Below are positions 1-64,000 of a stretch of 64,000 nucleotides of DNA, one piece after another; the first letter of the stretch is position 1, and the number at the start of each line of letters is the position of its first letter. A model generated the notes under the pieces. The model had not been told where the DNA came from, did not search any database, and saw only the letters and a list, made by a program, of their open reading frames with translations. Source of the DNA: an uncultured bacterium (lineage in GTDB: Bacteria > Verrucomicrobiota > Kiritimatiellia > PWTM01); NCBI GenBank assembly GCA_938010045.1, contig CALLFZ010000003.1, forward strand, positions 62,001-126,000, written 5' to 3'. The position numbers were made by a program, and so were the translations under genes.

Positions 1-315
1 GGTGCCCTCGTGCAGGGAGCGGATGATGTCCCGCAACGCGCGGAGGCGGCGCTCCCGCTCATCCTCGGCGGTGCTCGGCTGCGGCGCGGCGGTTGCCGGC
101 GAACCGATCGCTGAGGCGACCGCGTGGACCAGTTCCTCGAGCGGCATGCCGCCCATCTCCGCGACGCGGCGCAGTGACGCGGCGCGCGCCAGCGTCGCGC
201 GGGCCACCGGATTGCGCAGCAGGGCGAAACGCGGATTCAGTCGAACCAGCACATCAACGAGACCGGGGTGCGCGCGCAGCAGCTCGTGGAGGGAAGTGTC
301 GGGGGTGATGTTCAT
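1..315 (-). CDS. DUF1858-like domain protein, N-terminal part (cut by window edge)
   Basis: The gene reads leftwards off the window; 105 codons are visible from the ATG at 313-315. The first ~60 residues look like the small helical DUF1858 domain: a start resembling NITPDTSLHELL, then LLRNPVARATL, then a hydrophobic helix around EELVHAVASAIG. From family knowledge, this domain sits at the N-terminus of DUF438/hemerythrin/PAS proteins and of hybrid-cluster-associated redox proteins. Residues 61-105 are a charged, Ala/Pro-containing linker (AEDERERRLRAL) that could lead into a second domain outside the window. It is divergent from fabI, with about 110 bases between the two starts. The domain call is by sequence shape only, and the full protein's role cannot be judged. 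Confidence 0.7.
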   Translation of the reverse strand, partial: MNITPDTSLHELLRAHPGLVDVLVRLNPRFALLRNPVARATLARAASLRRVAEMGGMPLEELVHAVASAIGSPATAAPQPSTAEDERERRLRALRDIIRSLHEGT

Positions 316-369
316 GAGTAGCAACTTCGCGAAGCGCCCACCACTTGTCAAATGCGCGCGGCACGGCAG

Positions 370-397
370 TTGAATCGAGGGCGGTTGCGCGTACTGT
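370..397 (+). promoter_or_regulatory. candidate sigma70-type promoter for the enoyl-ACP reductase gene
   Basis: TTGAAT at 370-375 and TACTGT at 392-397 are separated by 16 bases, and the start codon at 428 follows about 30 bases later. GGAG at 415-418 is the ribosome site. Both hexamers are imperfect, so this is a weak candidate read by eye. Confidence 0.35.
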
Positions 398-427
398 AAG
401 CGGCGGGATTCACCGGAGATGTCCGCC

Positions 428-1291
428 ATGATCGAACCGGGTAAGACCTATGTTGTGATGGGCCTGCTCGACGCCGACTCGATCGCGTGGGTGATTGGCC
501 GCCGCCTACGCGAGCTCGGGGGGCGGGTCGTTTTCACGGTTCAGAACGAACGCATCAAAAGCATCTTCCTCGACCGCAGCGACCGCCGGATTCCGCCGCA
601 GGAACTGGCGACGCTCGACCTACGCTATTGCGATGTGATGGACGATGCGCAGATTGTGCAGCTCTTCGAGCAGACGGGACCAGTCGCAGGCGTGGTGCAC
701 TCGATCGCCTACGCCAACCCGCGCACCTGTCTCGGCGAAGAGTTCCACACGGATGCACTCGAGGACATCCGCCAGTCGTACCACATCAGTTGCGTTTCGT
801 TTGCGCGGGTCGCCCGGCACGCGCGGTCGGTGATGGCGGACGGCGGGGCGCTTGTAACACTGACCTTCGACACGTCGCGCGTGTACCCGTACTACAACTG
901 GATGGGTGTGCACAAGGCGGCGCTCGAGGCACTCGTGCGAGCACTCGCTCGGCGGCACGGCCGGGACCTGATCCGCGTGAACGCGGTCTCCGCGGGGCCC
1001 CTGCACAGCCGAGCGGCGTCGAAGATTCCGGGGTTCAATCGGCTACACCGCATCTGGCGCAGCGTGAGTCCGCTCCCGTGGGATGTCGAGGCCGACAAGA
1101 TCGAAGTGGCCAACATGGTCGCGTTTTTGCTGGGCCCCTACTCGCGCAAGGTGACGGGGCAAGTGATCCACGTCGACGGCGGCGCCTCGGTGGTGGCGGG
1201 TACGCTGATGCCGTGGGAGCAGTGGCAGTATCCGACCGCACTGACCGACGACCCACATGAGGATCACGAGGGCCCGGTGCTCCGCATCTGA
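428..1291 (+). CDS. fabI: enoyl-[acyl-carrier-protein] reductase, InhA-like FabI
   Basis: Short-chain dehydrogenase of 287 residues that would reduce trans-2-enoyl-ACP with NAD(P)H in the last step of fatty-acid elongation, in the cytoplasm. The FabI-type nucleotide-binding start is present (GLLDADSIAWVIG, residues 12-24). Tyr156 and Lys163 form the catalytic Y-x6-K in YNWMGVHK, followed by NAVSAGP and the C-terminal GQVIHVDGG. The residues before the catalytic Tyr read FDTSRVYPYY. This matches the F-D-x-S-R pattern of actinobacterial InhA, not the second-tyrosine SY-x-G pattern of E. coli FabI. An upstream ATG at 419 would put GGAG directly against the start codon. ATG 428 leaves a 9-base spacing and gives the usual family N-terminus, so 428 is preferred. 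It is a single gene, divergent from the DUF1858-like gene. Confidence 0.88.
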   Translation: MIEPGKTYVVMGLLDADSIAWVIGRRLRELGGRVVFTVQNERIKSIFLDRSDRRIPPQELATLDLRYCDVMDDAQIVQLFEQTGPVAGVVHSIAYANPRTCLGEEFHTDALEDIRQSYHISCVSFARVARHARSVMADGGALVTLTFDTSRVYPYYNWMGVHKAALEALVRALARRHGRDLIRVNAVSAGPLHSRAASKIPGFNRLHRIWRSVSPLPWDVEADKIEVANMVAFLLGPYSRKVTGQVIHVDGGASVVAGTLMPWEQWQYPTALTDDPHEDHEGPVLRI

Positions 1292-1387
1292 GGCGAAACG
1301 TTCCTCCCATGCCGGGGCGCCCCGGAGCGGTCGAACCCAACGTGGGGACGCCGCCGTGTACGGCCACGCCCCGTTCCGCGGCGTGTC

Positions 1388-1434
1388 GTCCAAGGTTGGG
1401 CAACGTGCCGCCCATTGCCGTCCAAGGGTTGGAC
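1388..1434. promoter_or_regulatory. paired GTCCAA-n-TTGGAC palindromes, 32-base spacing
   Basis: GTCCAAGGTTGGGC at 1388-1401 has intact CCAA/TTGG arms and one mismatch further out. GTCCAAGGGTTGGAC at 1420-1434 has perfect six-base arms around GGG. The centres are about 32 bases apart, close to three helical turns. The same arrangement occurs at 18405-18452. This looks like a dimeric-regulator operator or a conserved structural repeat; its target is not clear, because the nearest downstream start is 350 bases away. Confidence 0.5.
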
Positions 1435-1746
1435 ACCGCCCCGATCGTTCTGGCCCTCGGAGGCCCGCAGGCGGGGGCAACGCTGTTGGGCACCGACCGG
1501 TTGGCCGAATCGCGGGCGCCCCCCCGTTCGTGCCGGCCGTAGCCGACCGAAGCTAGAACCGTGCGCACGGTCGCTGCGCGCGCGTCGTGTGCGGCCTTTG
1601 GCGTGCGATGTGCCCCGCCGCGCGACACGGTTTGGCTTGTGCCGGCTCGCGCGGCCCTCGTGACGTAAAGCGCCACGAAGCCGCAAGGCACCCTCGCGAC
1701 GACGCGATCCTCGCTCACTCGCACGGCGCCATCCGCACCGCGGCGA

Positions 1747-1775
1747 GTGCCAGACTACGGTGGTTCGGGTATGCT
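1747..1775 (+). promoter_or_regulatory. candidate promoter with leaderless-type spacing, cinA
   Basis: GTGCCA (1747-1752), 17 bases, then TATGCT (1770-1775). Only seven bases separate the -10 element from the preferred ATG at 1783, so transcription would start at or next to the start codon. No ribosome-binding site is visible upstream of 1783, which fits a leaderless transcript. Each hexamer matches consensus at four of six positions. Confidence 0.35.
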
Positions 1776-1782
1776 GCGGTTT

Positions 1783-3018
1783 ATGACAACGGTGGAATTG
1801 GTGGCGACCGGCTCGGAGCTGTTGAACGGCCGCACGGTCAATACCCACGCCCAGCGGCTCGCCCGGGCGCTCATGCCTCTGGGGCTGCGGCTGAGCCGCG
1901 AGACGTCCGTGCCGGACGACCGCGCCGCGATCGCCGACGCGGTGCGCGGCGCGCTCGGCCGCGCCGAGGTGGTGGTGGTCACCGGCGGGCTGGGACCGAC
2001 CGCAGATGACGTCACACGCGAGGCGCTCGCGGATCTTTTGCACACGAAGTTGACGCTGGACGAGCCTTCGCTGGACCACATCCGGCGACGTTGCGAGCAG
2101 TACGGGCAGATGCTGACCGATTCGCGACGGCGACAGGCCCTCGTGCTCGAGGGCGCGGCGGTGCTATCGAATCGGATCGGCGCGGCGCCGGGTGAGCGTC
2201 TGGAGCTGGAGGGTGGACGTACGCTGTTTTTGCTGCCCGGGCCGCCGCGCGAGTTCGAGGCGGTGCTGGCGGACCACGTGGTGCCCTGGTTGCGGGAGCA
2301 CGCGGCGGCGGCGCCAATCGTCGAGCATGTCGTGATGGTCTGCGGACCCGGCGAATCCGACGTGATCGAGCGCCTCTCGGCGGCGGGGTTCGAGCCGGGG
2401 CCGTTGGACCTGGCCTACTGCGCCGCTCCGGGACAGCTCGAGGTGCGTCTGACGGGTTCGGCGGACGTTGGCCCGGCCCTCGCCGAACGCGCCCGTCGTT
2501 TGCGCGAGATACTCGGCTCGGATGTCTACGCGGAGGCGCGCGAGGATCTTGTGGCGGTCGTTGGGCGGCTCCTCGCGGAGCGCGGTGCAACCGTGGCGGT
2601 GGCCGAATCGTGCACGGGCGGATGGATCATGCAACGGCTCACGTCGGTGCCTGGCAGCTCGGCCTGGTTCCGCGGCGGCGTGGTGGCGTATGCGAACGAT
2701 GTAAAAAGCCGGTGGCTCGAGGTGCCCGAAACACTGTTGCGCGAGCACGGCGCAGTGAGCGAGCCGGTGGCGCGCGCGATGGCTGCCGCCGTGCGAGCGA
2801 GGTTCGCGGCGGACTATGGGCTGGCGACGACCGGCGTCGCGGGGCCGACGGGCGGCACGCCGGAACACCCGGTGGGGTGGGTGTGGTGGGCACTCGCCGA
2901 CGGCCGGGACACCGTCGCGCGGTCGCGCCGATTCGCGGGCGATCGTGAGCTGGTGCGGCAGTGGGCCGCACAGTCCACGGTGGATCTGCTGCGGCGGCGG
3001 CTGCAGGGAGTGCTCTGA
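1783..3018 (+). CDS. cinA: CinA family protein (NMN deamidase / CinA-like)
   Basis: Two-domain protein of 411 residues. Residues 1 to about 170 are the molybdopterin-binding-like (MoCF) domain, with VELVATGSELLNG at the start and VVTGGLGPTADD further on. Residues about 255-405 are the CinA C-terminal domain, with AESCTGG near 273-279 and GVAGPTGG near 352. By family knowledge the C-terminal domain deamidates nicotinamide mononucleotide in pyridine-nucleotide salvage, and the N-terminal domain has ADP-ribose pyrophosphatase activity in some members. The length is normal for the family. In-frame upstream starts exist at 1747 (GTG) and 1771 (ATG). 1783 gives the usual MTxVELVATG N-terminus and is preferred, with moderate certainty. 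The gene stands alone; the next gene has its own strong ribosome site. Confidence 0.88.
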   Translation: MTTVELVATGSELLNGRTVNTHAQRLARALMPLGLRLSRETSVPDDRAAIADAVRGALGRAEVVVVTGGLGPTADDVTREALADLLHTKLTLDEPSLDHIRRRCEQYGQMLTDSRRRQALVLEGAAVLSNRIGAAPGERLELEGGRTLFLLPGPPREFEAVLADHVVPWLREHAAAAPIVEHVVMVCGPGESDVIERLSAAGFEPGPLDLAYCAAPGQLEVRLTGSADVGPALAERARRLREILGSDVYAEAREDLVAVVGRLLAERGATVAVAESCTGGWIMQRLTSVPGSSAWFRGGVVAYANDVKSRWLEVPETLLREHGAVSEPVARAMAAAVRARFAADYGLATTGVAGPTGGTPEHPVGWVWWALADGRDTVARSRRFAGDRELVRQWAAQSTVDLLRRRLQGVL

Positions 3019-3071
3019 GCCTCGCCGGTGGGTGCGCTTGATCGAGGACCGGTTCGACAAGGAGGTACGGC

Positions 3072-6000
3072 ATGGGTGCGACGCTTCGATGTGCGCGCGC
3101 CGCTGCGATGGCGGGGCTGATGGCCGCCGGAGTGCCGCCTGCGCGGGGCGGCGCGATTGCTCCGATGGCCTGGCGCACGAACTTTGCGGAAGTGACCGAA
3201 ACCGGGGACATTCGCTGGACCCCCCGCGAGTTCCGCTGTGCCCTCGGTCCGGCGGTTCGCTACATTGACCCTGAGTCGGGCGACGATGATCGTGCCGGCG
3301 ATGCACCCGAGCGCGCATGGCGGCACCATCCGTGGGATCCGGCCGCCACGGGGCGGGCTGCGGCCGAGCGCGAGGCGGACACCTACGTGTTCAAGGGCGG
3401 TACCGTCTACCGCGGACAACTGGTGGTGCGGCAACATGGCCGGCCGGGCGCGCCGATCCGGCTCACCCGAGATCCCGGCTGGGGACGCGGCCCCGCCATC
3501 CTTGCCGGTTCGCGGATCGTGACCAACTGGGTTCTCGGAGCAGATCGGCCCGAGATCCCAGAACCCAATGCGGTTTGGCGGGCCGAACTGGATGCGGCTC
3601 CGCGAGCGCTCTGGATCGTGGAGCCCGACGGGCGCTGCCAACGCGTGCCCCTCGCCCGCCATCCGAATTGGTCATCTGAGCCGGAGGACCATAAAGCGCA
3701 GTGGTTCCGGTGGACGAATGACCGCCATCCGTTCAAACCGCGACAGGGATTCAGCGCGAACGATTCGCGCAACCTGAAAGGCCGCGCGCCGGATTTCGTG
3801 AAGGGCTCTCTGATCTGGTCCGAATTCGGCTGGGTCATCGGCACGCCCTATCCGAGCCGGGTGCACGCCTTTGATCCGGAGGATGGCTCAGTGCGGTTCG
3901 AACGGTGGACCGGCGGCGGCAATGCCGAGATCATTTTCCGTGGTATGCGCTATTACCTCGAAGACAATCCGCGCTACCTCGATGATCCCGAAGGCGAGTT
4001 CTGGTTTGATCGGCGCGGGCGGGGCGGCACGTTGTATCTGCGCCCGCCGCGCGGCCGCGATCCGCGCGCCCTGCGGATCGAAGCGGGCGTGATCGGCGAC
4101 CTGATCACGGGCGATGAGGTCCGGCACCTCGAGATCAACGGTTTGGAGTTTCGTTGGACCTCGCCCGCCTGGGACCTCGACATCGTCGCGTGGAACTACC
4201 GGACCCTGCCATACACCATCCGGCCCGAGGCGCAGCCGGCCGCGATCCGGCTGTGGGGGCATGTGGAGGACCTGCGCATTGCGAACTGCCGCTTCGAGGA
4301 TGTAGTGTCGGGCATCCGCCTTTGTGCGAGGCGCGAGGGGGCTGCGGTGCGCTCCGTCGTGATCGAGGATAACGAGTTCCGGAACTGCGATGTGGCCGCG
4401 ATCCATCTGAGCGACGGCGCGGAGTGGGGCTACTCGCACCCCGTTGGCGTGCTCGACGACGTGGCGATCTACCGAAATTACGCGACGAACATCGGATTCC
4501 GTCCAACGCGGTTCGAGCGTGGGACGGCGATCGGGCTCGATCACGCGCGCCGGGCGCACATCGCGGGCAACGTGGTCGAGCGCAGCGGTGCGCAGGCGAT
4601 CAATGTCGTCGCCGGCAAGAGCGCGACGCGGGGCGAGGTGCCCCTGATCCGCGTACTGATCCACCAGAACAAGGCGTGGAAGACGATGCAGAACGGCAAT
4701 GATTTCGGCGGCATTGAGAGCTGGCAGCACGGGCCGGTGTACATTTTCAACAACCTGAGCCACGATGCGCGCGGCCAGCGCGAAGCCCAGCGTTTGTTTC
4801 ACGGCCGCGATGCCGGCTTCGGTCATGCCTACTATCTGGACGGTGGCTTCAAGCACTATGTGTTCAACAACATTGCGTGGGGGCGTTCAAACGACCCTGC
4901 CTCGCCGCTGGTCAACTGCGCCGCGTTCCAGGAGATCATTGGGTTCCAGAACCTGTTTCTGAACAACACGGTGTGGAACTACACGGTCGGGTCGCGCCGG
5001 CAGGCGCCTGAGGCCGGGCGTAACCAGTATGTCGGCAATGTGTGGCAGGCGATCAGCGAGCGGGTGTTCCGCCACGCCGAACCCGCGAAAACGCGCCCCC
5101 AAGGCAACGAGGCGGATGCGGCGGCCGCAGCCGGCGGACGGATCGCGCATGAACTGAATGTGTATGCGGCGAACGTGGTTCACGATGTGGCAGAGATCGG
5201 TGTCGTCGAGGGCTCGGGACGTTGGCTCACAACGCTCGAAGAGTTCCGGTCCGCGCTCACGGCGGCACGGGCGCGCGCGGCCGACGTGGGGCAGATGGAT
5301 CGTGTGCCGCCGCTGCGGGATCCCGCGCACGGCGATTTCCGCCTTGATCCGCGGTCAGTTGCGGTGGACGGAGGTGCGCTGGCGTTTGTGCCGTGGAGCC
5401 TGTGGGGCGTCGTGGGCGAGTGGCACTTCTTCCCCGCGGGCGACGATCCGGCGCTCATTCCCGACGAACACTGGTACGCGAAGGACTTTCTCACCGACCG
5501 GAGTGAATACCGACACCGTCCCACCTATCCGTTGCAGGTGGTGAACGGTACGGCCGCAGACTACGTGCCCGGCTTGCTCGAGACCTACGTGGTCGGCGCA
5601 TTGAGGCTGGATCCGGCGCGCCGCATGTACGCGGTGGTGTCGCACGAGCTTCTCGCCCGGCCGTTCACCGCAAGGCTCGCGACGCGCCCCGCCCACGGCC
5701 AGGACCCGGCGCGGCAACCGTTCACGTTCGAAGGCGACGAATTGCGTACCGCCGATCTCCACCGGGGCAATTTTCTGGTCGAGGTCGTGCTGCAGGCGCG
5801 CGGCGACGGGCTGGTCGTCAGCAAACAGCGCGGCACGGGCTATCGGCTCGCGATTCGCGACGGTCGCGCGGTGCTTGGCGTCGCGGGCGCCGAAGGCGGC
5901 CGTGGAGAGGTGGTGTCCTCGGCGCGTGTGGCCGACGGCCACTGGCGGCATCTGGTGGCCGAGGCGGACCGGGACGCGCGCGAGCTGCGGTTGTATGTGG

Positions 6001-6296
6001 ATGGACGGCTCGACGCCGTCGGGCCGGGGATCGGCCCCGAAGTACTCGCGAACGAGGGCGATCTGCTCGTTGGCGGAACGCCGCACGGTGAATGGCTCGA
6101 CGCCACGTTCGATTTCTTGCGGATCGCACGCGGCACGCTTGCCGACGCGCAAACGACCATCGAGGAGCTGTACACGTGGCAGTTCGATGGCCCCGCGCGC
6201 CGTGACATGCTCGGCCGACCTCCACACGGGCGAGGCCGTGACGCGGGCGCGCTCGAGCTCATCGAGCCGGTGCCGTCGGCTGCGCAGAAACCGTGA
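3072..6296 (+). CDS. secreted right-handed beta-helix protein with C-terminal LamG-like domain
   Basis: Very large predicted exoprotein of 1074 residues. AAGGAGGT at 3059-3066 sits just upstream of the ATG and fixes the start. Residues 1 to about 27 look like a signal peptide ending near ARGG. A segment beginning VRYIDPESGDDD, followed by TYVFKGGTVYRGQL and repeated short beta-strand runs with Asn (for example VVIEDNEFRN, YIFNNLSH, FLNNTVWNY), is typical of a right-handed parallel beta-helix as in polysaccharide lyases. Residues about 890-1040 resemble a LamG/concanavalin fold (VEVVLQARGDGLVVSKQRG, GHWRHLVAEAD, LRLYVDGRLDAVG). It probably binds or cleaves a polysaccharide outside the cytoplasm. 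The substrate and catalytic residues cannot be assigned by eye. Confidence 0.8.
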   Translation: MGATLRCARAAAMAGLMAAGVPPARGGAIAPMAWRTNFAEVTETGDIRWTPREFRCALGPAVRYIDPESGDDDRAGDAPERAWRHHPWDPAATGRAAAEREADTYVFKGGTVYRGQLVVRQHGRPGAPIRLTRDPGWGRGPAILAGSRIVTNWVLGADRPEIPEPNAVWRAELDAAPRALWIVEPDGRCQRVPLARHPNWSSEPEDHKAQWFRWTNDRHPFKPRQGFSANDSRNLKGRAPDFVKGSLIWSEFGWVIGTPYPSRVHAFDPEDGSVRFERWTGGGNAEIIFRGMRYYLEDNPRYLDDPEGEFWFDRRGRGGTLYLRPPRGRDPRALRIEAGVIGDLITGDEVRHLEINGLEFRWTSPAWDLDIVAWNYRTLPYTIRPEAQPAAIRLWGHVEDLRIANCRFEDVVSGIRLCARREGAAVRSVVIEDNEFRNCDVAAIHLSDGAEWGYSHPVGVLDDVAIYRNYATNIGFRPTRFERGTAIGLDHARRAHIAGNVVERSGAQAINVVAGKSATRGEVPLIRVLIHQNKAWKTMQNGNDFGGIESWQHGPVYIFNNLSHDARGQREAQRLFHGRDAGFGHAYYLDGGFKHYVFNNIAWGRSNDPASPLVNCAAFQEIIGFQNLFLNNTVWNYTVGSRRQAPEAGRNQYVGNVWQAISERVFRHAEPAKTRPQGNEADAAAAAGGRIAHELNVYAANVVHDVAEIGVVEGSGRWLTTLEEFRSALTAARARAADVGQMDRVPPLRDPAHGDFRLDPRSVAVDGGALAFVPWSLWGVVGEWHFFPAGDDPALIPDEHWYAKDFLTDRSEYRHRPTYPLQVVNGTAADYVPGLLETYVVGALRLDPARRMYAVVSHELLARPFTARLATRPAHGQDPARQPFTFEGDELRTADLHRGNFLVEVVLQARGDGLVVSKQRGTGYRLAIRDGRAVLGVAGAEGGRGEVVSSARVADGHWRHLVAEADRDARELRLYVDGRLDAVGPGIGPEVLANEGDLLVGGTPHGEWLDATFDFLRIARGTLADAQTTIEELYTWQFDGPARRDMLGRPPHGRGRDAGALELIEPVPSAAQKP

Positions 6297-6476
6297 GCGA
6301 ACCGCCCGTTCAGGGCTTCTGAGGCCGTTCTGGCCGACCGGCGAGTCGGCACATCCCACAGGTACGTGTCCCCACCAACGGCCACCCGCCCTGCGCGCCC
6401 CGAGAAGGCGCCCCCGCTGCTCGCAGGCTTCGGCACGGAGGCGCTTGACCTCGATCGCGAATCCCAATGGGGACAA

Positions 6477-6747
6477 TGGGGACAGGCACCTGCGCGGCGC
6501 TCCGGCGGCCGAGCGCCGGAGCTACAGCGCTGTAGTTCCGCCGGCCTGGCTCGCCGAAGCATTGGCGGCTCTGCCTGCAGAACGCTGTAGTTCCGCCGGT
6601 CCCCCGGCGGAAGATTTCGGGCGAGAAAGCTCCAGCGGCCGAGCGCCGGAGCTACAGCACAGCGCCGGAGCTATAGCGGCGGCCGGTGTTGTGCCTGTCC
6701 CCAACCTGCGCCACGCCACCCAACGGCTGGCGAGGTGCCTGTCCCCA
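6477..6747. repeat. segment bounded by inverted TGGGGACAGGCACCT
   Basis: A perfect 15-base inverted repeat: TGGGGACAGGCACCT at 6477-6491 and its reverse complement at 6733-6747. A third, shorter copy in the reverse orientation (GTGCCTGTCCCCA) lies at 6691-6703. The same 13-base core bounds a segment at 30247-30376. No transposase is inside. It resembles the ends of a small non-autonomous mobile element or a REP-type repeat. Confidence 0.65.
6584..6658. repeat. nested palindromic element, copy 1 (75 bases)
   Basis: The outer arms are GCTGTAG (6584-6590) and CTACAGC (6652-6658). Inside are two hairpins: TTCCGCCGG/CCGGCGGAA on the left and a GC-rich CTCC...GCCGGAG hairpin on the right, separated by AGATTTCGGGCGAGAAAG. 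A 73-base near-copy is at 30137-30209. A half copy (the right hairpin, then a left-arm start) lies just upstream at 6499-6546. The structure is REP/BIME-like. Confidence 0.75.
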
Positions 6748-6757
6748 GGGAGGACGG

Positions 6758-6817
6758 ATGGTTGAAACACTCGTGTGGTTTGGGGAAGCGACGGGAAACA
6801 CCGGCGAATGGCGCGGG
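6758..6817. repeat. 60-base block shared with 30671-30728, copy 1
   Basis: Starts ATGGTTGAAACACTCGTG and ends GGCGAATGGCGCGGG. Aligned by eye with 30671-30728 it agrees at roughly three quarters of positions with one 2-base gap. On the plus strand it opens with ATG and reads MVETLVWFG, but the frame does not continue into a credible protein. It may be a conserved non-coding block or a remnant of a gene. Confidence 0.5.
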
Positions 6818-6943
6818 TGGGGTCAACGATGTTCGCTTACGTTCGCCGACGTCTGTATTCGCCGCTCATTTCCCAACCGCGTCATCGGGTCCCAGTTCTC
6901 CGGGGGAGGCTTGACGAGGCCGCGGTACGGTGCGCAAGCTGAC

Positions 6944-6959
6944 GCGCCATTGTTGGCGC
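6944..6959. promoter_or_regulatory. GCGCCA-TTGT-TGGCGC palindrome upstream of the Cys-rich gene
   Basis: Perfect six-base arms around a four-base centre, ending 19 bases before the ATG at 6979. It could be an operator or an mRNA hairpin affecting translation of the two-gene unit that follows. Nothing in the sequence identifies the binding protein. Confidence 0.35.
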
Positions 6960-6978
6960 TAATGGATTGATTGCGACA

Positions 6979-7527
6979 ATGCCCGCATTGCACGAAACTG
7001 AATGGAATGTGCGACCACCGGCCTCCGCCTGCGCGACCTGCGGCCGCGCATTTGCAGATGGCGAGACGATACTTTCGCGCCTCGAGCCTGACTCCGAGAC
7101 CGGACACCGCCGGGTGGATGTCTGCCTTCGCTGCGCTGACGGCGCCAATGGCCCGCGCGTCAGCGCGTGGCGGACCGTGTGGCGCTCGCCTCCGGCCATC
7201 GTGGATCCCATCCAAAAGGAGACCGCCGAGTCGCTGTTGCGCCGGCTGATTGAATCGCGAGACGAGCGACACCTAGCGGCCATCTTCGTGCTCGCGGTGA
7301 TGCTCGAGCGCAAGCGCATCCTCGTTGAACGGGATGTCGAGTTGCTCGACAACGGGCAGCGTCGCCGTATCTACGAGCATCGGCGGACGGGCGATGTGTT
7401 CACGATACTTGATCCGCGTTTGCATCTGGACGACCTAGAGCGCGTACAGGCAGAGGTCGCGCGCCTGCTCGACGGCGCCCCGGTCGAGGCCGGCGCCGCC
7501 CCCTCCGCGGATCCGGCCTCCCCATGA
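6979..7527 (+). CDS. small Cys-rich protein of unknown function
   Basis: 182 residues. The N-terminal part carries a two-pair Cys motif, CATC followed about 30 residues later by CLRC, which is typical of a zinc-ribbon or zinc-finger. Residues about 85-165 are helical and charged (LLRRLIESRDERHL, MLERKRILVERD, RRIYEHRRTGDVF), and the C-terminus is Ala/Pro-rich. It overlaps the deacylase gene by four bases (ATGA), so the two are probably co-translated. An in-frame TTG at 6967 is a weaker alternative start. Proteins of this shape occur next to housekeeping genes in PVC bacteria, but no function is recognised. Confidence 0.65.
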   Translation: MPALHETEWNVRPPASACATCGRAFADGETILSRLEPDSETGHRRVDVCLRCADGANGPRVSAWRTVWRSPPAIVDPIQKETAESLLRRLIESRDERHLAAIFVLAVMLERKRILVERDVELLDNGQRRRIYEHRRTGDVFTILDPRLHLDDLERVQAEVARLLDGAPVEAGAAPSADPASP

Positions 7528-9101
7528 CCTTCGATCTCGTCATCCGCGGTGGGCTCGTCTGCGACGGCACCGGCGCGGAACCGGCCCGACTGGATGTCGG
7601 AATGGTCGGCGAGCACATTGCGGCGGTCGAGGATTTGCGAGATGCGCCGGCGCGCGAATCGTTGGCCGCCGAGGGTCGAATCGTGTGCCCCGGATTCATT
7701 GATGTTCACTCACATTCCGACACCCACTTGCTGATCGATCCGGGAGCACCCGGCAAGGTCTCACAGGGCATCACGACCGAGGTGATCGGCAACTGCGGCG
7801 CCTCGGCGGCGCCGCGCTTCGGCCTACGTCGGCTTCCGGCCGACTGGGCAACGCCGGCGCTGCCCGGTCCGTGGCGGCGCATGTCGGAGTACCTGACGTT
7901 GCTAGAAGAGCGGCGGCCCGCGGTGAATGTTGTTGCGCTCGTCGGCCACAACGCGCTGCGCGGCTGTGTGGCGGGCTATGAGGCGCGTCCGCTCTCCGCC
8001 GAGGAGATGGCCGGGCTTGACCGCGAGCTCGAGTCGGCGCTGGACGAGGGCGCGGCGGGTGTCAGCTTCGGGCTGGCCTATTCGCCGGGCATGTACGCGC
8101 CACGGCCGGAGCTCAGGGCGGTCGCGCAAACCGCGGCGCGACGCGACGCGATCGTGACGGTGCACATGCGCAGCGAGGGCGATGGATTGCTAGAATCCAT
8201 CGAGGAAATGCTCGGCGTGGCACGTTCCAGCGGTGCCCGGCTTCAGATCTCCCATCTCAAGACCTCGGGATCGCGTAACTGGTCGAAACTTGAACTCGCG
8301 TTGGAGCTGATCGAGCGCGCGCGAGCGGACGGTGTTCGAGTTGCGGCTGACCGCTATCCGTACACCGCTTCGGCGACGGATCTTGATGTGATCCTGCCCT
8401 CGTGGGCGGCGGCGGGCGGGCGCGCGGAAATTCTCGCACGACTGCGCGAGGGCGCTTCGCGGAACCGCATTCGCGCCATTCTGCTCGCCGAGCGCCCGAC
8501 GCGCGACGACTGGGCGCGAATTGTTATCGGCTCCACCCGCCGCGACGACCTGAGACCGTTCACCGGGATGACCTTGCCGGAGGTGGGTGAACGCCTCGGT
8601 CTGGAGCCAGTGGACGCGGCGTTGCGCCTGATGGAGGAGGACGCGCTGGGCACTCAGGCGTTCTTTCATGGCATGTGCGAGGCGAACATGTGGCGCATCC
8701 TTGCCCAGCCCTGGGTGATGCTTGGCACCGACGCTGGCGTCCGCTCGCCCATCGGGCCGTTGAGTCGGGACCATCCGCACCCTCGAGCGTACGGTGCGAT
8801 GCCGCGATTCCTGCGCGCGGCGCTGGACGGCCGGACGGTGCCCCTCGCCGAGGCGATCCGAAAAATGACCGCGCTTCCGGCTGCACAGTTTGGGCTTCGC
8901 GACCGCGGGCGAATTGCGCCGGGCATGAAGGCCGACCTCATTGTGTTCGATCCCGACCGCGTCGCTGACCGCGCCGATTTTGCGTCGCCGCATCGGCTGA
9001 GCGAGGGAATCGAGCTCGTGCTCGTGAATGGTGTGGCGACCTGGCGCGGCGGCGCCATGACCGGTGCGCGCGCTGGCCGCGTGCTCCGCCCCGGCGGCTG
9101 A
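7524..9101 (+). CDS. N-acyl-D-amino-acid deacylase / D-aminoacylase family amidohydrolase
   Basis: 525 residues, the usual length of the family. It would remove the acyl group from N-acyl-D-amino acids in the cytoplasm. The N-terminal beta-sandwich strand LVIRGGLVCDGTG leads to the metal motif HSHSD (about 62-66). Then come VIGNCG with the metal-bridging Cys of D-aminoacylases, ISHLK, ADRYPYTAS and the late Asp in LGTDAGVRSPIG. The C-terminus returns to the small domain (GRIAPGMKADLIVFDPDRV). It starts inside the stop of the preceding Cys-rich gene (ATGA). The exact acyl-amino-acid substrate cannot be set from sequence, and a dihydropyrimidinase-like role is less likely because of the NCG motif. 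Confidence 0.87.
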   Translation: MTFDLVIRGGLVCDGTGAEPARLDVGMVGEHIAAVEDLRDAPARESLAAEGRIVCPGFIDVHSHSDTHLLIDPGAPGKVSQGITTEVIGNCGASAAPRFGLRRLPADWATPALPGPWRRMSEYLTLLEERRPAVNVVALVGHNALRGCVAGYEARPLSAEEMAGLDRELESALDEGAAGVSFGLAYSPGMYAPRPELRAVAQTAARRDAIVTVHMRSEGDGLLESIEEMLGVARSSGARLQISHLKTSGSRNWSKLELALELIERARADGVRVAADRYPYTASATDLDVILPSWAAAGGRAEILARLREGASRNRIRAILLAERPTRDDWARIVIGSTRRDDLRPFTGMTLPEVGERLGLEPVDAALRLMEEDALGTQAFFHGMCEANMWRILAQPWVMLGTDAGVRSPIGPLSRDHPHPRAYGAMPRFLRAALDGRTVPLAEAIRKMTALPAAQFGLRDRGRIAPGMKADLIVFDPDRVADRADFASPHRLSEGIELVLVNGVATWRGGAMTGARAGRVLRPGG

Positions 9102-9651
9102 AGGGGCCGTCCGCGCTCATGTGGCAGTCGGAGCCACAGGCTGAGTGCGCCGCACGAAGAGGGTGGGGGCGGTACTTTGGAGGGGAGCGGCATCGTCCGT
9201 CGTTATGGACCGGTGGTGCCCGAGCGTTCAATGACCATCGAGGCGGAAGGTCCGACGAAACGGCGTCGCGTGCCGAACGGCCGCGGTCAACGCTCGCGGC
9301 GACAAGAGCCCTACGATCATTGCGGCCGGCGAGCGCGGCTCTCTCGCCACAACCGGTGGTTGTGGACGTCCATGGTCACCGTCCTTCCTCCCGCATGCGA
9401 GGCCCGTGGAGGGCAAGGCCCATCATGCGGGCGGATCTGCAAGGCCGCGTTGAGCCCGGCCTTTCGAGTGGGGCGCGCCGCGCAGCGCGCTACCGCGGTG
9501 GCTGGCCGCAGAGCGGCCGACGCTCACTCGTTCCTCGGCCGGTGCGCTCGCGGGTCGTCGGATGCTTGAATGCCACGGCTCCAGCGTTGGCACTCCGCTC
9601 TCCGAAGGGGGCGAATGCGCTTGTCGCCTCGTTAGGCGCGAATTCTGGAGC
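9102..9651. other. intergenic region between convergent genes
   Basis: About 550 bases between the deacylase gene and the 3' end of the HEAT-repeat gene, with no credible gene. It contains a perfect hairpin CCACAACC-GGT-GGTTGTGG (9347-9365) and a long-range inverted pair CCCGCATG (9390-9397) / CATGCGGG (9424-9431). No T-run follows either, so they are not classical terminators, although transcripts converge here. Confidence 0.5.
9347..9365. repeat. perfect 8-base-arm hairpin
   Basis: CCACAACC, a three-base GGT loop, then GGTTGTGG. It lies in the gap between converging transcripts. A Rho-dependent or structural role is possible, and no poly-T follows. Confidence 0.45.
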
Positions 9652-11646
9652 CTATTTCGCGAGAGCTTCGGCCTTGGACTTCGCCGCCGTGGGGGCGGAC
9701 GGCGTCTCCATGACCTGCTTCGCGAGTTCCCGGGCGAGCGTGCGGTCCCGAGATTGCAAAACCTCGGCGAGCCCGGCCATCGCCACGAGGATCTCGTCGC
9801 GCGCGTCCGGAAAGGCCTGAAGCTGCTCACGCAATGCCGCGGCCGCGCGCGGATCGGGCACGCCGGCCAGTGCCGAGATGAGTGCGACGCGGTCGGCACG
9901 ATCACGGGTGGCACTGAGAGCCGCGCTGGCGGCCTCGTACCGGAGTTCGGCCGGCGCGTTGGTGGCGGCGGCTACGAGCCGCGCAATGCCTCGAATCGCA
10001 AGACGTCGATGCGGGTCGGGTGCGTCGGATGCCGTAACCAGCTGGCGTAGGGGAACGAGCACCTCGGCATCGGGCCAGTTGGCCAATGCGCGCACCGCAG
10101 CGTCACGCACCGTCGCGACCTCGTTCGTCAACTGTGACCGGATCCAGCCCAATGCGTCGGCTCCGCCCGCGGCGCCGATGAGGTCCACCAGTGGTGCGAG
10201 GGATGCGGGCGGACATGACTTTGCCAGTTCGATGAGGCGGCCCACGGCGGTCACGCGCTCATCGGTGCGCACGAGAATCGCGCGGGCGGCCTCGAGGGCG
10301 TCTGCCTTCCCGCCCAGGCCGGCGCGGACGAGCACATCGAGATGCTCGATCGTTCCCACGAGTTTCAATCCCTCGACGGTGGCGCGCGAGACCATGGGAT
10401 TGGATTCCTGCAGCGCGGTGAGAAGCAGCGAACCCGCTTGCGGGTCGCGGCGCCGCGCGAGGGCCGTCAAGGCGACGGCGCGCCGCGCCGGCTCGCCCTG
10501 CGTTGCGGCTTGACGTAGGACGGCCGCGACGGACTCTCCCGCCAACGCCTCAAGGGCGCGCGCGGCCCAGGCCCGCGCGGGCGCGTCGGAGGCGGCGACC
10601 TCGATCAGCTTCGGTGCGGCGGCCTCTCCTTGGAGTCGCGCGAGCATCTCGACGGCGTGGCATGCGACGAGCGGGTCGGCGGAGGCGCACTGTACCGCCA
10701 CAAACTCGGCGGCGGTGGAATCCATCAGCGTCAATGCACCCAGCTTCGCATCCGTGGCGAGGCGGTCCCATACGGAGGTGAGGGCGGCTGAGAGGGCGGG
10801 ACTGCGCCGGGGTTCTGCCGCGGCGATCGCCGCTGTCCGGACCTGGGCGGCCGGATCGCAGACGGCTGCCACAATGCGGCGCACGGCCTCCTCGGGATCA
10901 GCTTCGAGTTCGATCAAGCCGGCGCTGGCGGCCGCGCGGGCGACCCCGGGAGAATGAGTGTCGTTGGCCAACCGCAACCAGGCAGCTCGGCCGGCACCGC
11001 CCGCGCGCCGGCCGGTTTCGGCGATTGCGGTCGCGACCACGGGAGTGCCGGTGGCGGCGGAACGTTGTAGCGTGGTCAGGGCGGGCACGCCGCCGATGCG
11101 CACGAGTGCGGCGGCGGCCACCTCGCGCAGCACCGGGTCCTCTAGCGCGCGCGACAGCGCGGGAAGGGCGGCTGTTTCGCGCCGCATGCCGAGGGAATGG
11201 ATCAGCCCAATGCGCCACCGCGGCTCCGACGCGGCGTCGAGGGCGGCGAGCAGCGCGGTGCCGGCCTCGCGCGAGGGGTTGATCTCCAGCGCACGGCGCG
11301 CGGCATCCCGCAGTTCGGGATCGCGTTCGCCGAGCAGCGCTGCCAGCGCGGGCACCGAGTTCGAACCACCGATGGTCTCCAACGGCACGATCAGGGCGGT
11401 GCGCACCGGGGGCGGGAGACTCGCGTCGCGCAGGCGCGCGGTCAATGCCTGCTCCAGTTGCGTGCGCTCGTCCGCGCGGTCCGGTGCCGAGACCCGTGCG
11501 GTCCACGTATGCAGTTGTTGCCGCGCCTCTCCGCGGACTTGAGCATCCTCACTTTGAAGGCCGGCCACGATCGGCGACAGATCCTCGGCGCCCGCCGAGG
11601 CGATCGCGCTCATCAGTGCCATGACAAGACGGCGAACGAAGTTCAT
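9652..11646 (-). CDS. exported HEAT-repeat protein
   Basis: 664 residues made almost entirely of alpha-helical HEAT-type repeats from about residue 25 on. Typical units are ALAALLGERDPELRDAARRAL, LREVAAAALVRIGG and LREQLQAFPDARDEILVAM. The ATG at 11644-11646 starts MNFVRRLVMALMSAIASAGA, a plausible signal peptide. An in-frame ATG six codons earlier would spoil it. The protein is probably periplasmic or membrane-associated and acts as a protein-binding scaffold. It begins 27 bases after the stop of the Gfo/Idh/MocA gene (complement 11674-12945), consistent with an operon. No enzyme domain is visible. Confidence 0.8.
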   Translation of the reverse strand: MNFVRRLVMALMSAIASAGAEDLSPIVAGLQSEDAQVRGEARQQLHTWTARVSAPDRADERTQLEQALTARLRDASLPPPVRTALIVPLETIGGSNSVPALAALLGERDPELRDAARRALEINPSREAGTALLAALDAASEPRWRIGLIHSLGMRRETAALPALSRALEDPVLREVAAAALVRIGGVPALTTLQRSAATGTPVVATAIAETGRRAGGAGRAAWLRLANDTHSPGVARAAASAGLIELEADPEEAVRRIVAAVCDPAAQVRTAAIAAAEPRRSPALSAALTSVWDRLATDAKLGALTLMDSTAAEFVAVQCASADPLVACHAVEMLARLQGEAAAPKLIEVAASDAPARAWAARALEALAGESVAAVLRQAATQGEPARRAVALTALARRRDPQAGSLLLTALQESNPMVSRATVEGLKLVGTIEHLDVLVRAGLGGKADALEAARAILVRTDERVTAVGRLIELAKSCPPASLAPLVDLIGAAGGADALGWIRSQLTNEVATVRDAAVRALANWPDAEVLVPLRQLVTASDAPDPHRRLAIRGIARLVAAATNAPAELRYEAASAALSATRDRADRVALISALAGVPDPRAAAALREQLQAFPDARDEILVAMAGLAEVLQSRDRTLARELAKQVMETPSAPTAAKSKAEALAK

Positions 11647-11673
11647 CGCGGAATCTCCACCCAACGGAAGGTC

Positions 11674-12945
11674 TCACAACATGACGTACGGCGCGCGGCG
11701 TGGCCGGTCGAGCCAGCGGCGGGCGGCCTCGTCGCCCACGATGTCCTCGCGGACAGGGTCCCATCGGATCGGCCGTCCGAGCCGTTCGGCAATACCCGCC
11801 AAGATACAAATGGTCGCGGTGCGATGGCCGATTTCGGCTGGGCAAATCGGTGGGCGGCGCGTGCGGATGCTGTCCAGCCAGTTCCCCTCATGATCGGACG
11901 ACTCATACAACCGCACATCGCCGGGGCCCAAGGGACGGGTGGCCAAGGCGGCCGGGATTGTTTCGAGCCGGTTGCCGCGACTGACACAGACCTCCCCCTC
12001 GGTTCCGATGAACTGGATCATGTGGCCGTTGCGGGTCGGATGGTCGCGCAACACGCGCACGCCGTCGGCGTACACGTGCATCTGGTATTCGGCCCCCTCC
12101 CAGCCTTTCGGAATGAATTCGACCGGGCCGGAATCGTCGCGGCCCAGGGCCCACTGAATGATGTCGAAGTGGTGGGCCCCCCAATCGCCGTTCTTGCGCG
12201 AGCCATACTCCCAAAATCGCCGCCAGCCGCCGCCGTAGTCCCCCTGAACGCGCTCCGCGTTGTACGGGCGCCAGGGTGTGGGGCCGAGCCACCGGTCGTA
12301 GTCGAAGCCATCGGGGACGGGTTCCTCGGGGAGTTCGACTGCCGGCGGGAACTCGCCGAGCCGCGCATAAATGGTGTGGACACGGCCGATCCACCCGTTC
12401 CGCACGATTTCGGCGGCGCGTCGGAACGCCGCCTCGGAGCGCTGTTGAGACCCCACCTGCACAATTGCGCCGCACCGGCGGGCCAGGTCGCTCAACACCC
12501 GGCCCTCGCGCTGCGTCAGCGTCATCGGTTTCTGAACGTAGACATCCTTGCCGGCACGAATCGCGGCGCAGGCGATCGGAGCGTGCCAGTGGTCGGGCGT
12601 CGCGATCAGCACGGCCTGAATGTCTTCGCGGGCCAGCACACTCTCGAACTCGTGCGCCGCCTCACAGCCCTTCCATGAGCCGGTGCCGCTCTTCGCTGCG
12701 TAGGCGGCTTCGACGGCCTCCCGCGCGGCCTGGCGCCGCCCGCGGTCCACATCGCACACCGCCAGCACCTGCACATCCGGGCGGCCGCACATCGAACGCA
12801 GGTGGGTCCGCATCATCAGGCCCATGCCGATCAGGCCGATTGTGATGCGATGGGAGGGGGCGCGATCGCCGAACAACCGCGACGGCGCGATCATGGGCGC
12901 CGAGGCGGCCAGAACGGTACGGCGCAGAAAGGCGCGTCGGTTCAT
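11674..12945 (-). CDS. Gfo/Idh/MocA family oxidoreductase, Tat-exported
   Basis: 423 residues. The N-terminus NRRAFLRRTVLAASAP is a twin-arginine (Tat) signal, so the protein probably folds with its cofactor and is exported. A Rossmann fold follows (GLIGMGLMM; then AVCDVDRGRR), and VYVQKPMTLT replaces the usual EKP motif. The C-terminal substrate domain includes GDWGAHHFDIIQWALG. Members act on sugars or cyclitols with NAD(P), often tightly bound. AAAGGAGG upstream fixes the start. Its neighbours are the prepilin gene 46 bases upstream and the HEAT gene downstream. The substrate is unknown. Confidence 0.85.
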   Translation of the reverse strand: MNRRAFLRRTVLAASAPMIAPSRLFGDRAPSHRITIGLIGMGLMMRTHLRSMCGRPDVQVLAVCDVDRGRRQAAREAVEAAYAAKSGTGSWKGCEAAHEFESVLAREDIQAVLIATPDHWHAPIACAAIRAGKDVYVQKPMTLTQREGRVLSDLARRCGAIVQVGSQQRSEAAFRRAAEIVRNGWIGRVHTIYARLGEFPPAVELPEEPVPDGFDYDRWLGPTPWRPYNAERVQGDYGGGWRRFWEYGSRKNGDWGAHHFDIIQWALGRDDSGPVEFIPKGWEGAEYQMHVYADGVRVLRDHPTRNGHMIQFIGTEGEVCVSRGNRLETIPAALATRPLGPGDVRLYESSDHEGNWLDSIRTRRPPICPAEIGHRTATICILAGIAERLGRPIRWDPVREDIVGDEAARRWLDRPRRAPYVML

Positions 12946-12991
12946 TCACGGACCTCCTTTGAGCTTCACATAGGGTCGCGTACCGGGCTAT

Positions 12992-13783
12992 TCACTGCGG
13001 TATGCGATCGGGGAACAAACGACGCTTCACGATCTCCGGCGTGAAGTACTCCTTGATGTCGCGCGGGTGGACGCGCTCGACGTGACCGTCCGCGAACGCG
13101 ACGTTCGCGTATCCCTCGCGCAGATTCCCCCCGGGCGCGTCATGGAACGCCGCTAGCCCGTCACGCTTCGTGCCGGTCTTCGCGTCCTTGCCGTCGTAGA
13201 CCGGCACACCGAGGCAGAGGTTGTTGATCACGCTGCTGTTGTAGGGCGTGGCGATCGGCGTCTCTTCGCCAAAGATCGCTTCGCGTGCCGGGAACATAAT
13301 TTGCTGGCGGCGCATGCGGGGCTGACTGTTCCAGCCGCCCGCCCGGTAGTACTCGTTCATCACGTAGCTCACATAGCAGGGGGCGCCGGGCGGAAAGTTC
13401 GGATTGAGCGGGTAGGTCTTGAGGAACTTTTCGCAATAGAACACCCGTGGTTCGCGCGCGAGAAACGGCCAGAGAAACCCGTTCGTCACGGTTTCGTAGT
13501 AGGCCCAGTCCATCCAGACACCACCGTAGGAAAGGCTGCGGCTGTAGACCCAGCGCCATGAGTCCGGATAGTCGCGGTCGGGCGACTGCGCGGCGTACTG
13601 GATCGCCGCCTGCATGATGCTGCCGAGGTTCTGCTTGCAGCGCACCATGATCGCGCGCTCGCGCATCGAGGTGACCGACGGCAACAGCATGGCCATCAAG
13701 ACGGCGATGACCCCAATCACCACCAGCAATTCGACCAGCGTGAACCCCCGCCGCGTCGCACGGTCAACGAGCAATCGCTTCAT
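12992..13783 (-). CDS. type II secretion-like prepilin (N-methylation motif, H-x9-DG type)
   Basis: 263 residues. The short charged leader ends in RGFTLVELLVVIGVIAVLMAMLLPSV with the prepilin peptidase site G/F and Glu5. The rest is a globular domain ending in VAFADGHVERVHPRD, the H-x9-DG-like C-terminal motif common in planctomycete and verrucomicrobial prepilin-like proteins. It is probably inserted in the inner membrane and assembled by the GspE/GspF-like machinery encoded at 50-53 kb. The ATG at 13781-13783 lies inside the end of the zinc-ribbon membrane gene (20-base overlap). The role of this class is poorly known and large paralogous families are common. Confidence 0.85.
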   Translation of the reverse strand: MKRLLVDRATRRGFTLVELLVVIGVIAVLMAMLLPSVTSMRERAIMVRCKQNLGSIMQAAIQYAAQSPDRDYPDSWRWVYSRSLSYGGVWMDWAYYETVTNGFLWPFLAREPRVFYCEKFLKTYPLNPNFPPGAPCYVSYVMNEYYRAGGWNSQPRMRRQQIMFPAREAIFGEETPIATPYNSSVINNLCLGVPVYDGKDAKTGTKRDGLAAFHDAPGGNLREGYANVAFADGHVERVHPRDIKEYFTPEIVKRRLFPDRIPQ

Positions 13784-14096
13784 GGCTCACCGCCTTGATC
13801 TGACCGCACTTTGGGCAGGGAAACCTTCGGTACTGGCCTTCGGGGCTTTCGGTCTTGCCTTCGCGGATCAATGCCCAGGCTTGCTGGTAGGTCATTTCAA
13901 ACTTGTGTCCGCAGGCTTCGCACACATACAGCACAGGGAATTGATCATCGGTGCGCTCAAGCACAACGGCGGGCGACTGGCGGCGCCCCCACCAGATCGA
14001 AAACGCAATCAGTGCGACCGCCAGCACCACCCCACCGATCGTTTGCAGCGCAGCCGCCCCGCGCCGGCGCTGAATCACGAGGGAGTGCGCGCTCAT
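13764..14096 (-). CDS. small membrane protein with a C-terminal zinc ribbon
   Basis: 110 residues. Residues about 17-37 form one transmembrane helix (QTIGGVVLAVALIAFSIWW). Two Cys pairs follow, CEACG (about 57-61) and CPKCG (about 94-98), which would bind zinc in the region after the helix. Its 3' end overlaps the prepilin start by 20 bases, so the two are probably translated together. No Shine-Dalgarno site is clear before the ATG at 14094-14096. The function is not known; the context suggests a partner of the prepilin. Confidence 0.72.
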   Translation of the reverse strand: MSAHSLVIQRRRGAAALQTIGGVVLAVALIAFSIWWGRRQSPAVVLERTDDQFPVLYVCEACGHKFEMTYQQAWALIREGKTESPEGQYRRFPCPKCGQIKAVSHEAIAR

Positions 14097-14189
14097 ACCA
14101 CTAGTCTACGCGCGGGGGGTGGCCGCGCAAGCCGCTTGGACCGCCCGGCCAGGGGAGCGCGGTGGTGCCCACGACGACGGGGCGGCGGC

Positions 14190-15554
14190 TCAGACGATTG
14201 GATAGCGCCACGGCGCACGATAGTCGCGTCGCAGCATCGCGTTGGCTTCCGGATCGTTTTCGATCACCTCGCGTTCCGCATCCCATCGGAGGCTGCGGCG
14301 CAGCTTCATCGAGATCATCGCGAGCAGGCACATGTTTGTGGCCAGGTGAATCTCGCGGACGTCGCTGACGGGCCGCCGGCGCTCGCGGATCGCCGCGATG
14401 AAGTCGGCCCACAGCTCGCGGATGTTCTGATGGTCCGGCGCGTTCAGTCGCGCGTCTTCGCGGATCTCCGGCTTCTTCGGATCGCTGGGATAAAACGTCC
14501 AGCCGGACCTCCAGCCGAGGTGTAGTGTGCCCTCGGTGCCGTAGAAATAGCAGCCGACGTTCTCGCCCTTCTCGGCGTTGTTCCCCGCGAACAGCCGGTG
14601 TTCCCAGCTCACCGTGAACGAATCGAACTCGAAGATCGCGCACTGATGGTCTGGAGCGTCGGAGGTTTGCTCGGTTTGGGTCAGCACTGGCGGGCCTTTG
14701 ACGGGGCGGCCGCCGATGGACATCACGGTGCGCGGCGCACGCTCGCCGGTGATCCAAAGAATCTGGTCGAGCCAATGGACGCCCCAGTCACCGAGGGTGC
14801 CGTTCGCGTAGTCGAGGTACTGGCGGAAGCCGCGCGGGTGGATCCCGCCGCCGGAACCGTCGGGCTCGCTGTTGAAGGGGCGCATCGGCGCCGGTCCGCA
14901 CCAGAGATCCCAATCGATCCATGCGGGCGGCTCGATGTTACGCCGCGGTCGTTCGGGGCCGCCGCCGTACAGCACGAACGCGCGCACCATGCCGAGCCGA
15001 CCGAGGCGGCCACTTCGGATGAACTCGCGTGCGGAGAGGTTGTGGGGCGAGATGCGCCGATGGGTGCCGACCTGCACAACTCGGTCGGCAGCGTGCGCGG
15101 CGCGGACCATCGCCTGGCCCTCGCCGATGGTGTGGCCGATTGGTTTTTCCACGTACACATGTGCGCCGACCTCCACCGCCGCGATCGTCGGCAACGCGTG
15201 CCAGTGATCTGGCGTCGCGACGATCGCGATGTCCGGCCGTTCGGCCTGGAGCAGCTCACGGTAGTCCTTGAACAGCCGCGGTTCGTCGCCGCACTGTTCG
15301 CGGACGCGCGCGGCAGTGGCCTCGAGCGCGCGCCGGTCCACATCGCAGAGGCCGACGATGCGGCATTCTCGCGACGCGATCGCCTCGCGCAGGATGTTGT
15401 TGCCCCACCAGCCGCATCCGATCAGCGCGGTGCGGAACGGGCGGTCGACTCGCTCAGCCACCGCGAGGCGCGGCGCGGCTGCCGCCGCCGTGGCCGCGGC
15501 GGCACGCCGAAGGAACGAGCGGCGGTGAATCAGGCTGGGGTAGGTCTGGTTCAT
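14190..15554 (-). CDS. Gfo/Idh/MocA family oxidoreductase, Tat-exported
   Basis: 454 residues. The leader HRRSFLRRAAAATAAAAAP is a Tat-type signal followed by a run of alanines. The Rossmann part begins LIGCGWWGNNI and is followed by GLCDVD and the EKP motif in VYVEKPIGHT. The C-terminal domain contains GDWGVHWLDQILW. The start is set by AGGGAG about 9 bases before the ATG at 15552-15554; earlier in-frame codons give a low-complexity Arg/Gly/Pro tail that is not part of the gene. The gene probably heads a minus-strand unit running into the zinc-ribbon and prepilin genes (93-base gap). It is paralogous to the genes at 11.7 and 41.1 kb. The substrate is unknown. Confidence 0.85.
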   Translation of the reverse strand: MNQTYPSLIHRRSFLRRAAAATAAAAAPRLAVAERVDRPFRTALIGCGWWGNNILREAIASRECRIVGLCDVDRRALEATAARVREQCGDEPRLFKDYRELLQAERPDIAIVATPDHWHALPTIAAVEVGAHVYVEKPIGHTIGEGQAMVRAAHAADRVVQVGTHRRISPHNLSAREFIRSGRLGRLGMVRAFVLYGGGPERPRRNIEPPAWIDWDLWCGPAPMRPFNSEPDGSGGGIHPRGFRQYLDYANGTLGDWGVHWLDQILWITGERAPRTVMSIGGRPVKGPPVLTQTEQTSDAPDHQCAIFEFDSFTVSWEHRLFAGNNAEKGENVGCYFYGTEGTLHLGWRSGWTFYPSDPKKPEIREDARLNAPDHQNIRELWADFIAAIRERRRPVSDVREIHLATNMCLLAMISMKLRRSLRWDAEREVIENDPEANAMLRRDYRAPWRYPIV

Positions 15555-15610
15555 CCGTGGTACTCCCTGTCTTGGGGCGGCCGCATAACGGTACGCCATC
15601 CTGCAGCCGC

Positions 15611-15639
15611 GCATAACATGGTCGGCAGCCGGTTGGCAA
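15611..15639 (-). promoter_or_regulatory. candidate promoter for the 14.2-15.6 kb oxidoreductase gene
   Basis: On the minus strand TTGCCA (15639-15634), 17 bases, then TTATGC (15616-15611). The start codon at 15554 lies about 55 bases downstream. A second TTATGC lies nearer the gene (about 15582-15587) without a good partner. Confidence 0.4.
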
Positions 15640-15805
15640 GCCGTCAAGGCCCAGAAGAGCGGGGAGGTCCGCGCAGCGCCATTGCGTGGCGCGGGCGCCG
15701 TCCCCGGAAGCGCACGTCTCGGGGCGCTCGAAGGGGGCTGGTCGCCTGACGTACCACCGGGCCGGCCCCCGCCGCGCCGGACGCCAAACGAAGGGCGCCG
15801 TGGCA

Positions 15806-15834
15806 TTGACCGCCGCGAGGAATTGTCCTAATGT
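15806..15834 (+). promoter_or_regulatory. sigma70-type promoter for the T-motif membrane protein gene
   Basis: TTGACC at 15806-15811, a 17-base spacer and TAATGT at 15829-15834. The ATG at 15870 follows 35 bases later, with GAGG (15859-15862) as ribosome site. This is one of the best promoter matches in the window. Confidence 0.6.
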
Positions 15835-15869
15835 GCCACTGAGAAGCACAGCCAATTCGAGGCTAGACC

Positions 15870-17039
15870 ATGAGCGACGAGGTCAGGGACACGTCTCCGG
15901 AAACGCCGGCTCCTCCGGATCTGCCGCCGAAACTGCGCCTGCCACTGCAGGGAGCCGCCAATGGTAAAAAGCCAGACACCACCCGCATTGACCTGGGAGC
16001 CGCGGAACCGCCCGAACCAGCGCCCGCCGGTGGCGAACCGCTGCGAATCGGGGATGTGCTCAAGGAGCTTCAGTCGCCGCGCACCGAAGTGAGGAGTCCG
16101 TCGGCCGCGACGCCGAAGTCGCAGACGACGCGGGTGAGCATTTCCGATTCCCAGCCCGTGAAGCCGGGCGAATCGGTGCCGATCGCGAAAGCGGCGACCT
16201 CGCGGATTCCGCTCAGCGAGTCGCAGAAGCTCGCGGCGGAGACGGCGGGGGAGGTGCCCAAGGCCATTCCGACGAAGCGCGCCACCTCGCCGATTCCGAC
16301 CGAGGGCGTGCAACCCTCGCCCGTCGCCGCCGAGGCGGCCGCGCAGGGGGCGCTCGGCCGAACTGCAAGAATCATTATCGACGAGGAAGAGTCATTGCCG
16401 ACCGGCGGATCGCTCGGTGACACGGGCAAGATGGTCATCCCGCCCGCCGCCGTCCCGCCGGCCCCGGGCGCGCCGCCGAAGACGGTCCGGTTGCAACGGC
16501 CCGGCACGGGTCCGGCTCCGAAGACGATCGTCCTGAAGCGGCCCGAGGGTGCGCCGAGTGCCGCGCCGAAGACCGTGGTGTTGAAGGCTCCAGCGGCTCC
16601 GGCCGCGCCGGTCGTGTCACCGCCGGCCGAAGGGCCTCACACCGTCGAGGTGTCCTCGCCGGCCGAGACGTTGGAGGCCAAGGGGGCCACCGCCCGCATT
16701 TCGATCCCGGCCTCCGCGCTGGATGCGACCGCGCCGACCACGCAGCGCAAGACAATTCGCATCAAGCGAAGCGAGGGGCCCGCCACCGGCGCCCGCACCG
16801 TCGTGCTGACGCGTCCGCCGGTCACCGCGGCTCCAAAAACGGAAGGCGGGCCATCGCCGATCCTCGCCATGGAGCCGAAGGCCGAGCTCGAGGAAGCACT
16901 CGGTGTTCCGACGCGCGAGCCGGGAGTTGGCTACGCGATTGTTGCGATCGTTACGTTCCTGGTGATGGGCGCTCTGCTCTACGTGTTGCTCGCACAAACC
17001 TATTTCCCGAACTGGGCGCTGCCCGGCCGCGTGATGTAA
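15870..17039 (+). CDS. membrane-anchored protein with about 13 short T-x-(R/V)-(I/V/L) motifs
   Basis: 389 residues, unknown function. Almost all of the protein is Pro/Ala-rich disordered sequence carrying short strand-like motifs. These start at about residues T38 (TRIDL), T87 (TRVSIS), T110 (TSRIPL), T139 (TSPIPT), T165 (TARIII), T185 (TGKMVIP), T205 (TVRLQRP), T219 (TIVLKRP), T235 (TVVLKAP), T258 (TVEVSSP), T274 (TARISIP), T295 (TIRIKRS) and T310 (TVVLTRP). A single transmembrane helix lies at about 354-376, close to the C-terminus (GYAIVAIVTFLVMGALLYVL). The absence of a signal peptide suggests that the long N-terminal region faces the cytoplasm, tail-anchored. It may be a multivalent docking or phosphorylation platform. 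Its end overlaps the convergent esterase gene by 89 bases. Confidence 0.72.
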   Translation: MSDEVRDTSPETPAPPDLPPKLRLPLQGAANGKKPDTTRIDLGAAEPPEPAPAGGEPLRIGDVLKELQSPRTEVRSPSAATPKSQTTRVSISDSQPVKPGESVPIAKAATSRIPLSESQKLAAETAGEVPKAIPTKRATSPIPTEGVQPSPVAAEAAAQGALGRTARIIIDEEESLPTGGSLGDTGKMVIPPAAVPPAPGAPPKTVRLQRPGTGPAPKTIVLKRPEGAPSAAPKTVVLKAPAAPAAPVVSPPAEGPHTVEVSSPAETLEAKGATARISIPASALDATAPTTQRKTIRIKRSEGPATGARTVVLTRPPVTAAPKTEGGPSPILAMEPKAELEEALGVPTREPGVGYAIVAIVTFLVMGALLYVLLAQTYFPNWALPGRVM

Positions 17040-18030
17040 TACCGCCCGCGCGGCGCATCGATGACTTGGGTGGTGGGGCCGCAGGGTCGTCCGACGGACC
17101 GGAAGCGGTGCGGTCCAGGTATCCGAGCGACTCAAGGAAGGTTTCCATCGCGCGAAGCGTTTCTTCATATCCGCGCCCCGGCCGCCCGGCGTTGAAAAAA
17201 CCGTGGCCCTCTCCCTCGAAGGGGATCAACTCGCAGCGATTGCCGTGACGGCGCATCGTCTCCGCGAACAGTTCCGCCGTGCGGAACGGAACGGTCGTAT
17301 CGGCTGTGCCGTGGAAGATGATGCAAGGGGGCTGTTGGGCGCGTACGTGATGCGCGGGCGAGAGCGCGGCGGGTTCTACGCCGAGCCGTTCGCGCAGCTC
17401 GGCCAACCGGCTCTCGGGAACATCGCCGAATCCGGGCAGCGGCGCGAGCACTAGCGCGGGATTGAACAGCACCATCGCATTCGGCACCGACGACACGCTC
17501 AGGTCCTCGCCCTGCGCTTCCAAGCCCGGGACGATGCCCGCGCAGGCGGCAAGATGTCCGCCCGCCGAACCGCCCGCCGCCACCACGCGGTTCGAGTCCA
17601 CCCCGAGCCGCGCCGCCTGAACCCGAACCCAACGGATGGCCGACTTCGCGTCCTCCACGCAGTCCTTCGCGACGACGCCGTGGCGAGAGGCGACGCGATA
17701 GTCCGCGCAGATCGCGACCATACCGCGCGAGGCGAGCCGCTCCGCCTGCGGGCGGAACTGCGCAGGCGTCCCGCTGCGCCAGCCGCCGCCGAAGAAGAAC
17801 ACGATCGCCGGCCTCGGTCGGTTCGTCGTGTGGCCGGGCGGGTCGAAGATGTAGGCGTTCAGATCAAGATCGCCCACTCGCTTGTACACCTCGACGCGCG
17901 CCGCTCCCATGTCGGGCGCCGGCGCCCGGGTCGGTGAGTCCACACCGGGGCGGGCCGCCCGACCATGTAGCGCGGCTGTGCCCACGACGGCGGCGGCGAA
18001 CGACCGAACGGCTGCGGAGAGGCGCGTCAT
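16951..18030 (-). CDS. exported alpha/beta-hydrolase (esterase/lipase-like)
   Basis: 359 residues. AGGAGG before the ATG at 18028-18030 fixes the start, and the N-terminus (RLSAAVRSFAAAVVGTAAL) looks like a signal peptide. The core has an oxyanion-type FFFGGGW motif, the nucleophile elbow GGSAGGHLA, FHGTADTTVPF with the acid, and GEGHGFF with the catalytic His. This fits the BD-FAE/acetyl-esterase group that removes acyl groups from carbohydrates or small esters. The last ~50 residues (from about SGPSDDPAAPPPKSS) are low-complexity and translate the reverse of the neighbouring gene's 3' end. The domain seems complete near residue 315, so the tail may be an extension created by loss of an earlier stop. 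Confidence 0.82.
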   Translation of the reverse strand: MTRLSAAVRSFAAAVVGTAALHGRAARPGVDSPTRAPAPDMGAARVEVYKRVGDLDLNAYIFDPPGHTTNRPRPAIVFFFGGGWRSGTPAQFRPQAERLASRGMVAICADYRVASRHGVVAKDCVEDAKSAIRWVRVQAARLGVDSNRVVAAGGSAGGHLAACAGIVPGLEAQGEDLSVSSVPNAMVLFNPALVLAPLPGFGDVPESRLAELRERLGVEPAALSPAHHVRAQQPPCIIFHGTADTTVPFRTAELFAETMRRHGNRCELIPFEGEGHGFFNAGRPGRGYEETLRAMETFLESLGYLDRTASGPSDDPAAPPPKSSMRRAGGITSRGRAAPSSGNRFVRATRRAERPSPGT

Positions 18031-18404
18031 ACGAACCTCCTGGGCGGTGGCCCGCCCGGGCCGGCCCACCACGACTCCATCCTATCACACCTCCGAGGCC
18101 TGCAAGTTGGCGATGTCGTGAGGGGGTGGCCGGTCATGCGGCAGTCCGTGCTGGCGCGCGCGTCGGGCATGAAGATTCGCCAACCATCGCAGAACACTGG
18201 CGAGCAGTCGCCGGGGCGCCGCTCGCGGCGACAACCGGCCGCGATCGGTCGGGTGCTCGGCTCCCGCGGAGGCGGGCGGACGCTGTCGTCTCGCCGGCGT
18301 TGGGGGGGGGCCGATGCCGTCCGTTCGGTCCGTCCGGCACAGCTCCCGGACCAACAGCGATTGTGCTTCCGCCGCGTGCAGTGCGCTCGGAGATGCGGAC
18401 CCGA

Positions 18405-18452
18405 GTTCCAAGGCTTGGACGTTTGGGCTCGGCGGTCGTCCAAAGATTGGAC
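18405..18452. promoter_or_regulatory. paired TCCAA-n-TTGGA palindromes, 32-base spacing (second locus)
   Basis: TCCAAGGCTTGGA (18407-18419) is a perfect odd palindrome, and GTCCAAAGATTGGAC (18438-18452) has perfect six-base arms. The centres are 32 bases apart, as at 1388-1434. The pair ends 35 bases upstream of the -35 element of a candidate promoter, a suitable place for an activator or repressor dimer pair. Confidence 0.55.
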
Positions 18453-18486
18453 GGCCGCGGCCTCGGCGCGGACGAATCGGGCACAG

Positions 18487-18515
18487 TGGACGGTGATTGG
18501 CCGTCCGGTTATTGT
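18487..18515 (+). promoter_or_regulatory. candidate promoter for the PQQ-like protein gene
   Basis: TGGACG (18487-18492), 17 bases, TATTGT (18510-18515). The ATG at 18542 follows after 26 bases, with GGAG in between as a ribosome site. The -35 hexamer is weak. Confidence 0.4.
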
Positions 18516-18541
18516 GGGCGCCGTTCCGGAGACCGCAACGC

Positions 18542-19840
18542 ATGATCGTTCGCATGGAGCTGCGTGCGCGCAGGGTACTTCTTCTCGCGCTGTGGGCTGG
18601 CGCGTTGTGCGGCGCGCTGGCGTGGGGTCGCGATGAGAACGTCCGCTGGCCGCGCTGGCGGGGGCCCAACGATAACGCGGTTGTGGATACGCCGCTGCCG
18701 GTGTCCTGGTCGCCGACCTCGAACATCGCGTGGCGGGTGAGCTTGCCCGGCGTGGGCGCCTCGACGCCGGCGGTATGGGACGGACGGATCGTGCTCACGG
18801 CCCCGATCGAGGGGCGCGATGGTGTGCTCTCGTTCGACGCGGATGGGCGGGAACTGTGGCGCGCAACGTTCGGCCCGGCGCGGCCGCCCAAACACCGCGC
18901 CGCTTCAAGCTGCAATCCTTCGCCGGTGACGGACGGTCGGATGGTCTGGGTCTACTACAAGAGCGGCACGCTGGCGGCGGTTTCGCTCGAAGATGGTCGC
19001 GTGCGCTGGATCGTGAACGTGGAGGAGACATTCGGGCGGGATGAGCTGGTCTGGGACGTGGGCACGTCGCCGGTTCTGACCTCGAACGCGGTGGTGCTTT
19101 CGGTCATGAATGGGCCGAAATCGTACGTCGCGGCATGGGACCGGGACGGCGGGCGGCTGTTGTGGAGCGTGCCGCGGGCCTACCCGTGCGCCTACGAGGC
19201 CGACCAGGGCTATACGACGCCGATGGTGTTTGAGTGGACGGGGCGCGAGGTGGTGCTGGTGTGGAATGCCGAGCACGTGACGTTGCACGACGCGCGCGAT
19301 GGCACGGTGCTTTGGGATTGCGGCGGTCTGAACCCCGAGCGGCGCTCGAACTGGCCGCCGGTCGCCTCGCCGCTTCGGATGGGCCAGCGGCTGATCGTGC
19401 CGTACGGCCGCGGCACGCGCCTGTTCGGCCTTGAGCTGGGCGGCGCGGGCGACGTCACCGCGACCGCGCACCGATGGGTCCGCACCGATATCGGCAGCTA
19501 CGTGCCGACGCCGCTGGCCTGGCGCGGCCAGGTCGTGTTGCTGAGGGACCGTCACGAGGTGTATGGCGTGGACCCGGACGATGGTCGCACGCTGTGGAGC
19601 GGGCTGCTCGAACGCGATCGAACGCCGTTCTATGCCTCGCCTCTGATCGCGGCGGACCGGCTCTATGCCGTGCGGGAGGACGGAGTGGTGTTCGTGGCCG
19701 AGCTTCGGCCGCGATTCCAGGTCATCTCGCGTATTCCGATGGGCGAGCCGATCCGCGCCTCGCCGGCGCCGTACGGCCGGCGGCTGCTGTTGCGCGGCGA
19801 GCGCACGCTTTGGTGCGTCGGCGCTCAGCCCGCGCGATGA
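18542..19840 (+). CDS. exported PQQ-like beta-propeller repeat protein
   Basis: 432 residues. After a signal peptide (ARRVLLLALWAGALCGALAWG, within the first 30 residues) the sequence WPRWRGPNDNAVVDTPLPVSW is the hallmark opening of planctomycete/verrucomicrobial PQQ-like proteins. It is followed by blades with the recurrent pattern G-x-x-(L/V)-(S/A)-(F/L)-D-x-x-(D/T)-G-(R/T)-x-L-W, for example VLSFDADGRELW and VYGVDPDDGRTLW. No dehydrogenase catalytic domain is added, so this is likely a binding or scaffold propeller in the periplasm and not a quinoprotein enzyme. Alternative starts exist at 18497 and 18554; 18542 is chosen for the upstream GGAG. Monocistronic. Confidence 0.83.
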   Translation: MIVRMELRARRVLLLALWAGALCGALAWGRDENVRWPRWRGPNDNAVVDTPLPVSWSPTSNIAWRVSLPGVGASTPAVWDGRIVLTAPIEGRDGVLSFDADGRELWRATFGPARPPKHRAASSCNPSPVTDGRMVWVYYKSGTLAAVSLEDGRVRWIVNVEETFGRDELVWDVGTSPVLTSNAVVLSVMNGPKSYVAAWDRDGGRLLWSVPRAYPCAYEADQGYTTPMVFEWTGREVVLVWNAEHVTLHDARDGTVLWDCGGLNPERRSNWPPVASPLRMGQRLIVPYGRGTRLFGLELGGAGDVTATAHRWVRTDIGSYVPTPLAWRGQVVLLRDRHEVYGVDPDDGRTLWSGLLERDRTPFYASPLIAADRLYAVREDGVVFVAELRPRFQVISRIPMGEPIRASPAPYGRRLLLRGERTLWCVGAQPAR

Positions 19841-19932
19841 GTGTGTGCGCGCGTCCGCGCCCCGCGGTGCGCGCAGCCGGTTGCGGCGCGTCGGTGGTCC
19901 GGCGGGCGGAGCCGCGCGGAGCGGCCGCTGGT

Positions 19933-20733
19933 TCAGCGATTGGGCGAGACGGAGGCGGACGGGTGCGGGCGGCGCGGCGCGCGGAAGTACGAGTCGACGA
20001 CGTTGCGCACGAACTGCTCATCCGAGATCACCGCAGTGTGTTCGCGCGGCAGCCGGCAGATCTGGCGCAGGTCGGCCGCGATCTCTGCGAACAGCGCCGC
20101 GCGGGCTTCGGCCTCCATCTCTTCGCGCCGCAGCACCGCGCGCAGCGCGACGACCGCCGCGGCCGGTGGCAGCCATCGGCGCAGCCGCGCCTCGAGATCC
20201 GGCCGCTCGCGCAGACTGTTGAACCGCTCCGGCGCCAGCCGGTCGAGGTCGGGCACTGCCGGATCGGCGACGCGAACCACGACGGTGTTCGCGCCAATGT
20301 CGCCGAGGCGCTGCGCGACCGGGCTCAGCCACACTGCCGCGCCGCCGACGAGATGAAACAGCGGTAACTGATCCACCGCCCGCAGCAGGTTGCGCAACAC
20401 GACCTGCTCGCGGGACAGGCGCAGCCCCCGGCGGTCCACGACCCGAATTCGCAGCACACGCTTGCCGATGGTTTCTCCTCGCCACCGCCATTCGAGCACG
20501 ATGCCGTAGCCCACGGACAGAACGAAAATGCCCACGAAGCGCACGGCGGCGGCAGTGTCGGGCGCCAGCGGCCGGATCAGCGCGATCAGCCGGTCGAACA
20601 GGACGAGAATCGCCGTGATCGCGGCCAGGTCCACGAGCCAGGCGAGCATGCGAGAAACCGGTCCGGCCAGAGGCAGCGCGAAGGTGACGCCCTCGGGCGT
20701 GCGGATCTCGAGACGGGGCGCGGCGCCGTTCAT
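19933..20733 (-). CDS. RDD family membrane protein
   Basis: 266 residues. Residues about 8-150 form the RDD domain: an Arg in the first helix region (VSRMLAWLVDLAAITAILVLFD), a middle helix with VGYGIVLEWRWRGETIGKRVLRIRVVD, and a third helix. The C-terminal ~110 residues are soluble, helical and charged (MEAEARAALFAEIAADLRQ). The gene is the last of the ten-gene operon; its start overlaps the SpoIIM gene's stop by four bases. RDD proteins act in ion or antibiotic homeostasis in some bacteria, but the role in MoxR operons is not known. Confidence 0.82.
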   Translation of the reverse strand: MNGAAPRLEIRTPEGVTFALPLAGPVSRMLAWLVDLAAITAILVLFDRLIALIRPLAPDTAAAVRFVGIFVLSVGYGIVLEWRWRGETIGKRVLRIRVVDRRGLRLSREQVVLRNLLRAVDQLPLFHLVGGAAVWLSPVAQRLGDIGANTVVVRVADPAVPDLDRLAPERFNSLRERPDLEARLRRWLPPAAAVVALRAVLRREEMEAEARAALFAEIAADLRQICRLPREHTAVISDEQFVRNVVDSYFRAPRRPHPSASVSPNR

Positions 20734-21752
20734 CCGCGGGTCGCCTCCCGCCCGGCGCGTCCCACCCGCCAGAGGTAGGCGCCCAGCGCGCTCAGCTCAA
20801 GCACGCCGATCGCGATCTTGATGCCGTAGGGCAGTCGCGGCTCGTGGTGCTGCGAGAGGAACGATTCAACGACCGCTGCCCAAATCAACAGCGCCGCGGC
20901 GGCGCCGATCAGCGCGAGCACGTCGGTTCGGACCGCGCCCAGCCGCTCTGCGAGCGGAGGCCGCGCCGCCGCGCCGGTGCCGAGCAGTGCGCCGCCGATC
21001 GTGAACCCCGCCTGGCCAGCCAGCCAAATCGCTGGAATCTCGACTGCGCCGTGCGGCAGCAGCCAGCCGAGCAGAAACCGCGTTTGGCCCGCGACGACGA
21101 AGTCCGCCGCCACTGCGCCCAGCAGCATGCCGTTCAGTGTCAGCACCGCCGCGGTGCCCACACCGAACGTCATGCCGAGCGCCAACAGCAGCAGGGACAC
21201 CCTCACGTTGTTGACCCACAACCATGCCGCGAATGTGCGATATTCGCGTTCGTCACGGTCGCCGCGGGCGGACATCTCGCGCTGCTCGAGTTCGACGCGT
21301 TCGGCGGGCGGCTTGCGCAGATGGTCGAACGGTAGCCACTGTTCGCGCGCGGAGGGATCCACGATCAGCGCCGCCGCGCCGAAGGCCGCGCCGACCGCGT
21401 AGATGGCGATCGCGAGCGTGCCGGCGCGCCATCGCCGACGGATCGCGGCAGGCAGACTCTCGGCGAACCACCGCCCCGGCCGCCACCGCACGGCCGGCTC
21501 CCGCAGCGCGTGGATCTCGGCGTGGGCCCGTGCGACGAGCGCCTCAAGGTAGGCGCGCAGCTCGGATTCGCCGCCGAGCTCCCGGACGTCGGCGAGGTCC
21601 GCCGCGACCTCTTCGTAGAGCTCGATGAGCCGCCGCAGGTCGTCGAGTTCGAGCCGTTGGAAGGGGGCGTCCGCGGCGGCCGAGATCCGGCGCTCGAACT
21701 CGGACCACACCGGCCGGCGCCGCTCGAGGAACCGATGGAGGTTCACGATCAC
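20730..21752 (-). CDS. SpoIIM/DUF95 family membrane protein
   Basis: 340 residues. The first ~100 residues are soluble and helical (FLERRRPVWSEFERRI, LYEEVAADLADVRE). Several hydrophobic segments follow (ATLAIAIYAVGAAFGAAALIV-like, LLLLALGMTFGVGTAAVLTL, VLALIGAAAALLIWAAV), with the conserved membrane part NNVRVSLLLLALGMTFG and PHGAVEIPAIWLAGQAGF, both typical of the SpoIIM/DUF95 family. Outside spore formers this family is regularly encoded beside MoxR, DUF58 and RDD genes. It overlaps the DUF58 gene before it and the RDD gene after it by four bases each. Probable inner-membrane protein of unknown biochemical role. Confidence 0.83.
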   Translation of the reverse strand: MIVNLHRFLERRRPVWSEFERRISAAADAPFQRLELDDLRRLIELYEEVAADLADVRELGGESELRAYLEALVARAHAEIHALREPAVRWRPGRWFAESLPAAIRRRWRAGTLAIAIYAVGAAFGAAALIVDPSAREQWLPFDHLRKPPAERVELEQREMSARGDRDEREYRTFAAWLWVNNVRVSLLLLALGMTFGVGTAAVLTLNGMLLGAVAADFVVAGQTRFLLGWLLPHGAVEIPAIWLAGQAGFTIGGALLGTGAAARPPLAERLGAVRTDVLALIGAAAALLIWAAVVESFLSQHHEPRLPYGIKIAIGVLELSALGAYLWRVGRAGREATRG

Positions 21753-23083
21753 AGCCGCTGCCGCTCCCGAGCCTCGACGTAACGGGAGATCGCGGCGGCG
21801 CTCAGCCGTTCGTCGTCCACGGCCTCGAACACCACCCCGATTCGACGCAGCGCGCGGCGGAGCTCCTCAAGCCGACGCCACCGCTCATGTCCGCTCAAAG
21901 CCGCGTATGCGTCCGCGAGGCTGGCCGGCGGCGGACCCGACAAGACGGGGCGAGCCTCGGGTGGGCGGATGGACAAGGCCAGCAGCAGGTGCTGGCGCGC
22001 GGCGGCCGCGGCGGCGGTGGCGAACCGGGCCGCAGCGGCGGCATCGTCGAGCGCGGCGAGCACGACGATCAAGGCTCGTTTGTGCAGGCGGGTGCGGAGG
22101 AACGCGAACATCTCGCCGTAGTCCGGCGAGCCGGGCGCCGGGGAGGCGCCCAGAAGCGCATCGCGGCAGTGGTGGAGATGCGGGGCGCCATGACCCGGGG
22201 GCAGGAAGCGGCGCACGGCGCGGTCGAACACGAGCAGGCCCACGCGATCGCCCCGATCGCGAGCGGCGGCGACGAGCAGAAGCGCGGCCGAAATGAAGCG
22301 GTCGAGCAGTATGGGCGGGGTAACCTCGCCCCGACGCCGCGGCGCCGGGCGGCCGGCGAGCCGGGAGGCGTCGACCGCGACGATCACCTCCTGCGTGCGC
22401 TCGATCTGGTACAGCTTGGTCACCGGATGTCGCCGGCGCGCGGTCGCTTTCCAGTGGATGTCGCCGTAGTCGTCGCCCGGCACGTATTCGCGCAGTTTTT
22501 CGAACTCGCGGCCCTTGCCGACCGGTCGGCGGCGTCGAAGGCCGATGCCGCCACGCGAGAGGAACTGCGCGGCAACGCGCCGGCGTTCCTCGCGCAAGTT
22601 GGGCAGCACGAAAATCTCCGTGTTGAGCGGAATCCGCCGGCGGACCTCCCAGAGCCCCCACGGCGACCGCGCGATGAGCGCGGCGAGCCGCAGCGCGTAG
22701 CGACCGCGCGTCCGTGGCCGACACGGCCATCGACAGATACCCTGGCGACCCGGTTCCAACGCGGGGCGCGGCGGCTCGGCGGCGCCGAGCTCCGGCGGCC
22801 AGTCCGGCGCCAACCATACGGGCGGGTCGGCGTTCGGCGCGCTCCATTGGATGGGCACCTCGCTGGGCTCGCCCACCACAACGCGCACCGGCGAAGCGAC
22901 TGAGACGGCCGCACCTCGCGCGCGCGGCGCGGCGCGCGCAGCGTCGAGCGCGACCAGCGCGACGGCCGTCGCCGCGATCGCGGCCAGCGCGTTCCCGCTG
23001 TTCGGCGCTGCGGCCGCGATCAGCGCCAGGGGCACACCCGCCCATGCGACCCAGCGGATCAGTTTGGTCGAGGGCACCATCAC
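21749..23083 (-). CDS. DUF58 domain protein, MoxR-associated
   Basis: 444 residues. Two hydrophobic segments lie near the N-terminus (about 10-50), then a beta-rich region. The DUF58 signature is at about 190-240 (GKGREFEKLREYVPGDDYG, then DIHWKATARR) and is followed by a von Willebrand A-like part with the MIDAS-type start VIVAVDASR. By family knowledge DUF58 proteins are probable clients or adaptors of MoxR ATPases. The start at 23081-23083 overlaps the moxR stop by four bases, and its own stop overlaps the SpoIIM start likewise. The protein is probably anchored in the inner membrane with the VWA-like domain in the cytoplasm. Confidence 0.87.
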   Translation of the reverse strand: MMVPSTKLIRWVAWAGVPLALIAAAAPNSGNALAAIAATAVALVALDAARAAPRARGAAVSVASPVRVVVGEPSEVPIQWSAPNADPPVWLAPDWPPELGAAEPPRPALEPGRQGICRWPCRPRTRGRYALRLAALIARSPWGLWEVRRRIPLNTEIFVLPNLREERRRVAAQFLSRGGIGLRRRRPVGKGREFEKLREYVPGDDYGDIHWKATARRRHPVTKLYQIERTQEVIVAVDASRLAGRPAPRRRGEVTPPILLDRFISAALLLVAAARDRGDRVGLLVFDRAVRRFLPPGHGAPHLHHCRDALLGASPAPGSPDYGEMFAFLRTRLHKRALIVVLAALDDAAAAARFATAAAAAARQHLLLALSIRPPEARPVLSGPPPASLADAYAALSGHERWRRLEELRRALRRIGVVFEAVDDERLSAAAISRYVEARERQRL

Positions 23084-24045
23084 CGCGGTACGGCCACCTC
23101 CGCGAGCACGGACTGCACCACTTCTTCGATCTGGACACCTTCGACCTCGTACTCGGGCCGCAGAATCATCCGGTGGCCAAGCACGTGCGGTGCCATCCGC
23201 TTCACATCGTCCGGGGTCACGAAGTCGCGTTGCTCGAGCGCGGCGGCCGCGCGCGCGGCCAGCACGAGGGCCTGCGTTGCGCGCGGGCCGGCGCCGAGCA
23301 GGATGCTGTCGTGGTGGCGTGTTGCGCGCACGATGTCGACGACGTAGCCGACGATCTCGGGCCGCACGGTCAGGGTCATGAGCGCAGCGCGCAGTGCGGC
23401 CAACCCGCCCGGTCCTAGCTGCGGTTGGAGATCGCCGCGCTCGACCAGCGCCTCCGGCGCGTCGGAGCCGAGCGTGCGAGCGGCCAGCTCCACTTCGGCC
23501 TCCCGCTCGGGCGGTCCCATCGGAATGCGGAGGAAAAAGCGATCCTTTTGCGCCTCGGGTAGCGGATACGTGCCCTCGAACTCAACCGGGTTTTGCGTTG
23601 CGAACACGGTGAAGTCCGGCGACAGCGCGTGCGTGGTGCGGTCGATCGTGACGGAGCGTTCTTGCATCGCCTGAAGCAGCGCGGACTGCGTTTTCGCGGG
23701 GGCGCGGTTGATCTCGTCGGCGAGCAGGAATGCGGTGAAGATCGGCCCCGGCGCAAACACGAATTCGTTGCGCGCGAGGTTGAAGACATTCGTGCCCGTG
23801 ATGTCGGCGGGCATGAGGTCCGGCGTGAACTGGATGCGGCCGAATTCGACGCCGAGCGTGCGCGCAAGGGCCCGCACAAGCAGCGTTTTGCCGACCCCGG
23901 GTACGCCCTCGATCAACGCATGCTGACCGGCGAGCACGGTGGCGATCGCGAAGTCCACCGCCTCAAGCTGGCCGATGATGGCCTTCGTCACCTCGGCGCG
24001 GATCGCGTGGACGCGATCGAACAGCAGTTCGAACGGCTGGGACAT
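23080..24045 (-). CDS. MoxR family AAA+ ATPase
   Basis: 321 residues, the usual size. Walker A is GVPGVGKT (47-54), Walker B is LLADE (107-111), sensor 1 is ATQN (149-152), followed by YPLPEAQKDRF. A chaperone-like ATPase that remodels VWA/DUF58 partners, cytoplasmic. The start at 24043-24045 has AAAGGAG about 9 bases upstream. The coding region begins 58 bases before the end of the DUF4350 gene, an unusually long overlap that implies coupled translation. The DUF58 gene follows with a four-base overlap. It is the only AAA+ gene of the operon. Confidence 0.9.
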   Translation of the reverse strand: MSQPFELLFDRVHAIRAEVTKAIIGQLEAVDFAIATVLAGQHALIEGVPGVGKTLLVRALARTLGVEFGRIQFTPDLMPADITGTNVFNLARNEFVFAPGPIFTAFLLADEINRAPAKTQSALLQAMQERSVTIDRTTHALSPDFTVFATQNPVEFEGTYPLPEAQKDRFFLRIPMGPPEREAEVELAARTLGSDAPEALVERGDLQPQLGPGGLAALRAALMTLTVRPEIVGYVVDIVRATRHHDSILLGAGPRATQALVLAARAAAALEQRDFVTPDDVKRMAPHVLGHRMILRPEYEVEGVQIEEVVQSVLAEVAVPR

Positions 24046-25157
24046 GGCATGGACTCCTTTCGATGGATCCGGGCATGCAGCTCGCGAAGGGCTTCCAGGG
24101 GCGGACGATCGGGTGGCGGCGCGCCCGCCGCCGCGAGCCGCGCGGCGGCGGCCGGGTTTGCCGGCGCGCAGAAACGGCGCCATTCGTTCCGACACACCTC
24201 CGGGAGTCGTTCTGGGGGCAGGTGGCGGTGGACCAGGTCGAGAAACCCGTCGCGCACATCGCCCACGTCCCGCACGGCGCGCGGCGCGGTCTGCGGCCGC
24301 GGGGGCAGGAGCGGCGCCATCGCGCGCCAGAGGGCCAGCGACAACAGCACGAGCGCCACGGCGCCCACCGCTCCGAGGCGTAGGCGTGCTGCAGAGTCGC
24401 GCCAACCCGGCACCTGCCGCAGGCCAAGATGCGCCTCGCAGAACCAGACGGTGGGTCCGCGAAGCATGCGGCAGAGCAGGTCCGTCCGACGGTGGCGGAG
24501 CAGACCCTCGTTGCTCAGCAGGTACGAGTCGCTGGCGAGCACGAGGCGCCCCCCCTCCCACGGCCGTGCAATGAGCACCGGCCGACCCTCGGATTCGAGC
24601 CAGGTTTCCCATTCCGGGGCGGCGCATACGAAATAGAGCGAGGAGTGCCAGGGCCATCCGTCCGAGGCGCGGGCGGGCGTGCGAGACGATGCGCGGCGAA
24701 TCTCCACCCCCCACGTGCGGAGAGGGTCGGGGCTCGCGGTCACCGGTCGGTGCCGGGGCGGACCGGAGCGCGGAGGCGACACGTCGGGGGCGAATGCGGT
24801 GCGCGACCAGGCGAGGACGATGACGCCGCCGCGGCGCGCGAACTTGGCCAGCGGCTCCGGCGACCCAAGGCCGGAGACGTTGGCCGTCCGCAGACCCGCG
24901 AACAGCAGCGTGCCCGTTCCCTCCGGCAGCCGATCGTGCGGGAATTGATAGAGCCGCGCCGCATCGAGGCCCGGCATCTGGCGCACTGTTTCGTACAGCA
25001 CGCGCAATCCGATCGGATCGCAGCGCAACGACGAATACGCGGGAACATCGTCGCCGGCGTCGGCTTGCCACGAAAAGATCCGCAGCGCGCCGGCCGCGAA
25101 GAGCGCAAGCAGCGCGAGAGCCGCGGCGACGGCCGCAAGGTCACGCCGCGCTGTCAT
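23988..25157 (-). CDS. DUF4350 domain membrane protein, MoxR operon
   Basis: 389 residues. A transmembrane helix lies near the N-terminus (DLAAVAAALALLALFAAGAL). It is followed by a soluble domain with the DUF4350-type core (SSLRCDPIGLRVLYETVRQ and GGVIVLAWSR), then a second hydrophobic segment about 270-292 (LGAVGAVALVLLSLALWRAM) and a basic C-terminal tail. The domain resembles GATase-like folds that sense or bind an unknown ligand outside the membrane. The start at 25155-25157 overlaps the DUF4129 gene by 17 bases, and the 3' end runs 58 bases into moxR. Upstream in-frame starts exist but fall inside the DUF4129 gene. Confidence 0.8.
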   Translation of the reverse strand: MTARRDLAAVAAALALLALFAAGALRIFSWQADAGDDVPAYSSLRCDPIGLRVLYETVRQMPGLDAARLYQFPHDRLPEGTGTLLFAGLRTANVSGLGSPEPLAKFARRGGVIVLAWSRTAFAPDVSPPRSGPPRHRPVTASPDPLRTWGVEIRRASSRTPARASDGWPWHSSLYFVCAAPEWETWLESEGRPVLIARPWEGGRLVLASDSYLLSNEGLLRHRRTDLLCRMLRGPTVWFCEAHLGLRQVPGWRDSAARLRLGAVGAVALVLLSLALWRAMAPLLPPRPQTAPRAVRDVGDVRDGFLDLVHRHLPPERLPEVCRNEWRRFCAPANPAAAARLAAAGAPPPDRPPLEALRELHARIHRKESMPCPSRSNCCSIASTRSAPR

Positions 25158-26760
25158 GCCAGAGTTCCAGCTCCGCGAGCATCTCGTCGAGGGTGTGCCG
25201 ATCGACCATGTGAGTTCCGTACCAGCACCGCTCAAACACGTTGACCCAGTGCGCAAACCGCCGGCGGATGCTCTCCGGTGCGGCCGCGCGGCGAGCGAGC
25301 TCGATGCAGTAGTCGCGATTGGTGCGCGAGGGCCGCACTTCGATCCAGCCCGCGGCGGCGAGATGGGCGAGCATCGCGAGAAACAGGGCGCGCACGGCGC
25401 GGCGGTGGTCGCCGGCCGCCGCTCGTTCGAGGGCGAGGAGCATCCATTCGTCAGAGGGCCGGCTCGTCGCGAGGGTCGTCTCGGCGTCGAGCGCGGCGGT
25501 GGCCGCGGCCTCGTTCGTCGCGGAGGGCGGCGGCGCGCGACGCCGCGCCGCGCGAAGAATGCCGGTCACGAGCACGAGTGCCGCGGCGGCCGCCACCGCC
25601 CAGGCGGTTGGGCGGACCCAGTCCGTGCGGTGGCTGTGCTCCGCGAGATCGGAGGGTTCGATTTCGCGGCTCCGCAGCCATGTTTCGATGTGGTCCAGCA
25701 GGCGGCGAACTGCGCGTCCGATTGTGGCGACTTGCCGCCCGAACCAGCGCAGGGCGAGGTCGAGCACCGTTGCCGAGTCGGCGCCGGCGGGCTCGGCGTC
25801 GCGCGGCAGCCGCCAGGCGAATTCGGGGCGGGCAAGCACGCGGTCGGCGGCCGCGTTGAACTGTTCGGCAGCTACCGCTGCGGGTGGGGTAGGGGGCGGC
25901 AGGCCGGCGCGCGCGGCGGGCGCGGCGACCACGGCGGCGGGCAGCATCAGCACGAGCGCGGCGGCGCGGCAGCGGCGCCACTCGGCCCGGAGGTCCGCGC
26001 CCGTGCGGCGTGCCTCAACATGGAATGCGCGCACGGCATACATCGCCTTGAGGGCAGGATCGAGCACCAGGTGGGTCGCCGCCACGACGATCAATGCGAA
26101 CGAGCCGCGGAGCATCCATGTGTCGTCGAGCGCGAGGTTCCACTGGACGCCGAACAGGGCGCGCGCAAGTTCGGGGAGCAGCGCCAGAACGATCGCGATG
26201 TTGATCGCCGCCATCGGCGCCGCGATCGAAAAAATGCCGATCGCGAGGTGATTCTGGCCGGGATCGGTGCGCGCCGCCGCCCAGGCGCGCCGCACGGCGT
26301 CGGTTGCGTCGTGCGACGGCCGGTCACAAACGGTTGCGAGGCTCTCGTGCCACGCCAGCCACCATCCGAACGGTGCGACGGCTAGCGCCGCGGGCCCGGC
26401 CGCGAGCAGGGACCAGGTCGAGCAGCGCGCGTGCAGGCCCAGGATCACCCGCCAGTCGCGCCACCCCCAGGGAGGAGGCACCGCATCCACCGCGGCGGCC
26501 CGCAGCCATGCCCCCGCCCGACTCTGGGCGGCGCGTTTCCAGAGATAGAGCACCGCGACCACGAGTGCGCCGAAGGAACAGCGCTGGCGCGCGAGCGCGC
26601 CGTGCGTCATATCAGTGAAATACCAGAGAAGGCCGAGCCAAAATGGAACTGCCCCCAGCCAATGCCAGGCGAGCGCCGAGGGGGTACGCCGCAGCAACGC
26701 GAGCGCTTCTTCGACGAGCTCCACGGCCGTCCGCTCGTCGGTGCGGCGTGCGCGGCTCAT
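25141..26760 (-). CDS. multi-pass membrane protein with C-terminal DUF4129 domain
   Basis: 539 residues. GGAGG before the ATG at 26758-26760 supports the start. The N-terminal two thirds contain about five hydrophobic segments (for example LAWHWLGAVPFWLGLLWYF, STWSLLAAGPAALAVAPF, MAAINIAIVLALLPEL, GSFALIVVAATHLVL). A second membrane part with WAVAAAAALVLVTGILRAA precedes the C-terminal ~100-residue DUF4129 domain (MLLALERAAAGDHRRAVRAL to CWYGTHMVDRHTLDEMLAEL). DUF4129 proteins are regular members of MoxR/DUF58/transglutaminase-like operons; no transglutaminase domain is present here. Operon neighbours overlap by 4 bases (upstream) and 17 bases (downstream). Confidence 0.8.
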   Translation of the reverse strand: MSRARRTDERTAVELVEEALALLRRTPSALAWHWLGAVPFWLGLLWYFTDMTHGALARQRCSFGALVVAVLYLWKRAAQSRAGAWLRAAAVDAVPPPWGWRDWRVILGLHARCSTWSLLAAGPAALAVAPFGWWLAWHESLATVCDRPSHDATDAVRRAWAAARTDPGQNHLAIGIFSIAAPMAAINIAIVLALLPELARALFGVQWNLALDDTWMLRGSFALIVVAATHLVLDPALKAMYAVRAFHVEARRTGADLRAEWRRCRAAALVLMLPAAVVAAPAARAGLPPPTPPAAVAAEQFNAAADRVLARPEFAWRLPRDAEPAGADSATVLDLALRWFGRQVATIGRAVRRLLDHIETWLRSREIEPSDLAEHSHRTDWVRPTAWAVAAAAALVLVTGILRAARRRAPPPSATNEAAATAALDAETTLATSRPSDEWMLLALERAAAGDHRRAVRALFLAMLAHLAAAGWIEVRPSRTNRDYCIELARRAAAPESIRRRFAHWVNVFERCWYGTHMVDRHTLDEMLAELELWHDSAA

Positions 26761-27131
26761 GGTGGATCCTCCGCGATCGGTGGGTGGGAGAAGAACCACG
26801 CGTCCGGCGAGGCGATGGGATGGGTCTCGGAGGGGATGGCGAGGAGCAGGCGTCCGAGCAGGTACAGCGATCCCCACAGTGCGGCGAAACCCGCAAGGGC
26901 GGCGAGTGCGCGGAAGGGCCGCACGCGAGGACGTTTCACCGTGGTTGGTGACCGGGCCAAACAACTCGCGCACAGCATCCGCCCATCGTGTTCGGTCACG
27001 CATTCGCGGCAAAAGAAGCCGCCGCACGAGGGACAGCGCGCGGCCGCCGGCCGGGAGGGATGGTGCTGGCAGCGCGCCGCCAGGGTTCCGCGCGCCGTCG
27101 TGTCCGGGCGGATGGAGCGAGGGCTGCTCAT
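26757..27131 (-). CDS. small protein with B-box-like zinc finger and C-terminal membrane helix
   Basis: 124 residues. The Cys/His cluster C-x2-HP...C-x2-C...C-x2-C...C-x2-C (in CQHHPSRPAAARCPSCGG, then FFCRECVTEHDGRMLCASC) resembles a B-box-type zinc finger. One transmembrane helix follows (LAALAGFAALWGSLYLLGRLLL), then a short tail. The same finger type recurs in the 199-residue protein two genes upstream, which suggests gene duplication within the operon. Four-base overlaps link it to both neighbours. The zinc finger would face the cytoplasm. Confidence 0.72.
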   Translation of the reverse strand: MSSPRSIRPDTTARGTLAARCQHHPSRPAAARCPSCGGFFCRECVTEHDGRMLCASCLARSPTTVKRPRVRPFRALAALAGFAALWGSLYLLGRLLLAIPSETHPIASPDAWFFSHPPIAEDPP

Positions 27132-28114
27132 TTCGCACGGTGAACCGCGAGGCCACCCAGGACCGCCATCAACACCGAGACTGCCGCGATCGCGCCGAGT
27201 AGGGCCTGCACCGCCACGTCCGCGCTTCTCCAACTCCAGATGCCCAGCCACAGCGCGGGGACATCGCCTTGGCCAGACTCCCGCCATCCCGCCACCAGCC
27301 AGATCGCGTACATCGCGACGCCCCGAGCGCCCCAGTAGACGATCACGGCGACGGCCCACTGGCGCAGTTCGGCGGCCCGCCGCCCCATGGATTTTACGAG
27401 GGTGTTCACGGCGCCGATCAGAATCAGAATGGCTGTGACGGCCAGCGGCGCGAACGCGAAAGCGATCTTCTCCAACGCCAGCGCGCCCGCGGCGACGGCG
27501 CCTTCGACGGCGAGCAGTGCGGCGACGGTCCCTGCCCAGGCGCGCGGCGGCGCGACAGGCGGCAGCGCGGGGGGACGGGGTTGGACGGGCTCGGGATCGG
27601 CCTCCGTCCCGCGTTCAGCCGCGAACTGTTCGGCAGTCAGCGGCGGTTGCACGGCAGCGATCGCCTCGCAGAGCTGCTCCATGCCGCGCCTCGCGGCGCG
27701 GCGACGGCTCCATGCCCGCACGCGCACGGAGGTGGTCCGGGTTCGCACGGTCACCGCGCAGCCCGCGCCCCGCGCAAGCTCGATCACGAGCGCCATCGCG
27801 CCGATCGCGACCGCCAAGCCCCCCAGGGCCGTCCGCAGTTCCAACCCGGCCGGCGGCCAAGGTGCCAGCGCCAGGCCCGCCGCCAGCACGAGGGCCGCCG
27901 TGGCCGCGCCGATCTCCCGCGCCCGGGTGCGTTGCAGCACCACCGACTCGATGTCCCGAAGCCGCAGTCGCCAGTAGTGCTCCACGAACCACGCACGCTC
28001 CACCACCAACAGATGATCCGGCGCGAGCCACACGCTCGCCTTCGTGGCCACGCCATACCAGCGGCCCGGCAACCGCCGGTACCGTGGTGGGTCCCGCTGT
28101 GACGCCTCGGCCAT
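27128..28114 (-). CDS. multi-pass membrane protein with N-terminal PH-like domain
   Basis: 328 residues. The ATG at 28112-28114 is preferred to the GTG at 28121-28123 because AGGGAGA lies about 10 bases before it. Residues about 10-60 (WYGVATKASVWLAPDHLLVV, then WRLRLRDIESVVLQR) look like a bacterial PH-like fold. Next come two hydrophobic segments, a Pro-rich linker (VQPRPPALPPVAPPR) and at least three more segments. It is the fourth gene of the MoxR operon. No enzyme signature is visible. It could be a membrane adaptor. Confidence 0.68.
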   Translation of the reverse strand: MAEASQRDPPRYRRLPGRWYGVATKASVWLAPDHLLVVERAWFVEHYWRLRLRDIESVVLQRTRAREIGAATAALVLAAGLALAPWPPAGLELRTALGGLAVAIGAMALVIELARGAGCAVTVRTRTTSVRVRAWSRRRAARRGMEQLCEAIAAVQPPLTAEQFAAERGTEADPEPVQPRPPALPPVAPPRAWAGTVAALLAVEGAVAAGALALEKIAFAFAPLAVTAILILIGAVNTLVKSMGRRAAELRQWAVAVIVYWGARGVAMYAIWLVAGWRESGQGDVPALWLGIWSWRSADVAVQALLGAIAAVSVLMAVLGGLAVHRAK

Positions 28115-28129
28115 CGCGATCACTTCTCC

Positions 28130-28729
28130 CTAGGCGGCCATCCATTCCGTGACGAGTCGGTGGATCAGCCAGGCCAAGAGCCCGAACCAGGCGAGCGTGA
28201 CCCCACCCGCCATCAGCACGGCGAGCCACCGTCGCAGGGCGCTGCGCGGCAGGACGCTCATCGGCCGGCGCCAATGGAACAACATGAGCGCCAGCGCAAA
28301 CGGCGCGGTGAACAGAGTGAAGCCAGCCGTCACCAAGCCCAGCGCCGGCAACAGCACCATCCAGAGGCACAGGCTGTCATACTGCACAAGGTGCGATACG
28401 TAGCGCAGTCCCGGCCCGCCCAAGCCCACGTCGTGGCCGAAGCACTCGGCGCACAGCGGCTCATCGGCGGCGTCGACCGCGCACAGTTCACAGGCGAACC
28501 GTCCGCATCGAGCGCACACGACCTGCGCGCGCCGCGTGCCATGGCGGAAGCACACCGCCCCCTCGGCGATGTCGGGCGACTCCGATGGACGCGCTGGCCG
28601 CAGTGCCGCTGCGAAGCGGAGTACCTCAGTCGCCGCGCCGCAGTGGGGGCAATTGAACTGCTCGCGCAACGCCGGGGGCCGCGGCCACGGGTGTCCGCAT
28701 CGCGGGCAATACTCGAGGGCGGTCGTCAC
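28130..28729 (-). CDS. zinc-ribbon / B-box-like membrane protein
   Basis: 199 residues. Two Cys pairs at the N-terminus (CPRCG and CPHCG) form a zinc ribbon. A second cluster, CFRHGTRRAQVVCARCGRF followed by CELC and CAEC, is B-box-like and similar to the cluster in the 124-residue protein downstream. The C-terminal half holds two or three hydrophobic segments (LWMVLLPALGLVTAGFTLF, RRWLAVLMAGGVTLAWFGLL). The ends are clear: 9 bases after the RDD/GYF gene and 15 bases before the PH-like gene. A metal-dependent membrane adaptor is the best guess. Confidence 0.72.
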   Translation of the reverse strand: MTTALEYCPRCGHPWPRPPALREQFNCPHCGAATEVLRFAAALRPARPSESPDIAEGAVCFRHGTRRAQVVCARCGRFACELCAVDAADEPLCAECFGHDVGLGGPGLRYVSHLVQYDSLCLWMVLLPALGLVTAGFTLFTAPFALALMLFHWRRPMSVLPRSALRRWLAVLMAGGVTLAWFGLLAWLIHRLVTEWMAA

Positions 28730-28738
28730 GTGGGCGCA

Positions 28739-29515
28739 TCAGCTCCGAACCACGCGGGTGTCGGCGACCATGTCGTGCAGCGCGCGTTTCTCGGGGTCCC
28801 AGGCCGCCAGGAGAAACCCGATGCCCGCGGTGAGCTGACTCAGATACTTCGCAAAATGACGGCCCGCCGCGCGCGCGTAGCCAACTCGCGAGCCGTCGGC
28901 TCGCACCACTCGAAGCTGGAGCGCCATCTTACCGAGTGTCGCTCCAAACCGGCCCACCATCCAGATCTCATACAGTGCGTGCATCGCGATCGAGAGCGCC
29001 CACAGCGTCACGGTCACCGACGAGAAGACGACGAGGTTTTCGATCGGCCGCTCGCTTGGACGCAGCCGACGGACGAGGGTCCATATCACCGGAACGTAGA
29101 TGGCGTAGTAGGCGATCATCAACACGATTCCATCCAGGATCGAAGCCGCGAGCCGCGACCAGAATCCGGCGTACGGGATGGCGCCGGTTCCGAGGCCGCG
29201 TTCCATCCAGCGTTGGACGACGAGGGGTTTGCAGGAGCCGCAGACCCAGAGCGGGCCCAGGCGGATGGTGTCGCCCTCGGGGAAGTCCCGGCCGCACTCG
29301 GCGCAGCGGCGGATCGGTTCCACGGATGGCGGTGTCGCCTCGGGCCAGGCGAGTTCGCCGTAGCGCACCCACTGGGATAGGCCCGGCGTCCAAACGAGCG
29401 TGTCGGGTTGGATGCGGCCCTCCGCGGCCATCGCGCGCAGCTCTGCGGCGGACACCGGCCCGCGCGGCGCGCCGGCCTCCGCGTAGTAGCAGACCGTGGG
29501 TTGAGCGTTCGTCAT
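28739..29515 (-). CDS. GYF_2 and RDD domain membrane protein with zinc ribbon
   Basis: 258 residues, first gene of the ten-gene operon. Residues about 8-60 are a GYF_2-like domain (CYYAEAGAPRGPVSAAELRA, TLVWTPGLSQWVRYGEL). Two Cys pairs (CAECG and CGSC) follow, then an RDD domain of about 140 residues with Arg/Asp in the first helix (FWSRLAASILDGIVLMIAYY), GATLGKMALQLRVVRADG in the middle, and a third helix. GYF_2 modules bind proline-rich peptides in other proteins. With the RDD protein at the other end, the operon contains two RDD proteins. A promoter candidate lies 49-77 bases upstream. Confidence 0.8.
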   Translation of the reverse strand: MTNAQPTVCYYAEAGAPRGPVSAAELRAMAAEGRIQPDTLVWTPGLSQWVRYGELAWPEATPPSVEPIRRCAECGRDFPEGDTIRLGPLWVCGSCKPLVVQRWMERGLGTGAIPYAGFWSRLAASILDGIVLMIAYYAIYVPVIWTLVRRLRPSERPIENLVVFSSVTVTLWALSIAMHALYEIWMVGRFGATLGKMALQLRVVRADGSRVGYARAAGRHFAKYLSQLTAGIGFLLAAWDPEKRALHDMVADTRVVRS

Positions 29516-29563
29516 GTCCGCTTTCGCGCGGCGGGCGGCACGAGGTCCGCAGCCCGCCTGCCC

Positions 29564-29592
29564 AGATTGTCACGTCCCGCGATCGCAATCAA
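29564..29592 (-). promoter_or_regulatory. candidate promoter for the ten-gene MoxR operon
   Basis: On the minus strand TTGATT (29592-29587), 17 bases, CAATCT (29569-29564). The first start codon at 29515 follows 48 bases later. A better match was not seen in the intergenic region. Confidence 0.45.
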
Positions 29593-30136
29593 CGCCGCGC
29601 GCTCCGCAGTGCGATGGCCTTCGTCGGCATTACTTTGACCCTCAACGACCCCACGCATCTGAGCCAAATGCAGCCCGTGAACCACGAAACGCCGACGCGG
29701 TCGCCTCACGACCGTATGCCACCCCAGATGTTCGCGCCTCAGCCCTCGCCACCCCCGCCTCCTTGCCCGCCGCGGTCTTGGCATCCGCAATGGTTGTTTA
29801 TCAGTACTCCACAAGCATCCGCATTTCTGGACCTGATGAGTGCGGCGGGCGACGCCGGTTGCAGTACCGATTTCGCGCTGGTTGTTTGGAGGGCGTCGCG
29901 ATTGTGCTGTGGATGGTTTTTGGGGGTGAGACGAGGGGGCTGGATGCGGGAAGGGCGAACATCTCCGTCATAGAACCGAATCAACCTCGGCTTCCGCGTC
30001 CCCACCGGCGCTTCCGCCTCCCGAGAGCTGCTTCGAGATCGAGCTCTTCCTTCCTCGGATCGTTTTTCTTCGAGTTCCGGGCCGCGCCGTACCGGCTGAG
30101 AGCTTGCGTGACCTGCAAGCGTCGAGCCGCCGGACC

Positions 30137-30209
30137 GCTGTAGTTCCGCCGGTCCTCCGGCGGAAGATTGGGGGAGAAAGCTCCGGCGGCAGAGCGCCGG
30201 AGCTACAGC
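30137..30209. repeat. nested palindromic element, copy 2 (73 bases)
   Basis: Same architecture as 6584-6658: GCTGTAG (30137-30143) to CTACAGC (30203-30209) outside, TTCCGCCGG/CCGGCGGAA and a CTCCGGCGG...GCCGGAG hairpin inside. The two copies differ at only a few bases and by a two-base length change. Confidence 0.75.
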
Positions 30210-30246
30210 GGAGCGCCGGGCCTGCTGCGGGGCTGGGAACAGAAGA

Positions 30247-30376
30247 TGGGGACAGGCACACGCCAGCCCGACCGATCCGGTTCCACGCGGCCTGGAGTCG
30301 GACACCGTGGAAGGCGTCCCTCGAGGGATAGAGTCAATCGGCGGATAAGGCAGGATAAGGCAGGTGCCTGTCCCCA
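30247..30376. repeat. segment bounded by inverted TGGGGACAGGCAC
   Basis: TGGGGACAGGCAC at 30247-30259 and its reverse complement at 30364-30376, a perfect 13-base inverted repeat bounding 130 bases. It shares ends with the segment at 6477-6747. The interior is different, so the ends are conserved and the content is not. Confidence 0.65.
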
Positions 30377-30433
30377 TTTGAGCGCGATTGAATTGGAGGG
30401 ACGGCTTTCACGCTGTCGGCTTTCACGCCGTCC
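30343..30433. repeat. short tandem and direct repeats
   Basis: GGATAAGGCA is repeated twice in tandem at 30343-30362. CGGCTTTCACGC occurs at 30402-30413 and 30417-30428 (period 15), within GGACGG (30399-30404) / CCGTCC (30428-30433) inverted arms. Possible remnant of repeat expansion. Confidence 0.5.
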
Positions 30434-30457
30434 GTGAATTACCGAGGCATACGCCGT

Positions 30458-30494
30458 GGCCGTAGGGTGGGGTAGAACCCGACCCTCCACGGCC
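30458..30494. repeat. imperfect GC-rich hairpin
   Basis: GGCCGTAGGGTGGGG, a short loop, then ACCCGACCCTCCACGGCC. The arms pair with a few mismatches. No T-run follows, so terminator function is not supported. Confidence 0.4.
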
Positions 30495-30670
30495 TGCGAA
30501 TGGCTTCCGCAACGTGCTCAGGAGCCTCTCGGCCGCAGGGTTTGGACGAAGCGTCGGACAGTGGGCAGGTCGGGAGAGTCGTCGGAGCGTTCCCCACCGA
30601 AGAGCGAGGGGGTGTATCGAAGTTGATCTGGGTTTCTCTGCCGGCAACCCATTACCACGTCGAGGCGTGA

Positions 30671-30728
30671 ATGGTCGAAAACTTCGTGTTTTGGGGAGCG
30701 GCGAGAAAAAACGGGCAAATGGCGCGGG
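30671..30728. repeat. 60-base block shared with 6758-6817, copy 2
   Basis: Starts ATGGTCGAAAACTTCGTG and ends GGCAAATGGCGCGGG. It aligns with 6758-6817 at about three quarters of positions with a 2-base gap. The reading frame beginning at its ATG does not give a recognisable protein. Confidence 0.5.
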
Positions 30729-31203
30729 ATCGGCTCGGTCGTTGGCCGCCGAGTGTCGGGGGATCCCGTGGCCAGCCGCCACGTTTTTACGTCCAGCCGA
30801 TCCGTCGCAACGTCCACGGCGGACTCGACGATTGTGCCCGCCCGGCTGGTGTTCGCTCAACGGATGCGAGCTGGTGCCATCCGTGGGGCACTGTTCCGGC
30901 AACGGTTCGAGTCGTTACCGAAGAGCGGCGCCGGCGGATCCGGCGGTGGGCGGCTGCGGGCCGCGGCGCGGGAGGGCACGCGCGCACCGGTGGCGGCCGG
31001 GGCGGGGCCGGCCCCGCTTCGGTACTGGGTGCGTCGGGGCCTCACCGGACGAAGGCGCCTCGACCCGCCGCGCAGCATCCAAGTGACGGCTCAAACGAGA
31101 GGGGATGATGCGCGATTGAACCTGCTCGTGGCTGGGGACTGTAGGTGGGAATTGAGCCTGCCATTGTTGTCGCCGGGCCTCAGCCTCCGTCGCACCGCAC
31201 TTC

Positions 31204-31232
31204 TTGGCCCGGCGGGCGTGGCCGACTAGGAT
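31204..31232 (+). promoter_or_regulatory. candidate promoter with leaderless-type spacing, glycosyltransferase operon
   Basis: TTGGCC (31204-31209), 17 bases, TAGGAT (31227-31232). Only six bases separate the -10 element from the ATG at 31239, so the transcript would begin at the start codon. An alternative view is that AGGA at 31228-31231 acts as a ribosome site. Confidence 0.45.
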
Positions 31233-31238
31233 GTGCGC

Positions 31239-32405
31239 ATGCGGGTCTGTTTGGACATCCAGGCCGCGATTGCCCAGTGCGCCGGCGTCGGGCGGTACGT
31301 TGCCTGCCTTTCGGCGCATCTGGCGAGCCAGCGGCCACCGGGGGACGAATTGCGGCTGTTCTGCTTCGATTTTCGCGGTCGCGCCGCCGTGGATGTCCCG
31401 GCTGGAGCGACGCTGCTCCGGCTGCGCTGGCTGCCCGGCCGCGTGGCGCAAAAAGCCTGGGCATGGTGCGGCTGGCCGCCGTTCGATCGTCTCGCTGGCC
31501 CCGCCGATATCTACCATTTTCCGAACTTCATTCGCCCTCCGCTGCGGCGTGGCCGGAGCGTCGTCACGATCCACGATCTCTCGTTCATTCTCTACCCCCA
31601 TACGACCGAGGAGCGCAACCTGCGGTATTTGCGGGCGTACATTAACGACACCGTCGCGTGGGCCGATGCCATCCTCGCGGACTCAGAAACCATCGCGAAC
31701 GAGATCCGCGCGCAGTGGCCCGGATCGGCGTCGAAGGTGGTGGCCGTTCCCTTGGCGGCGCCGGAGGGATTCCAGCGCCCGCCCGACGATGTGGTCCGCC
31801 GCACGCGGGAGGCGCATGGTCTGAGCCGTCCCTACCTGCTGTCGGTCGGCACGCTGGAGCCGAGAAAGAACTACGCTTTTCTTGTGGAGGTGTTCGAGCG
31901 CCTGGGCGCGTTCGACGGCGACCTTGTGATTGCGGGCCGGCCGGGTTGGAAATGGGGCGAGACTGCGGCACGCATCGCGGCCTCGCCGCGCGCGCACCAG
32001 ATCCGCGTGATTGCGGCCGCGGACGACGCGGAACTCTGCGCGCTCTACGCCGGCGCGGAGCTGTTGGTCTGCGCGTCACTCTACGAAGGGTTTGGGTTTC
32101 CGCCGCTCGAGGCGATGGTTTGCGGCACGCCGGTAGTGGTCTCTGAAGGCGGATCACTGCCGGAAGTCTGCGGGGACGGCGCGCGGGTTATACGTGGTTT
32201 TGACGCCGACGCATGGTCCGCCGAACTTGCTCGGCTTCTCGGCGATTCCGCCGGCCGCGCGGCGTTGGTGCAACGCGGGCGCGCGAACCTTGCGCGCTAT
32301 TCATGGGCCCAGACCGCACGACGGACGTGGGCGGTGTATCGGGCGGTCGCGGAAGGGCGGGCGCCGGTGGCCGCGCTCCGATCGGCGGCGGAGACTGCGC
32401 GATGA
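31239..32405 (+). CDS. glycosyltransferase family 4 protein
   Basis: 388 residues, GT-B fold. The start has CLDIQAAIAQCAGVGRYVACL, with the G-x-G-R-Y acceptor-side loop. The C-terminal nucleotide-sugar domain has LSVGTLEPRKN and SLYEGFGFPPLEAM, the E-x7-E type motif of family 4 enzymes. It would transfer a sugar to an unknown acceptor, probably in envelope polysaccharide or glycan assembly, in the cytoplasm. The ATG at 31239 is chosen over GTG 31233. The stop overlaps the next glycosyltransferase start by four bases (ATGA), so it heads a seven-gene operon that continues into pyrK. Confidence 0.87.
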   Translation: MRVCLDIQAAIAQCAGVGRYVACLSAHLASQRPPGDELRLFCFDFRGRAAVDVPAGATLLRLRWLPGRVAQKAWAWCGWPPFDRLAGPADIYHFPNFIRPPLRRGRSVVTIHDLSFILYPHTTEERNLRYLRAYINDTVAWADAILADSETIANEIRAQWPGSASKVVAVPLAAPEGFQRPPDDVVRRTREAHGLSRPYLLSVGTLEPRKNYAFLVEVFERLGAFDGDLVIAGRPGWKWGETAARIAASPRAHQIRVIAAADDAELCALYAGAELLVCASLYEGFGFPPLEAMVCGTPVVVSEGGSLPEVCGDGARVIRGFDADAWSAELARLLGDSAGRAALVQRGRANLARYSWAQTARRTWAVYRAVAEGRAPVAALRSAAETAR

Positions 32406-33616
32406 GCGCATCGCCGCAGCGCGTCGCGCTGGATGCGCGCTGGATCTTTGCCGAAATCAGCGGCATCGGCCGGTACACGCGGCAGTTGCTGAGGCATCTG
32501 CCGCTCGCGGCGCCAGGGATCGAGTTTGTTGCGCTCTTTTCGGATCCGGCGGTGATGGAGCGCGAGTGCAGTGCCTGTGGTACGTGGCGTCCGCCGGCCA
32601 ATCTCGTGCCTCGCCGCGTGGGGTGGGGGCTGTTCGAAATCCGCGGGCAGGTCGGTCTGGCGGGCTGGCTGTGCCGTGAGCGCGTCGAGGTGTTCCATTC
32701 GCCGAACTGGCTGATCCCGCTGCCGGCGGTGGGGCGTCGCGGAACCCGGCCGCGCGCGGTGATCACGATCCACGACCTGATCCCGCTGCGGTTTCCGCAG
32801 TTCACGCCGCGGGCTCGGAAGATCCGGTGGCTGCCGCTTTTTCGTGCGCTCGTGCGCGCGGGTGCCCGACGCGCCTCGGCGGTGATTGTGCCGAGCCGCT
32901 GCACCGCGCAGGATGTCACGCGCACGTTGGGCGGGGATCTCGCGGCGCGTGTGCATGTGGTGCCCGAAGCGGCGGATCCCGAGATGCTCGCCGCTGGCGA
33001 CCCGTCGTGCGAGCCGACGGCAGGGGCCGTGACGCCGACGGTCCTCTACGTTGGACGGCGCGATCCCTACAAGAACCTCGTGGGATTGATCCGCGCCTTC
33101 GCGCGCGTTCGAGCCCGCCTGCCCGCGGCTCGACTGGTGGTGGTGGGGCCGCCCGATTCCCGTTATCCCGAACCGGAGCGCGAGGCGGCGGCGCTCGGCG
33201 TGGCGGACGCGATCGAGTGGCGCGGGTATGCGTCGGGACCGGAGCTGGCCGCGGCCTACCGTTCGGCCGGTGTGTGTGCGCTGCCGTCGTTCTACGAGGG
33301 GTTTGGGCTCACCGTGCTTGAGGCGATGGCCGCCGGCGCGCCGGTGGTGGTCTCGAACCGCGCTTCGCTGCCGGAGGTCGCGGGCGACGCGGCGCTGTAT
33401 GCCGCTCCGGAGGACGCCGAGGAGCTGGCGGCCGCGCTGCTGCGGGTGCTGACCGACCGCGCGCTCGCCGACGATCTCCGGCGCCGGGGCCGTGACCGCG
33501 CCCGGCAGTTTTCGTGGGAGCGGGCTGCCCGCGAAACGATTGAGGTGTATCGCACCGCGCTGCGGGTTGACGGCTCCCCCCTCTCTTCGCAGACTCCGGC
33601 GGGTTTGCACGTATGA
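32402..33616 (+). CDS. glycosyltransferase family 4 protein (second copy)
   Basis: 404 residues, homologous in layout to the preceding gene: ALDARWIFAEISGIGRYTRQL at the start, VLYVGRRDPYKN and SFYEGFGLTVLEAM at the end. The two may be an ancient tandem duplication that act on successive sugars. The start at 32402 overlaps the upstream stop (ATGA), and the stop overlaps the pyrK start (ATGA). Sugar donor and acceptor are unknown. An in-frame start at 32213 would overlap the first glycosyltransferase by 190 bases and is rejected. Confidence 0.87.
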   Translation: MSASPQRVALDARWIFAEISGIGRYTRQLLRHLPLAAPGIEFVALFSDPAVMERECSACGTWRPPANLVPRRVGWGLFEIRGQVGLAGWLCRERVEVFHSPNWLIPLPAVGRRGTRPRAVITIHDLIPLRFPQFTPRARKIRWLPLFRALVRAGARRASAVIVPSRCTAQDVTRTLGGDLAARVHVVPEAADPEMLAAGDPSCEPTAGAVTPTVLYVGRRDPYKNLVGLIRAFARVRARLPAARLVVVGPPDSRYPEPEREAAALGVADAIEWRGYASGPELAAAYRSAGVCALPSFYEGFGLTVLEAMAAGAPVVVSNRASLPEVAGDAALYAAPEDAEELAAALLRVLTDRALADDLRRRGRDRARQFSWERAARETIEVYRTALRVDGSPLSSQTPAGLHV

Positions 33617-34410
33617 CGCTGGAAGAGGCCATTGTCGTGGAGCACTTGCCCGATGCCGGCGGCTACTGGCGGATCGAGCTACGCGCGCCCGCCATTGCGC
33701 CGAGGGTGCGGCCGGGCCAGTTCGTGCACGTCCGCCTGACGGCTCCGGCCGATGCGATCCTGCGCCGGCCGTTCAGCGTATTCCGCACCGAGGATGACCG
33801 TCTCGAGTTGCTCTACAAACCCGTCGGCCGCGGCACCCGCGCGATGACTGAGCTGCGCCCGGGCGCCGTGATCAGCCTGCTGGGACCGCTGGGCCGCGGA
33901 TTTCCCACGCCGGCACCGGACCGGTTTCCGGTACTGGTCGCGGGCGGCTACGGGATGGCGGCGCTCTACCTGTTGGGGCGGGAGTCCGGCCGCGCAGGAA
34001 TCGTGTTCGTCGGCGGCGCGAGCGCCGTGGACGTTCTGTGCGTGCCGGAGTTTGAGGCGCTCGGCTGGGAGGTGCGCGTGGCGACCGAGGACGGCTCGCG
34101 CGGCCTGCGTGGGCAGGTGACCGATGCCTTCGACGCCTGGGCGGCCTCGGAGTTGTCCGATCGAACGCCGGAGCTGTTTGCCTGCGGGCCGAACGGCATG
34201 TTGCGCGCGGTTGGGGAGCGCGCGATCGCACGTGGCTGGACCGCGTGGCTTTCGATGGACCGCGCCATGGGCTGCGGCGTCGGGGCGTGCCTGACCTGCG
34301 TGCAAAAGGTCCGGGATCCGTCGCACCCGGACGGCTGGACCTGGGCGCGCGTCTGCCGGGAAGGCCCGGTGTTCGAGTGCCGCGAGATCGTCTGGGAGGA
34401 CGATGTATGA
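33613..34410 (+). CDS. pyrK: dihydroorotate dehydrogenase electron-transfer subunit
   Basis: 265 residues. A FAD-binding barrel at the N-terminus (RPGQFVHVRL, ILRRPFSVFRTED), then a NAD-binding domain (GGYGMAALYLLG, FACGPNGMLRAVG), then a [2Fe-2S] cluster domain with Cys221, Cys226, Cys229 (CGVGACLTC) and Cys248. This is the B-type partner that passes electrons from dihydroorotate oxidation to NAD+ in de novo pyrimidine synthesis. PyrD is encoded two genes downstream, interrupted by an FkbM gene. Overlaps of four bases join it to both neighbours. Confidence 0.9.
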   Translation: MTLEEAIVVEHLPDAGGYWRIELRAPAIAPRVRPGQFVHVRLTAPADAILRRPFSVFRTEDDRLELLYKPVGRGTRAMTELRPGAVISLLGPLGRGFPTPAPDRFPVLVAGGYGMAALYLLGRESGRAGIVFVGGASAVDVLCVPEFEALGWEVRVATEDGSRGLRGQVTDAFDAWAASELSDRTPELFACGPNGMLRAVGERAIARGWTAWLSMDRAMGCGVGACLTCVQKVRDPSHPDGWTWARVCREGPVFECREIVWEDDV

Positions 34411-35117
34411 GTCAATGGGTTCGCGACGGTTGGCGACGCTGGCAGCTTCGGTGCAAGGGTGTGCGCGTCGATCTTCGCATGACGCTGGAGTTCTCGCCCC
34501 CGGGTGCTGATGAGTGGGCGTACCACCCTGACGTGGTATCCCCCTCCAGCGTGGTGTACTCGTTCGGCGTGGGGCAAAACATTCGGTTGGATCTCGATCT
34601 GATACATCGATTTGGCCTTACCGTTCATGCGTTCGATCCCACGCCCAAAGCGTGCGCCTGGCTTCGAACGCAATCGCTACCCGCGGAATTCCGATTCCAC
34701 CCCATCGGCATCGCGGCGTTCGATGGCGAACAAACCTTTTACGCGCCCCGACGAGCCGACTCGTTCGATTACACCTCGATCCCTCGCGGCTTCGATCGCG
34801 CACAACCGGTGTTGAGAGGTCCGGTGCGTCGCCTCAGCACGCTCATGCGCGAGCTCGGTCACGACCGCGTCGATCTCCTGAAACTCGATATCGAAGGTGG
34901 GGAGTACGCGGTGATTGCGGATATTGCCCGCTCGTCCCCCCGTCAACTGCCCGCCCAAGTCCTCGTCGAGTTTCATCACAATTTTCCCGCTGTGGGTTTG
35001 GGGCGCACTCTCACTGCGGTCCGGCAAATGCAGGCGATGGGATACCACATCGCTCACATCAGCCGGCGCGGGCTGGAGTTTCTATTCTATCGGCCGAACA
35101 GGGATCCCACCACATGA
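34407..35117 (+). CDS. FkbM family methyltransferase
   Basis: 236 residues. The SAM-binding fold shows FGVGQNIRLDLDLIHRFG as a motif-I-like loop, VHAFDPTPKACAWL as the acidic loop, and LLKLDIEGGEYAVI as the FkbM hallmark. A small-molecule O-methyltransferase, often in polysaccharide or antibiotic pathways. The start is the ATG at 34407 overlapping the pyrK stop; the stop overlaps pyrD (ATGA). It is the only gene of the operon with visibly lower GC: hand counts give 50% for 34561-34620 and 62% for 34621-34680, against typical values near 68-70% here. It was probably inserted between pyrK and pyrD. Confidence 0.83.
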   Translation: MSQWVRDGWRRWQLRCKGVRVDLRMTLEFSPPGADEWAYHPDVVSPSSVVYSFGVGQNIRLDLDLIHRFGLTVHAFDPTPKACAWLRTQSLPAEFRFHPIGIAAFDGEQTFYAPRRADSFDYTSIPRGFDRAQPVLRGPVRRLSTLMRELGHDRVDLLKLDIEGGEYAVIADIARSSPRQLPAQVLVEFHHNFPAVGLGRTLTAVRQMQAMGYHIAHISRRGLEFLFYRPNRDPTT

Positions 35118-36061
35118 GCCCCTCAACGGAGCCTTCTCTCGAAGTCCGCCTGGGCTCGCTCGTGTTCCGCAATCCTGTCATGGTCGCCTCCGGCACGTTT
35201 GGTTACGGGCCTGAGTACGCGGAACTCGTGGACCTCTCCGCGCTCGGCGCGATCGTCGTGAAGGGCATCTGCCGCGAACCGACGCGCGGCAACCCGCCGC
35301 CGCGCACGGTCGAGACGCCGTCCGGCCTGATCAACGCGATCGGGCTGCCGGGGCCCGGCGTCGCAGGGTTCATCCGCGACTACCTGCCGTTTCTGCGCCG
35401 GGTGCCGACGCCGGTGATCGTGAACGTCTGGGGACGCACGGTCGAAGAGTACGGCGAGGTTGTGGAATCGCTCGATCGTGAGGAGGGCGTGCATGGCTAC
35501 GAGATCAACGTCTCGTGCCCGAACATCAAGGAGGGGAGTCGCGCCTTCGGTGTGCACCTCGACATGTTCCGGCGCGTGGTGGAGCGCGTGCGCGCCGCGA
35601 CGCGCCGGCCTGTGATTCCGAAGCTGGCGCCGAACGTGAGCGATATCGCCGCTTTCGCGCGCGCGGCCGAGGAGTGCGGGGCCGACGCGATTTCGCTGAT
35701 CAACTCCATTCCCGCAATGGCGGTGGACATCGAGACGCGCCGTCCGATCCTCGGCAACGTGACCGGCGGCCTCACGGGGCCGGCGATCCATCCGATCGCG
35801 GTGAAACTCGTCTGGGAGGCCGCACGCGCGGTGCGGATTCCGACGATTGCAATGGGCGGCATCCGTGACGCGGCCGACGCGATTGAGTTCATGATCGTCG
35901 GGGCAACAGCCGTCGCGGTGGGCACGGCGAACTTCGTCGAACCCCGCACGGCGGTACGTGTGGTTGAGGGTATCCGCGACTATCTGGTCCGGCACGGGAT
36001 GACGTCGGTCGCTGACCTCACGGGCTCGCTGCGTCTGGAGGGCCTTCCGTGCGGCGGCTGA
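35114..36061 (+). CDS. pyrD: dihydroorotate dehydrogenase B, catalytic subunit
   Basis: 315 residues, a complete TIM-barrel. GTFGYGPEY near the start and NVSCPNIKEG with Cys135 as catalytic base match the class-1 enzyme. IPKLAPNVSD and AMGGIRDAADAIEFM follow, with the FMN phosphate site near the end. The Cys base and the nearby PyrK indicate the NAD+-linked 1B type, which works without oxygen. ATG 35114 overlaps the FkbM stop (ATGA), and the 3' end overlaps the next gene's GTG start by 13 bases. Confidence 0.92.
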   Translation: MSPSTEPSLEVRLGSLVFRNPVMVASGTFGYGPEYAELVDLSALGAIVVKGICREPTRGNPPPRTVETPSGLINAIGLPGPGVAGFIRDYLPFLRRVPTPVIVNVWGRTVEEYGEVVESLDREEGVHGYEINVSCPNIKEGSRAFGVHLDMFRRVVERVRAATRRPVIPKLAPNVSDIAAFARAAEECGADAISLINSIPAMAVDIETRRPILGNVTGGLTGPAIHPIAVKLVWEAARAVRIPTIAMGGIRDAADAIEFMIVGATAVAVGTANFVEPRTAVRVVEGIRDYLVRHGMTSVADLTGSLRLEGLPCGG

Positions 36062-37617
36062 TGCGGCTCGCGGCGGTCACAGCGGCCGCCGTGGCATCTG
36101 CCGCCTGGATTGCGCACGTGCCGTACCGGTCCGAGGCGCTGGTCCGGGCGGTGCCGTATGGCGCGCGATGGATCATCCGCCACCGCGGCCCCGCCGCGCG
36201 ATGGGAGACGCTCCGAGGGTGGCGCCCCTTGCGGCTCGCGGGCCGGTGGCTGGGCGTGGCTGAGGATGAGTGGCGCGGACTACTGGATGACCCGGAAACC
36301 GCGCGGTGGGTCCGCCGCTTCGGTTCGCGCGAGGTGTGGTTCTTCGATGTGCCGGGTGGCGGGCCAGGCGCGATCGGTGGGGCGGCCTGGCTCGGCGGCG
36401 CCGCGGGGAGATGGCGGATCGCGCTTCAGGCGGGGTGGATCCGGGGTTGGCGACGCTACGGCGACCACCGCGGACGCACCCTCTGGGTCTGGCCGCGGCG
36501 ACTCGGCGCGGAGGGTCCCTTTGCCACCATCGCGATCGAGGAGGGCTTGTTGCTGGTCTGTCTCAGCCCTCGGCCGGCGGATCTTATCCGTCTGCTTGAT
36601 GCGTACGACGGAACCGCGCCGCGGTCAGCCGATCCAATGCGTCTGCACCACCGCACCGAACCGGATTCGGTGCTGCTTCAGCTCGGGCGCGGGCCGGGAC
36701 CGGATCTCGTCGAAATTGCCATCTCCGAGGCAAACGGCACGGCCGCCACCGGCCTTGCGGTGATTGAGGGCTGGGAACTTGCGCCGCCCGGAGCGGTGCC
36801 GTCAGCCGAGCCGGCGCGGCCTCCGTCTCTCGTTGCGACGGCGCTTCAACGGGCCGCCGCGGCGCTGGTTCTGCCGGCCGGCGCAGCGGAGTCGTGGTGG
36901 GGCGCTGATCCGCCCGCGTGGGTGACCGATCTGCGAGCCCTGCTCAGCGCGGGGTTGGGCTCGCCCTGGATTGTGGCGCTCTACGACGAGCCGCTCGTCG
37001 GCCGCTGGCTCGGCATTCGGGTGCCGGGCCTAACCGTGTCCATGCCGCTGGCCGATGCTGAAACGTTCGAACGGCGGCTCGACTCGATTCTCGACCGATG
37101 GAATGCCGCGTGGCAGTGGGGGCTCATTCGTGGTCCGGTGCCCGGCGCGCCGAAAATCCGCGCGATCGAGAGCACCGGCGGCGCGCTCCGCCGATGGCTC
37201 GGCGATGGCGGCCCGGGCTACGTGTGGGCCGACGGTTGGATCACGTTTGCGGCCTCGACCGATACGCTGCAGATGCTGCTGGCTGCAGAAGTCACGGGTC
37301 GCGCCGCCGAGGCGACCCGCGCCGGTGCCGATGGGCGGCCCCGGGTGTTCCTCCGCGGCGCGTCGTTCGCCTCCGCGCTGCGCACCGCCGCGGCCGCCTA
37401 CGTGCTGTACCGCACCGTGACCGACGCCGAGGGGTCGCGAAACGAACGCGCCGCACTGCTCGCCGCGATTCCTTCCCTCGACGTTCTGCGCGAAGTCGAG
37501 CAATTCGAGGCGGCGCTGAGCGGAGGCCCGGGGCGCTGGGAACTCAAGTTCGCCGCGCGGTTTTCCGCGGATCGCACCGCGGCGTCGGCCGCTGCCGGGG
37601 AGGCAAGGGCCCGGTGA
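36049..37617 (+). CDS. exported or membrane-anchored protein of unknown function
   Basis: 522 residues starting with GTG at 36049, inside the end of pyrD. The first ~25 residues (LMRLAAVTAAAVASAAWIA) are a signal peptide or single membrane helix. The rest is a soluble, Trp-rich domain (for example RWVRRFGSREVWFFDVPGGG, AAESWWGADPPAWVTD, GGPGYVWADGWITF) without recognised motifs. DUF3352-like exported proteins have a similar overall shape, but this is only a hint. It is co-transcribed with the pyr/glycosyltransferase genes and overlaps the HAD gene by four bases. An alternative ATG start is at 36061. Confidence 0.65.
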   Translation: MRRLMRLAAVTAAAVASAAWIAHVPYRSEALVRAVPYGARWIIRHRGPAARWETLRGWRPLRLAGRWLGVAEDEWRGLLDDPETARWVRRFGSREVWFFDVPGGGPGAIGGAAWLGGAAGRWRIALQAGWIRGWRRYGDHRGRTLWVWPRRLGAEGPFATIAIEEGLLLVCLSPRPADLIRLLDAYDGTAPRSADPMRLHHRTEPDSVLLQLGRGPGPDLVEIAISEANGTAATGLAVIEGWELAPPGAVPSAEPARPPSLVATALQRAAAALVLPAGAAESWWGADPPAWVTDLRALLSAGLGSPWIVALYDEPLVGRWLGIRVPGLTVSMPLADAETFERRLDSILDRWNAAWQWGLIRGPVPGAPKIRAIESTGGALRRWLGDGGPGYVWADGWITFAASTDTLQMLLAAEVTGRAAEATRAGADGRPRVFLRGASFASALRTAAAAYVLYRTVTDAEGSRNERAALLAAIPSLDVLREVEQFEAALSGGPGRWELKFAARFSADRTAASAAAGEARAR

Positions 37618-38510
37618 GGCGGCGGGGGGCCACTGGTGCGCTCCGGCTGCTCGCACTCGACTCCGACGGCACCGTCTTTCCCAACATGCCGCTCAAGTTC
37701 CGCGTGATGCTCGAGACGATCATCGAGCAGTTCGGTCTGCAGCGCGTGCGCGTGGCGGCGGACCGAGTCGTCCGGTTCTTTAATCTTGAGAGCCGCTGGC
37801 GAGGCGGCCATCGGTTCGTCGTGCTCGCCGAGATTCTCGATGCGCTGCGGATTCAGCCCGAGGTATGCGCGGCCGGTGTTGAAGTGCCGTCGTCGGCGCC
37901 GCTGCGCGCTTATCTTGCCACAGGCGGCGCTCGTTCGAGCGAGGCGCTCGCCGCCGCGGCGCGGCAGGATCCCGGCGGTCTGCTGGAGCGGGTGCACCGC
38001 TGGTCGGCCGAAGTCAGCGCGCGGCTGGCCGCGCTGCCGCCGGTGTGCCCAGTCGACGAGGCGGTGCGCGCGCTGCACGAGCTGCGCTCGGAGAGCGTCC
38101 GGCGTGTAGTGGTGTCGCAGGCGCCGCTTGAACAGATTCGCCGCGAGTGGGAGTCCGCGGGACTGATCGGCGAGGTGGATCGCTTGTGGGGCAGCGAAAC
38201 AGGACCGAAACCGGCGCAGCTCGAGGCCGCCCTTCACGAGTTCGGCGTGCCGCCGGACCGGGCGCTGATGCTCGGCGATTCGCTGGGCGATCTGGAGGCG
38301 GCGCGCGCGTGCGGAGCGCGATTCCATCCGATTCTGCCCGGCCGTGAGGAGGACTCGTGGCGGAGATTTCGCACGAAGGTCTGGCCGCTCTGGTTGAGCG
38401 GCGGCTATGGCGAGCGCGAGGAGCGCGCATTCGCCGCCGAATTGGAGCGCTCACTGACCGATGTACCGCCGTGGGCGGCGGCCGACGCCGGGCCCGCTTC
38501 CCGCGGTTGA
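37614..38510 (+). CDS. HAD-superfamily hydrolase
   Basis: 298 residues. Motif I is D16-S-D18-G-T-V in LLALDSDGTVF, motif II a Ser in VVVSQAP, motif III a Lys in GPKPAQLEAAL, and motif IV MLGDSLGDLEAA. These are the nucleophile, Mg-binding and transition-state residues of the HAD family, so it is probably a phosphatase acting on a sugar or nucleotide phosphate. The start is GTG at 37614, overlapping the previous stop as GTGA; GGGAGG lies about 11 bases before. It closes the seven-gene operon; the next gene runs the other way. The cap domain is unusually long, and the substrate is unknown. Confidence 0.8.
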   Translation: MRRRGATGALRLLALDSDGTVFPNMPLKFRVMLETIIEQFGLQRVRVAADRVVRFFNLESRWRGGHRFVVLAEILDALRIQPEVCAAGVEVPSSAPLRAYLATGGARSSEALAAAARQDPGGLLERVHRWSAEVSARLAALPPVCPVDEAVRALHELRSESVRRVVVSQAPLEQIRREWESAGLIGEVDRLWGSETGPKPAQLEAALHEFGVPPDRALMLGDSLGDLEAARACGARFHPILPGREEDSWRRFRTKVWPLWLSGGYGEREERAFAAELERSLTDVPPWAAADAGPASRG

Positions 38511-38657
38511 CCTCGGTTTGCCGCCTTGGCCGTCCACGGCCGCGAGCACTGCACGCTCGACGCGTTCGACGCGCGTGGCGGTGGCCTCGTGGGGTGCCGC
38601 GATCGTGGCCCCCAGGTGAATCCCCACGTTTCCATCCAAGGTGGCTGGCGAATTGCC

Positions 38658-38999
38658 TCAGGTTGTGCGCGCGGATCGCGCGGCGTCGGCGTGTTCGCGG
38701 GCGTGGGTTTCGCGCAGGTCGAGTTCGCGGATCAACTGACGTTGCGTCGTCCACCGGTAGACCGCCCACGGAATGCCGACCACAAAACCGGCCGCCACCA
38801 CCCAGTTGGCGGGGCTCGGGACGTACCACGCGGTGAGCACGAACGCCGCGATCAAGGTCCATGTGGCGGCGCACACGCGGCGCACGAAGGCGCGCTCGCG
38901 CGGCCCAACGGCGGACTTCACGCTGCTGCGGCTGGTGAGCGCGCCCACGAGGATCACCACCGCCGCCACCACGCCTCCGGCGATCTGGACTCCGTTCAT
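38658..38999 (-). CDS. small three-helix membrane protein
   Basis: 113 residues, no family recognised. Three hydrophobic segments at about 4-22 (VQIAGGVVAAVVILVGAL), 43-60 (VCAATWTLIAAFVLTAWYV) and 66-84 (PANWVVAAGFVVGIPWAVY) are followed by a charged tail (RQLIRELDLRETHAREHADA). The ATG at 38997-38999 is 36 bases after the hydG stop, so it could be the third gene of that operon. Any link with hydrogenase maturation is only contextual. Confidence 0.6.
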   Translation of the reverse strand: MNGVQIAGGVVAAVVILVGALTSRSSVKSAVGPRERAFVRRVCAATWTLIAAFVLTAWYVPSPANWVVAAGFVVGIPWAVYRWTTQRQLIRELDLRETHAREHADAARSARTT

Positions 39000-39035
39000 G
39001 TTCGTCGAATCCGCAACCTTCGCAGGGCCGCTCTC

Positions 39036-40550
39036 TCAGAAGTACAGGTCCCGTTCCCCCCGCGCCGTGCGGTCCAGCGCGGCCTTGAGCGCCGGGAACC
39101 ACCGCGGCATGTTCTCGCGGACCTCGTCGAGCTCGCGCTCGAGCAGCGGTTCGCCCGCGGCGCGGGTCGCGTCGCTCGCGAAATCATCGAGCCATTCACG
39201 GAAGGTGAGGATCGCATTCAGCTTGCAGAACCGCCCCTCCGCGCCGGAGCGCAGCAGGTCCATGATGCACTGGCCGGTTCGGCCGCATCGGTAGCCGGCG
39301 GTGCAGAACGAGGTGATCATGCCCATCTGCGCGAGCTCGCGCACGAGGTCGTCGAGGCTGCGCGTGTCGCCGAGTTCAAACTGCTGGCGCGCGGGGTCTT
39401 GCGACCCCTCCGCGCGGCTCGCCGAGTAGCCGCCGATGTCGATGCGCGAGGAGGCGTCGGTCTGCGTGATGCCAAGCCCGATCAGCCGCCGGCGCATTGC
39501 GGGGCCCTCGCGCGCGGTGAGGATCATGCCCGTGTAGGGCACCGCGAGACGCAGAAGCACCACCGCCCGTTCGAGGTCGTCGTCCGATACACGCCAGCGG
39601 GTCTCACGGACGTAGGGCGCATTCTCCGCGGGTTCGAGGCGAGGAAATGAGATCGTGTGCGGGCCAATCCCGCAGGCGCGTTCGAGCTCGATCGCGTGCG
39701 CGAGCAACCCCATCACCTCGAAGCGCCAGTCGGCGAGGCCGAACAGCGCACCGATGCCGACGTCGTCAATGCCCGCCTCCATCGCGCGGTGCATTGTGTA
39801 GAGCCGCCACGCGTAGTTCGCTTTGAAACCCGTGGGGTGCACGCCGCGGTAGACCTCGGGATCGTAGGTCTCCTGGAAGACCTGGTAGGTGCCAAGGCCC
39901 GCGCGTTTGAGTTCGCGGAGCTCGTCGGTCCGCAGCGGCGGCGCGTTCACGTTGACGCGGCGAATCTGACCCCAGCCGACGCGCGCACGCACTTTGACCG
40001 AATAGATGATGCGAATGGTTTCACACATGAATGCGACGTCGGTCGCGGGGTGTTCGCCGAACACGATGATGAGCCGCTTGTGGCCGATGCGGCCCGCGAG
40101 CGTTTCGACCTCAGCGCGGAGCTCGTCGGCCGTGAGGATCTGGCGTGGCATCTCACGGTTGCCACTGCGCAGACCGCAATACTGGCAGTCGTTCACGCAA
40201 GCATTGCCAATGTAGAGGGGCGCGAAAGTGACGATCCGGTTGTCGTAGACTTTGCGTTTGATCTCGGCGGCCGCGCTGCGCATCTCCGCCCACAGTTCTG
40301 GATCGCGCACGGAGATGAGGCGCGCCAGCTCGTCGAGCGAGAGCGTTTGGATCGCGCGGGACTTCGCGAGGATGTCGCGCACCTCGGCCGCATCGGGTGG
40401 TGCGGCGGCGGCCCGCGCGAGCGCGTCGCGAATCGCGCCGGGATCTAGGAAATCGCGCCCATCGGGACGCCACTTCGCGATGTCACTCATGTCGATGCGG
40501 GTCTCGGCCCAGCGGCCGCCGACCCGCGCGGACGCCATGGCGGTGCTCAT
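39036..40550 (-). CDS. hydG: [FeFe]-hydrogenase maturase HydG (radical SAM) with altered C-terminal cluster motif
   Basis: 504 residues, close to family size, with a somewhat long N-terminus (MSDIAKW at residue 21 is an alternative start). It should cleave tyrosine to form CO and cyanide for the H-cluster. The radical-SAM cluster motif C118-x3-C122-x2-C125 is intact (CVNDCQYC). The C-terminal auxiliary cluster motif should be CTAC-x22-C. Here it reads C416-T-A-G419-x22-C442, so the middle Cys is Gly, while extra Cys lie at 422 and 428. HydE, HydF and the hydrogenase itself are not in the window. The gene overlaps the TM1266-like gene by four bases. Confidence 0.9.
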   Translation of the reverse strand: MSTAMASARVGGRWAETRIDMSDIAKWRPDGRDFLDPGAIRDALARAAAAPPDAAEVRDILAKSRAIQTLSLDELARLISVRDPELWAEMRSAAAEIKRKVYDNRIVTFAPLYIGNACVNDCQYCGLRSGNREMPRQILTADELRAEVETLAGRIGHKRLIIVFGEHPATDVAFMCETIRIIYSVKVRARVGWGQIRRVNVNAPPLRTDELRELKRAGLGTYQVFQETYDPEVYRGVHPTGFKANYAWRLYTMHRAMEAGIDDVGIGALFGLADWRFEVMGLLAHAIELERACGIGPHTISFPRLEPAENAPYVRETRWRVSDDDLERAVVLLRLAVPYTGMILTAREGPAMRRRLIGLGITQTDASSRIDIGGYSASRAEGSQDPARQQFELGDTRSLDDLVRELAQMGMITSFCTAGYRCGRTGQCIMDLLRSGAEGRFCKLNAILTFREWLDDFASDATRAAGEPLLERELDEVRENMPRWFPALKAALDRTARGERDLYF

Positions 40551-40822
40551 CGCGGCGCCTCCGCAAGTGCGCGGGCGGCGGGGGCCAGCGCGGACTTCAC
40601 CCGCACCCCCTCGGTCTGCCCGAGCCGCCCCGTGAGGCGACCGAGCTGGTCGGTCGTCGCATCCACGATACGAGTGATCACGCAGACGCCGCGCCGTGCG
40701 TAGGGCAGCCCCGTGCGCGCGACAATGAGGTGGCCGTGGTCGGAGAGCACCGCGTTCACCTGCGCGGCCGCTCGCTGGCGGTCGGTCACAACGATGCCCA
40801 CAAATCCTACACGCGATTCCAT
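40547..40822 (-). CDS. TM1266-type iron-only hydrogenase system regulator
   Basis: 91 residues. RVGFVGIVVTDRQRAAAQVN, then HGHLIVARTGLPYARRGV, then TTDQLGRLTGRLGQ and VRVKSAL match the small TM1266 family that is regularly encoded next to hydG. The fold resembles the NikR C-terminal/ACT ligand-binding domain and lacks a DNA-binding domain, so it may act with a partner. The start is the ATG at 40820-40822, and its stop overlaps hydG (ATGA), the family's standard gene order. Confidence 0.83.
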   Translation of the reverse strand: MESRVGFVGIVVTDRQRAAAQVNAVLSDHGHLIVARTGLPYARRGVCVITRIVDATTDQLGRLTGRLGQTEGVRVKSALAPAARALAEAPR

Positions 40823-40835
40823 GGCGCTGCTACCG

Positions 40836-40866
40836 CCCGACGGGACAGAGAACGGCCCGATGGGAC
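40836..40866. promoter_or_regulatory. direct repeats CCCGAYGGGAC in the leader of the hydG operon
   Basis: CCCGACGGGAC (40836-40846) and CCCGATGGGAC (40856-40866) are partial palindromes repeated with a 20-base period, in the untranslated leader between the candidate promoter and the TM1266-like gene. Two helical turns apart, they could be a repressor site or a leader element. Confidence 0.4.
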
Positions 40867-40927
40867 GCCCGCGCGCACGGACGTTTCCCTCGGGCTCAGA
40901 CCGTCGTCCTCGCCTCAGGCCGTCCAC

Positions 40928-40957
40928 ATTCTACGCGCACATGTCCGCGGCGTCGAA
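40928..40957 (-). promoter_or_regulatory. candidate promoter of the TM1266-like/hydG operon
   Basis: On the minus strand TTCGAC (40957-40952), 18 bases, TAGAAT (40933-40928). The leader before the TM1266-like ATG at 40822 would be about 100 bases and carries the paired CCCGAYGGGAC copies. Confidence 0.45.
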
Positions 40958-41124
40958 CTGGCTGCCGGCGGCGCCATCCGCGCGCAGCGCGGCACGCCGC
41001 GGGGCCGAGCCGGGCGGGCCGCGGATGGGAAGGTGCCGAGGCTCCCGCTGTCGGGGGCGGTCCGTCCGCTTGACCCGTCTCGGGACCAGAGGCAAGCTAT
41101 GTGGCAGCAAACCCGGAGGTGAAT

Positions 41125-42561
41125 ATGAACGGTGAGCACTCGCACTCCGCCGCAGTGTCTCGGCGGCGATTCCTTCAGACGACCGCAACCGCGTGGGCAG
41201 GTATTCAGATCGTGGCCAACCCGCAGCGCGTTTTCGGCGCCAACGAGCGCGTGCGCGTGGCAGTGGTGGGCATCCGCGGCCGCGGCGGGGATCACATCCT
41301 GGGCTATCAGAAACTTCCGAACGTCGAGGTGGCCGCGATCTGCGATGTGGATCAGAACGAGATCGCCAAGCGGCTGAAGCAGTTCAAGGACCGGAACCAA
41401 AAGGAGCCGATGGCGTTTGAAGATCTTCGGAAGCTGCTCGAGCGGCCGGACATTGACGCGATTTCGATTGCCACGCCGAACCACTGGCACTCGCTTCAGG
41501 GCATCTGGGCCTGCCAGGCAGGGAAGGACGCCTACGTCGAAAAGCCGATGTCGCACCGTTGGTTCGAGGGCAAGCAATTGGTCGAAGCGGCGCGCAAATA
41601 TAAGCGGATTGTGATGCACGGCTCGCAGGCGCGGTGCAGTCCGGCGCTGCGCGAGATGGTGGCGAAGCTGCGGGAGGGATTGATCGGCGAGGTCTACATG
41701 GCGCGCGGCCTCTGCTTCAAACGGCGCAAGAGCATCGGGAAGACGCCGCCATCTGAGGTTCCGAAGGGCGTAAATTACGACCTGTGGACGGGCCCCGCCC
41801 CGCTGAAGCCGTTCACGCAGAACCGGTTCCACTACAACTGGCACTGGTTCTGGGACTATGGCGACGGAGACTTCGGCAACCAGGGCGTGCATGAGCTCGA
41901 CATCGCCCGCTGGGGACTCGGCGTGACGTATCCGACACGCGTGACGGCCCTCGGCGCGAAGGTGATGTTTGACGACGACCAGGAAACGCCGAACGTTCTC
42001 AATGTCGCGTATGAGTTCACGATGCCCGACGGCAAGAAACGGTTGCTCATCTTCGAAGTTCGGCACTGGCTGACCAATCACGAGGCCGGCATCGGCACAC
42101 GGCTCTTCGGCGAGGACGACATTCCGGCCGTCGTCGGTGCGGTTCAGGCCGCGGGCGGGGCCAAGGCGGGGGAGGGCGAGAAAAAGAAAGTCGCGCCGTG
42201 GACGAACGTGATCGGGAACCTGTTCTACGGCTCGGAGGGCTATGTGGCCGTGAACGGCTACACGGCCTATAAGAGCTGGCTCGGCGAATTGCACGAGCCG
42301 GGGCCGGAGGGGCGTCAGGGGGGCGACGCGTTCGCCAATTTCATCGCTTGCGTCCGCAGTCGAAAGACGGAGGACATCGAGGCTCCAATCGAGGAAGGCC
42401 ACATTTCCTGCACGCTGCTGCACCTCGGCAACATCTCGTATCGCCTCGGCCGCTCACTGAACTACGACCCTGAGAAGCAGGTGGTGATCGGCGACGACGA
42501 GGCCAACCGGATGTTGAAGGGTGAGTACCGCGCGCCGTACACCGTGCCGGAACAGGTATAG
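41125..42561 (+). CDS. Gfo/Idh/MocA family oxidoreductase, Tat-exported
   Basis: 478 residues. CGGAGGTGA (41113-41121) just before ATG 41125 fixes the start. The leader SRRRFLQTTATAWAGIQ is a Tat signal. VAVVGIRGRGGDHI, then ICDVDQ and the EKP in VEKPMSHRW form the nucleotide-binding part; NQGVHELDIARWGLG follows in the second domain. The C-terminal part has an insertion around 340-370 with GEGEKKKVAPW. It is probably a periplasmic sugar or cyclitol oxidoreductase, the third of its kind in the window. It is followed after 76 bases by the DUF3604/PHP gene. Confidence 0.85.
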   Translation: MNGEHSHSAAVSRRRFLQTTATAWAGIQIVANPQRVFGANERVRVAVVGIRGRGGDHILGYQKLPNVEVAAICDVDQNEIAKRLKQFKDRNQKEPMAFEDLRKLLERPDIDAISIATPNHWHSLQGIWACQAGKDAYVEKPMSHRWFEGKQLVEAARKYKRIVMHGSQARCSPALREMVAKLREGLIGEVYMARGLCFKRRKSIGKTPPSEVPKGVNYDLWTGPAPLKPFTQNRFHYNWHWFWDYGDGDFGNQGVHELDIARWGLGVTYPTRVTALGAKVMFDDDQETPNVLNVAYEFTMPDGKKRLLIFEVRHWLTNHEAGIGTRLFGEDDIPAVVGAVQAAGGAKAGEGEKKKVAPWTNVIGNLFYGSEGYVAVNGYTAYKSWLGELHEPGPEGRQGGDAFANFIACVRSRKTEDIEAPIEEGHISCTLLHLGNISYRLGRSLNYDPEKQVVIGDDEANRMLKGEYRAPYTVPEQV

Positions 42562-42637
42562 TCGCGGGCCGCTCGGTTTGTGGTGGGGGGGAAGGTGCGC
42601 GCTGCGCCTGCGGCGTGCCCCGCGTGGGGAGGCTGCC

Positions 42638-45442
42638 ATGCATCGGCCCAGAGGATGGACGCTGGCGGCGGTGGGGATCGCAGCCGCGTGCGTCACGGTG
42701 GCGACGACGGGGACGGCGGCGGACGTCCGAAATCTGCTGTCCAACCCGGGCTTTGAAGAGGGGAGAGCGGGTTGGAAACTGGATCCGCGGCACACGCTGG
42801 TGACGAATCCGGCCGCGGCCGCCTCGGGCCGCATTTGTCTGATGGGTGAAACCAGCGAGCCGCGGCAGGCCGTGCGGTTGGTTCAAGAGGTCGAAGTCCA
42901 CAGCAATCGCGTGTACCAGTTCAAGGTGCGCGCGCGCGGCACCCGGGGAGTGTTCATGACTCTCTACGCGCGGATGCCCGGCGATGGCGAGCGGCGGCGC
43001 ATCGCGGCCTGGGATTCGATCACTCCGCGCTGGCGCCTCTACGAGGCTCCTCCGATCAGACCGGGCGCCAGCGGCACGATGACGCTCGAGCTCATTTCCC
43101 CCTCGTCGTTCGCGGGTGAGCCGGGCCGGCTGTGGGTGGATGACCTCGAACTCATCGAAGAGGTTCCACCTCGCCAGATCGAGCTGTCGGCACAGGAAGG
43201 ATTCAATGACGAGCCGGCGCTGGTCCGGGCGGCGGACGGATCGTTGTATGCGGTGTGGATCAGCTTCCGCAATGGCCATGACACGCTGCAGGCGGCCCGG
43301 CTCACGGCCGACGAGAGCGGCGAATGGGCGGTGCGGAGCCGGTGGACACTCGACGGTGCGCAGGAGGTGTCGCTGCTTGGTCCGCGTCTGGCGGCGGGCG
43401 GAGGCGGCGCGTTGGTTGTCTACGCGCGCGAGGAGCGCGATGAATGGGATCTCGCGGTGATCGAGCTGGCGCCCTCCGGACCGGGCCGGCGCGTCGCGGT
43501 GTCGGATCGTGGGATTGACACAGATCCAGCCATGGCGGTCCACGGAGAGGACATCTGGCTGGCCTGGGAAGGCAGCCGCGAGGGGCGGCGCCGCATCGGG
43601 GTTCGAACGGTCGTGCGAGGCCGGCCGGGACCGGTCGAGTGGCTTAGCGATCCGGCCGTCAATGCCTGCGATCCCGCGATCGCACTCAACGCGGCGGGCG
43701 ATGTGATGGTGGCATGGCACGATTTCCGGCGTGGGTTCGTGGATGTGTACGCCCGGGTGCGGGAGGCGCGGACCGGTCGCTGGGGGCCGGAGCGGAGGCT
43801 CACGACGGCGCCCGCCATTGACCGGCATCCGCTGCTGTTGGCGCGTCGCGACGAGTTCTGGATGGTGTACGAAACCGCGCAAGTGAACGAGTATCACGTG
43901 GGGGCGACCGTGGGGCGCCGCCTCCAACTGACACGAATCACGCCGGACGGCCTCGAGGAGCCTGCGGCGGGTCATGGGCCGCTGTCGGCGGCAAGCGAGG
44001 GGGCGGCCGCGGTATTCGATGAACAGGGACGACTGTGGGTCTCATGGCTGGTGCCCATGTCGGGCAACCATCCGAGGGGCTGGAATGTGCGGCTTGCGTG
44101 TTTCAGCGGGGATCGTTGGTCGGAAATGGTCAACATCTCGTCCTTCAAGAGCATGGACCGGCGTCCCGGTGTGTCGGTGGTCCCAGGCCTGGTGTGGGTG
44201 GCGCATCAGTACGATGACATGCCCCCGCAGTGGTCGAACGAAGTGGCGGCAGAGGTCTCGCACAGCGACATCCGGTTGGTCGCCGTTCCCGCCGATGCGC
44301 CGGCCCCCGCGCCCACCCAGTGGCGGCCGCTGATCGAGTCGGCCGATCCGTTTCCGCCGGCGGAGCTGCGCGAATCGCGGGGTGAGGAGATGCGGGGCTG
44401 GACGGTGGAGCACCGCGGGCGGAGCTGGAAGCTGTTCTTTGGGGACCTGCACGAGCACACGGACGTTTCGCCCTGCGGGCGCACGCGCGACCAGAGCGTG
44501 GACGAAAGCTACCAGCATATGCGGGATCTGGCGGTGCACGAGTTCGCGTGCGTGACCGATCACGGCTACGGCATCAACTCCTATCTCTGGCGGTACCTCG
44601 CGAAGCTTGCGCGCGTGAATGAGGATGCGGGGCGGTTTCTCACGTTTCTCGGGCAGGAGTGGACCTCGAGCTTCGAGCAGTACAGCGCGACGCATCCGTA
44701 CGGCTACTACGGTCACCGCAACCTCATCTTGGCTGATGCGCGGTTTCCGCGCTGGTGGAACGCGAAAAATGGCCAGACCCCGGCGCAGCTTTGGGAAGAT
44801 CTACGGCGACTCCGCGCGGACTTTGTGACGATCCCGCACCAGCTCGCCGACACCGGCAATGTGCCGACCGACTGGTCGTTCGTGGATGAGACCGCACAGC
44901 CCGTCGCGGAGATCTTCCAGACGCGTGGATCCTACGAGCACCACGGCGCCCCGCGGCAGGCCCGGAGCACGACGCCGCCGGGCTGGTTTCTGCAAGACGC
45001 GTGGGCGCGGGGGATCGTGATCGGCGTGATTGCCAGCCCCGATCACGGCGGCGGCTACGGCAAGGCCTGCGTGTATGCGCCGGATCTGACGCGCGACGCG
45101 ATTCTCGAGGCGCTGCGCGCGCGGCGCTGTTACGGCACCACCGGCGCGAAGATCCTGCTGGACGTGCGCGTCGCGGGGCGCTTCATGGGCGAGGCCGTGC
45201 GCGACTCGCCACCCAACCCAACGCCGATCGAGGTGCGCGTCGAGGCGCCGGCCGAGATCGCGCGCGTGGACATCTGCCGGAACAACGTGTTCGTTTACTC
45301 ACGTGAGGTCGGCGCGCGCCGCTGCGAGTTCACGTTCGCGGACCGTGATCCGCCGGCCGGCCCGGTCTGGTACTATGTGCGTGTGCAGCAGGCGGACGGC
45401 GAACTGGCTTGGAGTAGTCCGGTGTGGTGGCGGGCAAAATGA
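42638..45442 (+). CDS. exported DUF3604 (PHP-like) protein with N-terminal carbohydrate-binding-like and propeller parts
   Basis: 934 residues. GGGGAGG (42626-42632) precedes ATG 42638; the N-terminus is a signal peptide (WTLAAVGIAAACVTVA). Residues about 30-170 resemble a galactose-binding fold (NLLSNPGFEEGRAGW at the start). Residues about 180-560 are a sialidase-like propeller with repeated SxDxG-like turns (DEPALVRAADGSLYAVW, IDTDPAMAVHGEDIWLAW). The C-terminal ~330 residues are DUF3604: HEHTD metal motif in FGDLHEHTDVSPCG, then VTDHGYG, IPHQLAD and SPDHGGG. The metal site is PHP-like. Probable phosphoesterase or amidohydrolase acting outside the cytoplasm. The stop overlaps the heparinase gene's start (ATGA). 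Confidence 0.8.
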   Translation: MHRPRGWTLAAVGIAAACVTVATTGTAADVRNLLSNPGFEEGRAGWKLDPRHTLVTNPAAAASGRICLMGETSEPRQAVRLVQEVEVHSNRVYQFKVRARGTRGVFMTLYARMPGDGERRRIAAWDSITPRWRLYEAPPIRPGASGTMTLELISPSSFAGEPGRLWVDDLELIEEVPPRQIELSAQEGFNDEPALVRAADGSLYAVWISFRNGHDTLQAARLTADESGEWAVRSRWTLDGAQEVSLLGPRLAAGGGGALVVYAREERDEWDLAVIELAPSGPGRRVAVSDRGIDTDPAMAVHGEDIWLAWEGSREGRRRIGVRTVVRGRPGPVEWLSDPAVNACDPAIALNAAGDVMVAWHDFRRGFVDVYARVREARTGRWGPERRLTTAPAIDRHPLLLARRDEFWMVYETAQVNEYHVGATVGRRLQLTRITPDGLEEPAAGHGPLSAASEGAAAVFDEQGRLWVSWLVPMSGNHPRGWNVRLACFSGDRWSEMVNISSFKSMDRRPGVSVVPGLVWVAHQYDDMPPQWSNEVAAEVSHSDIRLVAVPADAPAPAPTQWRPLIESADPFPPAELRESRGEEMRGWTVEHRGRSWKLFFGDLHEHTDVSPCGRTRDQSVDESYQHMRDLAVHEFACVTDHGYGINSYLWRYLAKLARVNEDAGRFLTFLGQEWTSSFEQYSATHPYGYYGHRNLILADARFPRWWNAKNGQTPAQLWEDLRRLRADFVTIPHQLADTGNVPTDWSFVDETAQPVAEIFQTRGSYEHHGAPRQARSTTPPGWFLQDAWARGIVIGVIASPDHGGGYGKACVYAPDLTRDAILEALRARRCYGTTGAKILLDVRVAGRFMGEAVRDSPPNPTPIEVRVEAPAEIARVDICRNNVFVYSREVGARRCEFTFADRDPPAGPVWYYVRVQQADGELAWSSPVWWRAK

Positions 45443-47307
45443 AGTGGGGCACGGTTGGGCGGCGGACGGAACTGGCCGCGGTGCTCGTGGCCGGAGCGAT
45501 GGCGTGCGCCGGCGAGGCACCGACGCCGACGGGTCTCGTGGCCCGATTGCGGGCCGGCCATCCGCGCCTCTGGATGACGGAGGAACGACTGGCCGAGCTG
45601 CGCCAGCAAGCGCAGGCGGACCCGACATTGGCCGCATGGGTCACCCAGGTGCTGGCCTCGGCCCGCTCACTGCAGGGGGCGCGCCCGCCCGACTACCACC
45701 TGAGCAGCTCGCGCGGCATCCTGCTCGAGATCAGTCGCCGTCATCACAACTCGATCGCCACGCTCGCGCTGGCCTGGCGCTGGACCCGCGATCGCTCCTT
45801 CGCGGAGGCCGCACGCCGGTGGGTGCTCAACGCCTGCGCGTATCCTGACTGGCATCCTGACCATTTTCTCGATACGGCGGAGATGACGTGCGCCGTGGGG
45901 CTCGGCTACGACTGGCTCTATGAATCGCTCGATGCGGCGACACGCCGCCGTATCGAGGAGAGCCTCATCCGCCATGGTCTAGAGCCCGGACGTCTCGCCT
46001 ATGCGGGCCAGGCGAGGTTGGGCTGGTGGACGCGCGTGAACCACAACTGGAACCTGGTGTGCAACGGTGGCCTGTTGGTCGGCGCGCTCGCGATCGGCGA
46101 TGCGCATCCGGAATGGCTCGACACGATCGTCGGGAACGCGGTCACCTCGATGCCACGGGCGCTGGCGAGCTACGCGCCCGACGGCGGATGGGGCGAGGGG
46201 CCCAGCTACTGGGATTACGCGACAACGTACGCAGCCTACGGGCTCGATGCGCTGCGCACCGCGCTCGGAACAGACTTCGGACTGGCGGATGCGCCCGGAC
46301 TGTCCAAGGCCGCCGTGGTTCCCCTGGAGTGGGCGGGCCCCACCGGTCTCTATTTCAACTTTGCGGATGCCTCGGAGAAGGCGGTGCGGCGTCCGACTGG
46401 CTGCGTGATGTGGCTGGCGCGGACGTTCCACGACGCGGCCGCCGCGGCCGATGAACATGCGCTCATCGCGGCCGGCGGCCGGCCGGGTCCGTGGCATGTG
46501 GTGTGGTATGTGCCCAGGCCTCCGGCCCGCGCTGCCGAACGGCCGCTGGATGTTCACGTGCGCGGCGAGGTGCCGGTGATCATCCTGACAAGCCGGCGGG
46601 GAGATTCGAATGCGATCTGGGTGGCCGTCAAAGCAGGTCACAACCGCGTCAACCATGGCCACCTGGACCTGGGCTCGTTCGTGCTCGACGCGCTCGGCCA
46701 TCGGTGGGTGAGGGATCTCGGCAAAGACTCCTACAGCCTCCCCGGCTACTTTGGCCGGCAGCGGTGGCAGTATCTTCGCACGTCCACGGAGAGCCATGCC
46801 CTGCCGCTGATCGGCGGCCGCGGCCAGTCGCCCAAGGGCACCTCCTGGGTCGAGCGCTGCACGGGCGGGCCGACCGGCGCGGTGGCGATCGTGGATCTCA
46901 GCCGCGCCTACGATCCGCCGGTGCGACGGTTTCAGCGCGCCGTGGGTCTGACAAGGGGACGCGGCGCCGTGGTCGTGCGAGATGACATCGCCCTGGATTC
47001 CGCGCAGGACGTGCGGTGGGGGTGGGTGACCGATGCGGCCGTCGCGCCGGCCGGCGCCGGCCGGCTTCGGTTGCGACACGGCGATGCGTCGCTGGAGGTT
47101 CGGGCCGTCTCGCCGGAGACGGCCGAATGGCGCGTGGTCAGTGTCGAGCGCTCCCCACCGGAGGCAGCCAACCGCGGCCTTCGGAGGGTCGAACTTGTGA
47201 GCCCGTCCGCCACCTCCCACCAGATCGAAGTGCAGTTCGTGCCCCTTGCCTCGGACGGCGCGGCGGGACATGCGGCGCCCATGCCGCCGTCGGCGGCCCA
47301 CCCCTGA
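45439..47307 (+). CDS. heparinase II/III family exoprotein (polysaccharide lyase-like)
   Basis: 622 residues. A signal peptide at the start (ELAAVLVAGAMACAG). The alpha/alpha-toroid domain carries NHNWNLVCNGG (with the usual Asn/His/Trp), WGEGPSYWDYATTY and, in the beta-domain, NHGHLDLGSFVLDALG with the catalytic His and FGRQRWQY. These match heparinase II/III lyases that cut acidic polysaccharides by beta-elimination (heparan, alginate or similar). The start at ATG 45439 overlaps the previous stop, so the two exported proteins are made together. An in-frame GTG at 45424 is an alternative. Confidence 0.85.
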   Translation: MKWGTVGRRTELAAVLVAGAMACAGEAPTPTGLVARLRAGHPRLWMTEERLAELRQQAQADPTLAAWVTQVLASARSLQGARPPDYHLSSSRGILLEISRRHHNSIATLALAWRWTRDRSFAEAARRWVLNACAYPDWHPDHFLDTAEMTCAVGLGYDWLYESLDAATRRRIEESLIRHGLEPGRLAYAGQARLGWWTRVNHNWNLVCNGGLLVGALAIGDAHPEWLDTIVGNAVTSMPRALASYAPDGGWGEGPSYWDYATTYAAYGLDALRTALGTDFGLADAPGLSKAAVVPLEWAGPTGLYFNFADASEKAVRRPTGCVMWLARTFHDAAAAADEHALIAAGGRPGPWHVVWYVPRPPARAAERPLDVHVRGEVPVIILTSRRGDSNAIWVAVKAGHNRVNHGHLDLGSFVLDALGHRWVRDLGKDSYSLPGYFGRQRWQYLRTSTESHALPLIGGRGQSPKGTSWVERCTGGPTGAVAIVDLSRAYDPPVRRFQRAVGLTRGRGAVVVRDDIALDSAQDVRWGWVTDAAVAPAGAGRLRLRHGDASLEVRAVSPETAEWRVVSVERSPPEAANRGLRRVELVSPSATSHQIEVQFVPLASDGAAGHAAPMPPSAAHP

Positions 47308-47465
47308 AGTGTGCGTGCCCGCGGTGCGGGGAAACGGCAAACCGCGGCACCGCGTCCCGGCGCGGGGGTCCCGTGTGTCCCTGCGTGTTCTGAAGAAGAG
47401 CCGGGAGCGGTTCCGCCGCCCGCGACGGGCTGGCTCTGGCGCCCAAAACAAGGTAGAGAATACGC
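47308..47465. other. short gap upstream of pilT
   Basis: 158 bases, no gene. AGAGAATACGC just before the pilT ATG is rich in A/T against the surroundings. No clear promoter pair was found; AAGG at 47450-47453 could be a weak ribosome site. Confidence 0.3.
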
Positions 47466-48557
47466 ATGTTTGATGCTCAGGAACTGCTCGCCGAAATGGT
47501 TCGACTGGGCGCGTCGGATCTGGTGTTGACCGTTGGCACCCCGCCGCAAATGCGAGTTCATGGTCTGTTGACACCATGGGGCGACCGGCCGCTGACAAGG
47601 GACGATACCCGCCAACTGGCCCAGTCGTTTATGCAGGATCGGCACTGGGTGACGTTCGACGAGCGCGGCAGCGCCGACCTGGCCGCCGCGCTCGGCGACA
47701 CCGCGCGGTTTCGGGTTCACGTGTTCAAACAGCAAGGCGCTGTCGCGCTCGCGATCCGTCAGATTGCGACCGAGATTCCGCCGTTTGAGACCCTCGGTCT
47801 GCCGCCCTCCGTGCGAGATTTTGCAATGGCGCCGTTCGGCTTGGTGTTGATCACCGGGCCGGCGGGCAGCGGAAAGTCCACGACGCTGGCGGCGCTGATC
47901 GACCACATCAACACCCACCGCCAGGGCCATGTGATCTGCCTCGAGGATCCGATCGAGTATGTTCACCGTCACCGCCGCTGCACGATTGAGCAGATCGAGA
48001 TCGGGGAGGATGCGCCCTCGTTCGCCGAGGCGCTCCGAAACGTGTTCCGTCAGACCCCGGACGTCATCATGGTCGGCGAGATGCGCGACCGCGAGACGAT
48101 CGCGCTGGCGTTGACGCTGGCGGAGACCGGCCATCTGATCCTTGCGACGCTCCACACCCAGGACACCGCGAACGCGATCAACCGGGTCGTGGACACGTTC
48201 CCGGCCGATCAGCAGGAACAGATCCTGATGCAGCTTTCGATGACGCTGGTGGGCATCTGCTCTCAGCAGCTGTTGATCACGACCGATCGCCGTCGGCGCG
48301 TGCTGGCCTGCGAGGTGTTGAAGGCGAACAGCGCGATCCGCAACCTGATCCGAGAAGGGGCGATTCAGCAGATCTATTCGGTCTTGCAAATTGGCCGGAG
48401 CGAAGGCATGCAAACGATGGAGGACTCGCTGTGGCAACTCCACGCGCTCGGTCTGATCACCGAGGAGCAGGCGCTGAGCCGGTCGGGGCGGCCGAAGGAA
48501 ATGCTGCGCATGCTCCAGACGAAGGGCCGCCCGAGCGGGCGAGGGGCGGAGCGATGA
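47466..48557 (+). CDS. pilT: twitching motility / pilus retraction ATPase
   Basis: 363 residues. N-terminal PAS-like domain, then Walker A GPAGSGKST (131-139), Walker B region PDVIMVGEMRD, the Asp box and the His box GHLILATLHT. The C-terminal helix has AIRNLIREGAI followed by SVLQIGRSEGMQTMEDSL, the AIRNLIRE helix characteristic of PilT. It is a hexameric ATPase that disassembles type IV pili at the cytoplasmic face. The stop overlaps gspD (ATGA), so it is co-translated with the secretin. No pilin gene follows. Confidence 0.9.
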   Translation: MFDAQELLAEMVRLGASDLVLTVGTPPQMRVHGLLTPWGDRPLTRDDTRQLAQSFMQDRHWVTFDERGSADLAAALGDTARFRVHVFKQQGAVALAIRQIATEIPPFETLGLPPSVRDFAMAPFGLVLITGPAGSGKSTTLAALIDHINTHRQGHVICLEDPIEYVHRHRRCTIEQIEIGEDAPSFAEALRNVFRQTPDVIMVGEMRDRETIALALTLAETGHLILATLHTQDTANAINRVVDTFPADQQEQILMQLSMTLVGICSQQLLITTDRRRRVLACEVLKANSAIRNLIREGAIQQIYSVLQIGRSEGMQTMEDSLWQLHALGLITEEQALSRSGRPKEMLRMLQTKGRPSGRGAER

Positions 48558-50032
48558 ATGCCTTCGAGCCAGTTGGCCGTGCCACCGCGGCGCTGCTGCT
48601 GATCGGCGCGGTGTTCGTGCGCGCTGAAACGGCGCCCACGGGTGCGCCGCCCGTCATGGTCGTGGCGGCTCAACCCCCGGCCGACCTTGTCACGATCAAC
48701 ATCCAGGATGCGGACATTCAGCTGGTGCTCGAGGCGTTCCGGCGCCAAACGGGCCGGAACATCGTGATCGGACCCGACGTGCGCGGCCCGGTCAATGTGC
48801 GGGTGGACAACCTCGCGTGGGATCGCGCGCTGGACGTCATCCTCCGTCCCTACGGTTTCACCTACGAGCTGGCCGACGACGTCATCATCGTCACGAAGGC
48901 CGACCCCACCAAGGCGGCCACCGCGGTGTCGCCGGAACCGGTGCTGGTCCGGGTCTTTCAACTGAAATATCTTGACGCGTCCGATCTGGAGGAAGTGATC
49001 CGGCCGCACCTGAGCTCCGGCGGGTCGCTGGTGGTGTTGCGGGCGCTCGGCCAGTATTGGGAACCGGAGACCGCCTCGGTCGGTATGTCGGGCGGCCGTT
49101 CGGGTGCCGACACCGCGCTCGCGCGCGGCCGCCGCACCGTGGAGTCGAAAACGGTCGTGCGCAGCAAGCGGTTCGTCGTCCGCGACACGGCGGCGGTGCT
49201 GAAGGTGATCGAACAGATCGTCGAACAGCTCGACGTGCCGACCCCGCAGGTGCTGATCGAAGCTCGGTTCGTCGAGGTCAGCTCGGACGCCGCGCGCGAC
49301 CTGGGCATCCAGTTCGGCGTGGACCGAGTCTTTTTGAACGCCGGCCACCTCCAGCGCGTGCGCGGCGAGTCGCTCACTCTCGACGCTAAGCCGCGGGTCT
49401 TGCCGACCGACGCGCCCTTCGCGGCCGCGCGTCCGTTCACAACCGGCGGACAGCTCTTCTTCCAGCAGCTCACCGACGTCCAGTACTCGATCCTGCTGCA
49501 CGCGCTGGAGGACGTGATGGGCGCGAACGTCCTCTCCTCGCCGCGGATCGTGACGCTGAACAATCAGGAAGCACGGATTCTCGTCGGCGAGAAATTTCCG
49601 ATTCTGACCTACCAGAACACGCCGGTCGGCGGCGGCAGCGTGCAGACGCAGGTAACGCTCGAGTACTACGAAAAGATCGGGATCCAGTTGGCGGTGGTGC
49701 CCCAGATTTGCGAGGGCGGACGGATCAGTATGATCGTACGGCCGTCGGTCTCGGACCGGATTTCGCTCGTGGAGACCTATCCGGTGCTTTCCACGCGCGA
49801 GGCGGAGACTCAAATTCTGCTGCGCAGCGGCGAGACGATCGTGATCGGCGGGCTGGTCCGCGAGCGCGAGCGGTCCGAGACGTTCCGCGTGCCGCTGCTC
49901 GGTGAAATCCCGCTCGTCGGCGCGCTGTTCCGGCGCGAGACGAAGGTGAAGGACAAGGTGGATCTGTTGATCTTTCTGACCGCCACCATTCTCGGGGAGG
50001 GGGTTCCGGCGGAGGCGGCGCCCGCGCCGTAA
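48554..50032 (+). CDS. gspD: type II secretion / type IV pilus outer-membrane secretin
   Basis: 492 residues. A signal peptide (RATAALLLIGAVFVRA), then an N0/STN-like domain (VTINIQDADIQLVLEAFRR, NIVIGPDVRGPVNVRV), one N1-type domain (VFQLKYLDASDLEEVIRPH), and the secretin core with VLSSPRIVTLNNQEARILVG, GISMIVRPSVSDR-like and SGETIVIGGLVRERE, ending LIFLTATIL. It would form the outer-membrane channel for pili or secreted proteins. ATG 48554 overlaps the pilT stop. The protein is shorter than typical GspD or PilQ because it has fewer N domains. Confidence 0.87.
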   Translation: MNAFEPVGRATAALLLIGAVFVRAETAPTGAPPVMVVAAQPPADLVTINIQDADIQLVLEAFRRQTGRNIVIGPDVRGPVNVRVDNLAWDRALDVILRPYGFTYELADDVIIVTKADPTKAATAVSPEPVLVRVFQLKYLDASDLEEVIRPHLSSGGSLVVLRALGQYWEPETASVGMSGGRSGADTALARGRRTVESKTVVRSKRFVVRDTAAVLKVIEQIVEQLDVPTPQVLIEARFVEVSSDAARDLGIQFGVDRVFLNAGHLQRVRGESLTLDAKPRVLPTDAPFAAARPFTTGGQLFFQQLTDVQYSILLHALEDVMGANVLSSPRIVTLNNQEARILVGEKFPILTYQNTPVGGGSVQTQVTLEYYEKIGIQLAVVPQICEGGRISMIVRPSVSDRISLVETYPVLSTREAETQILLRSGETIVIGGLVRERERSETFRVPLLGEIPLVGALFRRETKVKDKVDLLIFLTATILGEGVPAEAAPAP

Positions 50033-50039
50033 ACGGGCG

Positions 50040-51806
50040 ATGGCCGGCGAGGACGCCATCGGGCCAGTATCCGGCGCGCGCGTGCCGGCGGCCGCGCGAC
50101 GTCTTTGCGATCTCCTTCACGCTCGCGGACGGCTGACACCTGAGCAGGTTGAGCGCGTCTTCGACATCATCGCGCAGAGTGGGCGGCCCGCCGGCGATGT
50201 GATCGTGGACCTCGGGTACGCCGACGAAGACGCCGTGGCCCGTGCGCTCGCGGACATCTACGGCTTGCCGTTCTATGAGCTCGGACCGGACTTTAAGCTG
50301 CAGCCGGAGGATATCGCGCTCGTTCCGGAACGGGTGGCGCGTCGCCACCTCGTCTGCGCGGTCCGGAAGCCGGGCGAGTCGTTCCTCACGCTCGTGATGA
50401 AGGACCCGCTGGACCTCGCCGCCGTCGACGCGGTGCGGTCGCTCACCTCGATGGAAATCCGCCGCGCGGTGAGCACCGCGGAGCGCATCCGGCGCGTGAT
50501 TGACCGTGAGTACCGGCCCGACGCCCACATTGAGCGAAACCTACAGGACATCGTTCAGACCGAACAGATCGAGAGCGGGCCGGCCGAGCCGGCGGAGGCC
50601 GTCCTCGATGCCGACCAGCTCCGGATCCTCGCCAATGACGCGCCGGTTGTGAAGTTCGTGAACCTGCTGCTCATGCAGGCCGTGCGCGACCGTGCCAGCG
50701 ACATTCATCTCGAGCCCCAGGAAACCGACGTCCGAATCCGCTTTCGCGTGGACGGCGTCCTGCGTGAGGTCACGCCGCCGCCGCGCCGGCTCTACCCCGC
50801 GATCGTCACGCGCATCAAAATCCTTGCGGAGATGGACATTTCCGAGCGCCGGATCCCGCTCGACGGCCGGCTCAAGTTCCGGCTCCAGGGCCGCGAGATC
50901 GACGTGCGCGTCTCCTCGCTGCCGCTGGTGTTCGGCGAGAAGATCGTGATGCGAATCCTCGACCGCGCCTCGCTCGTGGTGGACCTCGACAAGATCGGCT
51001 TCGATCCGCCGGAGATGCTGCATCGCTTCAAGAAGATCCTCGAGTCTCCCAACGGCATTATCCTGCTGACCGGGCCGACCGGCAGCGGCAAAACGACCAC
51101 CCTCTACAGCGCCCTGAGCTACCTGAACAGCCCAGAGGTGAACATCCAGACGGTGGAGGACCCCGTCGAATACGTGTTGAAAGGCATCAATCAAACGCAT
51201 GTGCACGCGAAGGTCGGCATGACCTTCGCGAACGCGCTGCGGGCGATCCTGCGCCAGGATCCCGATATCTGCCTGATCGGCGAGATCCGCGACGAGGAGA
51301 CCGCGCGGATCGCGATGCAGGCCTCGCTGACCGGCCACCTCGTGCTCAGCACCCTGCACACGAACGACGCGCCGACCGCGTTTAGCCGCTTGCGCGACAT
51401 CGGTATCGAGCCGTACCTCATCGCGGCGACGTTGCGGCTTGTGATCGCGCAGCGCCTGATCCGGCTGATCTGCCCCCGCTGCAAACGCGAAACGACCCCG
51501 ACCGACGAGCAGCTCGCGGCGCTCGAGGTCGTCTGCCCGGAGTCGCGCCGCTGGACCTTTTACCGCGGCGAAGGGTGCGACGCGTGCGGCCGCACCGGAT
51601 ACCGCGGTCGCCAAGCCGTCTTCGAGTTTTTGGAAGTGACCACCCCGATCCGCGAGCTGATCGTGCGCCGGGCCAGCGACGTCGAAATGCGGGAGACCGC
51701 GGTCCGGCTCGGCATGGAGACGCTCGTGCGCAACAGTCTGCGCAAATTGGAGCACGGCCTCACGACGATCGAGGAGGCCATGGCGATCTGGCCGACCGAG
51801 GGCTGA
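50040..51806 (+). CDS. gspE: type IV pilus assembly / type II secretion ATPase
   Basis: 588 residues. N-terminal MshEN-like region, Walker A GPTGSGKTT (about 345-353), Walker B LIGEIRDEET, His box GHLVLSTLHT. A zinc-binding pair CPRC (about 479) and CDACGRTGYRGR (about 513) is diagnostic of the GspE/PilB assembly ATPases. It powers pseudopilin or pilin assembly. It starts 7 bases after the gspD stop and ends one base before gspF. The symbol gspE is used for simplicity; pilB is equally possible because pilT sits in the same operon. Confidence 0.9.
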   Translation: MAGEDAIGPVSGARVPAAARRLCDLLHARGRLTPEQVERVFDIIAQSGRPAGDVIVDLGYADEDAVARALADIYGLPFYELGPDFKLQPEDIALVPERVARRHLVCAVRKPGESFLTLVMKDPLDLAAVDAVRSLTSMEIRRAVSTAERIRRVIDREYRPDAHIERNLQDIVQTEQIESGPAEPAEAVLDADQLRILANDAPVVKFVNLLLMQAVRDRASDIHLEPQETDVRIRFRVDGVLREVTPPPRRLYPAIVTRIKILAEMDISERRIPLDGRLKFRLQGREIDVRVSSLPLVFGEKIVMRILDRASLVVDLDKIGFDPPEMLHRFKKILESPNGIILLTGPTGSGKTTTLYSALSYLNSPEVNIQTVEDPVEYVLKGINQTHVHAKVGMTFANALRAILRQDPDICLIGEIRDEETARIAMQASLTGHLVLSTLHTNDAPTAFSRLRDIGIEPYLIAATLRLVIAQRLIRLICPRCKRETTPTDEQLAALEVVCPESRRWTFYRGEGCDACGRTGYRGRQAVFEFLEVTTPIRELIVRRASDVEMRETAVRLGMETLVRNSLRKLEHGLTTIEEAMAIWPTEG

Positions 51807-51807
51807 C

Positions 51808-53064
51808 ATGGCGGGCAGAACGACGTTTCAGTACGTGGCACGAAATTCGGCCGGGCTTGTGGTCCGGTCCACCATCGAGGCGGTCGATCGCGCCGACGCG
51901 CTCGCGAGGCTGCGCGCCCAGGGCTATGTGGTGGTGGAGCTGGTGGCCAAGGGCGAGTCCGCGCCGGCGGCGGGCTCGGGCGCGCCGGCGGCCGCCGCGC
52001 CGAAGCGCCGATGGATCGTGACCGGTAAACCAATCACGATCTCCGACAAAGCCGTTTTCTGCCGCCAGCTCTCGATCACCGTTAACGCCGGCATGCCCCT
52101 GCGTGACGCGTTGGAGTCCATCGCTAACGATATGGACCATCCGACGTTCCGGAAGGTGCTGCAGGACATCGTGCGGCGCCTGCACGAAGGGGAGACGTTC
52201 TCTCAGGCCGTCGCACGTCACCCGGATCACTTCAATACCCTGTTCGTCGCGTTGATCCGCGCCGCCGAAGAATCGGGCAGCCTACCCGAGACGCTCGAAC
52301 AACTCGCCAACTACATGGAACGTAATGAGAAGCTGGTGAAAAAGATCCGGTCGGTCACTTCGTATCCGCTCTTCATTTTCATCTTCTTCCTCATCGTCGT
52401 GGTCGTCATGACGACCTTTGTGCTGCCGCGCTTCATGGAGAGCTTCAAGGGGTTCAACGTGGAGCTGCCCAAGCTGACGAGGGTCGTGTTCGGCGCCAAC
52501 CGGTTTTTGATTGATCACTGGCCATGGTTCGTCGGCGCGGCGCTGCTGCCGTTGCTCGTCGTCGCCGTGATGCGGCGATCGCCAGCGGGACGCCGGCGGC
52601 TCGATGCGTTCTTGCTGAAGCTGCCGCTCTTCGGCATCTGCATCCGCGAGTATGCGCTCGCACGGTTTTGCCGGAACCTCTCCATCATGCTGCGCGGCGG
52701 AGTGGGGGTGACGACCGCGATGGACATCACGTCGGCCGTGAGTGGCAACACGGTGATCGTCGAGTCGTTACAGCACGCGAAGGAACGCATCGTGAACGGC
52801 GAGCGCATCGCAGCCAGTTTGGCGCGCGATCCGGAGATTCCCCGCCTGGTGATCCGGATGGTCGGCGTCGGCGAGGAGTCCGGCCGACTGCCCGAGGTGC
52901 TCGAGAAGATCGCCGGCATGTACGAGGAATACGTCGAGAACCGGATCGTGACCGCGACGTCGCTCTTCGAGCCGATCGTGATTTGTCTGTTCGGCGGCGT
53001 TGTGCTCGTGCTCGTGATGGCGATCTATCTGCCGATCTTCACGGTCTCGCAGTCGGTTCGTTGA
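51808..53064 (+). CDS. gspF: type II secretion / type IV pilus inner-membrane platform protein
   Basis: 418 residues with the doubled GspF fold. An N-terminal FQYVARNSAG segment is followed by an Ala/Pro linker (about 50-65). Each half then has a soluble four-helix part; the membrane helices lie at about 185-205 (SYPLFIFIFFLIVVVVMT), 230-255 and 390-410 (IVICLFGGVVLVLVMAIYL). Motifs FCRQLSITVNAGMPLRDAL and FCRNLSIMLRGGVGVTTAM repeat. It is the inner-membrane platform that GspE drives. It ends the pilT-gspD-gspE-gspF unit, and the next gene converges from the other strand after 17 bases. Confidence 0.9.
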   Translation: MAGRTTFQYVARNSAGLVVRSTIEAVDRADALARLRAQGYVVVELVAKGESAPAAGSGAPAAAAPKRRWIVTGKPITISDKAVFCRQLSITVNAGMPLRDALESIANDMDHPTFRKVLQDIVRRLHEGETFSQAVARHPDHFNTLFVALIRAAEESGSLPETLEQLANYMERNEKLVKKIRSVTSYPLFIFIFFLIVVVVMTTFVLPRFMESFKGFNVELPKLTRVVFGANRFLIDHWPWFVGAALLPLLVVAVMRRSPAGRRRLDAFLLKLPLFGICIREYALARFCRNLSIMLRGGVGVTTAMDITSAVSGNTVIVESLQHAKERIVNGERIAASLARDPEIPRLVIRMVGVGEESGRLPEVLEKIAGMYEEYVENRIVTATSLFEPIVICLFGGVVLVLVMAIYLPIFTVSQSVR

Positions 53065-53081
53065 GCTCGGCCGCGGCCGCA

Positions 53082-54611
53082 CTACTGAGTGAGCGCGGCC
53101 ATCAGCACGTTGATGCCGACCGCGAGGGAGGAGGATTCGTCCAGCGCCAGCGCGTAGGGATTGGGCGAGAGCTCCCACCCGCCGGCCAGTCCCCACGGCG
53201 AATAGACGACGGCGAGGTGGCCTTCGATCGTGATGCTCTCCAGGCGCGGTTCCGCGCGCGACCGGTTCAACCGCTGGGCGAGGGCGGGCGTCAGGCCAAC
53301 GGTTTCGATCCGGTTGGGCAGCGTGAGCAGCGTCTCGCCCGTCGCCACGGGTTGCAGCGCGTGTTCAGGCAGCACGCGTCGGAGCTCGCGGCGGACGGCG
53401 CGGTCGAACGCGAGACGGCCGCAGCAGGCCTCGGCAAAGAGGAAGCCACCGCGCCGCAGATACTCCCGCAATCCCTGGACCTCCGCCGGCGAAAGCTGGA
53501 AGTCCTCATGGCCCGTCATGTAAAGCAGGGGCGAATCGAACAGCGTCGCGTCCGACAGCCGCAGCTCGCGCACCGCGAACTTCACCGGGACGCCGGTGTT
53601 CTGATGAAACTGCTGCAGGAGAACCGACAGCCCCTTGTGACGCGTCTTCCATTCGCCGTCGTAGACGACCTGAGCGATCGAAATCTTGCCTGCCCCCGAA
53701 GGTTCGCGGTCCACCAACTGTAGCAAGTGCGCGAACTGCCGCGCCCAGGCGCGCTGGGCAGTGGCGTACGCCATGAGGTTCACGCCAAGCTTGCGCGCGG
53801 AGTCCACCGTGTAGGCGCGCAGGGTGTCGTCGGTGTTGCCGTCCCAGCCGATGCCGAGCCCCCAGCGCGATACGACCGCGACGACCCGACAGTTGATCGT
53901 CACGGCATCCAACCACGGCGTCGAGTCGCGATACCCCGCCGCGCGCACGCCCGACCGGTAGTCGACCCGGTCGAGATCGTGATAGGCGTGGAAAATCGGG
54001 TGGTCCGGGCCGAGCCGCTGCACCGGCGCCTCGGGAAAGATCTCGCGCAGCTCCGCGATCGCAGAGTCGTAGAACGGCTTCGAGCCGGCCGCCGCGTCGT
54101 AAATGATCATGCCGCCCGCCAGCAGATACTGGCGCAAACGTGCACGCTGGGCCGGCGTGTGCCGGATTCGGAAATGGCCCGACCGAAACAGAATCGGATT
54201 GCGTTCCGGATCCGGATCAATCTCGTCGAGCGATTTGACCTCGCTGGCGAGGTGGATGTCCATGCTCGCCTTCATGTCGCGCAGCAAGTTGTTGAGGTCG
54301 TCGGGACGGGTAGCCCAATCGAGCATGCCGTGCTCGGAGCGCAGCTTCGTGAACATCACCGGCGGATTCGGCGGATTCTTTTTCTCCGAACGCGCCTGCG
54401 GCACGACCGGTGGCGGCGGATAGGGGATGTAGGCTTCTCCGGACGACATTCGGGCGGGCGGCGGCGGGGGCGGCTGGCCAACCACCGGCGGTACGAAACC
54501 CGGCTCGTCCGAGCCGTCACCCGGAAAGAGCATCTGCGCCACACCGAGCGGCGCGGCGGCTCCCAACAGCACGCTCGCACACCGCAAGGTTGATCGTCGT
54601 CTGCGGCTCAT
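53082..54611 (-). CDS. exported protein with tandem DUF4159 domains
   Basis: 509 residues. GGAGG before the ATG at 54609-54611 sets the start. After a short leader and a Pro-rich stretch (VVGQPPPPPPARM), two DUF4159-like domains follow in tandem. The first (about 80-270) has MLDWATRPDDLNNLLRDM, HFRIRHTPAQR and GGMIIYDAAAG. The second (about 300-500) has AQVVYDGEWKTRHKG, SPLLYMTGHEDF and GGFLFAEACCG. DUF4159 is a GATase-like domain found beside MoxR/DUF58 systems; two copies in one chain are unusual. A 171-residue protein is encoded 19 bases upstream. Confidence 0.78.
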   Translation of the reverse strand: MSRRRRSTLRCASVLLGAAAPLGVAQMLFPGDGSDEPGFVPPVVGQPPPPPPARMSSGEAYIPYPPPPVVPQARSEKKNPPNPPVMFTKLRSEHGMLDWATRPDDLNNLLRDMKASMDIHLASEVKSLDEIDPDPERNPILFRSGHFRIRHTPAQRARLRQYLLAGGMIIYDAAAGSKPFYDSAIAELREIFPEAPVQRLGPDHPIFHAYHDLDRVDYRSGVRAAGYRDSTPWLDAVTINCRVVAVVSRWGLGIGWDGNTDDTLRAYTVDSARKLGVNLMAYATAQRAWARQFAHLLQLVDREPSGAGKISIAQVVYDGEWKTRHKGLSVLLQQFHQNTGVPVKFAVRELRLSDATLFDSPLLYMTGHEDFQLSPAEVQGLREYLRRGGFLFAEACCGRLAFDRAVRRELRRVLPEHALQPVATGETLLTLPNRIETVGLTPALAQRLNRSRAEPRLESITIEGHLAVVYSPWGLAGGWELSPNPYALALDESSSLAVGINVLMAALTQ

Positions 54612-54630
54612 GGCACACCTCCGGACGGAT

Positions 54631-55146
54631 TCAGCGGGCACGCGGATCCACCTCCCGCAACAGCTCCTTGCCGGCCTTGGGCGAGGAGCGGTCCTTGAAG
54701 TCGAGCAGGGCGGGACGCAGCACGAATCGGTGGTCGCCATTCGGTTGGTGAAGGCGGCCGCGTGCGGCAACGGATTCGCCCGGCGCAAGAGTGCGGGCCA
54801 GCTCGAGCGAGCGGCCACCTTCGACGATCACCTCGACGGGCAGGTCCGCGGCCGGTTCGCGCGTCGTGATCGCCACACCGCCATTCCGCGCCTCGATCCG
54901 CTCGACGCGTAGATATCGAAAGGCGTGCAACAGGTTTGTGTGGGCGGCGAGCAGCCGCGCTCGGCCCAAGGTATTCGTCTGAAGGCTCCATTCGAGCGCA
55001 TAGTCGTTCCCGTTGCGCACCGGCTCCGCGAGACCGTGCGCCCCGGGCCCTAGCCCCGCTACGGCGAGGGACAGCACGCGTACGCGATATGGTATCACGA
55101 TCCGTTTCACGGACCCGTTGCGCGACCAGCGGAACGTGTCGCTCAT
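54631..55146 (-). CDS. protein of unknown function, partner of the DUF4159 protein
   Basis: 171 residues. The ATG at 55144-55146 is preferred to a TTG at 55201-55203 because AGAGG lies about 10 bases before it. After a weakly hydrophobic N-terminus (RVRVLSLAVAGLGPGA), the rest is beta-rich (YALEWSLQTNTLGRARLLA, GVAITTREPAADLPVEVIVE, RSLELARTLAPGESVAARG), like a secreted beta-sandwich. It ends 19 bases before the tandem DUF4159 gene, so they form one unit. No family is recognised. Confidence 0.62.
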   Translation of the reverse strand: MSDTFRWSRNGSVKRIVIPYRVRVLSLAVAGLGPGAHGLAEPVRNGNDYALEWSLQTNTLGRARLLAAHTNLLHAFRYLRVERIEARNGGVAITTREPAADLPVEVIVEGGRSLELARTLAPGESVAARGRLHQPNGDHRFVLRPALLDFKDRSSPKAGKELLREVDPRAR

Positions 55147-55962
55147 CGCTTCGGTCGCCTCTTCAAGCTCGAAACCAACCTCACCACATACCTCCGCCGA
55201 CAAGTTGTCAACTCACTTCCAAGACAATGGAAGCGGTGGACACGATCATCGAGGCGGGCGTCGAGGCGGAGCTCCACCGGTCAACACGTGGCGGCCACAC
55301 CCGGCGCTCAGCCCTAGACCCGGTTGTTGACCACGGATGGGCGAAAGATCGTTATGGGTTCGGTCTGCGACCAGCCGTTGTTGGTGTGTCGCCGTCCGTG
55401 TCCCACCGTCCCCGAGGGAGGTGGCGCCGATTCGGAGGAGGGCCGATATGATCCAGTGGACAGTCGGGGTGACGACGGGCATCCCGCCACGTTCGCGACG
55501 ACCGTCGAAACTATCGTGCTCACCGTGGTGCGCGAGGTGGCGGCCTCGATCGGCCGTCCGAGCTGCAAGGAATCCGGCCGCGCCGCCGGCACGCCGCCAC
55601 CCGGCTGGGTCGAGGGATCCGGCCGCTCTGCTCTCTCTGCCCAGCCCAAACTCTCTAGCACAAACCCGCCGAACGGGTGCGCTGGCGAGGACGTTCGTGT
55701 CGGCGACCACCTCTCTGAGTGATCCAACAGCACGCCAGGGGGAATTCAGACAGCGCGGGCGCTGGCGAACGGCCGAATGCGGCGCCGCATCACTTCGAGG
55801 CGCACCCGACGGAGCAGTCGGCGAATACGCTCGCGTGACCTCGCGGCAGCCGGCCTCGCGAGCGGCCCGTTCGCGCACGCGGGCGAGGTCCGCCGTCCAA
55901 CTGGATGCGCCGTGGCGCGGTCGGTCCCACGCGGGACGGGGTGCGACATGGCCTTCCCGATC
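55147..55962. other. gap upstream of the DUF4159-partner gene
   Basis: About 815 bases without a credible gene. The minus-strand promoter at 55185-55211 and a palindrome CTTCCA-n6-TGGAAG (55216-55233) lie near its left end. An inverted pair GGTCAACA (55279-55286) / TGTTGACC (55325-55332) follows. The remainder is GC-rich and shows no reading frame with a recognisable product. Confidence 0.5.
55185..55211 (-). promoter_or_regulatory. candidate promoter for the DUF4159 unit, with flanking palindrome
   Basis: On the minus strand a perfect TTGACA (55211-55206), 15 bases, TATGTG (55190-55185). CTTCCAAGACAATGGAAG (55216-55233) sits directly upstream and could be an operator. The ATG at 55146 follows about 38 bases after the -10 element. 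The spacer is short. Confidence 0.4.
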
Positions 55963-57318
55963 TCAATGATTCGCGTCGTCGTCGGCCGTCGTCCGATCCA
56001 GTTCCTGGCGGAGCCAGTCGAGCAGCACGGCGCGCGTGATGCCGGGCGTTTCGAGTTGCCGATCCATCGCGCGTCGAAGCCAGCGGCCGACATTGCGCCC
56101 CGGCCGCACGCCGAGCGCGATGAGGTCGTCGCCGCGGATGAGCGGTGCGGGTACGGCGGCCTCCGCGTTCAGCATCCGCCGGACCTCCTCGACCCGGTGG
56201 CAGGCCGCGCACTCCATGCCGCGCGCCGCCAGATCGAGCCGGTGCAGTTCGAGTCCGGTATCGAACGCCGGATCCGCCATCCAGCGTCGTAGCCGCGCTA
56301 GACGCATTTGCGGAATCCTCCGGTACCGCATGTGCCACCGAACGCAGGCGACGATCTCAGCGGCGAGCCGCCTGGGGAAGCGGAGGCGTGCAAGGATGTC
56401 GGCGGCGATCTCCGCGCCGGCCGTGTCGTGGCCGCGGTACGATGTTGGGGCGTCCGGGTCGCGAACTGCCGGCTTGCCGACGTCATGCAGCAGAATCGAC
56501 CACGCGAGGACGGGGGTCCGGCGCTCCATGAGATCGAGCACGCGAGCTGTATGATCGAAAAGATCACCTTCGGGATGGTGCGGGGGAGCGTGCGGGACGC
56601 CCCGCATCGCGGCGATCTCGGGGAGGAGTGCCGCCAGCAGCCCGAGCGCCTCGAGCCGCCGCAGAGCTTCTCCGGGCCGGATCGCCTCGAGCCAAAGCCG
56701 GGTGAGCTCCTCTCGCAAGCGTTCCGCGGCGACCTCCACGATCGCGGGCGCCAGTTCGCGGATCGCAGCGGCGGTGGTCGGCTCGATATCGAATTCGAGG
56801 GTGGACGCGAACCTCACCGCGCGGACCATGCGCAGGCGATCCTCGGCGAACCGCCGTCGGGGATCGCCGATCGCGCGTACGAGCCGCGCCGCCAGGTCCG
56901 CCCGGCCGTCGACATAGTCGCGCACTTCATCGGTGAGGGGATCGTAGAACATGCCATTGATGGTGAAGTCGCGCCGGCGCGCATCGGCGATTTCATCGGC
57001 GTAGCGCACGCCGACGGGCCGTCGGCCGTCGCGGTACTCGAGATCCTCGCGGAACGTGGCCACCTCGAACCAGTGGCCGCCCTGCTGGACGAGCACGACG
57101 CCGAAGGAGCGGCCGACCGGACGGGTCCGCGGGAAAAGCTCGACGACCTGCTCCGGCCGCGCGCTGGTCGCAATGTCGATGTCGTGAAACGGTCGGCCGA
57201 GGAGCCGATCTCGCACGCAGCCGCCGGCCCACACCGCGCGGTGGCCGGTCGCGGCGAGCCGCTCGCAGATCGCACGCGCGGCGGTTTCCAGCGGCGTGGC
57301 ATCTGACTGGTTGGCCAT
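55963..57318 (-). CDS. cca: CCA tRNA nucleotidyltransferase / polyA polymerase family
   Basis: 451 residues. The nucleotidyltransferase head has GGCVRDRLLGRPFHDIDIAT, with the DxD-type catalytic pair, then RDFTINGMFYDPLTDEVRDY and RRRFAEDRLRMVRAVRFA. These match the class-II CCA-adding and polyA polymerase family. The C-terminal part has an HD-like region (HPEGDLFDHTARVLDLM, ILLHDVGKPAVRD) that may process tRNA ends. It adds or repairs the 3' CCA of tRNA in the cytoplasm. The start codon at 57316-57318 is 29 bases from the divergent DsbD-like gene's start. Whether it is a CCA-adding or polyA enzyme cannot be decided from sequence alone. Confidence 0.87.
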   Translation of the reverse strand: MANQSDATPLETAARAICERLAATGHRAVWAGGCVRDRLLGRPFHDIDIATSARPEQVVELFPRTRPVGRSFGVVLVQQGGHWFEVATFREDLEYRDGRRPVGVRYADEIADARRRDFTINGMFYDPLTDEVRDYVDGRADLAARLVRAIGDPRRRFAEDRLRMVRAVRFASTLEFDIEPTTAAAIRELAPAIVEVAAERLREELTRLWLEAIRPGEALRRLEALGLLAALLPEIAAMRGVPHAPPHHPEGDLFDHTARVLDLMERRTPVLAWSILLHDVGKPAVRDPDAPTSYRGHDTAGAEIAADILARLRFPRRLAAEIVACVRWHMRYRRIPQMRLARLRRWMADPAFDTGLELHRLDLAARGMECAACHRVEEVRRMLNAEAAVPAPLIRGDDLIALGVRPGRNVGRWLRRAMDRQLETPGITRAVLLDWLRQELDRTTADDDANH

Positions 57319-57347
57319 GTCGGCACTATAGCGTAGTGTGTTCGAGA

Positions 57348-59081
57348 ATGACGATGGTCGGGAGAGTTGCAATCCGGCTTCGAGCGGTGCTGCTCATGAT
57401 GGTCGGGTCCGGCGCGCTGGCCCGGGCCGAATCGCCGTTTCGGGTCGTCCCCAGTTTGGAGGTGTCCGGCGCGGTCACAACACTCGCGGTGGTGGTGGAG
57501 GTGCCGGCGCGGCACCGGTTGTACGCCGAGGAGTTCCGCGTGCGCGGGCTCGATGCGACGGAACTGGGGACGCCCCGACTACCCTCCCCGGTGCGCCGGC
57601 CGGACCCGCTGACGGGCGAGATCCATCCGTTCTATGACGCGACCTTCACCGGGCGATGGGACATCGCCCGGGGCGGTCGGGGTGGCATTGCGGTGGAGAT
57701 CGAGTGGATCGGGTGCGACGACATACAGTGTTTTCTACCCGAACGGCTCGAGTGGCGCCCGCCCACGGCGCCGCCGGGGAGCGGGCGCGCGCCGGTGGAG
57801 CCAACCCCGGAGGGGTTTTCACTGCCACCGGACTTCCACATCGCGCGGGCTCATGCGGGCATGGCGGGCGAGCGGGAGTTTCTCGATTTTCTGGCCGGTC
57901 GGAGCGGGACGGACACCACCGGCCGCGCGCTGCTGCGGCGCGGGTGGTTCGTCGCGGTGTTTCTGATTCTCGGCGGCGGGGTGTTGTTGAACCTCACGCC
58001 GTGCGTGCTGCCGATGATCCCGATCAACCTGGCGCTGATCGGAGCGGGGGCGAGCGCGGCGTCACGAGGGCGGGGCGCGGCGCTCGGCGCGCTCTACGGC
58101 TCGGGGATGTGTCTGGCGTATGGTCTGCTCGGCGTCGCGGTGGTGCTGGGCGGCGCACCGTTTGGGGCGATCAACGCCTCGCCGTGGTTCAACGCAGTGA
58201 TTGCGGTGCTGTTTGGGGTGCTCGCGATCGCGATGGTGGGCCGTCTGAATCTTGATTTTTCACGCTGGCAGAACCGCATTGACGGACCCGCGTTGGCGCG
58301 GCGGCGGGCGGTGGGGGTCTTTGCGCTCGGGGCGCTGGCCGCGGTGCTGGCCGGCGCATGCGTGGCGCCGGTGCTCGTGAGCGTGCTGTTGCTATCCGCC
58401 ACGCTCTATCAGCAGGGGCATGCGGTCGCGCTCATCTTGCCCTTCCTGCTGGGGCTCGGCATGGCGTTGCCTTGGCCCCTGGCCGGAGCGGGGCTGGCCC
58501 GTCTGCCGAGACCGGGGCCGTGGATGGATCGGGTGAAGTACGGATTTGCGGTCTTCATCGCGGCTATGGCGCTGTACTACGCGCGGCTCGCCTGGCTCGG
58601 GTTCCAGGGTTCGTCGGCGGCGGCCGCGGAGAACGACCGTTGGGCCGAGTTCAGTTTCACGGAACGTGCTGGTCCGACCGACTGGGCGGAGGTGTTTGAG
58701 CGCGCCCGCGCGTCGGGCCGCCCCGTGCTGGTGGATGTCTGGGCGTCGTGGTGCAAGAGCTGCGCGGCGATGGAGCGCACCACGCTGCGCCGCCCGGCGG
58801 TGCGCGAGGCCTTGCGGGGCTTCGTCTCGGTGAAGTACGCGGCGGAGCGGGCGGGGCAGGATCCCGCGCGAGCGGTGCTGCGTGCGCTCGGTGCGCGCGG
58901 CCTGCCAACCTATGTGATCCTTCAACGGACGGCCGACGACGGCGAGCCGCCGCGATCGCCGGCGTCGGGAATGCGGGGGGCGCCGGCGGGAGGCGTGGAT
59001 GCCCACGGCCGTGCCGACGTCCACTCGGGTTCACCCGGCGGATTGGCGAGGTTCGATACGCCGTCTATGATGATGCCATGA
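57348..59081 (+). CDS. dsbD: DsbD-like thiol:disulfide interchange protein
   Basis: 577 residues. Residues 1 to about 30 are a signal peptide (LRAVLLMMVGSGALARA). Residues about 30-165 form the DsbD alpha-like domain with the Cys pair in WIGCDDIQCFLPE. The membrane domain of about eight segments has the Cys pair in LTPCVLPMIP and GACVAPVLVS. The C-terminal thioredoxin-like domain has WASWCKSC. It would carry electrons from cytoplasmic thioredoxin to periplasmic Cys residues, useful for cytochrome or zinc-site maturation. In-frame alternatives are at 57336 (GTG) and 57354. The stop overlaps the coiled-coil gene (ATGA). Confidence 0.85.
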   Translation: MTMVGRVAIRLRAVLLMMVGSGALARAESPFRVVPSLEVSGAVTTLAVVVEVPARHRLYAEEFRVRGLDATELGTPRLPSPVRRPDPLTGEIHPFYDATFTGRWDIARGGRGGIAVEIEWIGCDDIQCFLPERLEWRPPTAPPGSGRAPVEPTPEGFSLPPDFHIARAHAGMAGEREFLDFLAGRSGTDTTGRALLRRGWFVAVFLILGGGVLLNLTPCVLPMIPINLALIGAGASAASRGRGAALGALYGSGMCLAYGLLGVAVVLGGAPFGAINASPWFNAVIAVLFGVLAIAMVGRLNLDFSRWQNRIDGPALARRRAVGVFALGALAAVLAGACVAPVLVSVLLLSATLYQQGHAVALILPFLLGLGMALPWPLAGAGLARLPRPGPWMDRVKYGFAVFIAAMALYYARLAWLGFQGSSAAAAENDRWAEFSFTERAGPTDWAEVFERARASGRPVLVDVWASWCKSCAAMERTTLRRPAVREALRGFVSVKYAAERAGQDPARAVLRALGARGLPTYVILQRTADDGEPPRSPASGMRGAPAGGVDAHGRADVHSGSPGGLARFDTPSMMMP

Positions 59082-60205
59082 CCCGGCCCGCTCTGCTTGG
59101 AGGTCTGGTGTTCGCAGTGCTGCTCGCCCTCGGCGTGGCCGCGGTCGAAGATACGTTGCCGCCGGAGGTTCGCACCTACCGCAACGACTACGAGGCGACG
59201 GTCCGCGCGGCCGACGACAACCTGCAGCGCATCCAGCGCGGCCTCGAATTAACCTACACCGATAAACTCCGCCAGCTCATGTACGCGATGCAGTACGCGG
59301 GGCGCCTCCGGGACCTGCTTAACATCTACGATGAGTACGTCCGGTTTCAGACCAAGCGCGCGCTGCCCACGCCGACGCCCGCGATGGAGCCCCCCGAGCT
59401 CCGTCTGCTCGCCGAGGAACATGTGAAGGCCGTCCGCACGGCCGAGTACAGTAATCATGTTGCCGTTGCCCGGGCTGCGGCGGTGTATCTTCAGAACCTC
59501 GCGATGTTGCGCCGCACGCTGGCGGAGCGGGCCGAACCGGACGTGTTGCTCCAGATCGACGCCGAACGCGACCGGCTGCTCACCAACGCCCGGATCCGAA
59601 CGGCGGTCGTGTCGGCGGCCGCCGGCATTGTGATCCCCACCAATTTCGTTGTTGCCGCCGACAGCCCAGATAGCCCCGCGGAAGGCGAGCGCGTGCTGAG
59701 GCTCTACCGCCTCGGTACCGAGGACGCCGCGACTCTCATGGCCTACTCCATCGAGGTCGGAATGGTCGAAGACACGTCCCGACTGCGGCAAGTGAAGACG
59801 GAGACCACGCGTTCGCGCAGCGAGAGTCGCTCCGGCACCGTTGTCTACCGTTTCCGGGTGACGATCACCGCCCGTAACGCGGAGGTGCCCGCCGGCAGCC
59901 GCGTGATCGCGGAGTACTTCGCGCGCTCGCTCACCGACGGCTCGAAACGCTACCATAGCAGCGAGCAAACGCTCGTGCCATGGATCGGCCGCGGCGAGTC
60001 GCACACGGTCGAGTTCAACGGGATTTCGCTCTACCGTTCGGAGAGCCAGACGGTTCAGAGCCGCGGCAGCGGCCGGTCCTTCAGCGGCGAGGAATTCCAC
60101 GGTATCATCGTCAGCCTTCTCGACCCGGAAGGCCGCATCATGCTGCAGCGGTTTTATCCGCAGTCGTTGTCCAAGGACGTCATCGCGACGCCGGGCATGC
60201 GATGA
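59078..60205 (+). CDS. exported coiled-coil protein of unknown function
   Basis: 375 residues. A signal peptide (ALLGGLVFAVLLALGVAAV) is followed by about 130 residues of charged helix with coiled-coil character (NDYEATVRAADDNLQRIQ, LTYTDKLRQLMYAMQYAG). A second part is beta-rich with RYHSSEQTLVPWIGRGES. A middle hydrophobic piece (AAGIVIPTNFVVAA) may be a strand and not a membrane helix. It starts inside the dsbD-like gene's stop (ATGA), so the two are co-translated, and the PhoD-like gene follows 26 bases later. No family is recognised. Confidence 0.65.
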   Translation: MTRPALLGGLVFAVLLALGVAAVEDTLPPEVRTYRNDYEATVRAADDNLQRIQRGLELTYTDKLRQLMYAMQYAGRLRDLLNIYDEYVRFQTKRALPTPTPAMEPPELRLLAEEHVKAVRTAEYSNHVAVARAAAVYLQNLAMLRRTLAERAEPDVLLQIDAERDRLLTNARIRTAVVSAAAGIVIPTNFVVAADSPDSPAEGERVLRLYRLGTEDAATLMAYSIEVGMVEDTSRLRQVKTETTRSRSESRSGTVVYRFRVTITARNAEVPAGSRVIAEYFARSLTDGSKRYHSSEQTLVPWIGRGESHTVEFNGISLYRSESQTVQSRGSGRSFSGEEFHGIIVSLLDPEGRIMLQRFYPQSLSKDVIATPGMR

Positions 60206-60231
60206 GCCGACGTCGCCAAGGAGGTCCGACC

Positions 60232-62169
60232 ATGAATGTTTCGATCCTGCGTGGGGCGGCGGCGATCAGCCTGACGGCCGCCGTCGCGGCCGTGTCGGAA
60301 TCCCCGTTTCCGGGTTCGCGCGGCGAGACGCTCGATCTGTGCGCCCGCGAGGATCTCTGGAGCCGGCCGCCGCGCGGATTTCTCGACCAATTCGTGCGTG
60401 TGCCGCGCGACCAGGTCGTCGCCTTCGCGCTCTACACGCACGACCGTGGCGTGCTGAAGCTATCGGCGCAGTTCTTCCCGCTGAAGCCCGACGAACCGCG
60501 CGAGGCTCGGCTTGAGCTGCAGCTCGAGGGCGAATGGCGCGAGGTCGCCCGCGCACCGATCCTGTATCCCGGTTGGTCGGCGCACTTTCGCCTCGAGCCT
60601 TGGGACGGCACCCGTTCGGTGCCGTACCGGGTGCGCCATGGCGAGTCGGCCATATTCGAAGGCCTCGTGCGCGCGGATCCGGCCGGGAAGGACGTGATCG
60701 TCGTCGCGTCGCTCAACTGCGATTCGAACGCGGATCGCGGCGACCGCGCGGAGATCGTCGAGAAGCTGAAGCGGCTGGATCCCGATCTGTTGTTCTTTGC
60801 GGGCGACCAGAGTTACGACCACACCGAGCACACCGCCGGCTGGCTGCTGTGGGGCACCCGGCTGCGCGAGGTGCTCAAGGACCGGCCCGTGGTCACGATC
60901 CCCGACGACCACGACATCGGACAGGGCAACCTGTGGGGAGAAGGCGGGATCGTCGCGGACTCCCCCCATGGGGACTCGGGCGGCTACTTCTACCCGGCCG
61001 AGTACGTGCGCATGGTCGAGCGCTGCCAGACGTGGCATCTGCCCGACCCGTGGGACCCGCGGCCCGTGGAGCAGGGCATCGGTGTATACTTCACGCGGCT
61101 GCGCGTCGGCGGCGTGGATTTCGCGATCCTCGAGGACCGAAAGTTCAAGAGCGGGCCGAAGGGGAAGATTCCGCAGCGCGGGCCGCGCCCGGATCATATC
61201 CTCGATCCGTCCTACGACCCGGCCTCGGTGGATTTGCCAGGGCTGCAGCTGCTGGGCGAGCGCCAGCTTCGGTTTCTCGACGAGTGGGCGCAGGACTGGT
61301 CCGGCGCGGAGATGAAGGCGGTGCTTTCGCAAACCGCGTTCGCGGGGGCCGTGCATCTGCATGGTTCGCGCGAAAACCGGCTGCACGCGGACCTCGACTG
61401 CAATGGCTGGCCGCAGTCGCAGCGCAATGCGGCGCTGCGCGCGATCCGCCGGGCCCTCGCCTGCCACCTCTGCGGCGACCAGCACCTCGCGGTCGTCGTT
61501 CAGCATGGCATCGAGGAGTTTCGCGACGGGCCGTTTGGCTTCACGGCGCCGGCGATGGTCAACAGTTATTACGGCCGGTGGTGGGAGCCCGCCGATGGCC
61601 GTCCGGGTGCCCGGCCGATTCCCAACAGCTCGCTGCCCTACACCGGCGACTATTTCGACGGACTCGGCAACCGAATCACGATGCACGCCTACGCGAACCC
61701 CGCCTTCAGCACGGGCCAGCAAATGCGCCAGCACCAGCGCGATCCCTCTGCGATGCTCGGCGACGGATTCGGTATCGTGAGGTTCGATAAGCGTACCGGC
61801 CGCATCACGTTCGAATGCTGGCCGCGATACGCCGACCTTTCGAAAGGGGACGCCGCGCAATACCCCGGCTGGCCGATCACGATACGCATGGAGGACAATG
61901 ACGGCCGCCCTCCCTCTGGCTGGTTGCCACCGCTCGAGGTTGCCGGCGTGGAGCGTCCTGTCATTCAGGTCGTCCGCGAGCGCGACGGCGAACTCCTCTA
62001 CACGCGGCGCGTCCGCGAGCCCGGCTTCCGTGCTCCGGTCTACGGCGAGGGGCCGTTCACGTTGCGGGTTGGCCGGGACCGGCCGGACCAGTGGGTTGCC
62101 AAGGGACTGTCCGCCTCGCCGGCCAACGCGCGCCCCGCGCCGCTGTCCGTTCGGCTCCCTCCTCAATGA
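60232..62169 (+). CDS. PhoD-like metallophosphatase / alkaline phosphatase D family
   Basis: 645 residues. AAGGAGG (60218-60224) before ATG 60232 fixes the start, and the N-terminus is a signal peptide (ILRGAAAISLTAAVAAV). A PhoD-type domain follows: ASLNCDSNADRGDRAE, FFAGDQSYDHTEHT with the metal Asp, VVTIPDDHDIGQGN and CHLCGDQHLAVVV. These are the PhoD-like metal-ligand motifs, and the length is typical. It is a probable phosphodiesterase or phosphomonoesterase in the periplasm or outside. The C-terminal ~130 residues form a beta-sandwich. The upstream neighbour is the coiled-coil gene. Confidence 0.85.
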   Translation: MNVSILRGAAAISLTAAVAAVSESPFPGSRGETLDLCAREDLWSRPPRGFLDQFVRVPRDQVVAFALYTHDRGVLKLSAQFFPLKPDEPREARLELQLEGEWREVARAPILYPGWSAHFRLEPWDGTRSVPYRVRHGESAIFEGLVRADPAGKDVIVVASLNCDSNADRGDRAEIVEKLKRLDPDLLFFAGDQSYDHTEHTAGWLLWGTRLREVLKDRPVVTIPDDHDIGQGNLWGEGGIVADSPHGDSGGYFYPAEYVRMVERCQTWHLPDPWDPRPVEQGIGVYFTRLRVGGVDFAILEDRKFKSGPKGKIPQRGPRPDHILDPSYDPASVDLPGLQLLGERQLRFLDEWAQDWSGAEMKAVLSQTAFAGAVHLHGSRENRLHADLDCNGWPQSQRNAALRAIRRALACHLCGDQHLAVVVQHGIEEFRDGPFGFTAPAMVNSYYGRWWEPADGRPGARPIPNSSLPYTGDYFDGLGNRITMHAYANPAFSTGQQMRQHQRDPSAMLGDGFGIVRFDKRTGRITFECWPRYADLSKGDAAQYPGWPITIRMEDNDGRPPSGWLPPLEVAGVERPVIQVVRERDGELLYTRRVREPGFRAPVYGEGPFTLRVGRDRPDQWVAKGLSASPANARPAPLSVRLPPQ

Positions 62170-63002
62170 GGTGCAACCTCGGCGGGTCGCTGAGTTTGCT
62201 CCGCTGGGCGGCTCGGGACGAGGTGGCGGCCGCACCGCACGTTGGGTTTCCGTCGGCGTCCAGAAAAGATCCGCTCCGCCAACGTTGATCCTCCCGCGTG
62301 CTTCCAGATCCCGACCGCGCTCTGCCGTATCTCGATCATCGAGTAGGGGCGAGTATCCGGACGGCCCCGCCTCTGCTACGTGCGCATAAATCCGAATCCG
62401 GCCGAGGGGCGTCGCGACCGCCGGCGGGGACCCAATTTCGCACACACCCCGGCCTCGGCGATTCCCACCGCCGTCGAAGTGAGCAAACCGCCACGCCTTT
62501 CCTGCCTCATCGCGATCGAAATGGCCGGTAACGGGATCGGCCGATACTGTGGTGGGGACGACATTCAGTTCAGCCTCCAGACTACATGGGACAGCCGGGC
62601 GGTCGCGAAAGAGCACTCGCGGGCTGCCGTGGCCGATCCCTCCGCGCTCGTCGTCATCACCACCAGTTTCTGGGGCTGCCGCGCCTCGGGGACCATCCCA
62701 CGCAGATGAGGCTCTTCCAGCTGCTCGCCGCTCGGCTCGCGCGCGTTCGGCGACTAGTGTTTTGCACCCTCAACCGTGCCGGCCTCGCGACGTGGCGGAC
62801 GCGGAGCGCCGGCTGAAGCCGGCTGAACGAAATGATCGGCAACCGCCGCGCGGTACCGTTCGGCGACCTGCTCCCGCCCATCGAGGCGGCCGGCATCGAG
62901 TGGGGATGAACGACGGCCACGGATCGGGCGCCTCGGTTGCCCCTGTGGACGCGTCGCCCTACACTGGCGGCAGTCAAACTTCAACCGAAAAGGTCGTCGA
63001 AG
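62170..63002. other. intergenic region before the saccharopine-dehydrogenase-like gene
   Basis: About 830 bases. A minus-strand open frame covering 62240-62616 gives an odd mixed sequence that could be a decayed coding remnant, but nothing is recognisable. A promoter candidate lies at 62937-62965 on the plus strand. Confidence 0.4.
62937..62965 (+). promoter_or_regulatory. sigma70-type promoter for the saccharopine-dehydrogenase-like gene
   Basis: TTGCCC (62937-62942), 17 bases, TACACT (62960-62965), 37 bases before ATG 63003. Confidence 0.5.
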
Positions 63003-64000
63003 ATGCCCGCACGCACTCCCCGTCGCCGGCACGCCGCCGCCGATCGCGGAACCCCGCCGCGGCATGTCGTCTTCATCGGAATGGGCGCCGTGGGCTCAGG
63101 CATGCTGATCTGCCTGAGCGAACTGGCCGACCGCGACTCCGTGCCGGTCCGTTTCACGGTCTTCACCCCCCATCCCGACCGCGCGCGGGACGCGCTCTTC
63201 AATGCCGAGCCGCTGTTTGACCGCATCGAGTTCGTCGAGGTGCCCGACTTCGAGCCGCTCTTCAAGATGGTGCCGCCATACGACCGGCTGTTGCGCGGCA
63301 CCGCGGTCATCATCAACGCCGCCCTGCCCGCCTTCAACGGTCCGATGATCGAGCTCGCGCTGAGGCTGGGCGCGCACACGGTGGATCTGGCCTCCGACAT
63401 GTACAACGAGGAGACCGAGCGCACGCTCGCGTTTCCGCAATACCGCCACGACGCGGCGCTGCGCGCGCGCGGCTGCGCCGCGTTCATCAACTTCGGGGTG
63501 GCGCCGGGCATGACGGATTTCCTGATCGGCGAGCGCATGCACGAACTGCTGGCGGGAAACCGCCAGGACCTCGAGGTTGAAAGCATCGATCTGTTTCTGC
63601 TCGAAGACATTGACTCCGATTCGGTGATCTTCTCGTGGTCGCCGGTCGTCGCGCTCGAGGAGCTGGCGCAACGGCCTCGTGTGATTCGCGACGGAGTGCT
63701 CGTTGCGCTCGAACCGTTCTCCTCGTCCCGCGAGTATTTGTTCCCGCACGAACCCGAGCCGACGCGGCAGTACCCCCTCTATCAGGAAGAGCTGTTGTCG
63801 CTGCACCGCGCATTTCCGCAGGTCGAGTCCATCAGTGTGTACACGGGCGGATCGGAAGTGGAACTCGTGAAGGCACTGTTCCAGTTGAACCTGCTCTCGA
63901 AGCGGACGCTGCCCGATCGGCCGGATCTGACAGTGGAGGCGCTGGTGCGATCGCTGCTGCCGGGCATGAAGAATCCGCGGCGCATCGAGGCGTACTTGCG
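63003..64000 (+). CDS. saccharopine dehydrogenase-like NAD(P)-binding protein (cut by window edge)
   Basis: 332 codons are visible and the gene runs off the right end. Residues about 22-33 are a Rossmann loop, FIGMGAVGSGML. The catalytic-domain part includes VIINAALPAFNGPMIELALR, VDLASDMYNEE and FINFGVAPGMTDFLIGE. This layout fits the saccharopine dehydrogenase / homospermidine synthase / carboxynorspermidine dehydrogenase group, which makes or reduces C-N bonds in lysine or polyamine metabolism. The choice among them is not possible without the C-terminal part. A gene of this type next to a PhoD-like phosphatase gives no further clue. Confidence 0.8.
   Translation, partial: MPARTPRRRHAAADRGTPPRHVVFIGMGAVGSGMLICLSELADRDSVPVRFTVFTPHPDRARDALFNAEPLFDRIEFVEVPDFEPLFKMVPPYDRLLRGTAVIINAALPAFNGPMIELALRLGAHTVDLASDMYNEETERTLAFPQYRHDAALRARGCAAFINFGVAPGMTDFLIGERMHELLAGNRQDLEVESIDLFLLEDIDSDSVIFSWSPVVALEELAQRPRVIRDGVLVALEPFSSSREYLFPHEPEPTRQYPLYQEELLSLHRAFPQVESISVYTGGSEVELVKALFQLNLLSKRTLPDRPDLTVEALVRSLLPGMKNPRRIEAYL

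Follow-up and report, generated by a model that had tools for sequence, protein, structure and literature searches.

A gene at positions 15870 to 17039 of the window, the whole 64,000-nucleotide stretch of DNA that was analysed, encodes a protein (hereafter the array protein) in which a long disordered region carries a conserved array of short threonine motifs and is followed by a single membrane helix. Selection on the motif threonines is strict, and genes for kinases and FHA proteins occur together with the protein. On balance, we lean toward regarding the array protein as a tail-anchored, disordered multisite phosphothreonine scaffold, which would be written by Hanks-type Ser/Thr kinases and read by FHA proteins.

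The open reading frame had been placed correctly by a sequence-only reading of this DNA, and the Pro/Ala-rich disordered region of about 350 residues and the one terminal membrane helix described there agreed with the composition and the structure prediction. The parts of the gene were as follows.

15870 to 17039, + strand: open reading frame of the array protein, 389 aa plus stop, ATG start (ORF and homologues).
15870 to 16904, + strand: Pro/Ala-rich, Cys-free disordered N-terminal region, residues 1–345, predicted to be cytoplasmic (composition; AlphaFold2 pLDDT mostly 40–60).
16926 to 17003, + strand: single C-terminal transmembrane helix, residues 353–378 (AlphaFold2 block pLDDT 87–96; hydrophobic C-terminal segment in all homologues).
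17004 to 17036, + strand: short conserved tail after the helix, predicted to be periplasmic (family consensus AQTxxPxLPFPGR; tail lengths of 9–34 among homologues).

Residues 1–345 contained 56 Pro and 53 Ala. AlphaFold2 modelling with a 32-row alignment gave a mean pLDDT of 53, with values of about 40–60 nearly throughout, and the helix was the single confident element (block means of 87–96). In 54 homologues, a hydrophobic segment was followed by 9–34 residues, and an N-terminal hydrophobic stretch above the threshold was found in only one. As is characteristic of tail-anchored proteins, the array protein has no N-terminal signal, one helix near its C-terminus, and a short tail. Its N-terminus is probably located in the cytoplasm, because the protein has no signal peptide; the charges flanking the helix do not decide the orientation. 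Consistent with the earlier remark that no known family was recognizable, Pfam and NCBIfam gave no family above the curated cut-offs. The sole Pfam match, SecE, covered the membrane helix with an E value of 0.098, below the cut-off; NCBIfam yielded none, and no FHA domain was matched in the array protein itself in the Pfam search.

The array gene stands alone, flanked on both sides by genes on the opposite strand. Named from their translations without a search, the upstream one encodes a Gfo/Idh-type oxidoreductase and the downstream one an alpha/beta hydrolase. The oxidoreductase gene (14190 to 15806, - strand) is divergent from the array gene, and its product has a twin-arginine-like leader (RRSFLRRAAAATAAAAAP). 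A probable PQQ-like beta-propeller protein, also named from its translation, is encoded at 18497 to 19840 on the + strand. The strong promoter previously assigned to the array gene was not recovered: a sigma-70 scan found no sigma-70-like site upstream on the + strand, and its one match in the region lay on the opposite strand, inside the array gene.

Ten motifs of the strict form T-x-[RKV]-[IVL] were found in residues 1–345, with threonines at positions 37, 86, 110, 165, 205, 219, 235, 274, 295, and 310. In the family, the motifs fall into two classes: class A, K-x-[DE]-T-[AS]-R-I-[DE]-L, has an acidic residue at −1, R at +2, I at +3, and L at +5, and class B, P-K-T-[IV]-[RV]-[IL]-K-R-P, has Lys at −1 and Arg-Pro at +5/+6. 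The motifs are given below with the evidence for each, where "invariant" refers to the threonine in four close genomes.

15978 to 15995, + strand: motif 1, TTRIDL (T37), class A (invariant).
16125 to 16142, + strand: motif 2, TTRVSI (T86), class A (motif count; invariant).
16197 to 16214, + strand: motif 3, TSRIPL (T110), class A (motif count; invariant).
16362 to 16379, + strand: motif 4, TARIII (T165), class A (motif count; invariant).
16482 to 16502, + strand: motif 5, TVRLQRP (T205), class B (motif count; family alignment; four close genomes).
16524 to 16544, + strand: motif 6, TIVLKRP (T219), class B (motif count; invariant).
16572 to 16592, + strand: motif 7, TVVLKAP (T235), class B (motif count; invariant).
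16689 to 16706, + strand: motif 8, TARISI (T274), class A, one of the family's two best-conserved motifs (family alignment).
16752 to 16772, + strand: motif 9, TIRIKRS (T295), class B, the best conserved in the family, where it reads QRKTIRIKRP (family alignment).
16797 to 16817, + strand: motif 10, TVVLTRP (T310), class B (motif count; invariant).
16284 to 16652, + strand: relaxed T-x-x-phi sites T139 (TSPI), T144 (TEGV), T185 (TGKM), and T258 (TVEV), which with the strict ten account for the earlier count of about 13.

The strict form was expected 1.04 ± 0.99 times in residues 1–345 (20,000 shuffles, maximum 6), and the relaxed form T-x-x-[IVL] occurred 13 times versus 5.6 in the shuffles. 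The corresponding serine form, S-x-[RKV]-[IVL], was at chance level in the same residues, with one occurrence versus 0.8 expected. Among the four closest genomes, all ten motif threonines were invariant, although synonymous changes had occurred in the codons of nine, and the relaxed sites T139, T185, and T258 were invariant too; outside the motifs, only 6 of 22 other Thr and 7 of 25 Ser were invariant. A functionless, composition-driven low-complexity repeat, which the sequence-only reading had named as a possible refutation, would suit a Pro/Ala-rich sequence with a variable number of motifs. Its probability is negligible, and it was ruled out by the shuffles, by the conservation of the motifs across the class, and by the retention of the motif threonines despite the codon changes.

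The preference for threonine was quantified in 54 non-redundant homologues, comprising 17,104 residues before the helix. T-x-[RKV]-[IVLM] occurred 415 times versus 51 expected, and the residue preceding x-R-[IV]-x-[LIV] was T, S, A, and V in 168, 0, 1, and 0 cases, respectively, while Ser and Thr made up 7.6% and 8.7% of the disordered regions. Around Thr, the log2 enrichments were 1.33 and 0.75 for aliphatic residues (IVLM) at +3 and +5, and 1.28 and 1.04 for basic residues at +2 and −3, respectively; none of these flanking enrichments was seen around Ser in the same homologues. Some preference for Thr is, however, general to such patterns, which counts against the phosphothreonine reading: in background ORFs, which may include non-genes, the pattern with Thr was about 3-fold more common than that with Ser (99 versus 32). 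Judging from these sequences, the threonine is what selection acts on in the motifs.

Relatives of the array protein were found in 22 of 58 genomes by a single-sequence search. With a 22-row alignment as the query, 87 of the 388 genomes searched in the phylum gave the protein, almost all of them members of the same class. A 54-row alignment found it in 85 of the 101 class genomes, usually as one copy per genome, which rules out an orphan gene. The class is presumably Kiritimatiellia, judging from the named records, which are MAGs with the labels Kiritimatiellae, Kiritimatiellaeota, Lentisphaerae, Verrucomicrobia, or PVC group. Kiritimatiellia is a little-studied bacterial class. The homologues share a MADE-like N-terminal start, the array (2–18 motifs per homologue), which closes with the motifs KSETARIDLP and TQRKTIRIKRP, and after it the helix and the tail. 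The motifs are thus conserved in homologues across the whole class, and the lack of conservation that would have counted against the sequence-only reading was not observed. In a diverged lineage (L117 and L123), the repeats read DQTMEIDP or DKTMEIDP, in which Thr and Ile at +3 are kept and Arg at +2 is lost; acidic TMEIDPEALxTGNI-type repeats stand in for many motifs there. Another class of the phylum has similar C-terminally anchored proteins, which may be homologues of the array protein, in three genomes (L109–L111), with TIQLKKPESS/TVQLKKPESS units in L109 and TVKLPPP and TIQLPG in L111.

The motifs were compared with known kinase sites and FHA ligands. FHA domains read phosphothreonine, and their choice of ligand depends on the residue at pT+3 (PMC5549992); the array shows Thr to the exclusion of Ser (168:0) and IVLM at +3. 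In the kinase consensus quoted in PMC5686395, Thr is preceded by acidic residues, and positions +3/+5 are occupied by large hydrophobic ones. The hydrophobic preference was present around Thr and absent around Ser; an acidic residue at −1 was found in 63 of 302 T-x-R-[IVLM] sites, and class B sites have Lys at this position. In mycobacterial guanylate kinase (Gmk), the PknA phosphosite was mapped to Thr169, VIQRRLDT(169)ARIEL (PMC5686395). The form [DE]T[AS][RK][IV][DE][LI] occurred 34 times in 29 of 55 family proteins, and its commonest versions, ETARIDL (11) and ETARIEL (7), match the Gmk site LDT(169)ARIEL. We regard this likeness as a lead from a distant phylum, short of proof. Thr, Arg at +2, and aliphatic residues at +3/+5 appear to fit both Hanks-kinase substrates and FHA ligands. 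A literature search found no phosphoproteome of Kiritimatiellia.

In the mechanism that we propose, Hanks-type Ser/Thr kinases would phosphorylate the Thr of each class A motif, T-x-R-[IV]-x-[LIV], and probably also that of each class B motif, K-T-[IV]-x-[IL]-K-R-P. Each phosphothreonine, together with the aliphatic residue at +3, would then form a docking site for FHA domains, and the candidate readers include two class-wide FHA types, soluble FHA-A and tail-anchored FHA-B. The gathering of FHA proteins and kinases by the array protein at the inner membrane would thereby scale with kinase activity.

The distribution of these candidate partners was examined. The genome to which the window belongs had seven FHA matches and seven Hanks-type kinase matches. 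Among the 101 genomes of the class, kinases were found in 96 and FHA proteins in 95, and all 85 genomes with the array protein had both FHA and kinase genes. In five genomes of family f16 (G023, G046, G056, G116, and G159; 93–98% complete), no kinase, FHA protein, or array protein was found; this co-absence counts as one evolutionary event because the five genomes form one clade. Eleven further genomes without the array protein keep kinases, and one of them (G080) is also without FHA; the other ten lack the array protein alone by the 54-row search, and some of these are perhaps incomplete or diverged.

Most short FHA loci from the class belong to one of two recurrent types. FHA-A is soluble; its domain is followed by GKGYSTILREIV and often by a disordered tail that bears a class-B-like stretch, for example RPITIKLKRRE or RPPLRINIKRPE. 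This stretch was found in 11 of 20 FHA-A tails versus 1.6 expected, with a pattern chosen after inspection and among related sequences. FHA-B has an FHA domain and a C-terminal membrane helix of its own, and T-x-x-[IVLM] occurred in 19 of 21 FHA-B linkers versus 9.1 expected, the sequences being related and the trials not independent. In the genome of the window, FHA-A (L095) and FHA-B (L096) are divergent neighbours on contig C44 (L169), and the FHA domains of L095–L098 keep G-R, S-x-x-H, and N as judged by eye. FHA domains fused to a MoxR-type AAA ATPase (L097) and a CpaF-like ATPase (L100), both named from sequence, were also observed in this genome.

The docking or phosphorylation platform proposed in the sequence-only reading was therefore upheld in part. 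The conserved Thr-specific motifs and the presence of kinases and FHA proteins wherever the array protein occurs agree with it, but the FHA or Ser/Thr-kinase genes anticipated nearby in relatives were not enriched within 10 kb of array genes, where one FHA gene and two kinase genes were found in 700 kb of flanks. A phosphatase search that covered PP2C_2 found none in the genome of the window, and PP2C_2 was rejected as the eraser for this reason.

The main rival is that the array docks without phosphate, each T-x-R-I-x-L or T-I-R-I-K-R-P extending a sheet of a folded partner by one beta strand (beta augmentation), with Thr kept for strand fit and the protein acting as a plain multivalent membrane tether. 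The strand-like alternation of the motifs and the failure to find PP2C_2 in the genome of the window agree with such docking, as do the class-B-like cores that recur in FHA-A tails, mostly without Thr. However, Val or Ser should then be tolerated, and each was found 0 times versus 168 for Thr; moreover, L117 and L123 keep Thr and the aliphatic residue at +3 (DQTMEIDP) even though Arg at +2 is lost. We consider phosphate-independent docking of the whole array doubtful, although class B may be read without phosphate, because Lys at −1 departs from the acidic preference and the FHA-A tail motif is mostly devoid of Thr.

The gene neighbourhood was compared at 44 loci across the class. In 38 of them, the array gene was directly followed on its own strand by a thioredoxin gene (WCGPC); frr (ribosome recycling factor) and pyrH (UMP kinase) were often upstream, and thioredoxin was also found beside many of the more distant homologues. 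This arrangement could indicate a membrane scaffold that recruits thioredoxin or thioredoxin clients, but such a role is improbable. The disordered regions of the 54 homologues contain one Cys in 17,104 residues, and the array protein is therefore unlikely to be a redox client of the neighbouring thioredoxin. In addition, thioredoxin is not adjacent to the array gene in the window or its own family (L051–L055), and the pairing may be mere operon position because the other neighbours, frr and pyrH, are housekeeping genes. The same housekeeping context, the class-wide occurrence of usually one copy per genome, and the conserved LPFPGR tail beyond the membrane are compatible with a spacer in the envelope or a tether in cell division, with motifs that bind some non-FHA protein. 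We judge this role equally improbable, as it does not account for the strict choice of Thr, the agreement with a known kinase site, or the joint presence with kinases and FHA proteins.

If the array protein is a phosphothreonine scaffold, it may, together with FHA-A and FHA-B, form a class-wide, kinase-controlled multivalent phosphothreonine–FHA network at the inner membrane that condenses or disperses with kinase activity; we put this broader proposal forward only tentatively. Both FHA domains and Hanks kinases are widespread among bacteria, and their ligands are usually single sites. To our knowledge, the ligands of these bacterial domains and kinases are mostly unknown, and multivalent phosphothreonine scaffolds have so far come from Rv1747-type modules and eukaryotic adaptors. 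The array protein represents an unannotated core protein family with a logic of a known kind. What appears to be new, within the literature and databases searched, is the family itself, the fact that it is separate from the FHA domains, and its occurrence throughout the class. With many readable Thr sites in one disordered membrane chain that is near-universal in one class, it makes testable whether bacteria use multivalent phosphothreonine scaffolds as general membrane hubs.

In eukaryotic scaffolds of the MDC1 type, phosphorylated motifs of a large adaptor recruit FHA proteins. MDC1 is a nuclear DNA-damage adaptor with other kinases, and homology to the array protein is not claimed; the recruitment of FHA proteins by phosphorylated MDC1 motifs is described in PMC11884936. 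The Thr169 site of Gmk, LDTARIEL (PMC5686395), differs little from the most frequent class A motif, but it is a single site in a folded enzyme, whereas the array protein has many sites in a disordered region and belongs to an unrelated phylum. In Agrobacterium type VI secretion, a phosphothreonine of TssL is reported to bind Fha (PMC3953482). The likeness lies in a phosphothreonine on a membrane protein serving as an FHA docking site, which is only proposed for the array protein; TssL is a secretion component, whereas the array protein carries an array of sites in its disordered region and is not encoded near a secretion locus. In Rv1747 of Mycobacterium tuberculosis, a disordered linker connects two FHA domains; the protein is phosphorylated by PknF and clusters in the membrane, as reported in PMC9312465, which cites Heinkel et al. 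2019. Its FHA domains and linker lie within one ABC transporter, whereas the array protein, with 2–18 motifs and a single tail anchor, has no FHA domain in the same polypeptide and would rely on FHA domains of separate proteins. The two systems are nevertheless alike, on the array side as predicted from sequence, in combining a disordered membrane-tethered segment, control by Hanks kinases, and FHA domains.
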